Positions 1-32,598 of a stretch of DNA of 32,598 bases are shown here, in pieces. The stretch is from the NCBI RefSeq assembly GCF_008042075.1, contig NZ_RDBN01000043.1, positions 393,387 through 425,984 of the forward strand. The letters run 5' to 3'. Positions within the stretch are counted from its first letter, which is position 1; every line of letters starts with the position of its first letter. Source of the stretch: Streptomyces sp. UW30 (GTDB taxonomy: Bacteria; Actinomycetota; Actinomycetes; Streptomycetales; Streptomycetaceae). The notes beneath the pieces are model-generated. The model saw only the letters and a program-made list of their open reading frames with translations, did no database searches and was not told the origin of the DNA. Made by a program: the position numbers and the translations under genes.

Positions 1-12
1 CGGCTTGGTCAT
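1..12 (-). CDS. Start of a gene running off the left edge (partial)
   Basis: The reverse strand carries an ATG at position 12 followed by codons for M-T-K-P before the window ends. A purine-rich ribosome binding site (AAGGA) lies about ten bases upstream, and the stop of the flavin monooxygenase at 33 is only about 20 bases away. This is how the next gene of an operon would look. Nothing can be said about its product; its identity as a gene is inferred from spacing only. Confidence 0.4.
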
Positions 13-32
13 GTCGGTGCGGTCCTTCCGGC

Positions 33-1235
33 TCAGGCGGCTGCGTAGCGGTTGGCGGGGCGGTCGAGACCCAGTAGGCCGCGCAGGGTGTCGGCCTCGT
101 AGGCGTGGCGGAAGACGCCGCGACGCTGGAGTTCGGGGACCAGTCCCCGGGTGATCGCCGGAAGGTCGTGGCCGAGAACGGCGGGGCGCAGCCGGAAGCC
201 GGACAGTCCGGCGCCGTGCAACTCCCGGAGCAGGTCGGCCAGTTGGGAGGGAGTGCCGGTGAAGACCAGGGCGTCACTCGTGTACGGCTGTCCCGCGAGC
301 GCGTCGAGCCGTTCCCGGCGTGCGGTCGCGGCGGCCGGGTCGTCGTCCAGGAAGACCACCAGGTCGCCGAAGACGTGCAGGGGTTCGGCCGCCCTCCCTG
401 CCGCGCTCTGCTCGGCGCGGATCTGCGCGACGACGGCGCGGGCCTCGTCGGCGTCGTACGGGGTGACATAGCCGACGTCGGCGGCGCGGGCCACGAGCCG
501 GTAGGGGACGGTGTCGTGGGCGAGGGCGGTGACGAGCGGCTGGCCCTGCGGCGGGCGGGGTGTGATGGAGGGGCCCTTGACGCTGAAGTGGCTGCCCTCG
601 AAGTCGATGTAGTGCAGCTTCTCGCGGTCGATGAAGCGCCCGGTGGCGGTGTCCCGGATCTCGGCGCCGTCCTCCCAGCTGTCCCAGAGGCGCCGCACCA
701 CCTCGACGTAGTCGGCGGCCTCGTCGAAGAGGTCGGTCACCACCTCGCGGGCGGCCGGGCTGTCGTAGGCCTCGATGCGCGCGATGGTGCGGCGGCCGAA
801 GTGCGCGGCCTCGTTCGGGCGGGCGGTGATCTGTACCCGCAGTCCTGCGCGGCCGGAGCTGACGTAGTCGAGGGTGGCGATGGCCTTGGAGATGTGGAAC
901 GGCTCCGTGTGGGTGGACACCACCGTCGGCACCAGACCTATGTGGCTGGTCAACGGGGCCACGCGGGAGGCGATGAGGACGGCGTCGAGGCGGCCGCGGA
1001 CCTGGTCGGTGCGCTCGTCCGGGTCCAGGAAGTGGGAGGACTGCGGGCCGAGGCCGTCCTCGATGGTCACGAAGTCGAGCAGCCCGCGCTCGGCCTCGGT
1101 GACCAGGTCGGCCCAGTAGGCGGCGGTGAACAGGTCCCGGGGGCGGGCCACCGGCTCACGCCAGGAGGCGGGATGCCAGCCCGTGCCGTCCAGGGCGACG
1201 GCGAGGTGCAGGGAGGAAGAGGATGCTGAGGACAC
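33..1235 (-). CDS. LLM-class flavin-dependent monooxygenase, NtaA/SnaA/DszA type
   Basis: This 400-residue protein belongs to the bacterial luciferase-like superfamily of FMNH2-dependent monooxygenases. It has the N-terminal signature of the NtaA/SnaA/DszA branch (ALDGTGWHPASWR, then a LVTEAERGLLDFVTIED strand) and the typical C-terminal ending with PELQRRGVFRHAY and TLRGLLGL. These enzymes take reduced flavin from a partner reductase and oxidise organosulfur, chelator or similar substrates. The GTG at 1235 was chosen because AGGAAGG stands nine bases upstream and the homology begins right after it; the open frame continues further upstream in unrelated, low-complexity sequence. It follows a cysteine-containing leader peptide (1310-1396), so it is probably induced under sulfur limitation. 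The substrate cannot be told from sequence. DszA-like sulfone cleavage is one option and a general desulfurisation role is more likely, since a sulfone/sulfonate operon lies about 10 kb away. Confidence 0.85.
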   Translation of the reverse strand: MSSASSSSLHLAVALDGTGWHPASWREPVARPRDLFTAAYWADLVTEAERGLLDFVTIEDGLGPQSSHFLDPDERTDQVRGRLDAVLIASRVAPLTSHIGLVPTVVSTHTEPFHISKAIATLDYVSSGRAGLRVQITARPNEAAHFGRRTIARIEAYDSPAAREVVTDLFDEAADYVEVVRRLWDSWEDGAEIRDTATGRFIDREKLHYIDFEGSHFSVKGPSITPRPPQGQPLVTALAHDTVPYRLVARAADVGYVTPYDADEARAVVAQIRAEQSAAGRAAEPLHVFGDLVVFLDDDPAAATARRERLDALAGQPYTSDALVFTGTPSQLADLLRELHGAGLSGFRLRPAVLGHDLPAITRGLVPELQRRGVFRHAYEADTLRGLLGLDRPANRYAAA

Positions 1236-1309
1236 GGGTCGGTGCCTTCCTGGAAGTCCGTACGAGAACGCCGGCCCTCGCTCAAGGGGGCACGGCGGGT
1301 GAGGGAACG

Positions 1310-1396
1310 TCAGGAACAACAGAGCGCGGCGGACACGCGCTGGAGGTCGATGTGGGGCCGGGAGTGGAGGTGGACGGCGTGGAACAGGTGCGTCAC
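1310..1396 (-). CDS. Cysteine leader peptide 1, upstream of the flavin monooxygenase
   Basis: A 28-codon open frame ends in RPHIDLQRVSAALCCS followed by TGA. The segment H-I-D-L-x-R-V-S-A-x-L-C matches the family of actinobacterial putative leader peptides found before sulfur-metabolism genes. Its start is GTG with GGAGG (1405-1409) eight bases upstream. It ends in two adjacent Cys codons (TGT TGT), as expected if ribosome progress senses charged tRNA-Cys. The monooxygenase start lies 74 bases downstream. Longer in-frame starts exist (for example ATG before M-R-R-T-E), but this GTG has the best ribosome binding site. The regulatory role is inferred. Confidence 0.7.
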   Translation of the reverse strand: MTHLFHAVHLHSRPHIDLQRVSAALCCS

Positions 1397-1490
1397 GTCC
1401 GCCACCTCCGTCCGTCGCATCGCGCGCTTCGGCGCCTCGCACATCTCGTCGTGAGTCACAACGCCCCGGCCTGGTGGGCTGTTCCCGGTG

Positions 1491-1542
1491 TGCGCACCAG
1501 GCAGGTGCGCAGGTCGGCCCCCGCGGCCGGGTCGGCCCGCGG
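1491..1542 (-). terminator. Tandem GC hairpins, candidate terminator of the ABC-transporter operon
   Basis: Two inverted repeats lie 60-110 bases past the stop of the substrate-binding protein gene: an 8-bp arm pair (TGCGCACC/GGTGCGCA, 5-base loop, 1491-1511), and CCGCGGCC paired with GGCCCGCGG with one bulged base (1521-1542). There is no T-tract, which is common for Streptomyces terminators. They separate the transporter from the leader peptide/monooxygenase unit on the same strand. Confidence 0.4.
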
Positions 1543-1603
1543 CCACGGAGGCGGATTCCTTCCTCGGGTCAGCGTGCATGGCGGGCAGTCATGTGACGAG
1601 CTG

Positions 1604-2626
1604 TCAGGAATTGTCCAGCGGCAGCCCGGGCGGGTTGACCTCCGACTTGGACACGGCCTCGTTGGACAGGTTCCAGGCGGCGAGCCACTTCGCGTACTGG
1701 CCGTTCTCGATCAGGTGGTTGATCGCGGCGGCGAGGGGCTCGGCGAGGCCGCTGTCCTTCTTGGCGGTCGCGGCGATCAGGCCCTGGAGCGTCGCCCCGG
1801 CGCCGGAGAACTGGCCCGCGATCCTGGTCGGGCTGGGCGTGCTCTTCGTCTGGGTGACGTGGTAGGAGAGGTTGGGGCTGGGGCCGAAGTAGGCGTCGAT
1901 CTTGCCGCTGTTGAGGGCCAGGTAGGTGCTGTTGTTGTCCTGGAAGTACTTGACCGTCAGCTTCTTGCCCTCCTTCTCCAGCCTGTCCTTCCACTCCAGC
2001 AGGATCCGCTCCTGGTTGGTGCCCGCACCGACGGACACGGTCTTGCCGGCGAGGGCCTTGTAGTCGCCGTCGAAGCTGAACTTCGAGTCCTTGAGCGCCT
2101 CGAAGGCGAGGTCGTCCTTGCGGTAGGAGGCGAACTCGTACTTCTGCTTGCGCTCCTCGGTGTCGGTGATGTTCGAGAAGCCGACGTTCACCTTGCCGCT
2201 GTCGATGCCGACGAAGAGGTTCTCCCAGGTGAACCGCTTGACCTCGGGCTCCAGGCCGAGGACGGCCGCGACCAGCCGGGCCAGGTCGATCTCGGAGCCG
2301 GTGAGGGTCTTCTGGTCGCTGCCCACGAAGCCCAGCGGCGGGGCCCCGGAGGGCAGGGTGCCGGAGCCGATGACCAGCTTGCCGCTCTTCTTGAGGGCGT
2401 CGGGCAGCTTCGCGCTGATGGACTTCACCTCGGACACCTTCAGGGTGGTCTCCTTGGCGGCACCGTTGGACAGTTGGCCGACGGTGACGGTGCCCCCGCT
2501 GTCGTTCGTCCTGGTGGCGGCGTCGCTGCTCCCACCGCAGGCGGCGAGCCCGGTGGCGAGGGTGGCGACCGCGGTCGCCGCGGTGATGCCGCGTATCAGG
2601 CTGCGTCGGGAGATGTGGGTGGGCAT
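1604..2626 (-). CDS. ABC transporter substrate-binding lipoprotein, polar amino-acid family
   Basis: This is a 340-residue extracytoplasmic solute-binding protein of family 3. The N-terminus has a signal peptide with paired arginines (RR at 7-8), a hydrophobic stretch and a lipobox LAAC with Cys30 as the lipidated residue, so it should be anchored on the outer face of the membrane. The mature part has family-typical segments (GFSNITDTEERKQKYEFA, VGAGTNQERILLEWKD, DAYFGPSPNLSYH). It is the first of three genes in the downstream part of the operon: the permease and ATPase precede it on the same strand and 68 bases separate it from the ATPase. The SAM riboswitch and leader peptide upstream of the operon suggest a sulfur-containing ligand such as cystine, methionine or a related amino acid. 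That is inference; other polar amino acids cannot be excluded. Confidence 0.9.
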   Translation of the reverse strand: MPTHISRRSLIRGITAATAVATLATGLAACGGSSDAATRTNDSGGTVTVGQLSNGAAKETTLKVSEVKSISAKLPDALKKSGKLVIGSGTLPSGAPPLGFVGSDQKTLTGSEIDLARLVAAVLGLEPEVKRFTWENLFVGIDSGKVNVGFSNITDTEERKQKYEFASYRKDDLAFEALKDSKFSFDGDYKALAGKTVSVGAGTNQERILLEWKDRLEKEGKKLTVKYFQDNNSTYLALNSGKIDAYFGPSPNLSYHVTQTKSTPSPTRIAGQFSGAGATLQGLIAATAKKDSGLAEPLAAAINHLIENGQYAKWLAAWNLSNEAVSKSEVNPPGLPLDNS

Positions 2627-2694
2627 GGCCGTCCTTGGTGTTCGGGAGGGTGGTGAGGGTGACGCGTGGGGGGAGTTCGTGGGGAGCGGTGCGC

Positions 2695-3485
<791 letters not shown>

Positions 3486-3489
<4 letters not shown>

Positions 3490-4469
3490 ACGGCGGCCTC
3501 CCTGCGGATGTGGGCCCTGAGGTCGGTGAGACCGGTCCGCAGCCTCTGCAACGGGGTCGGCGGCAGGGAGCGCGTGGCGCCCCGGGCGTAGTACCGCTCG
3601 ACGTAGAACTGGACGACGGAGACGACGCTGGTGAGGATCAGGTACCAGACGGTGGCGACCATCAGCAGCGGCACGATGTCGCCGGGATAGGTGGACCCCA
3701 TGGACTGCGCGGAGCCGAACAGGTCGAGCAGGGAGACGTAGAAGACCAGCGAGGTGCCCTTGATCAGGCCGATGAGCTGGTTGACGTAGTTCGGCACGAT
3801 GGAGCGCAGCGCCTGCGGGAACACGATTCTGCGGAACTGGTAGCCCTTGGGCAGGCCGAGCGCGGCGGACGCCTCGTGCTGGCCCTGGTCGACGGAGAGG
3901 ACGCCGCCGCGGACGACCTCGGCGGCGTACGCGGACTCGTGCAGGCTGATGCCTACGACGGCGATGACCATGTCGGTGGCGAGCTTCGACTCGTCGAAGG
4001 AGAAGAAGGCGGGTCCGAAGGGGATGCCCACGCTCAGCGTCTTGTACAGGGCGCTGAAGTTGTAGAGGAACAGCAGCACCACGATCAGCGGGACGGAGCG
4101 GAACGCCCAGACGTAGACCCAGCTGATCGCGCGCAGCACCGGGCTCTTCGAGAGCCGGGCCAGTGCCAGCAGGACGCCGCCGAGGAGGCCCAACACCGCG
4201 CTGTAGGCGGTGACTTCGAGGGTGATGAGGAGTCCGTCGAGGATGGTGGGCCGCAGGAACCAGTAGCCGAAACGGTCCCACTGGTAGAAGGGGTTGGTCA
4301 CCAGGCCGTGGACGAACTGGGCCGCCAGGACCAGGACCACCGCGGTGGCGATCCAGCGGCCTGGCCGCCTCAGTGGCAGCACGTGCTGGGCCGCGAGCTG
4401 TTTCGGCGGGGCGTCGGCGGGCGGCGGTGCCTCGGCGAGGGAGACGACGGCGCCTGGGGGTTCACTCAT
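3486..4469 (-). CDS. Amino-acid ABC transporter permease
   Basis: This 327-residue inner-membrane permease is of the HisM/GlnP type. About 45 polar residues precede the first hydrophobic segment (WIATAVVLVLAAQFVHGLV); further membrane segments follow. A clear EAA loop (HEASAALGLPKGYQFRRI then FPQALRSIVPNY) contacts the ATPase. The sequence FRSVPLIVVLLFLYN is typical of the family. The ATG at 4469 has GGAG upstream and gives a normal length; an in-frame ATG 20 codons earlier exists but lacks a comparable site. A single permease gene implies a homodimeric channel. It is the first structural gene downstream of leader peptide 2, 183 bases away. Confidence 0.93.
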
Positions 4470-4652
4470 GGAGGGCTCCGGCAGGAGTCGGATGTCCCCG
4501 GAACGCGGCGCACGGCGCGGCGACGACAAGCCGCACTGCGGCTGCGGCTCGTCAGGACGCGGGAGGACGCACGGTCACCGGGGGGTGGGCGGACGACAGC
4601 ACACCGCCGAGGCGGTGTTCGTCAGGGAGTGCGGGGCAGCGGACGGGAGAAG

Positions 4653-4802
4653 TCAGCCGCGGCTGCGGGCACAGCCCGGTGCGGTACACAGTGCGCTGTT
4701 GACGCGGAGCAGATCGACGGCCCGGTCGGCGACGAACAGGGTCGCGTACGCCAGGGCGCGGCTCTGGGGGCGGCGTACGGCCGTCCTGGGAGCTGCGTCC
4801 AT
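4653..4802 (-). CDS. Leader peptide 2, between SAM riboswitch and ABC transporter
   Basis: A 49-codon frame contains DRAVDLLRVNSALCTAPGC near its end, a variant of the H-x-D-L-x-R-V-x-S-A-L-C leader motif in which His is replaced by Ala. Two Cys codons lie in the last third. The ATG at 4802 follows GGAAGAG at a spacing of about 11 bases; an upstream GTG four codons earlier is also possible. It is longer than the other leaders in this window. Its position directly after a SAM riboswitch means the same messenger could sense both S-adenosylmethionine and cysteine supply. Function is inferred from motif and position. Confidence 0.6.
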   Translation of the reverse strand: MDAAPRTAVRRPQSRALAYATLFVADRAVDLLRVNSALCTAPGCARSRG

Positions 4803-4820
4803 GGTGTCACTCACTCTTCC

Positions 4821-4835
4821 GGCCCCTTTGGGGCC
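4821..4835 (-). other. Short perfect hairpin next to the leader-peptide ribosome binding site
   Basis: GGCCCC, three-base loop, GGGGCC forms a perfect 6-bp hairpin on the minus-strand RNA, directly abutting the GGAAGAG ribosome binding site of leader peptide 2. It lies just downstream of the SAM riboswitch core, so it could belong to the expression platform (site sequestration) or be part of the aptamer's 3' extension. There is no U-run, which argues against simple intrinsic termination. Confidence 0.45.
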
Positions 4836-4946
4836 TTCGCGCTTACCGAAGTCATCCGGTCCGGTCGTCACCTGGGGCACCCCACCGCGATGCGAGGGTT
4901 GCCGGTCAGCGAGCCAGGGCTTGTCGCTGACGCTCATGACCGTTCT
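4836..4946 (-). promoter_or_regulatory. SAM riboswitch (SAM-IV/S-box-like, actinobacterial type)
   Basis: Read on the minus strand, the leader contains GGTCATGAG, CAGCGACAAGCCCTGGC, GCTGACCGGCAACCCTCGC, CGCGGTGGGGTGCCCCAGG and TGACGACC in order. This is the conserved core of the SAM-binding riboswitch found before sulfur-metabolism genes in actinobacteria (SAM-IV, which shares its ligand core with SAM-I). Helices are visible: GGTCGTCA at 4863-4870 on the plus strand pairs with TGACC-type sequence near 4935-4942, and the CAGCG/CGCTG arms enclose the GCAACC core. When SAM is abundant, the downstream leader peptide and ABC transporter should be switched off, pointing to a methionine/cysteine-related substrate. 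The exact subclass and ends are by eye; a covariance-model search was not possible. Confidence 0.82.
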
Positions 4947-4952
4947 GGGCCG

Positions 4953-4983
4953 TAAGTAAGACAGTTGCCCGAACGAATGTCAA
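4953..4983 (-). promoter_or_regulatory. Promoter of the SAM-riboswitch/transporter unit
   Basis: A perfect -35 TTGACA lies at 4978-4983 (minus strand), with CTTACT 17 bases or TACTTA 19 bases further on as -10. The predicted start near 4946 coincides with the first helix of the riboswitch, which supports both calls. This is an unusually consensus-like housekeeping promoter for such GC-rich DNA. Confidence 0.6.
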
Positions 4984-5007
4984 CGCCGGTCCACGGTGCG
5001 GACCGGC

Positions 5008-5904
5008 TCATGGCCGCTCGACCTGCGCTCGCGCCCCGGTTCCGGCCGCCGCGTGGGCCGCCCAGTCCAGGATCTGGACGGCCGCTCCGGCGTCCTCCAG
5101 GCCCCGGCAACGGGCGTGGTGGCGGCGGGAGATGGCGTCCAGGTCGAGATGCGCGCCGAAGGCCGGGTGCGCGGCGAGCCGGCGGGCGTAGGCCCACAGG
5201 GTGGCGTGCGCGGCGACGCGTTGCACCGCGGCGGCGTCCAGGTGGTGCCGGTGGACGGTGTCGAGTTGGACGAGGGTGACCCACAACTCGACGTCGGCGG
5301 CGGTGATTTGATCGCGAATCAGGTACTCGCGCCCGTCCAGCCACCGGTCCAGGGCGCCCAGCGCATCCAGCAGTGTCCCGAGCGCCTCGTCCCGCTCCGC
5401 CCGCTCGGCGCCGGCTGCCCCCGCGCCCTGCGCGGCCTCCTCGATGTCCTGCGCGCACATCCGCTCGACGGCCTCGATCTCCGACTCCGCGCCGCACGGG
5501 TACAGCTCCAGCCGACAGCCGCCGAAGCGCCGGGCCAGGTCGCGGGTGATGTCGGGTGCGTGCGTGCTCACGATGCGCCCGGACCAGTCGTCGCTGAGAA
5601 CCGGCGCGAGGGCCGGTCCGGCGTACCGGTGGGCGCTGGCGTCGTACAGCGGGCGCAGCACGGCGTGCCCACCGTCGGGGCAGTCGGGGATCGGGGGCAG
5701 GAACGTCGTCGGGCAGATGGAGTCGAGGCCCAGCAGGCTGTGGGCGACGGCGATGCGCAGGCCGTCCGGACATGCGGTCGTCAGGTGGAGGCGGTAGCGG
5801 CGCGGCACGGCGTAGTGGCCGCTGCGCGCGTCCCGGCCGATCCGGCCCCGGAAGGCGGGAGCGGTCGGTGCGGACGGGTGGGCGGCCAGCGGTGTGACGG
5901 ACAT
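5008..5904 (-). CDS. Glutathione S-transferase/glutathionyl-hydroquinone reductase-like protein
   Basis: This 298-residue protein resembles the ECM4/YqjG type of GST. The N-terminal thioredoxin-like half begins near RYRLHLTTACPDGLR (Cys45 in the place of the catalytic CPW motif) and continues with IVSTHAPDITRDLARRF. The helical C-terminal half includes DRWLDGREYLIRDQITAADVELWVTL, the normal GST C-terminal core. Family members reduce glutathionyl- or other thiol-quinone conjugates. Streptomycetes use mycothiol, not glutathione, so the thiol partner is probably different; the usual W-x-H after the cysteine is changed to D-G-L, consistent with that. The gene follows leader peptide 3 and the palindromic operator at 6073-6095, so it is probably part of the sulfur-limitation response. 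GGGGAGAG lies a few bases before the ATG. The exact reaction is unknown. Confidence 0.75.
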   Translation of the reverse strand: MSVTPLAAHPSAPTAPAFRGRIGRDARSGHYAVPRRYRLHLTTACPDGLRIAVAHSLLGLDSICPTTFLPPIPDCPDGGHAVLRPLYDASAHRYAGPALAPVLSDDWSGRIVSTHAPDITRDLARRFGGCRLELYPCGAESEIEAVERMCAQDIEEAAQGAGAAGAERAERDEALGTLLDALGALDRWLDGREYLIRDQITAADVELWVTLVQLDTVHRHHLDAAAVQRVAAHATLWAYARRLAAHPAFGAHLDLDAISRRHHARCRGLEDAGAAVQILDWAAHAAAGTGARAQVERP

Positions 5905-5971
5905 GACTCTCCCCGGGGCAGGCGTGTGGACGTACGCGTACGGAAGCGACGTGAAGGCTCGGCTCAGGGGG

Positions 5972-6070
5972 TCAGATCGCGCTGCAGACGCGGAGCAGAT
6001 CGATGTGACGGCGGGACGTGAGAAGGGGCGTACGGCTCACTCGACCGGTGACCGACTCAAGACGCCCCAT
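5972..6070 (-). CDS. Cysteine leader peptide 3, upstream of the GST-like gene
   Basis: The frame ends in SRRHIDLLRVCSAI followed by TGA, a clear member of the H-x-D-L-x-R-V-x-S-A leader family, with one Cys codon inside the conserved block. The ATG at 6070 (32 codons) has AGGG close upstream and abuts the operator at 6073-6095; an in-frame GTG at 6040 would give a 22-residue peptide and is an equally possible start. The GST-like gene begins 67 bases after the stop. Peptide identity is well supported by the motif; the start and the attenuator role are inferred. Confidence 0.65.
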   Translation of the reverse strand: MGRLESVTGRVSRTPLLTSRRHIDLLRVCSAI

Positions 6071-6072
6071 GC

Positions 6073-6095
6073 TTCCCTACCAATTCACTAGGAAA
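6073..6095. promoter_or_regulatory. Palindromic operator, copy 1 (candidate Rrf2/CymR-like site)
   Basis: The site reads TTCCCTA, two bases, AATTC, two bases, TAGGAAA. It is an inverted repeat (TTYCCTA/TAGGRAA) around an AATT centre, very AT-rich against its surroundings. Nineteen of 23 positions are identical to the site at 9193-9215. It lies immediately upstream of leader peptide 3 and could overlap the -10 region of that promoter (TAGTGA on the minus strand). Binding by the Rrf2 protein encoded at 7364-7822 is inferred from the second copy's position upstream of the Rrf2-containing unit. Confidence 0.65.
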
Positions 6096-6277
6096 CTTGA
6101 TGAGAGTGTCGGTCCGTACGCGGCCCACGTCAAGACGGCGTCCGCGGATTGAGCGGCGTCCGGCACCTCGTGGTCGGCGGGGTGGAGGCCCGCCGGTTCA
6201 CCACCCGCTCACCACACCGCCTCGATCAGGGCACGGGCGCTCACCTCGGCGGCCCGATCTCCGGGGACGGCGCGGCG

Positions 6278-6312
6278 GGGCGTGGGAGCGACGGTGCCGG
6301 GCTCCCACGCCC
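6278..6312 (-). terminator. Hairpin terminator after the oxidoreductase remnant
   Basis: GGGCGTGGGAGC (6278-6289) and GCTCCCACGCCC (6301-6312) form a perfect 12-bp stem with an 11-base loop, nine bases past the stop of the truncated FAD oxidoreductase on the minus strand. It is probably the surviving terminator of that gene. The stretch 6100-6277 next to it shows no convincing gene or motif. Confidence 0.6.
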
Positions 6313-6320
6313 ACCGCCGT

Positions 6321-6560
6321 TCAGGCCGGGCGTACCGACAGGGCATGGTGGAAGACGTCGCGGGGGTCCCACTTCGCCTTCGCGCGCTGGAGGCGGCGGT
6401 AGTTGTCGCCGAAGTACAGGGTCTGCCACGGAGCACCGGTGTTCCGGGCGGGATCGGCCAGGTCGGTGTCCGGGTAGTTGATGAACGCGCCGTCGGCGGC
6501 GGCCGGGGCGCCTCCGGTGCCGGAGTACAGGTCCACCCGAATCGACCGCCCGCGAAATTC
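6321..6560 (-). pseudogene. C-terminal remnant of a berberine-bridge-type FAD oxidoreductase
   Basis: About 80 codons encode the end of a BBE-domain FAD-linked oxidase. The order FINYPDTDLAD, then PWQTLYFGDNYRRLQRAK, then KWDPRDVFHHALSV is the standard C-terminus of this roughly 450-500 residue family. The FAD-binding PP-loop domain and the rest of the enzyme are absent; upstream DNA is occupied by the start of the methyltransferase gene on the other strand. No plausible start with a ribosome binding site was seen. The remnant therefore looks like a decaying gene whose 5' part was deleted or replaced. Confidence 0.75.
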
Positions 6561-6597
6561 ACGTGCCTCGGTGCGGCGGCCGCAGTACGGTCCCGGC

Positions 6598-7338
6598 GTG
6601 ATCGATGACGACGGCTATTTCGGAGAGAAGATCGCTGCCGGCTACGACGATTCGGCCGCGGACATGTTCAGCCCTGACGTGGTGGACCCGGCGGTCGACC
6701 TGCTGGCCGAACTCGCCGGCGACGGCGCGGCGCTCGAACTCGGCATCGGCACCGGCCGGATCGCGCTGCCGCTGTCCGGCCGGGGCGTCCCGGTGCACGG
6801 CATCGACATGTCCCGCGCCATGGTGGACCGGCTGCGTACCAAGCCCGGCGGTGACGCCGTCGAGGTGACGATCGGGGACTTCGCGACGACGCGGGTGGCG
6901 GGCGACTTCTCGCTCGCCTACCTGGTGTTCAACACGATCGACAATCTGACCACCCAGGACGCCCAGGTCGACTGCTTCCGCAACGCCGCCGCCCATCTGC
7001 GGCCCGGTGGTTGCTTCGTGGTCGAGGTGGGCGTGCCCGATCTGCGCCGGCTGCCTCCCGGGCAGAGCGCCGTACCGTTCCACATCAGCGACACCCAGTG
7101 GGCGTTCGACACCTACGACGTCGCCACCCAGGCGATGAGCTCCCACTACGTCACCATCGTCGACGGCCGCGCCGAGCACTGGTCCATCCCGTTCCGGTAC
7201 GTGTGGCCGGCCGAGCTGGATCTGATGGCCCGGCTCGCCGGTCTGCGGCTGCGCGAGAGGTGGGAGAGCTGGACGCGCGAGCCGTTCACCAGTGAGAGCG
7301 GCAAGCACGTGTCGGTGTGGGAGAAGCCGGCCGGCTGA
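6598..7338 (+). CDS. Class I SAM-dependent methyltransferase
   Basis: This is a 246-residue cytosolic methyltransferase with a Rossmann fold. Motif I is LELGIGTG at residues 46-53, then the acidic VHGIDMS strand, a GDFATTRVAGDFSLAYLVFNTI motif, and a post-motif LRPGGCFVVEV. The substrate is unknown. GTG at 6598 is chosen because similarity begins there and the residues before it belong to the opposite-strand oxidoreductase remnant. No ribosome binding site precedes it, and CAGTACGGT lies 7-10 bases upstream like a -10 box, so the messenger may be leaderless. It is convergent with the Rrf2 gene and otherwise stands alone. Confidence 0.82.
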   Translation: MIDDDGYFGEKIAAGYDDSAADMFSPDVVDPAVDLLAELAGDGAALELGIGTGRIALPLSGRGVPVHGIDMSRAMVDRLRTKPGGDAVEVTIGDFATTRVAGDFSLAYLVFNTIDNLTTQDAQVDCFRNAAAHLRPGGCFVVEVGVPDLRRLPPGQSAVPFHISDTQWAFDTYDVATQAMSSHYVTIVDGRAEHWSIPFRYVWPAELDLMARLAGLRLRERWESWTREPFTSESGKHVSVWEKPAG

Positions 7339-7353
7339 GGGCCGCCGGCCGGC
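7326..7353. terminator. Bidirectional hairpin between methyltransferase and Rrf2 genes
   Basis: Two copies of the self-complementary GCCGGCCGGC (7326-7335 and 7344-7353) flank an 8-base loop that includes the methyltransferase stop codon. The resulting 10-bp stem would work on transcripts from either side of this convergent pair. No T-tract is present. Confidence 0.45.
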
Positions 7354-7363
7354 GGGGCGCCGG

Positions 7364-7822
7364 TCAGGGGTTCGTCCACGCGTCGGGGTCGTCCGCGAGG
7401 CTCAGTACGTCGTCGGGCAGCTTGGCCGCGGCCACGTGGGCCAGGGTGACCTCGCCGAGGATCTTGCGAACGTTGGCGCGCACGGCGATCCACAGCGGCA
7501 GCAGGGACTCGGCGGGGCCGATGTAGGAGAGGTCGGGCGGGCGTACGCCGCGCACCGAGACGAGGGGGCCGTCCGCCACCCGGATCACCTCGGCGATGGC
7601 GATGGTGTCCGCCGGTCGGGCGAGCCGATAGCCGCCCTTGCCGCCGCGCTGGCTGACGACGAGGCCGCCCCGGCGCAGGTCGCCGAGGATGCCCTCCAGG
7701 AACTTGTGCGGAATGCCCTGTGCCTCGGCGATGGCCTCGGCCTTCAGTGAGGTGTCTTCGCCTGCCGCGGCCAGCTCCAAAGCCGCCCGCACCGCATAGT
7801 CCGCTCTGGCCGAGATCCGCAT
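7364..7822 (-). CDS. Rrf2-family transcriptional regulator without cysteines
   Basis: This 152-residue protein has the Rrf2 winged helix-turn-helix: MRISARADYAVRAALELA, then KAEAIAEAQGIPHKFLEGIL and LRRGGLVVSQRGGKGGYRLARP. There is no cysteine anywhere, so it cannot ligate an Fe-S cluster like IscR or NsrR. It resembles the cluster-free CymR-type branch, which in Bacillus represses cysteine and sulfur genes together with CysK. It lies 50 bases downstream of the DszC-like monooxygenase on the same strand and may be cotranscribed from the operator-bearing promoter at 9193-9224. It may also be expressed from its own GATAAT box (7829-7834) six bases before the ATG, which would give a leaderless message. 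Control of sulfur genes is inferred from context. Confidence 0.88.
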   Translation of the reverse strand: MRISARADYAVRAALELAAAGEDTSLKAEAIAEAQGIPHKFLEGILGDLRRGGLVVSQRGGKGGYRLARPADTIAIAEVIRVADGPLVSVRGVRPPDLSYIGPAESLLPLWIAVRANVRKILGEVTLAHVAAAKLPDDVLSLADDPDAWTNP

Positions 7823-7872
7823 GCCGCGATTATCCCTCACCGCAGTCCCGGTCCTCACGGACGACCCCTCGG

Positions 7873-9153
7873 TCAGGCGGGAAGGCTGAACGGAGGATGC
7901 GCGCCGTTGAGGAAGTAGTCCCCGACCTCGCGCAGCCGGTGGGCGACCGGCTCCCGCAGGGTGTGCGTGCGCGTGTCGCGCCAGAAGCGGTCCAGGCCGT
8001 GCCGGGCGAAGGCGGCGGTCGCGCCGACGGCCTCCAGCGCGCGGGTGGTGATCTCCTGCGCGGCCCGCGCCGCGGCGGCCTCGGCCGCGCTCGCGAGGAC
8101 GGCGATCTCCGCGCCCTCCTCGTCGTCGAGGTCCTCCCCCCGCTCAAGACCACGGGTGAGAGCGTCCCCCGCCTGGTCGGCGAGGGCGGACGCGGCGCGG
8201 GCGGCGACGGCGAGTTCGCCGTAGGCGGTGAGCACGTACGGATCCTGCGGCGGGCCGCCCGACCAGGGCTGGGGTGAGAAGGGGTGCCAGGGTGACGCAA
8301 CCGTCCGGCCGTGCTCGCGGACTTCACCGAGCAGCCCCTCGGCGACGCCGAGACAGAACTGGGCGGAGACCAGCCGAGCGGTCGGCGCGGCGAGGCCGGT
8401 GAAGGGGGACAGGGCGCCGTCGTCGGAGGAGAGGGAGCCGAGCACGTCGTCGCGCGTGACCGGCACGGAGTCGAACGACACGCCGCCCGCGGCGGCCAGC
8501 CGCTGCCCGAAGGTGTCGCCGCCACCGCCGCTCACCACGCCCGGCTGGGCGGTGTCGACGAGGACGGCGACGGGCTCGCCGGTGCCGGGCACGGCGGCGC
8601 GGACCAGCAGCCGGTCGGCGACGCCGACTCCGGAGCCGTATCGCTGGTGGCCGTCCAGCAGATAGCCGTTCGCGGTGGGGGTCAGGATGAGCGGCGGTTC
8701 CTGGGAGGCGATGCCGCCGCCCCAGTACCACTGCCCCGCCGCGAAGGTGCGCTCGATGCGCGCGGCACGGTCGGGGCCGGCGAAGAACCGGGCGCAGTAG
8801 GACAGGAAGTAGTGGCTGCCCAGCAAGTGCCCGACGGCTCCGTCGGCCGCGGCGACGGTCCGTAGGACGGTGTGGGCGGTGCGCCAGTCGGCACCGCCGC
8901 CGCCGCGTTCGGCCGGGACGAGCAGGGACAGCAGCCCCGACTCGCGCAGCCGCGCGACCTCGTCGAGCGGGAGCTTGCCGGCCTGCTCGCGCTCGACCGC
9001 GTCTGTGGCGAGGTCGTCCGCGAGCTCACGGGCGATGTGCGGCCAGTCCTCCCGTGGAGTTCCCCACTCTGTCGCCCCGTCCGCCGACGTCACGGGTGCG
9101 CCCCGGTCGGAGTCACCGAACGGAGCGGCCGGGGCCGGTGGGGCGATCGTCAT
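7873..9153 (-). CDS. Acyl-CoA dehydrogenase-fold flavin monooxygenase, DszC/SfnB-like
   Basis: This 426-residue protein has the acyl-CoA dehydrogenase fold used by flavin monooxygenases such as DszC. N-terminal helical segments (ELADDLATDAVEREQAGKLP, RLRESGLLSLLVPAERGG) are followed by the flavin-binding middle domain (YWGGGIASQEPPLILT, GHQRYGSGVGVADRLLVRA) and a C-terminal helical bundle ending in FWRDTRTHTLREPVAHRLRE. Members use reduced flavin and oxygen to oxidise thioethers, sulfoxides or related organosulfur compounds. ATG at 9153 has GAGG eight bases upstream; an upstream in-frame start is possible but poor. It is followed by the Rrf2 regulator and preceded by a palindromic operator. 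It is distinct from the second DszC/SfnB-like protein at 10491-11687. Confidence 0.82.
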   Translation of the reverse strand: MTIAPPAPAAPFGDSDRGAPVTSADGATEWGTPREDWPHIARELADDLATDAVEREQAGKLPLDEVARLRESGLLSLLVPAERGGGGADWRTAHTVLRTVAAADGAVGHLLGSHYFLSYCARFFAGPDRAARIERTFAAGQWYWGGGIASQEPPLILTPTANGYLLDGHQRYGSGVGVADRLLVRAAVPGTGEPVAVLVDTAQPGVVSGGGGDTFGQRLAAAGGVSFDSVPVTRDDVLGSLSSDDGALSPFTGLAAPTARLVSAQFCLGVAEGLLGEVREHGRTVASPWHPFSPQPWSGGPPQDPYVLTAYGELAVAARAASALADQAGDALTRGLERGEDLDDEEGAEIAVLASAAEAAAARAAQEITTRALEAVGATAAFARHGLDRFWRDTRTHTLREPVAHRLREVGDYFLNGAHPPFSLPA

Positions 9154-9192
9154 GGCGTCATCCTCACTCGCTCCACCGACGGGGGTCAACAC

Positions 9193-9224
9193 TTCCCTAG
9201 TAATTCGATAGGAAATCTAGGGAA
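9193..9224. promoter_or_regulatory. Palindromic operator, copy 2, with an extended inverted repeat
   Basis: The core 9193-9215 reads TTCCCTA, two bases, AATTC, two bases, TAGGAAA, like copy 1 at 6073. Here a larger perfect inverted repeat overlaps it: TTCCCTAG (9193-9200) and CTAGGGAA (9217-9224) with a 16-base spacer. It sits 40 bases upstream of the DszC-like start codon, in the gap after ssuD, and is the most AT-rich stretch of this region. It should give the DszC-like/Rrf2 unit its own regulated promoter. Autorepression by Rrf2 is inferred. Confidence 0.68.
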
Positions 9225-9300
9225 TGCGTGTGCGGTGTGGCCGATTCCCGCTCCCGACCGGCCTGTTCGCGAGGCCGGACACGGGCGGGCGCAGGTGAAG

Positions 9301-10464
9301 TCACCCCCGGCTGCCGGCCCCCGCGAAGGGAATCTGGGCCACGGCCGGTGCGGCCGCCGCGCCGCGGAACGGATGCGTCCACAGCCCACGCGCCTCCAAC
9401 CGCGGCAGCACGCCCTCGCCGAACCAGTACGCCTCCTCCAGGTGCGGGTACCCGGAGAGCACGAACTCGTCGATCCCCAGCCGGTGGTACTCGGCGATCC
9501 GATCGGCGACCTCGTCGTGACTGCCGACCAGCGCCGTGCCCGCGCCGCCCCGCACCAGCCCGATGCCGGCCCACAGGTTCGGGTGGATCTCCAGGTCGTC
9601 GGAGCTGCCGCCGTGCAGCGCGAGCATGCGCTGCTGCCCCTCGGACTCGCTGCGGGCGAGCCCTTCCTGTACGGCCCGTACGGTCTCCGTGTCGAACCCG
9701 GCCAGCAGCCGGCGGGCCTCCGCCCAGGCATGCTCGGCCGTGTCCCGGGTGATGACGTGCAGCCGGATGCCGAAGCGGACGCTGCGGCCCTCCTTCTCGG
9801 CCAGTGCCCGGATCCGGGCGATCTTCTCCGCCACGGCGGCCGGCGGCTCGCCCCAGGTGAGATAGACGTCGACATGGCGGGCGGCGATCTCCCCGGCGAT
9901 GGGCGAGGAGCCGCCGAAGTACACCTCGGGGACCGGGTCGGGCACCCGGGCCAGCTTCGCGTCCTCGACCTGCAGGTGCTCGCCGACCAGGTCGACGGTC
10001 CTGCCCTCCCACAGCCCCCGCACGATCTGGAGGAATTCACCGGTACGGCGGTAACGGTCGTCCTTGTCGAGGAAGTCGCCGTAGGCGCGCTGCTCGTGGC
10101 CCTCCCCGCCCGTGACCACGTTCAGCAGCAGCCGTCCGCCGGTCTGCCGCTGGAAGGTGGACGCCATCTGCGCGGCGAGCGTCGGCGAGACGAAGCCGGG
10201 CCGGAAGGCGACCAGGAACTTCAGCCGCTCGGTGTGCTGGGCGACCATGGCCGTGGTCAGCCACGCGTCCTCGCACCAGGCGCCCGTCGGAGTGAGCGCG
10301 CCGACGAAGCCCAGGTCCTCGGCGGCACGGGCGATCTGGCTGAGGTAGGCGACCGTCGGCGGCCGGTCGCGGCCGGACACCGTGGCGGGGGTGCCGTGAC
10401 CGCCGCCGACGACATGGCGGCTGTCGCCGTTGGTGGGCAGGAACCAGTGGAAGGTGAGGGACAT
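9301..10464 (-). CDS. ssuD: FMNH2-dependent alkanesulfonate monooxygenase
   Basis: This 387-residue LLM-family enzyme oxidatively cleaves the C-S bond of alkanesulfonates to sulfite and an aldehyde using FMNH2 from a separate reductase. Recognisable SsuD features are the N-terminal FHWFLPTNGDSR, a GALTPTGAWCEDAW segment with Cys64 (equivalent of the active-site-region Cys54 of E. coli SsuD), FLVAFRPGFVSPTLAAQM, NVVTGGEGHEQRAYGD, RYRRTGEFL and the RLHVITRD segment with the conserved Arg/His. The usual E. coli length is about 381, so it is complete. GGAGA precedes the ATG. It is the fourth gene of the sfnG operon, where the methanesulfinate/methanesulfonate formed by SfnG action could be its substrate. 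Confidence 0.93.
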   Translation of the reverse strand: MSLTFHWFLPTNGDSRHVVGGGHGTPATVSGRDRPPTVAYLSQIARAAEDLGFVGALTPTGAWCEDAWLTTAMVAQHTERLKFLVAFRPGFVSPTLAAQMASTFQRQTGGRLLLNVVTGGEGHEQRAYGDFLDKDDRYRRTGEFLQIVRGLWEGRTVDLVGEHLQVEDAKLARVPDPVPEVYFGGSSPIAGEIAARHVDVYLTWGEPPAAVAEKIARIRALAEKEGRSVRFGIRLHVITRDTAEHAWAEARRLLAGFDTETVRAVQEGLARSESEGQQRMLALHGGSSDDLEIHPNLWAGIGLVRGGAGTALVGSHDEVADRIAEYHRLGIDEFVLSGYPHLEEAYWFGEGVLPRLEARGLWTHPFRGAAAAPAVAQIPFAGAGSRG

Positions 10465-10490
10465 GGGGGGTCTCCGTTCGGGGTCGTCGG

Positions 10491-11687
10491 TCACAGCAGT
10501 CCGTGCCGGGGCGGCTTGACGCCGCGCAGCACGTAGCGGCCGATGTGCTGGACCTTCCAGCGCGCCGGGTCGTGCAGGGTGTGGGTGCGGGCGTCGCGCC
10601 AATGGCGGTGCAGGCCCAGGGAGTCGAGCGCCGACCGGGTGCCCGCGACCTCGAAGAGGGCGCTGCCGACCTCCACGGCCGCGTCCGCCGCCGTCACCTT
10701 GGCGGCAGCGACCGCGATCGAGGCCTCGGCAGCCGAGTCGTCGGTCAGGTCGGCGCGGGCGGCGTCGACGGACCGCGCCGCGGCGGCGAGCAGGGCGTCG
10801 GCGGCCCGTACCCGGATCGCGAGCTCGCCGAACCGCTGGATCAGCAAGGGATCCTCGGCGGCCGTGGCGTGCCCCTCGCCGACGCTCTCGAACCAGGGCC
10901 GGCTCTTGGTGCGGACGAACTCCACGGCCTCGGCGAGCGCACCGGCCGCGATCCCCGCGTCGATGGCGGCGTGCAGCAACTGGGCGACGGAGCCGTGGAG
11001 TTGAGGCCCCTGGAAGGTGAGGTGGTGCGGCACCACCCGGTCGGCGGGCACGGGCACCGACTCCAGGCGGACGGTTCCGCTGGCGGTGGTGCGCTGCCCC
11101 ATGCCGCCCCAGTCGTCCACGACCGTGACGCCGGGCGCTTCGCGCGGCACGTACGCCACATGCAGGTTGTCGTCGTCGGCGCGGGCGAGGACGGGGATCC
11201 AGTCGGCGAACAGGGCGCCGGTCGAGTAGTGCTTGACGCCGTTCAGGACGTACGACCCGTCCGGGCGCCGCGCGAGCCGCGTCCGGATGTCCTGGACGTG
11301 GCTGGTCCCGGCCTCCGACTGGGCGTTGCCGAACCGCTTGCCCGCGAGCACCTCGCCGAAGAAGAACTCCCGCTGCTCCCACGTCCCTTGTCGGCGCAGC
11401 ACGCCCACGTACACGAAGTGGCTCTGTGGAATCTGGGCGAGGCTGGCGTCGGCCGAGGCCAGCAGCCGGAAGATCTCGGCGAGGGTCTCCGTACGGACGT
11501 CCGCGCCGCCGAACTGCGCCGGTACCGTCACCCCGAGCAGCCCGGAGGCGGACAGCCGCTGGAGTTCCGCGTGCGGCAGTCTGCGGTGCGCGTCCCGCTC
11601 GGCGGCGTCCTTGCGGAACTCGGCGGCCAGTTCGGTGGCGACGGCGAGGGCCTCGGCGTCGTCGGCGATCACCGTCGCGGCGCTCAT
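10491..11687 (-). CDS. sfnB: SfnB-family sulfur acquisition oxidoreductase
   Basis: This 398-residue acyl-CoA dehydrogenase-like flavoprotein matches the SfnB group linked to sulfur acquisition. Segments visible in order are ERDAHRRLPHAELQRLSASG, VTVPAQFGGADV, LASADASLAQIPQSHFVY, FFGEVLAGKRFGNAQSE, LNGVKHYSTGALFADWIPV and the terminal HRHWRDARTHTLHDPARWK. The catalytic glutamate of true acyl-CoA dehydrogenases is not apparent, as expected for an oxygenase-type member. The ATG overlaps the FMN-reductase stop by four bases (ATGA), and 26 bases separate it from ssuD, so it is translationally embedded in the operon. Its exact substrate is unproven even in characterised species; oxidation of dimethylsulfide-derived compounds is likely. 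Confidence 0.85.
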   Translation of the reverse strand: MSAATVIADDAEALAVATELAAEFRKDAAERDAHRRLPHAELQRLSASGLLGVTVPAQFGGADVRTETLAEIFRLLASADASLAQIPQSHFVYVGVLRRQGTWEQREFFFGEVLAGKRFGNAQSEAGTSHVQDIRTRLARRPDGSYVLNGVKHYSTGALFADWIPVLARADDDNLHVAYVPREAPGVTVVDDWGGMGQRTTASGTVRLESVPVPADRVVPHHLTFQGPQLHGSVAQLLHAAIDAGIAAGALAEAVEFVRTKSRPWFESVGEGHATAAEDPLLIQRFGELAIRVRAADALLAAAARSVDAARADLTDDSAAEASIAVAAAKVTAADAAVEVGSALFEVAGTRSALDSLGLHRHWRDARTHTLHDPARWKVQHIGRYVLRGVKPPRHGLL

Positions 11688-12241
11688 CCGGTGGCCGCCA
11701 GCAGGGTCGGGCGCCCCCCGAGGGCGATCGAGAACTGGTCGGTGACATGGGCCAGGGCCTCGGCGGCGGCCGGTGCGACGGTGAGGGTGCCGTCGTCGCC
11801 CACGCTGATGTCCTTGTCGAGGGTGAACCAGCCCGGCGTGATGTGGGCGGGGCCCATGGAGTTCAGCACCGGGCGCAGGGCGTAGTCGATGGCCAGCACG
11901 TGGGCGGTGGTGCCGCCGGTGGCCAGCGGCAGGACGGTCTTGCCCGCGAGCGCGTACTGCGGGAGCAGGTCCAGCAGCGACTTCAGCAGGCCGGAGTAGG
12001 CGGCCTTGTAGACGGGTGTGCCGATCACGATTCCGTCGGCGCGTTCGACCAGGGCGGTGGCCTCGACGATCGCCGGGTGGCCGAAGTCCGCGTGGAGCAG
12101 GGCCTCGGACGGGAGCGTGCGGACGTCGAAGGGGATCACGTCGTGGCCCTGGGCGGCGAGCCGGTCGTCCAGGTGGCGCAGCAGCCGGGCGGTGCGGGAG
12201 GTGGCGGAGGGACTTCCGGAGACGGAGAGGACGGTGGCCAT
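11684..12241 (-). CDS. NAD(P)H-dependent FMN reductase, SsuE/MsuE type
   Basis: This 185-residue flavodoxin-like reductase supplies FMNH2 to the monooxygenases of the operon. It opens with VLSVSGSPSATSRTARLL, the phosphate-binding loop of the SsuE/MsuE family. It continues with ADGIVIGTPVYKAAYSGLLKSLLDLL and a PLATGGTTAHVLAIDYALRPVL segment, both hallmark stretches. The length matches SsuE (about 190). It sits between sfnG and sfnB, with its stop overlapping the sfnB start, so reductase and oxygenases are made together. Assignment to ssuE or msuE individually is not possible from sequence alone. Confidence 0.92.
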   Translation of the reverse strand: MATVLSVSGSPSATSRTARLLRHLDDRLAAQGHDVIPFDVRTLPSEALLHADFGHPAIVEATALVERADGIVIGTPVYKAAYSGLLKSLLDLLPQYALAGKTVLPLATGGTTAHVLAIDYALRPVLNSMGPAHITPGWFTLDKDISVGDDGTLTVAPAAAEALAHVTDQFSIALGGRPTLLAATG

Positions 12242-12288
12242 GGTGAGGACCTTTCGGGGCGTGTCGGATGCGGGTGGCTGGGCCTGAG

Positions 12289-13416
12289 TCAGGCTCGGGC
12301 GGCGATCGGCTCGGACTCGGCTGCCTGGGCCTCCAGTTCGCGGACGAGCGGCAGCACCCGCTTGCCGAAGTACTCGACCTCCTCCAGGTAGTGCAGGAAG
12401 CCGAGGAGGAAGAGGTCGACGCCGAGGCGCTTGTAGGCGACGATCCGCTCGGCGATCTGCTCCGGGGTGCCGATCAGGCCGGTGCGGAAGCCGTCGTTGT
12501 ACTGGACCAGGTCGTCGAAGCTGGAGTCCTGCCACATGCCCTTGCCGTCGGCGGTGGACTGCCCGGCCTGCTGGACGGCGTCGCGGAAGCCGTGGACGGC
12601 CGGTGTGTCGGCCTTGGCGACGATCTCGCGGAGCGTGTCGCGGGCCTCGGCCTCGGTGTCGCGGGCGATGAGGAAGGCGTTGAGGCCGAACTTCGGTGCG
12701 CTGCGGCCCGCTTGGGCGGCGGAGGAGCGGACGTCGTCGATCTGCTCGGTCACGCCGTCGAAGTCCTTGCCGTTGCTGAAGTACCAGTCGGAGACGCGGC
12801 CGGCCATGGCGCGGGCGGCGGTGGAGTTGCCGCCCTGGAAGATCTCCGGGTGCGGTCGCTCGGGGGTGTTCAGCGGCTTGGGCTTGAGGGAGAAGTCGCG
12901 CAACCGGTAGAAGTCACCGGCGAGTTCGGTGTGGTCCTCGGTCCAGATCTGCCGCAGGGCCTGGATGAACTCCTCCGCGCGGCGGTAGCGCTCGTCGTGC
13001 TCCAGCCAGGGCTCGCCGAGTGCGGTGAACTCCCCCTTGAACCAGCCGCTGACGACGTTGACGGCGAAGCGGCCGTTCGACAGGTGGTCGGCGGTGGCGC
13101 CGAGTTTGGCGAGGACGCCGGGGTGCCACAGGCCGGGGTGGACGGCGGCGATGACCTTGAGCCGCTGGGTGGCGAGGAGCAGGGCGAGGCTGAAGCTGGT
13201 CGACTCGTGCTGGAACTCGGCGCCGTAGCCGGCCATGTAGCGGACCTGGCTGAGGGCGTAGTCGAAGCCGTTGTTCTCGGCGAGGACGGCCAGTTCGCGG
13301 TTGTAGTCGTAGCCCCAGTCGGTGCGCTGCTCGACGGTGCTGGTGACGAGGCCGCCGCTGACGTTCGGCACCCAGTAGGCGAAGCGGACGGGGTCGGATC
13401 CGGGCGGTACGGGCAT
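12289..13416 (-). CDS. sfnG: Dimethylsulfone monooxygenase SfnG
   Basis: This 375-residue LLM-family enzyme uses FMNH2 and O2 to cleave dimethylsulfone to methanesulfinate and formaldehyde. Very close family markers are RFAYWVPNVSGGLVTS, EQRTDWGYDYNRELA, RYMAGYGAEFQHESTSF, NVVSGWFKGEFTALGEPW, HDERYRRAEEFIQ, KPLNTPERPHPEIFQGGNS, DWYFSNG and VEYFGKRVLPLVREL. ATG at 13416 follows AGGAG at seven bases; an upstream start 10 codons earlier is not needed. It is the first structural gene of the operon sfnG, FMN reductase, sfnB, ssuD, and is transcribed divergently from the LysR regulator. The cysteine leader peptide at 13607-13687 lies 190 bases upstream. Confidence 0.94.
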   Translation of the reverse strand: MPVPPGSDPVRFAYWVPNVSGGLVTSTVEQRTDWGYDYNRELAVLAENNGFDYALSQVRYMAGYGAEFQHESTSFSLALLLATQRLKVIAAVHPGLWHPGVLAKLGATADHLSNGRFAVNVVSGWFKGEFTALGEPWLEHDERYRRAEEFIQALRQIWTEDHTELAGDFYRLRDFSLKPKPLNTPERPHPEIFQGGNSTAARAMAGRVSDWYFSNGKDFDGVTEQIDDVRSSAAQAGRSAPKFGLNAFLIARDTEAEARDTLREIVAKADTPAVHGFRDAVQQAGQSTADGKGMWQDSSFDDLVQYNDGFRTGLIGTPEQIAERIVAYKRLGVDLFLLGFLHYLEEVEYFGKRVLPLVRELEAQAAESEPIAARA

Positions 13417-13439
13417 GGGGAACTCCTGGCAGGACTGCG

Positions 13440-13464
13440 CACGCACAGAAAGGGCGCGTGCGTG
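13440..13464 (-). other. Hairpin just upstream of sfnG, candidate attenuator
   Basis: CACGCAC and GTGCGTG form a 7-bp stem with an 11-base loop, about 23 bases before the sfnG start codon. A second short hairpin (CGAGGG/CCCTCG, 13585-13599) begins eight bases past the leader-peptide stop. Either could be the structure switched by ribosome movement on the leader. No long U-run is seen; the role is inferred. Confidence 0.35.
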
Positions 13465-13606
13465 ACAGGGAAACGTGTTCAGTGATCGGGATTCGGACGT
13501 GCGGGGACGACGTTCCCGGGAAAGCCGAAATCACCGTGGAAAACGGCCGGCAGTGGAATTCGCGAAGGGAGAACGGCGCGAGTGCGAGGGTTTCCCTCGG
13601 GTGCGC

Positions 13607-13687
13607 TCAGATCCGACAGCGACAGCAGGAACTGGAGACACGCGCGAGGTCGACGTGGCGTCGCCGCGTGAGGTCCTGTCGCTTCAT
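13607..13687 (-). CDS. Cysteine leader peptide 4, upstream of the sfnG operon
   Basis: A 26-codon frame starting at ATG 13687 ends in RRRHVDLARVSSSCCRCRI followed by TGA. It carries the H-V-D-L-x-R-V-S-S core and three Cys codons within four positions (TGC TGT CGC TGT), the strongest cysteine run of the four leaders. A promoter predicted at 13695-13724 would start transcription at or next to the ATG, so the peptide is probably translated from a leaderless message; no ribosome binding site is visible. This resembles the polycysteine leaderless reading frames known to act as cysteine-responsive attenuators in mycobacteria. Very likely a regulator of the dimethylsulfone operon. Confidence 0.78.
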   Translation of the reverse strand: MKRQDLTRRRHVDLARVSSSCCRCRI

Positions 13688-13694
13688 GCCATCG

Positions 13695-13724
13695 ATCAAA
13701 GCAGCGGGAAGTCGGGACGGTCAA
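13695..13724 (-). promoter_or_regulatory. Promoter of the leader peptide 4/sfnG operon
   Basis: TTGACC (13719-13724) and TTTGAT (13695-13700) on the minus strand are separated by 18 bases and resemble -35 and -10 boxes. The predicted start at about 13688 falls on the ATG of the leader peptide. The LysR gene starts 100 bases away on the opposite strand, so this intergenic stretch should also hold the LysR binding site. No clean T-N11-A palindrome was singled out. Confidence 0.5.
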
Positions 13725-13825
13725 GAATGTCCGGTGTTGATTCCACATGCTGAGAGCAGGTATTCACGAGGTTGTGACAGGGATTCCCTTGAACACGGTG
13801 AGCGGCGGACGGCAGGGTCCTTGTC

Positions 13826-14734
13826 GTGCGTATCGAACAGCTCGAATACATCGCCGCCGTCACGCGTTCGGGGTCGCTGCGGCGCGCCGCCGAGGAACTG
13901 CACCTTTCCCAGCCGGCGCTGAGCGAGACCGTGCGCAATCTGGAGCGCGAGCTCGGCGTGGATCTGCTGGAGCGCAAGCGGTCCGGGGCGAAGATCAGTG
14001 ACGAGGGGCGGGAGCTGCTGCCGCACATCATGAGCGTGCTGGACGCGGTCGACCGGCTGCGGGGCGCGGCCGGCGACCAGCACCGCATCAGCCGGATGGT
14101 CCGGCTCGGCACGGTCAACACGGCCACCGTCCCGCTGGTCATCCCGACGGTGCGGGAGTTCCGGGGCACGCACCCGCTCACCCAGGTCGAGCTGGTCGGC
14201 GCCCAGCAGTCGGAGATCCATCGTGGGCTGCTGGAGGGCGCGTTCGATCTGGGGCTGGTGAACTACCTCGGGGGCGACGACCTGCCGCCCGGCTTCGAGA
14301 CCACCGAACTGCTGCGCGGCCGGCCGGTGGTGTGCGTCCGGCCGGACAGTCCGCTGGCCGCCCTGGAGACGGTGGACGCGGACAGCCTCCTGACGGAGCC
14401 GCTGGTGGTGATGCGGTCCGGCTATGTCATGCACCGCTTCCTGCACCGGCTGCTCGACGGCCGTACGCCGTCGTTCTCCTACTCCACCGACGGCGCGGAG
14501 ATGGGCAAGCTGATGGTCGCGGAGGGGCTGGGGGCGACGGTGCTGCCCGACTTCAGTGTGATCGGCGACCCGTTGGAGCGGCGGGGCGCGATCACCGTCC
14601 GGCCGCTCGCGGGCGACGCCACCGAGGTACTGCTGGTCCTGCAACGCCGCCATTCCGGTTCCGTGCCCCGGGCCGTCCGGGATCTGCACGAGCTGTTCGT
14701 GCGCAACGCCCGTGCGTATGAGGGCTCTTCGTGA
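13826..14734 (+). CDS. LysR-family transcriptional regulator of the sulfone/sulfonate operon
   Basis: This is a 302-residue LysR-type regulator. The N-terminal winged helix (MRIEQLEYIAAVTRSGSLRRAAEELHLSQPALSETVRNLERELG) fills residues 1-45, a linker helix follows, and a two-lobed substrate-binding domain starts at about residue 90 (VRLGTVNTATVPLVIPTVREF) and ends with LLVLQRRHSG. GTG at 13826 is used, with a GGTCC-type site upstream and the helix-turn-helix starting immediately. It is divergent from the sfnG operon and shares a 409-bp regulatory gap (13417-13825) that holds the leader peptide and hairpins. LysR proteins such as Cbl/SsuR control sulfonate use elsewhere, so control of sfnG is likely but inferred. 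Confidence 0.9.
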   Translation: MRIEQLEYIAAVTRSGSLRRAAEELHLSQPALSETVRNLERELGVDLLERKRSGAKISDEGRELLPHIMSVLDAVDRLRGAAGDQHRISRMVRLGTVNTATVPLVIPTVREFRGTHPLTQVELVGAQQSEIHRGLLEGAFDLGLVNYLGGDDLPPGFETTELLRGRPVVCVRPDSPLAALETVDADSLLTEPLVVMRSGYVMHRFLHRLLDGRTPSFSYSTDGAEMGKLMVAEGLGATVLPDFSVIGDPLERRGAITVRPLAGDATEVLLVLQRRHSGSVPRAVRDLHELFVRNARAYEGSS

Positions 14735-14744
14735 GGCGGCCCGG

Positions 14745-15986
14745 TCAGGTCACGGTCACCGGATGCCGGACCACGGCGTCGAACAGATAGCCCTGTGTGT
14801 TGGGTACGGCGACATCCGGCTGGCGGCGACCGGCGGTGTCGGTGGCGCGGGCGAGGAGGTGGGTGGCACCCGGTGTCTCGGGCTTCCAGGGGATGGACCA
14901 ACGGGTCCAGGTGTCGGCGCGGGGCCGGTCGTGCAGCCGGGCCCGGTGCCAGCTCGTTCCGCCGTCGGTGCTGACGTCGACCCGGGCGATCCCTCCCCCG
15001 CCCGACCAGGACCGGCCGTGCAGCACCTGGCCCTCCCCCACCGGGAACGTGGCGCCGCTCGCCAGCTCGAAGGCGCTCTTGAGCGTCTGCCGGGTCAGCG
15101 GGGCGCTGCCCTCCTGCGGGTAGGAGGGGCCGTACAGCCGGTAGAAGGTGGTGTTCCACGGTGAGAACAGCGGCCGCGCGGACACCTCGATGTCGCCGAC
15201 CCACTTGATCGACGAGATCCCCACCCACGAGGGCACCAGCACCCGCACCGGATACCCATGGTCGTACGGCAGCGGCTCGCCGTTCATCTCGTACGCGAGC
15301 AGCACGTCGTCCAGCGCCTTGGCCAGCGGCAGTGGACGCCGCACCCGGCCGAGGCTCTCCCCGCCGCTGACGTACTCGGCGTCCAGGCCACGCGGCTGCA
15401 CGTCCACGGCGTACGGGGACAGTCCCGCCCTGCGCAGGACGTCGGCCAGGCGCACCCCGCGCCAGCGGGCGACGCCGATCGCGCCCAGCGTCCAGGCGGT
15501 GCCGGTGACCGTCTCGCCCTGCTGGGTCGTGTAGTGGCTACGGCCGTTTCCGGCGCACTCGACGAACGCGGTCCGTGTGACGGCGGGCAGGGCGCGCAGA
15601 TCGTCGTATCCGAACTCCACCGGCTTGTCCTCGCCAGGGGCGCCGCGCAGCCCGCTGCCCCACAGCCGCAGTCGCCAGTCGGCGGCGTCCAGGACGGGGG
15701 TTGTGGTGTGGTTGCGGACGAAGAACAGCTCGTTGGGCGTGTGGTGGCCCGTTCCGCGCAGGGCCTCCCAGCGGGTCTCGGCGTTGGTGCCGCGCTGGAT
15801 GAACCACTCGGGCGGCAGCGGCTTGACGATCGGGGTGTCCGCGGCGCGGGCGGGGCCGGGCGCGGGGAGTGCGGTCGCGGCTGCCGTGGCGGCGAGCAGG
15901 GTGAGCAGCCGGCGCCGGCTGACCCCGTCCGCTCTGGCGTCCCCGGCGAGCCACTGACGCAGCCGTCGGCAGTCGTAGGCCCGCAC
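14745..15986 (-). CDS. Sulfite oxidase-like molybdopterin oxidoreductase, Tat-exported
   Basis: The protein has 413 residues if started at the GTG at 15986. The N-terminus has a twin-arginine signal (GVSRRRLLTLLAATAAATAL, arginines at 24-26) ending near ARAAD, so it should be folded with its cofactor and exported. The molybdopterin domain contains the motif FVECAGNGRS, whose Cys144 is the expected molybdenum ligand. It continues with DVLRRAGLSPYAVDVQPRG, YDHGYPVRVLVPSWVG and SIKWVGDIEVS, then the Mo-co dimerisation domain (VLHGRSWSGGGGIARVDVST, then WTRWSIPWKP). Family members oxidise sulfite to sulfate or reduce related oxo compounds. The start is weak: no good ribosome binding site is seen, and DNA directly upstream is a malate synthase fragment, so the 5' end may have been rearranged. 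It is convergent with the LysR gene, with only a 10-base gap. Confidence 0.85.
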   Translation of the reverse strand: MRAYDCRRLRQWLAGDARADGVSRRRLLTLLAATAAATALPAPGPARAADTPIVKPLPPEWFIQRGTNAETRWEALRGTGHHTPNELFFVRNHTTTPVLDAADWRLRLWGSGLRGAPGEDKPVEFGYDDLRALPAVTRTAFVECAGNGRSHYTTQQGETVTGTAWTLGAIGVARWRGVRLADVLRRAGLSPYAVDVQPRGLDAEYVSGGESLGRVRRPLPLAKALDDVLLAYEMNGEPLPYDHGYPVRVLVPSWVGISSIKWVGDIEVSARPLFSPWNTTFYRLYGPSYPQEGSAPLTRQTLKSAFELASGATFPVGEGQVLHGRSWSGGGGIARVDVSTDGGTSWHRARLHDRPRADTWTRWSIPWKPETPGATHLLARATDTAGRRQPDVAVPNTQGYLFDAVVRHPVTVT

Positions 15987-16140
15987 CCTGACCGCGCAGC
16001 CAGGCCGCGAAGTACCTGAGGGCGACAGCGATGTTGGTGCGCACCCCCTCGGAGGTCGGCGGGCCGCTGATCCGGCGCACCGACAGCAGGTCGCCGGCGG
16101 TGACCTCCACGTCGTCGCGCGTACGGTCGATCTGGTGCGG
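15982..16140 (-). pseudogene. Internal fragment of malate synthase
   Basis: Fifty-three codons read PHQIDRTRDDVEVTAGDLL, then a short SVRRISGPPTSEG linker, then VRTNIAVALRYFAAWLRGQGA. This is the C-terminal region of malate synthase A, where the usual order is R-P-N-Q-V-D-R-x-R-D-D-V, V-T-A-x-D-L-L, then G-L-R-x-x-I-x-V-x-x-x-Y-L-x-A-W-L-R-G-x-G-A. The enzyme's catalytic barrel upstream and its last helices downstream are missing. One edge runs into the truncated hydroxyacyl-CoA dehydrogenase and the other into the sulfite oxidase start. It cannot be functional and marks a deletion scar. Confidence 0.8.
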
Positions 16141-16956
16141 CCGTTCGCCGAGGTGTGCGCGCTGGCCGGGCTCGACACCGTGGTGTGCGAGGTGGACGCG
16201 GTCGCGGCCCGCGCCGCCCGGGAACGGGTGACGGCGTCGCTGGACCGCCGTGTGCGACGCGGCAAGCTGGAGCAGGCCGCCGCGCGGGACGCGCTCGCCC
16301 GTCTGGTGTTCACCGGCGGCCTGGAGGACCTGGCCGACCGGCAGCTCGTGGTCGAAGCGGTGGTGGAGAACCCGGACGCCAAGACCGAGGTGTTCGCCGC
16401 GCTCGACAAGATCGTCGAGGATCCGGCGGCCGTGCTGGCCACCAACACCTCCTCGCTGCCGGTCATGCGGCTCGGCATGGCGACCGGCCGCGCGGACCGG
16501 GTCGTGGGCCTGCACTTCTTCAACCCGGTACCCGTGCTGCCGCTGGTGGAGGTCGTGCCCTCCCTGCACACCTCGGCCGAGACGATCGCCGTCGTCGAGG
16601 ACTTCGCCGCCGGCGCGCTCGGCAGGACCGTGATCCGCTCCCGGGACCGGGCGGGCTTCGTCGTCAACGCGCTCCTCGTCCCGTACCTGTTGTCCGCGAT
16701 CCGGATGGCGGAGTCCGGCTTCGCCACCGCCGCCGACATCGACACCGGCATGGAACTGGGCTGCGCCCACCCCATGGGCCCGCTCAGGCTCGCGGACCTG
16801 ATCGGCCTGGACACCGTCGCCTCGATCGCCGAGTCCCTCTACGACGAGTTCAAGGAGCCCCTCTACGCCCCTCCCCCGCTGCTCCAGCGGATGGTCGAGG
16901 CGGGGCTGCTGGGCCGCAAGTCCGGGCAGGGGTTCCACGTGTACGGCCGGGCCTGA
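16135..16956 (+). pseudogene. 3-hydroxyacyl-CoA (3-hydroxybutyryl-CoA) dehydrogenase lacking its N-terminus
   Basis: The reading frame gives about 270 residues of a short-chain 3-hydroxyacyl-CoA dehydrogenase. It begins at FAEVCALAGLDTVVCEVD, so the preceding 20-25 residues with the NAD-binding G-x-G-x-x-G loop are gone. The rest is intact: VVEAVVENPDAKTEVFAALD, ATNTSSLPV, VVGLHFFNPVPVLPLVEVV with the catalytic-His region, and the C-terminal helical domain ending GRKSGQGFHVYGRA. The sequence directly upstream is malate synthase on the other strand, and the only start codon near the break (GTG 16135) lies in that foreign sequence. Without the dinucleotide loop, activity is unlikely. Its downstream neighbour is metE with its riboswitch, an arrangement I recall from other Streptomyces chromosomes with an intact dehydrogenase. 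Confidence 0.8.
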
Positions 16957-16975
16957 GCTGTAGGCTGGCCGACGC

Positions 16976-17175
16976 AGCTGGTTCGCCCCGTCCGCCAGGC
17001 GGGATGCGTCGCAAGAGGGAACCCGGTGGGAATCCGGGACTGCCCCGCAGCGGTGAGCGGGAACGACCGCCGTCATACGCACTGGGTCCGACGTACCGGC
17101 CCTGGGAAGCGACGGCCAGTAGGTGTCCTCACGGAGTGAGGACGTGCCCGCGAGTCCGAAGACCTGCCAACTGCC
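16976..17175 (+). promoter_or_regulatory. Cobalamin riboswitch controlling metE
   Basis: The metE leader shows the standard cobalamin aptamer. AAGAGGGAACCCGGTGGGAA and TCCGGGACTGCCCCGCAGC form the core, followed by a variable arm, CACTGGGTCC, CTGGGAAGCGACGGCCAGTA, a closed CCTCAC/GTGAGG helix, and the B12-box region with GCGAGTCCGAAGACCTGCCA near 17150-17169. A -10-like TAGGCT (16961-16966) immediately precedes it. Binding of adenosylcobalamin should lower expression of the B12-independent methionine synthase when vitamin B12 is present and MetH can work. About 165 bases separate the aptamer from the metE start and would hold the expression platform. Confidence 0.93.
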
Positions 17176-17340
17176 CCCGTACGAAGCACTCGTGCGCGGA
17201 CATCCCGGTGACCTCGAGGGCGGGTCGGCGTACACAACCGAGCGGACGGCCGTACGGTCGCTGCCCTTCGGTACGTCACCCCTTCGCGCTCTCGTCCCGT
17301 CCCCGGGATCTCAGGGATTCATCTCGCGAAGGAGATCTCC

Positions 17341-19659
17341 GTGACCACCAAGCCCGCAGCCGCGGCAGCACGGGCCACCGTGTACGGCTACCCCCGCCAG
17401 GGCCCGAACCGGGAACTGAAGAAGGCGATCGAGGGCTACTGGAAGGGCCGCGTCACCGCCGACGCGCTGCGCTCCACCGCCGCCGAACTGCGCCGGGCCA
17501 ACTGGCGGCAGCTCGCCGACGCCGGCATCCACGAGGTGCCGACCGGCGACTTCTCGTACTACGACCACGTCCTGGACACCACCGTCGCACTCGGCGCCAT
17601 CCCCGAGCGCCATCGCGGCGCCGTCGAATCCGACGCCCTGGACGGCTACTTCGCCATGGCCCGTGGCACGCAGGACGTCGCGCCGCTGGAGATGACCAAG
17701 TGGTTCGACACCAACTACCACTATCTCGTGCCCGAGTTGGGGCCGGACACGGTCTTCACGGCGGACTCGACCAAGCAGGTCGCCGAGCTGAAGGAGGCCC
17801 TGGCCCTGGGGCTCGCCGCCCGGCCGGTCCTGGTCGGCCCGATCACGTACCTCCTGCTCGCCAAGCCGGCGCCCGGAGTCGCCGCGGACTTCGAGCCGCT
17901 CACCCTCCTGGACCGGCTGCTTCCCGTGTATGCGCAGATCCTGGCCGACCTGCGCGCGGCCGGGGCCGAGTGGGTCCAGCTGGACGAGCCCGCCCTCGTC
18001 CAGGACCGCACCCCGGCCGAGCTGAACGCCACCGGGCGTGCCTACCGCGACCTCGGCGGCCGCACCGACCGTCCGAAGCTGCTTCTCGCCTCGTACTTCG
18101 ACCGGCTCGGCGAGGCGCTGCCGGTGCTGGCCAAGGCACCCGTCGAAGGGCTGGCGCTGGACTTCACGGAGTCCGCGGCCGCCAACCTGGACGCGCTCGC
18201 CGCCGCCGGCGGGCTGCCCGGCAAGCGGCTGGTCGCCGGCGTCGTCAACGGCCGCAATGTCTGGGTCAACGACCTGTCGGCGTCGCTCACCACGCTGGGC
18301 ACCCTGTTGGGACTGGCGGACCAGGTCGACGTCTCGGCCTCCTGCTCCCTGCTGCATGTGCCGCTCGACGCGTCGGCCGAGCGGGACATCGAGCCGCAGA
18401 TCCTGCGCTGGCTGGCCTTCGCCAGGCAGAAGACCGCCGAGATCGTCACCCTGGCCAAGGGGCTCGCCCAGGGCACCGGCACGATCACCGCCGAGCTGGC
18501 CGCCAACCGGGCCGACCTGGCCTCCCGCGCGGGCTCCCCGATCACCCGCGACGCGACCGTCCGGTCCCGTGCGGGGGCCGTCACCGAGGCGGACGCCCGC
18601 CGCTCGCAGCCGTACGCCGAGCGGACCGCCGCCCAACGCGCGCACCTCAGGCTGCCGTTGCTGCCGACCACCACGATCGGCTCCTTCCCGCAGACCGGCG
18701 AACTGCGCACCGCGCGCGCCGACCTGCGCGCGGGCCGGATCGACACGGCGGGCTACGAGGAGCGCGTCAAGGCCGAGATCCAGGAGGTCATCTCCTTCCA
18801 GGAGAAGACCGGCATCGACGTCCTGGTGCACGGTGAGCCGGAGCGCAACGACATGGTCCAGTACTTCGCCGAGCAGCTCACCGGCTACCTCGCCACACAG
18901 CACGGCTGGGTGCAGTCCTACGGCACCCGCCACGTCCGCCCGCCGATCCTGGCCGGCGACATCTCGCGGCCCGAACCGATGACGGTGCCCTGGACGACGT
19001 ACGCCCAGTCCCTCACCGACCGCCCGGTCAAGGGCATGCTCACCGGCCCGGTCACCATGCTCGCCTGGTCCTTCGTCCGCGACGACCAGCCGCTCGGCGA
19101 GACGGCCCGACAGGTCGCCCTCGCCCTGCGCGACGAGGTGAACGACCTTGAGGCGGGCGGGACGTCCGTCATCCAGGTCGACGAGCCCGCCCTGCGGGAG
19201 ACCCTGCCGCTGCGCGCCGCGGACCGCGACGCGTATCTCGCCTGGGCCACGGAGGCGTTCCGGCTCACCACGGCCGGGGTCCGGCCGGACACCCAGATCC
19301 ACACGCACATGTGCTACGCCGAGTTCGGCGACATCGTCCAGGCCATCGACGACCTCGACGCGGACGTCATCAGCCTGGAGGCCGCCCGCTCGCACATGCA
19401 GGTCGCCCGTGAACTCGCCGCCCACGGCTACCCGCGCGAGGCCGGGCCTGGTGTCTACGACATCCACTCCCCGCGGGTGCCGAGCGCGAAGGAGGCGGCC
19501 GAGCTGCTGCGCACCGGCCTGAAGGCCATCCCCGCCGAACGGCTGTGGGTCAACCCCGACTGCGGTCTGAAGACCCGTGGCTGGCCGGAGACCCGGGCCT
19601 CGCTGGAGAACCTGGTGGCAGCGGCCCGTACGGTACGGAGCGAGCTGTCCGTGTCCTGA
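17341..19659 (+). CDS. metE: Cobalamin-independent methionine synthase MetE
   Basis: This 772-residue cytosolic enzyme transfers the methyl group of 5-methyltetrahydropteroyl-triglutamate to homocysteine, the last step of methionine synthesis without B12. Both barrel domains are present, the N-terminal one opening with [20 protein letters not shown]. The C-terminal barrel begins near [12 protein letters not shown]. The zinc ligands are His656, Cys658 (HMCY), Glu680 and Cys741 ([11 protein letters not shown]), each exactly 15 residues later than the E. coli ligands 641, 643, 665 and 726. A strong ribosome binding site (AAGGAG) precedes GTG 17341. It is controlled by the cobalamin riboswitch and probably transcribed alone or with the following pseudo-phosphatase. 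Confidence 0.97.
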
Positions 19660-19677
19660 CCCGGCCGACCGGCCAAG

Positions 19678-19705
19678 GGCCCTCACCGCTCACGTGGTGA
19701 GGGCC
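19678..19705 (+). terminator. Hairpin downstream of metE
   Basis: GGCCCTCACC and GGTGAGGGCC form a perfect 10-bp stem with an 8-base loop, 19 bases after the metE stop. It lacks a T-tract. It could terminate metE transcription or act as a partial barrier before the pseudo-phosphatase gene at 19754. Confidence 0.6.
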
Positions 19706-19753
19706 TCAGGGCAGCGAGGAGCACGTCATGACCCCGGCAGGAGGAGCGACCGC

Positions 19754-20338
19754 GTGACCAGCCGCGTCACCTTGATCTCACCCGCGATGAACGGGGGCCT
19801 GCGCCAAGCCCGCTTCGACGACGGCCGGACCCCGCTCGACGACAGCGGCACGGCCCAGGCCCGCGCGGCCGCCGGGACCCTGCCCTCGGCCGCCGATGTG
19901 CTCATTTCGCCGAGCCTGCGCTGCCGGGAGACGGCCGAGGCGCTCGGTCTGCGCGGATCTGCGGTGCCGGAGCTGGCGGGGCTGGAGATGAACCGCTGGC
20001 GGGGCCGCACGCTCGACGAGGTGACCGCCGTCGAGCCGGAGTCGGTGAACCGCTGGCTCACGGACCCGGGCTGCGCACCGCACGGGGGTGAGTCGGTGCG
20101 GGACTTCTGCGACCGGGTCGCCCGGTGGCTGACGGCCGCGCAGGACCTGGACGGCCGTACGCTCGCCGTGGTCGAGCCGGAGGTCGTTCGCGCCGCCGTC
20201 GTTCATGCGCTCGGCATGCCCGTGGCGGCCTTCTGGCGTCTTGACGTCGCCCCGCTGACGGCGACGGAGCTCAGTGGACGGTCCGGGCGCTGGAACCTGC
20301 GGCTGGGGCGGCCCCTTGCCGCGCCGCACACCGGTTAG
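19754..20338 (+). CDS. Histidine-phosphatase-fold protein lacking both catalytic histidines
   Basis: This 194-residue protein has the histidine phosphatase superfamily fold, the family of the cobalamin enzyme CobC. Family parts remain: VLISPSLRCRETAEALGL with its arginine, PELAGLEMNRWRGRTLDEV, and HGGESVRDFCDRVARWL. The phosphate-accepting R-H-G at the N-terminus is replaced by LISPA. The second catalytic T-H-G is replaced in LAVVEPEVVRAAVVHALG (E-P-E). It should therefore be a pseudo-enzyme, perhaps a binding or regulatory protein. GTG at 19754 has GGAGG upstream and overlaps the TGA of a possible nine-codon frame (19728-19757) with its own GAGGAG site. Its place between metE and cbtAB, both under cobalamin riboswitches, hints at a cobalamin/cobalt-related role. 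Confidence 0.78.
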   Translation: MTSRVTLISPAMNGGLRQARFDDGRTPLDDSGTAQARAAAGTLPSAADVLISPSLRCRETAEALGLRGSAVPELAGLEMNRWRGRTLDEVTAVEPESVNRWLTDPGCAPHGGESVRDFCDRVARWLTAAQDLDGRTLAVVEPEVVRAAVVHALGMPVAAFWRLDVAPLTATELSGRSGRWNLRLGRPLAAPHTG

Positions 20339-20357
20339 GGACGAGCGTCCGGGGGAT

Positions 20358-20747
20358 TCAGGATGCCGTGTCACGGTGGCGACGCAGCAGTGCCGCGATG
20401 GCGCAGCGCAGACAGCCCGTGTCGGTGTCCGTCTGCGGCACGGCATCGCCGGCGCACGCCGTCCCCGCCTGCTCCCGGCAGCGGGCGGGCGGCGCCGCGA
20501 CCAGCGTCTCCAGGTCCTGCAGCAGCTGCTCGGTGCGCTTGACCTGCTGGCCGAGTACGCGCACCCGGGCGCTCTGGCCGCCGATCTGCCGTCGGCTGGC
20601 CATCAGTTGCTCGTACTCCTCCACGGTCAGCGCCACCGCCTCGTGGCCGCCGAGGGTGATGCGGCGCGGCTGTGGGTGTCTGGCCACTCGGCTCCTCCGC
20701 TCCTCGCCCGCAGGGTCGTCGGGTAATCGGCCGGTCGTCCGTGCCAT
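20358..20747 (-). CDS. Hypothetical protein with Phd-like segment and cysteine-rich C-terminus
   Basis: I do not recognise this 129-residue protein. The central part (GHEAVALTVEEYEQLMASRRQIG) recalls the L-T-x-x-E-Y-E-x-L segment of Phd-type antitoxins. It is followed by a probable coiled coil (ARVRVLGQQVKRTEQLLQDLETLV) and a C-terminal stretch with four cysteines (ARCREQ, TACAG, TGCLRCAI) that could bind metal. ATG 20747 is preferred; a TTG five codons earlier is also open. It lies downstream of cbtA behind a strong terminator and is convergent with the pseudo-phosphatase gene (19-base gap). A metal-related role is possible from the Cys pattern and neighbours, but this is speculation. Confidence 0.6.
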   Translation of the reverse strand: MARTTGRLPDDPAGEERRSRVARHPQPRRITLGGHEAVALTVEEYEQLMASRRQIGGQSARVRVLGQQVKRTEQLLQDLETLVAAPPARCREQAGTACAGDAVPQTDTDTGCLRCAIAALLRRHRDTAS

Positions 20748-20777
20748 GTCCCGTCCCGTCAACTCGGTGTCCGCAGA

Positions 20778-20819
20778 ACGTGAGAGGGCCCCCGGAAGGT
20801 TCCGCGGGCCCTCTCACGT
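20778..20819 (-). terminator. Strong hairpin terminator after cbtA
   Basis: ACGTGAGAGGGCCC (20778-20791) and GGGCCCTCTCACGT (20806-20819) form a perfect 14-bp stem; the 14-base loop can pair further through GGAA/TTCC. It starts 13 bases past the cbtA stop and is one of the most stable hairpins in the window. It ends the riboswitch-cbtB-cbtA transcript. Confidence 0.85.
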
Positions 20820-20832
20820 GATCGCATTCCGG

Positions 20833-21591
20833 TCAGCTGGGGGCAGCCACCGCCGGGGCCGAAGCCGCGGCGGCCGGTCTGGGATTCAGCAGTCGCTCGG
20901 CCAGCTCGCCGAAGAGCAGCCCGAAGCCTGCCCAGAGCGTGGCCTGCATGGCCAGCGCCGAGATCCGGAACCTCCACAGCACGGCGGCCGGGAAGTCCGC
21001 GGGAACCTCGTTGACGACCGGCAGGAACGCGTACGCCAGGCCGATCACAACGGCGAACGCGGCCACCGCGGCGACGGTGGCGTACCAGGTGCCCAGCCTC
21101 GGGGCGAGGCGCTTGCCGAGGATGGTCGCGGCCACCGCGAGGAGGACGCTGAGCACCATCATCAGGAAGTACAGGGTGGTCCGCTTGCCGATGGTGTCGG
21201 GGTCGCCGACGGCGGGCGGGTTGGCCGGGTACTTCAGGAACGGCACGACGTAGACGGCGAGCAGTGCGCCCCCGGACAGCAGCAGCGCGGTGGCCCGCGG
21301 GCTGAAGCGGCCGACGCGGCCGAGGGCGAAGCAGTAGGCGAGGGCGGCGATGCCGCCGAAGGCGACCCCGTAGATCAGTACACCGGTGGCGAGGCCCGCG
21401 GTGGACTGAAGGCTGCGGGAGACGAGTTCGACCTCGTGCTCGTGCCCGGAGGCATGGGCCTCCTCGAATCCGATCGCCTTGTCGACGCTCGGCTCACCGA
21501 GGAAGTAGGCCACGACCAGGGCGAGTACACCGGCGCCGAGGCCGGCGAGCATGCCCCGTACGAGCAGGTTTCTTACCGTTGCGGAGTTCAT
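20833..21591 (-). CDS. cbtA: Cobalt transporter subunit CbtA
   Basis: This 252-residue integral membrane protein is of the CbtA family, predicted to take up cobalt for cobalamin synthesis. The first membrane segment (LLVRGMLAGLGAGVLALVVAYFL) is followed by a loop with a histidine/acid cluster (EEAHASGHEHEVE), a candidate metal site. Further segments include ATGVLIYGVAFGGIAALAYCF, the YVVPFLKYPANPPAVGDPDT motif typical of the family, and three more hydrophobic helices. An Ala-rich tail follows. It begins 21 bases after cbtB with a GAGGGA site. Control by the cobalamin riboswitch at 21875-21985 fits the role. Confidence 0.93.
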   Translation of the reverse strand: MNSATVRNLLVRGMLAGLGAGVLALVVAYFLGEPSVDKAIGFEEAHASGHEHEVELVSRSLQSTAGLATGVLIYGVAFGGIAALAYCFALGRVGRFSPRATALLLSGGALLAVYVVPFLKYPANPPAVGDPDTIGKRTTLYFLMMVLSVLLAVAATILGKRLAPRLGTWYATVAAVAAFAVVIGLAYAFLPVVNEVPADFPAAVLWRFRISALAMQATLWAGFGLLFGELAERLLNPRPAAAASAPAVAAPS

Positions 21592-21612
21592 GAGTGTTCG
21601 GCGTCCCTCGGG

Positions 21613-21834
21613 TCAGTGGCAGGGGAAGCCGAGGAGGTGGCGGGCGTCGTGCACCCACTCGTGGACGTCCTCGCCGGAGACGACGGAGGTGGCGCCCTGT
21701 TCGGCGCCGACGAAGTACAGCAGGACCAGCATCAGGATGCCGAAGAAGACCGCCCAGGGGACGATCGCGCCGATCGGCAGTTTGGCGGGGAGAGCGGGGG
21801 TGGTGGCGGTCGGCTGAGCGACATGCTGCGCCAT
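21613..21834 (-). CDS. cbtB: Cobalt transporter subunit CbtB
   Basis: This 73-residue protein has a single membrane helix (IVPWAVFFGILMLVLLYFVG). It ends in the histidine-rich motif VHEWVHDARHLLGFPCH, diagnostic of CbtB; the clustered His, Asp and Cys residues are the likely cobalt entry site. It is first in the cbtB-cbtA operon, directly downstream of a cobalamin riboswitch, so cobalt uptake is shut off when B12 is plentiful. GAGGAGG stands several bases before ATG 21834. Confidence 0.93.
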   Translation of the reverse strand: MAQHVAQPTATTPALPAKLPIGAIVPWAVFFGILMLVLLYFVGAEQGATSVVSGEDVHEWVHDARHLLGFPCH

Positions 21835-21874
21835 GGCAGGGCCTCCTCTGGGAGTTCGCGTCCCATCTCGGTGG

Positions 21875-21985
21875 TGCACATGACGACGGCCACGGGTCTG
21901 ACTCGCCGCCCTTCCCAAGGGGCGGCATACAGTGGCGCGACCGTGCCGGATTCCCACCGGCTTCCGCTTCGCCGTCGTCGATATC
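21875..21985 (-). promoter_or_regulatory. Cobalamin riboswitch (short form) controlling cbtB-cbtA
   Basis: On the minus strand the order is GCGGAAGCCGGTGGGAATCC, then GGCACGGTCGCGCCACTGTA, a variable GC hairpin, then GGCGAGTCAGACCCGTGG. This is the compact cobalamin-riboswitch form typical of actinobacterial cbtAB leaders. The C-G-C-C-A-C-T-G-T and G-A-G-T-C-A-G-A-C blocks are the conserved core. It is only about 110 bases, against about 200 for the metE switch in the same window. The gap to cbtB contains a second possible helix that may occlude its ribosome binding site. Confidence 0.88.
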
Positions 21986-21991
21986 GCACTG

Positions 21992-22020
21992 ACCGTACTG
22001 CTCGACCAGGACATGACCAA
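21992..22020 (-). promoter_or_regulatory. Promoter of the riboswitch-cbtB-cbtA unit
   Basis: TTGGTC (22015-22020) and TACGGT (21992-21997) on the minus strand lie 17 bases apart, a good fit to -35/-10 boxes. The predicted start near 21985 coincides with the first helix of the cobalamin aptamer. Confidence 0.5.
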
Positions 22021-22135
22021 TGGCGGGCGGCTCCCGGGACCCAGCCCTGACCGAACTTTTACCTGTGATGAAAGCCGCGGAACGGACGTTCCCCGACCGC
22101 CGGTTTCGGTGCGGAGACCCAGGTCACAATGTGGG

Positions 22136-22163
22136 AGAGGGCAAGGTCACAGCCGTGCCCTCT
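22136..22163. repeat. Inverted repeat upstream of mutA, possible operator
   Basis: AGAGGGCA (22136-22143) and TGCCCTCT (22156-22163) are perfect 8-bp inverted arms with a 12-base spacer. GGTCACA occurs within the spacer and again 22 bases earlier. The repeat lies where an activator or repressor would bind, just upstream of the expected -35 of mutA. A TAGCAT box (22187-22192) ends seven bases before the mutA ATG, suggesting a leaderless message. The remaining 22021-22135 stretch shows nothing else definite. Confidence 0.4.
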
Positions 22164-22198
22164 GCTGCTCCTTTGATGATCTGACCTAGCATCCGAGC

Positions 22199-24000
22199 AT
22201 GACGGTCCTGCCTGACGACGGGCTCTCGCTGGCCGCCGAGTTCCCTGACGCAACCCATGAGCAGTGGCAACACCTGGTGGAAGGTGTGCTGCGCAAGGCG
22301 GGCAAGGACGTCTCGGGCCCGGCCGCGGAAGAAGCCCTGTCCACTGCCCTGGAGGACGGGTTGCGCACCCGCCCTCTGTACACCGCGCGCGATGCCGCGC
22401 CCGACACGGGTCTGCCCGGGTTCGCCCCCTTCGTCCGTGGCGGCCGCGCCGAGGGCAACACGGCCGGCGGCTGGGATGTGCGCCAGCGCCACACGGCGCT
22501 CAAGGACAGCGTGGTGCTCGCGGACCTGGAGAACGGCGTCACCTCGCTCTGGCTGGTCCTCGGCGAGGGCGGCATCCCGGTGACGGAACTCGGCCGCGCC
22601 CTGGAGGGCGTCTACCTCGACCTGGCCCCCGTCGTCCTCGACGCGGGCACCGAGGTGGAGCCCGCCGCGCGTGAGCTGCTGCGGCTGTACGAGGAGCGGG
22701 GCGTCGCCAAGGAGGCGGCGCGCGGCAACCTCGGCGCGGACCCGCTCGGCCATGAGGCCCGTACCGGAAAGTCCTCGGAGTTCGCCGCCGTCGCCACGCT
22801 GGCGCGACTGTGCGCCGAGGAGTACCCGGGGCTGCGGGCGCTGACCGTGGACGCGCTGCCGTACCACGAGGCCGGTGGCTCGGCCGCGCAGGAACTGGGC
22901 TGCTCGCTGGCGACCGGTGTCGCCTATCTGCGGGAGCTGACCGAGGCCGGGCTGACGGTCGAACAGGCCGGTGCGCAGCTGGAGTTCCGGTACGCGGCCA
23001 CCGCCGACCAGTTCCTGACCATCGCCAAGCTGCGGGCCGCGCGCCGGCTGTGGGCGCGGGTGAGCGAGGTGTGCGGGGCGCCGAGCGCGCAGGTGCAGCA
23101 TGCCGTCACCTCGCCGGTGATGATGTCGCGCCGCGACCCCTGGGTGAACATGCTGCGCACGACGGTGGCCACGCTGGCCGCCGGCGTCGGCGGCGCCGAC
23201 TCCGTGACCGTGCTGCCCTTCGACCATGCGCTCGGCCTGCCGGACGCCTTCGCGCGGCGCATCGCCCGCAACACCTCGACCATCCTCATCGAGGAGTCGC
23301 ACCTGGCCCGGGTGATCGACCCGGCGGGCGGCTCCTGGTACGTGGAGCGGCTCACGGACGAACTCGCCGAGGCGGGCTGGGAGTTCTTCCAGCGCATCGA
23401 GGGTGCGGGCGGCCAGGCCGAGGCCCTGCGCTCCGGACGGCTCGGCCAGGACCTGGCCGAGACCTGGGCGGCGCGCACCGGCAAGCTCGTCAAGCGGCGC
23501 GAACCGATCACCGGCGTCAGCGAGTTCCCGAACCTCGCCGAGAAGCCGGTGGAGCGCGAGCCCGCTCCCGAGGTCCGGTCCGGCGGCCTTCCGCGCGTCC
23601 GCCGTGACGAGGCGTACGAGGCGCTGCGTGCCCGTTCCGACGCCCACCTCGCCGCCACCGGGTCCCGGCCGCGGATCTACCTGGCCGCGCTCGGCCCGGC
23701 CGCCGCCCACACCGCGCGGCTCACCTTCGCGTCGAACCTGTTCCAGGCGGGCGGCATCGAGCCCGTCACCGAGGGCACCTTCGCCGAGAGCGGCGCCACC
23801 GAGGTGTGCCTGTGCTCCAGTGACGCGCTCTACGCGGAGCAGGCCGAGGCAGTGGCCGCCGAGTTCAGGTCGGCGGGCGCCAGGCACGTGTTCCTCGCGG
23901 GCCGCCCCGGGCAGTACACCGATGTCGACAGTTACGTCTTCGCGGGCTGTGACGCCGTCGCCGTGCTGTCCGCCACCCTCGACCGCATGGGAGTGTCCTG

Positions 24001-24001
<1 letters not shown>
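22199..24001 (+). CDS. mutA: Methylmalonyl-CoA mutase small (beta) subunit
   Basis: This 600-residue subunit is partner of MutB in the heterodimeric adenosylcobalamin enzyme that interconverts methylmalonyl-CoA and succinyl-CoA, supplying polyketide precursors and catabolising propionate. The mutase barrel is present ([75 protein letters not shown]). The C-terminal domain corresponds to the B12-binding fold but lacks the D-x-H-x-x-G motif ([18 protein letters not shown]), as usual for the non-catalytic subunit. No ribosome binding site is seen before ATG 22199, in keeping with a leaderless transcript. Its TGA overlaps the mutB ATG by one base. Confidence 0.95.
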
Positions 24002-26171
<2,170 letters not shown>

Positions 26172-26175
<4 letters not shown>

Positions 26176-27212
26176 TCGATCTCGACGCGTATGTGAAGGG
26201 TGTGCTCGACGGGAAGCGTGCGATCGTCGCGCGCGCCATCACGCTCGTCGAGTCCACCCGGCCCCAGCACCGGGTGCTGGCACAGCAGTTGCTGACCGAG
26301 CTGCTGCCGCACAGCGGGAAGGCGCGGCGGATCGGCGTGAGCGGGGTGCCGGGGGTCGGGAAGTCGACGTTCATCGACGCGTTCGGCACGATGCTGACCG
26401 CGCTCGGGCACCGGGTCGCGGTGCTGGCCGTCGACCCCTCGTCCAGCCGGACGGGCGGGTCGATCCTGGGCGACAAGACGCGGATGGAGCGCCTGGCGGT
26501 CGACCCGGCGGCCTTCATCCGCCCCTCCCCCACGGCCGGCACGCTGGGCGGGGTCGCCAAGGCCACCCGTGAGTCGATCGTGGTGATGGAGGCGGCCGGC
26601 TACGACGTGATCCTGGTGGAGACGGTCGGCGTCGGCCAGTCGGAGACCGCGGTCGCGAACATGGTGGACTCCTTCCTGCTGCTGACGCTGGCCCGCACGG
26701 GCGACCAGCTCCAGGGCATCAAGAAGGGCGTCCTGGAACTGGCCGACGTGCTCGCCGTCAACAAGGCGGACGGCCCGCACGAGCGAGACGCCCGCGCCGC
26801 CGCACGGGAGTTGGCGGGTGCTCTGCGTCTGATGCACGGCAGGGACGCCGCCTGGACGCCGCCGGTCCTGCACTGCAGCGGGCGCGAGTCGATCGGCCTG
26901 GACACGCTCTGGGACCGCCTCGAACAGCATCGGACGCTGCTGGAGTCCACCGGCCGTCTCGCCGCCAAGCGCCGCGACCAGCAGATCGACTGGACGTGGA
27001 CCATGGTCCGCGACGAACTCCTGGGCCGCCTGCACGCCGACCCGGCAGTGCGGGCCGTCGCGCCGGAGCTGGAACAGCGGGTCAGGGACGGCGAGTTGAC
27101 GGCGACGCTGGCCGCCGAGCGGATCCTGGCGGCGTTCGAGGGCGAGCGCGGCCCCGGGGCTCAGGATGCCGACGTGTCCGCGCTGCGCGGCGCCACCAGC
27201 CCCGACTCGTAG
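26172..27212 (+). CDS. meaB: Methylmalonyl-CoA mutase-associated G-protein chaperone MeaB
   Basis: This 346-residue GTPase of the MeaB/ArgK/MMAA family protects and reactivates methylmalonyl-CoA mutase by gating cofactor delivery. Walker [10 protein letters not shown] is at residues 58-66, and the family motif [18 protein letters not shown] follows. ETVGVGQSE forms switch regions and VNKADG the base-recognition motif. GTG 26172 overlaps the mutB stop (GTGA). The old name argK reflects a mistaken transport role. The final 52 bases overlap the 3' end of the convergent response regulator gene. Confidence 0.96.
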
Positions 27213-27838
27213 GCGAACACCACGAGTTGGGCCCGGTCCCGCGCCCCCAGCTTGGTCATCGCCCTGCTGATGTGGGTCTTCGCCGTGAACGGGCTGATCA
27301 CCATGTGCGCGGCGATCTCCTCGTTGGTCAGGCCGCGCGCCGCCAGCGCCGTGACCTCCCGCTCGCGGCGGGTCAGGCCCTCAAGGCCCGGTGCCGTGGC
27401 CCGGTCGGGCGGACGCGAGACGAACTCGCCGATGAGGGTGCGGGTCACCGCGGGCGACAGCAACGCCTCCCCACGCGCCACCACCTCGATCGCCTGGAGC
27501 AGGTCGGCCGGCTCGGTGTCCTTCAGCAGGAAGCCGCTCGCGCCGGCCCGCAGCGCCTCGAAGACGTACTCGTCGTGGCCGTAGTTGGTGAGGATCACCA
27601 CGCGCACGTCCGACAGGGCCGGGTCCGCGGCGATACGGCGGGTCGCCTCGATACCCGTCATCACCGGCATCTGTACGTCGATCAGCGCGATGTCGGGCAC
27701 CTGCGCCCGGATCAGCGCCAGTCCCCGCTCGCCGTCCCCCGCCTCCCCGACCACCTCGATACCGTCCTCGGCGTCCAGCAGGGCCCGGAACCCCGCCCGC
27801 ATCAACGCCTGATCGTCGACCAGCGCCACCCTGATCAC
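27161..27838 (-). CDS. NarL/LuxR-type response regulator
   Basis: This 225-residue two-component regulator has a receiver domain with the acidic pair (VDD), phospho-acceptor Asp54 (LIDVQMPVMTG) and Lys106 (FLLKD). A C-terminal LuxR helix-turn-helix follows (LTRREREVTALAARGLTNEEIAAHM, then SPFTAKTHISRAMTKLGARDRAQLV). GTG 27838 overlaps the kinase stop by four bases (GTGA), so kinase and regulator are made as a pair. Its last 52 bases overlap meaB tail to tail. The signal and targets are unknown; the inverted repeat at 29008-29024 is a candidate target. Confidence 0.94.
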   Translation of the reverse strand: MIRVALVDDQALMRAGFRALLDAEDGIEVVGEAGDGERGLALIRAQVPDIALIDVQMPVMTGIEATRRIAADPALSDVRVVILTNYGHDEYVFEALRAGASGFLLKDTEPADLLQAIEVVARGEALLSPAVTRTLIGEFVSRPPDRATAPGLEGLTRREREVTALAARGLTNEEIAAHMVISPFTAKTHISRAMTKLGARDRAQLVVFAYESGLVAPRSADTSAS

Positions 27839-28950
27839 GCCACCAGTCCCCCCGCCTCTCCCAGCGGCAAGCACGCCCGCACCACGAATCCGCCCTCCGC
27901 GCGGGGGGCGGCGGCCAGCGTGCCGCCGAGGGCCGTGACGCGCTCGCGCATACCGGTCAGGCCGATGCCGGGAGCAGCCGCACGGGACGGGTCGGCCGTG
28001 CCGTCGTCCTCGACGCTTATGGTCAAGTCGCCCTCACCATAAGCGAGTTGGACGCTCACCTTCGCCGGTCCCGCGTGCCGTGCCGCGTTCGTGAGGGCCT
28101 CCTGGACGATGCGGTACATGGCCCGGTCGACCGTCGCCGCGAGCGGCCGCTCGTCCCCCGTCACGGTCAGGTCAACGGCCAGCCCGGCGGCCCGCGCCCG
28201 CTCCACGAGCAGTGCCGGCGTGCCGGTCGGTTCGTCGGTGCGCAGCACCTCCAGCGTGGCGCGCAGCTCGCGCATGGCCTCGCCGCTCGCCTCCTGGATG
28301 GCGGACAGGGCGGGCGGCACCTCCTCACCGCGCTTGCGGGCCAAGTGCGCGGCGACGCCTGCCTGGAGCTTGACGATCGAGATGCTGTGCGTGAGGGAGT
28401 CGTGCAACTCCCGTGCGATGCGCAGGCGTTCCTCGCCCGCTCTGCGCAACGCCGCCTCCTCGCGGGTGCGTTCGGCCTCCAGCGCGCGCTGCTCGGTCTG
28501 CCGTAGATACGCCTGCCAGTTGCGGTCGGCCAGGCCGGTCACGACCGCGCACAGGAACCATCCGGCCAGCAGCAGTGTCTCGCTCACGACGTGCGAGGTC
28601 GCCGAACCCGCCGCGACATAGCCGCCGAGGAAGACGGCGGCCGCCGCGGCGGCCGTGCCCCGGTGTCCGGTCCGCGAGGCCGTGTGCACCGCGCCCACGA
28701 CGGGGATGGCCAGGGTGGCGGCCGGCCCCGCGTGGAACACCTCGGCGAGCAGGCAGCCTGCGGTGATCGCGAGCACCGCGCGCGGGGCGGTGCGGTGCGC
28801 GGCCAGGGCCAGCGAACCGGCCGCGATCAGAGCCCAGTCGACGGGCCCCGCCCGGTCGTCCGCGACGGCGGCGAGCACGGTGATGGCGCCGACCACGACC
28901 GCGACGGCCGCGTCGGCGAACCGCTCGCGTGTGATGCGGTACCCGCTCAT
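27835..28950 (-). CDS. Two-component sensor histidine kinase, HisKA_3 (NarL-type) family
   Basis: This 371-residue membrane kinase starts with four or five hydrophobic segments (about residues 11-140). A helical linker (RQTEQRALEAERTREEAALRR) leads to the HisKA_3 phosphorylation helix with His183 in RIARELHDSLTHSISIV. The ATPase domain has TVDRAMYRIVQEALTNAARHA (N-box), VEDDGTAD and GIGLTGMRERVTALGG (G-box). Short extracellular loops suggest it senses something in or at the membrane. It is cotranscribed with the overlapping response regulator and divergent from the AhpD-like gene at 29118. Confidence 0.94.
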   Translation of the reverse strand: MSGYRITRERFADAAVAVVVGAITVLAAVADDRAGPVDWALIAAGSLALAAHRTAPRAVLAITAGCLLAEVFHAGPAATLAIPVVGAVHTASRTGHRGTAAAAAAVFLGGYVAAGSATSHVVSETLLLAGWFLCAVVTGLADRNWQAYLRQTEQRALEAERTREEAALRRAGEERLRIARELHDSLTHSISIVKLQAGVAAHLARKRGEEVPPALSAIQEASGEAMRELRATLEVLRTDEPTGTPALLVERARAAGLAVDLTVTGDERPLAATVDRAMYRIVQEALTNAARHAGPAKVSVQLAYGEGDLTISVEDDGTADPSRAAAPGIGLTGMRERVTALGGTLAAAPRAEGGFVVRACLPLGEAGGLVA

Positions 28951-29007
28951 GCCCGCACACTAGACCGCCCCACCGACAGCGGCGTCAGCCCTGTGGACGG
29001 CTCCCGG

Positions 29008-29024
29008 ACTACTCCCGGCGTAGT
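29008..29024. promoter_or_regulatory. Inverted repeat between kinase and AhpD-like gene, candidate operator
   Basis: ACTAC, a seven-base spacer (TCCCGGC), then GTAGT form a perfect short palindrome in the 167-bp divergent gap, about 60 bases from the kinase start and 95 from the AhpD-like start. Spaced 5-bp arms of this kind suit a LuxR/NarL-type dimer. Binding by the adjacent regulator is inferred. Confidence 0.4.
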
Positions 29025-29117
29025 AGTGCGGGGCACCGGCCCGCCCCGCCGGCGCAGCGCCGACTCCCTTCGCCCGTACGACGACCCGCACCGCCCCGGC
29101 GGAGCACCCTGCTGACC

Positions 29118-30125
29118 ATGCCCACACCCTTCCGATTCACCGAACCCCTCCCGCCCAGGTCGGCCGCCGGCACCGTCGCCGAGGTGTACGCGCAGATCGC
29201 CCTCGACTTCGGCATCGCCGAGCCCCCCACCTTCGTGGTCCTGTCCAGCGCACCCGAACTCCTGGCTCCCGCCTGGGCGTTGCTGCGCGAGTCGCTCATC
29301 GCCGGCGCGGGCAGCCGGACCGGCAAGGAGCTGGTGGCGCTCGGGGTGTCGCTCGCCAACAGGTGCCCGTTCTGCGTGGACGCGCACACCGTGCTGCTGC
29401 ACGCCACCGGCGACCACGCGCTCGCCGAGCGGGTGGCGCGCGGGGAGTTGCCCCAGAGCGAGGAGCACGCGCGCCTGCTCGCCTGGGGGCGGCACACGCG
29501 CGTGCCCGGCGCCGACCTGGCGCCGTACCCCTTCCCGCGCGAACAGGCCGCCGCCCATCTCGGCACCGCGCTCACCTTCCACTTCATCAACCGGATCGCG
29601 TCGGCCCTGCTGACCGAGAACCTGCTCCCGGCGGGCGCACAGCGCCTGCGGGCGGTACGGAGCATCGCGGGCCGCGCGCTCTCGCGGACCGTGCGCCGCC
29701 GCGCACGCCCCGGCCAGTCCCTCGCGCTGCTCGACGACATCGACCCCGGTGAGGCCCCCGCATGGGCGCGCGGCACGCCCGTCGGCATCGCGTACGCGGC
29801 GCTGCTGAGGGCGGCCATGCGAGGGGCGGACCTCCTCGACGCCGACGACCACGACCTCGTGGAGGCGGCCCTGCAGGACTGGGACGGCACTCATCCGACG
29901 CTCGCCCTGGACGGGTTCCCGGACCGCCGGGAGCGTCCCGGGGCGCGGCTGGTGCTGCTGGCCGCCCTCGCGCCGTACCGCATCACGGACGAGGACGTGG
30001 CGGCCTGGCGCCGGCCGGAGCACACCGACCGCTGTCTGGTGCACCTCGTCGCGTACGGCGCCTTCATCGCCGTGAACCGCATCGAAAGCGCACTTTCCGC
30101 CCAAATCATCCAGGAGGCCCTGTAA
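29118..30125 (+). CDS. Carboxymuconolactone decarboxylase/AhpD-like protein
   Basis: This 335-residue protein has an AhpD-type helical core in the first third. ELVALGVSLANRCPFCVDAH carries Cys83-x-x-Cys86 and His90, the redox-active C-x-x-C-x-x-x-H arrangement of alkylhydroperoxidase-like and carboxymuconolactone decarboxylase proteins. The rest is helical and longer than simple AhpD proteins (150-180 residues), with a conserved-looking ALTFHFINRIASALLTENLLP segment; no second C-x-x-C is present. It may reduce peroxides or act as a thiol antioxidant, but the real reaction is unknown. It is divergent from the two-component pair and may be its target. Confidence 0.82.
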   Translation: MPTPFRFTEPLPPRSAAGTVAEVYAQIALDFGIAEPPTFVVLSSAPELLAPAWALLRESLIAGAGSRTGKELVALGVSLANRCPFCVDAHTVLLHATGDHALAERVARGELPQSEEHARLLAWGRHTRVPGADLAPYPFPREQAAAHLGTALTFHFINRIASALLTENLLPAGAQRLRAVRSIAGRALSRTVRRRARPGQSLALLDDIDPGEAPAWARGTPVGIAYAALLRAAMRGADLLDADDHDLVEAALQDWDGTHPTLALDGFPDRRERPGARLVLLAALAPYRITDEDVAAWRRPEHTDRCLVHLVAYGAFIAVNRIESALSAQIIQEAL

Positions 30126-30275
30126 CTGGACCAGGACACCACGTATTCGAGGCCCATGCGTAATGGCGTCAGCACGGAGCGAGTTGGCACTTCCGCCTCA
30201 CAGGGAGTCATGTGACACTGGCGTCCCGTCCGCAGTGCGGACTCCTTCCGCACCGTCCCCCACGAGAAGTGCGCC

Positions 30276-30944
30276 GTGCGTTCTCTTCCCTTGCCGCTCG
30301 CCCTCACCGCGCGTCTGTCGCCCGTCGTCGTGCTCGCCGCGGCGGGCTGGGCGCTGTCCTCCAGCCCCGCCACGACGCCGGCCGCCGAGGACCGGACGGC
30401 GACGCAGAAGACGGATGAAGACTCGCCCTCGGCTCCCGCGACGGCGGCTGCGTCGAAGACGTACGCCGCCGCTCCCGCACCGTGCGACGGCCTGAGCTCG
30501 AAGTCGATCAAGGATCTCGTGCCCGGCGCCAAGGCGGCCGGCAAGGAGCTCCCGTCGACGGACTCCAAGGTGCGCCGCACCTGCTCGTGGAACGCGCTCG
30601 ACGGTTACGAGTACCGCTGGCTGGACGTGTCCTTCGAGGTCACGGCGTCGGACGAGGCGGCGGAGGAGTCCTACAAGGGGCGCGTCGCGGACAAGAGCGG
30701 CGGGGGCGCCGTCCCCGGGCTCGGCGACGCGGGTTACTCCGTCGTGAACCTCACGACGGAGGACAAGCAGCAGACCCGCGAGGGTGTGGTGCTGGTCCGC
30801 GCTTCCAACGCGCTGATCTCCATCACCTACAGCGGAAGCGACTTCGAGTCGAAGAAGGCGCCCGACACCGACGAGATCAACAAGGGTGCCATCAAGGCGG
30901 CCAAGGAGGCGGTGGCCGCCTTGGAGGACGGTCAGAAGAGCTGA
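30276..30944 (+). CDS. Secreted protein of unknown function (DUF3558-like)
   Basis: This 222-residue protein has an N-terminal hydrophobic segment (LSPVVVLAAAGWALSSSPA) that acts as signal peptide or anchor; there is no lipobox Cys. An Ala/Thr/Ser-rich low-complexity spacer follows (about residues 30-65). The folded domain starts at APCDGLSSKSIKDLVPGA and contains a second Cys in RRTCSWNALDGYEYRWLDVSF, probably a disulfide. This spacing resembles DUF3558-type cell-envelope proteins. GTG 30276 has GAGAAG upstream. The gap 30126-30275 shows only leader and promoter-like sequence. A terminator hairpin overlaps the stop codon. Function is unknown. Confidence 0.72.
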   Translation: MRSLPLPLALTARLSPVVVLAAAGWALSSSPATTPAAEDRTATQKTDEDSPSAPATAAASKTYAAAPAPCDGLSSKSIKDLVPGAKAAGKELPSTDSKVRRTCSWNALDGYEYRWLDVSFEVTASDEAAEESYKGRVADKSGGGAVPGLGDAGYSVVNLTTEDKQQTREGVVLVRASNALISITYSGSDFESKKAPDTDEINKGAIKAAKEAVAALEDGQKS

Positions 30945-30953
30945 CCGTCCTCC
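30923..30953. terminator. Hairpin terminator overlapping the stop of the secreted protein gene
   Basis: GGAGGACGGTCAG (30923-30935) and CTGACCGTCCTCC (30941-30953) form a perfect 13-bp stem with loop AAGAG. The stop codon TGA (30942-30944) is inside the right arm. It lies 29 bases from the stop of the convergent NCS1 gene, so it may serve both strands. Confidence 0.82.
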
Positions 30954-30982
30954 GGTCCCGCAAGAGTCCCGCAAGGGCGGTG

Positions 30983-32530
<1,548 letters not shown>

Positions 32531-32545
32531 GAGCAGGCCAATCGA

Positions 32546-32598
32546 TCAGGCGGGAACGGGAGAGGCCGTGCGGGGGGCCTTGGGCCCCTCCCCGGAAC
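32546..32598 (-). CDS. 3' end of an upstream gene running off the right edge (partial)
   Basis: A minus-strand frame with residues GEGPKAPRTASPVPA followed by TGA ends 15 bases before the NCS1 start. The tight spacing and Ala/Pro-rich ending look like the tail of the preceding operon gene. Only 17 codons are visible, so the product is unknown and the call rests on spacing. Confidence 0.35.
   Translation of the reverse strand, partial: SGEGPKAPRTASPVPA

Follow-up and report, generated by a model that had tools for sequence, protein, structure and literature searches.

An RNA leader in Streptomyces sp. UW30 carries a SAM-IV riboswitch and a conserved leader open reading frame (ORF) in tandem, upstream of a single ABC importer. 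The elements lie in a 32,598-nucleotide stretch of DNA, hereafter called the window. Judged from sequence, the chances are about even that the region would work as a two-input, NOR-like leader for a sulfur-related importer, with SAM-IV gating translation of the leader and the leader reporting cysteine. With an aptamer score well clear of the cut-off and a leader frame that recurs in 79 of 79 orthologous loci, the arrangement goes beyond chance.

For comparison we used the best 80 of 445 permease relatives by similarity. Of these orthologues, 79 have upstream DNA (L111 has only 104 bases upstream), and together with the window they form the 80 rows referred to below. The elements of the window, all on the minus strand, are as follows.

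4978..4983, minus: TTGACA, -35-like element of the leader promoter, read from the sequence and found upstream of the leader in 80/80 rows
4955..4960, minus: CTTACT, possible -10 element of weak consensus, suggested by its sequence and 17-nt spacing to TTGACA
4834..4941, minus: SAM-IV riboswitch aptamer (RF00634, 97.4 bits against a cut-off of 38)
4821..4835, minus: hairpin GGCCCC-AAA-GGGGCC in the sequence from aptamer tail to leader start
4653..4802, minus: 49-codon leader ORF, ...VDLLRVNSALCTAPGCARSRG (ATG 4802-4800, stop 4655-4653), kept in orthologues
4686..4688, minus: Cys codon TGT of the SALC motif, candidate stall codon (TGT in 80/80 rows)
4601..4618, minus: hairpin ACACCGC-CTCG-GCGGTGT, 3' of the leader stop, without a U-run (anchored search)
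3486..4469, minus: ABC transporter permease, amino-acid (3-TM) type (TIGR01726, 61.5 bits, cut-off 42.2)
2695..3501, minus: ABC transporter ATPase (top-scoring model TcyN for cystine, 325.8 bits, short of the 406 cut-off)
1604..2626, minus: solute-binding protein, family 3 (PF00497)
5972..6070, minus: second leader ORF, ...SRRHIDLLRVCSAI, upstream of a GST-like gene (NF042934, 30.9 bits, cut-off 27)

No substrate-level model for the permease scored above its own cut-off. The importer's neighbours include the GST-like gene, an Rrf2 regulator, a DszC/SfnB-like oxidoreductase, luciferase-like monooxygenases, an FMN reductase and a molybdopterin oxidoreductase, a neighbourhood consistent with organosulfur use. 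An Rfam scan found no second SAM-IV in the window, so the leader of the GST-like gene is without a riboswitch. The same scan recorded two cobalamin riboswitches in the window (16962-17185, plus strand, 86.0 bits; 22012-21871, minus strand, 32.9 bits; cut-off 31.5). Two further Cys-containing leader ORFs, RPHIDLQRVSAALCCS at about 1430-1311 and RRRHVDLARVSSSCCRCRI at 13684-13606 (both minus strand), lie upstream of luciferase-like monooxygenase genes and lack SAM-IV. The source genome holds nine places that exceed the NF042934 cut-off.

Leader and aptamer among permease orthologues

A first-pass annotation had read a TTGACA promoter and a SAM-IV- or S-box-like aptamer into this DNA, followed by a 49-codon leader and the permease. 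The Rfam covariance model identifies the aptamer as a genuine SAM-IV (E 7.6e-17), matched over model positions 1-116 with full coverage. Among the orthologues, 61 of 79 carry a SAM-IV above the gathering score on the permease strand. In the other 18, even a permissive scan up to E 1 brought up no SAM-IV on the permease strand; one of them, L088, has a single SAM-IV on the opposite strand. Eight of these 18 loci (L050, L060, L062, L071, L083, L084, L099 and L103) come from S. caniscabiei, stelliscabiei, scabiei, torulosus, neyagawaensis, europaeiscabiei, acidiscabies and niveiscabiei.

The leader, by contrast, is constant: an ORF with DLLRV[NS]SALC is present in 79/79 orthologues having upstream DNA, against 61/79 for the aptamer, which is thus optional. 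Mapped onto the permease tree, SAM-IV presence changes state eight times, at least four of them forced by well supported branches, and the leader not once. The aptamer is an add-on gained or lost around a constant leader core. The 18 loci without it retain the promoter and mostly the hairpin, and in three of them (L038, L040, L080) a piece resembling the aptamer 3' tail persists. By the test that the first-pass annotation had set for itself, riboswitch and leader co-occur in the orthologues too: 0 of the 61 SAM-IV keepers lack the leader.

Codon-position analysis identifies VDLLRVNSALC as a segment of the leader maintained as peptide. Compared pairwise, the 52 leaders that are 49 codons long differ on average by 0.003/0.040/0.150 at positions 1/2/3 of the VDLLRVNSALC codons, and by 0.194/0.146/0.212 over codons 2-28. 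The third-position bias of the variation in VDLLRVNSALC argues that this segment is under selection as a peptide. Within it, Cys is encoded by TGT in 80/80 rows and Ala by GCA in 70/80, and GCA accounts for 112 of 2655 Ala codons (~4%) in 76 permease genes. Constraints on the RNA or on decoding may lie behind the GCA preference.

The window leader resembles the cis-regulatory attenuation leader peptides of NF042934, with 19.3 bits over profile positions 7-19, below the cut-off of 27; 13 of 14 comparison leaders match the model at E up to 0.05. Its position is that of the family, whose members are short ORFs immediately upstream of sulfur or amino-acid genes: it has 49 codons, and its stop lies 183 nt upstream of the permease ATG (4469). 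An additional in-frame GTG is present at 4814. The leader has two separated Cys codons and not the run of Cys codons of a cysteine attenuator. From the family resemblance and the one invariant Cys codon, we infer that it may sense cysteine.

Spacing, RNA structure and a proposed mechanism

The leader ATG lies 29-36 nt downstream of the aptamer end in 60 of 62 SAM-IV rows and 60 nt downstream in the other two. Downstream of the aptamer, the leader's start codon thus comes first and not the permease's, the position that characterizes riboswitch-controlled upstream ORFs (uORFs). The perfect GGCCCC/GGGGCC hairpin between aptamer and leader, earlier described as touching the ribosome binding site, exists, but it touches that site only roughly: it ends 18 nt upstream of the ATG, adjoins a purine-rich stretch and leaves the Shine-Dalgarno (SD)-like AGTGA beside the leader start uncovered. 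Its arms read GGCCC/GGGCC in 57/80 rows, and other paired arms (GGGTC/GACCC, CCGCC/GGCGG, GGCCT/AGGCC) occur in most of the remaining rows, aptamer-less loci included. Among mononucleotide shuffles of the same 42 nt, a fraction of 0.02 reach the window's hairpin; a value of 0.05 or lower was reached by just 5 of the 62 SAM-IV rows and by none of the 18 rows lacking the aptamer. Taken alone the hairpin is weak evidence, and its support lies in its constant place and in arm variants that stay paired.

Folding found neither sequestration of the leader SD nor any clear switching there. In the best single-sequence fold, the aptamer 5' strand pairs with part of the leader start, an arrangement that would fit an ON switch and so speaks against the gate as proposed. 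Of the earlier suggestion that the riboswitch controls the leader's ribosome binding site, the positional part is supported by the constant spacing, and no clear structural switch was seen in folding. RNAalifold, run on 71/80 rows with nine left out for length or membership of the scab group, suggested a long-range pairing of the leader with the hairpin; this pairing involves invariant columns without covariation, and the best fold of the window itself lacks it.

Downstream of the leader stop, an anchored search without shuffle control found a hairpin of at least 5 pairs in 77/80 rows. An intrinsic terminator at this point was considered and rejected, as the conserved hairpin has no U-run in the orthologue sequences. 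Between leader and permease, C exceeds G in 79/79 orthologues, a composition that suits Rho. Folding with a masked ribosome in three states (free, stalled, at stop) did not free the permease SD, whose unpaired probability ranged over 0-0.44 free, 0-0.27 stalled and 0-0.33 at stop. It is mostly paired throughout, and the downstream hairpin forms in all three states.

We propose the following mechanism. Transcription would start shortly upstream of the aptamer. SAM-IV, taken from its family match to bind SAM, would in the bound form keep ribosomes off the first start codon downstream, as its position suggests. When SAM is low the leader would be translated, and when charged Cys-tRNA is scarce the ribosome would slow at the invariant TGT, which stands behind the conserved DLLRV[NS]SAL segment. 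A slowed ribosome would hold open the C-rich stretch from leader to permease and so permit expression, either because Rho could not load there or because base pairing around the permease start would change; otherwise expression would be shut. Such a NOR-like gate would switch the importer on only with SAM and cysteine both low.

SAM-IV-linked short ORFs across Actinobacteria

SAM-IV is present in 194 of 199 Streptomyces genomes. In 14 genomes chosen for having three or four SAM-IVs we followed 46 copies, judging gene relations among the other genomes by eye from N-termini. Fourteen are the core copy, upstream of a class-V-aminotransferase-like gene (seen in L001, L003 and L012). Of the 32 non-core copies, 29 stand before an in-frame HIDL/VDLL-type leader, at genes unrelated to one another, and three (L164, L199, L205) directly before a gene. 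The latter are lower-scoring matches (60.8-77.2 bits), possibly a divergent aptamer variant. Ten of the 29 leader-linked copies precede the permease and one (L156) a luciferase-like monooxygenase; ten have leaders of the kind SRRRHIDL...SCLC, several of them upstream of a lipoprotein ABC gene; four have leaders SRRHVDLLLV.SCLC; and four precede a GST-like gene, with leaders that end in SSAY and contain no Cys. The window holds relatives of the monooxygenase and GST leaders, both without SAM-IV, which points to a modular aptamer.

Two loci have SAM-IVs back to back, L089 (2559-2667 plus and 2284-2391 minus) and G040 C1 (8785196 plus and 8784920 minus). In each pair one SAM-IV stands before the permease leader and the other before the leader of the divergent GST-like gene. 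The core copies have a short ORF of another kind: a 6-codon ORF follows 45 of 45 examined (L001, L003-L032, L137-L150), in almost every case VSKRMR-stop (42 by pattern, plus L144), with VSKRMC-stop in L016 and VVQRMR-stop in L024 by eye. A GGGC..GCCC-like hairpin lies directly 3' of its stop in many copies. L175, from another family, reads VNHHRMRR-stop.

Across the phylum, SAM-IV was found in 21 of 246 sampled genomes. A second genus carries it in 39/39 genomes, from each of which one ~111-nt SAM-IV was picked after the first poly-Cys case had been seen. Behind 30 of these 39 come an SD and a short closed ORF containing one Cys or more, and behind 27 a short ORF with at least two Cys codons, of which 20 start MCCC by our own count. 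For the two-Cys count, 200 runs of first-order resampling averaged 0.365 and peaked at 3/39, and 25 other SAM-IVs from the same genomes yielded two such uORFs. A strong AGGAGG stands a few nucleotides past the aptamer tail, directly before ATG-TGT-TGT. Many of the pairs lie upstream of a gene that reads TKQ[IV]HAGQ and, judged by eye, resembles O-acetylhomoserine sulfhydrylase. RNAalifold found no consensus structure in these leaders (energy 0, 24 rows), and a by-eye idea that the Cys codons pair before the metZ-type SD was dropped.

In a third genus, where 39 of 40 genomes have a match, we considered the 28 loci newly returned. A TKQ[IV]HAGQ-type gene starts 41-54 nt past the aptamer tail in 15 of them, and a Cys-containing uORF starts 36-41 nt past it in 13. 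The same slot behind the aptamer thus holds either a gene or a uORF. Together with the constant spacing in Streptomyces, this slot suggests by position that SAM-IV would govern the leader start.

Alternative readings, known systems and meaning

Several observations speak against the gate. The window leader falls below the NF042934 cut-off and has only two Cys codons, GST-like gene leaders have SSAY ends that lack Cys, the aptamer is missing from 18 of 79 orthologues, the permease SD is mostly paired in all folding states, and the U-run is absent. Some of these would fit two independent controls on one transcript, with SAM-IV acting on transcription (through Rho or pausing) or on RNA stability, the leader responding separately to cysteine, and the leader start ungoverned by the riboswitch. 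That the 18 aptamer-less orthologues keep leader, promoter and mostly the hairpin agrees with such a division, as does the lack of leader SD sequestration in folding. We nonetheless think it unlikely, given the constant 29-36 nt between aptamer and leader and, in the second genus, the AGGAGG that closely follows the aptamer tail and immediately precedes ATG-TGT-TGT. The leader might instead be an HIDL/DLLRV-type arrest peptide that senses redox, a sulfur compound or a drug, its Cys being incidental. Peptide-level conservation of VDLLRVNSALC and the Cys-less SSAY ends of SAM-IV-linked GST-type leaders would suit this, but most relatives end in Cys-containing segments (SCLC, ALCC, CSCLC), TGT is invariant, and plain poly-Cys leaders stand behind the same aptamer in the second genus; we regard it as improbable.

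That the aptamer is a relic in the source genome and the leader alone regulates is very improbable: its presence changes eight times on the tree, at least four changes being forced, yet it matches the full model at 97.4 bits in the window and is kept in 61/79 orthologues. Hardly credible at all is that GC-rich DNA merely happens to leave a frame open after the riboswitch. The window has many long open frames, and in most rows the hairpin by itself is close to chance level, but conservation in 79/79 orthologues and the codon-position pattern led us to reject this reading, and the family match also stands against it.

The gated cysteine leader has relatives in part. In the Salmonella mgtA leader, Mg2+ is sensed by RNA folding and a second signal by the proline-rich mgtL leader peptide. 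It is alike in that a single leader takes in two signals, one through the fold of the RNA and the other through a leader peptide, and differs in its signals, its organism and its lack of a SAM aptamer. The Mbox of Mycobacterium tuberculosis (Mtb) pe20 controls a conserved small uORF through Rho-dependent termination (PMC12810186). As described there, the first ORF regulated by the riboswitch is again a small uORF before an operon in an actinobacterium; the aptamer is of the magnesium type, the uORF is not a cysteine leader, and responses were measured there. The B12 riboswitches of Mtb metE and ppe2 likewise act with translated uORFs on the downstream gene (PMC11260477); their aptamers differ, the uORFs as portrayed in that account do not sense an amino acid, and the ppe2 relay is re-initiation at a stop-start overlap.

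Cysteine attenuators were predicted earlier (PMC1262725). Mycobacterial polycysteine sORFs act as attenuators (Canestrari et al. 2020, via PMC9094748, PMC13236596 and PMC9031893). They share with the window Cys codons in a short ORF upstream of sulfur genes, and are cysteine-responsive there; being leaderless, they have no riboswitch ahead, and they carry Cys runs in place of DLLRVNSALC. The Rhodobacterales cysS motif uORFC-8-2 is also an attenuator uORF with cysteine codons, in alpha-proteobacteria, and as reported uses an intrinsic terminator and no riboswitch (PMC8632094). The S. lividans SAM-IV upstream of cysteine desulfurase is mentioned in PMC8079986 in a passage that names no uORF. Riboswitch-controlled uORFs and cysteine attenuators are thus each known. 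Of their joining the first-pass annotation knew no description, and a search of open-licence literature, which covered few subscription papers, yielded none that links SAM-IV with a cysteine leader.

Riboswitches and leader-peptide attenuators are usually seen as alternatives, and here both stand in one leader. The order of the elements would let one control the other's ribosome access, and the arrangement recurs. For the extra SAM-IV copies of Streptomyces the likely target is a uORF and not an enzyme gene, and the 18 of 79 orthologues without an aptamer offer a natural comparison for what the second input contributes. It is possible, though somewhat doubtful, that SAM-IV-gated cysteine leaders form a widespread actinobacterial circuit, with aptamers placed repeatedly and in different lineages before cysteine-sensing uORFs to give a NOR gate. 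Its types would be HIDL/DLLRV leaders in Streptomyces, poly-Cys leaders in the second genus and C-terminal Cys leaders in the third. If so, ribosome loading would depend on SAM and ribosome progress on cysteine, a NOR over two end products of sulfur metabolism.
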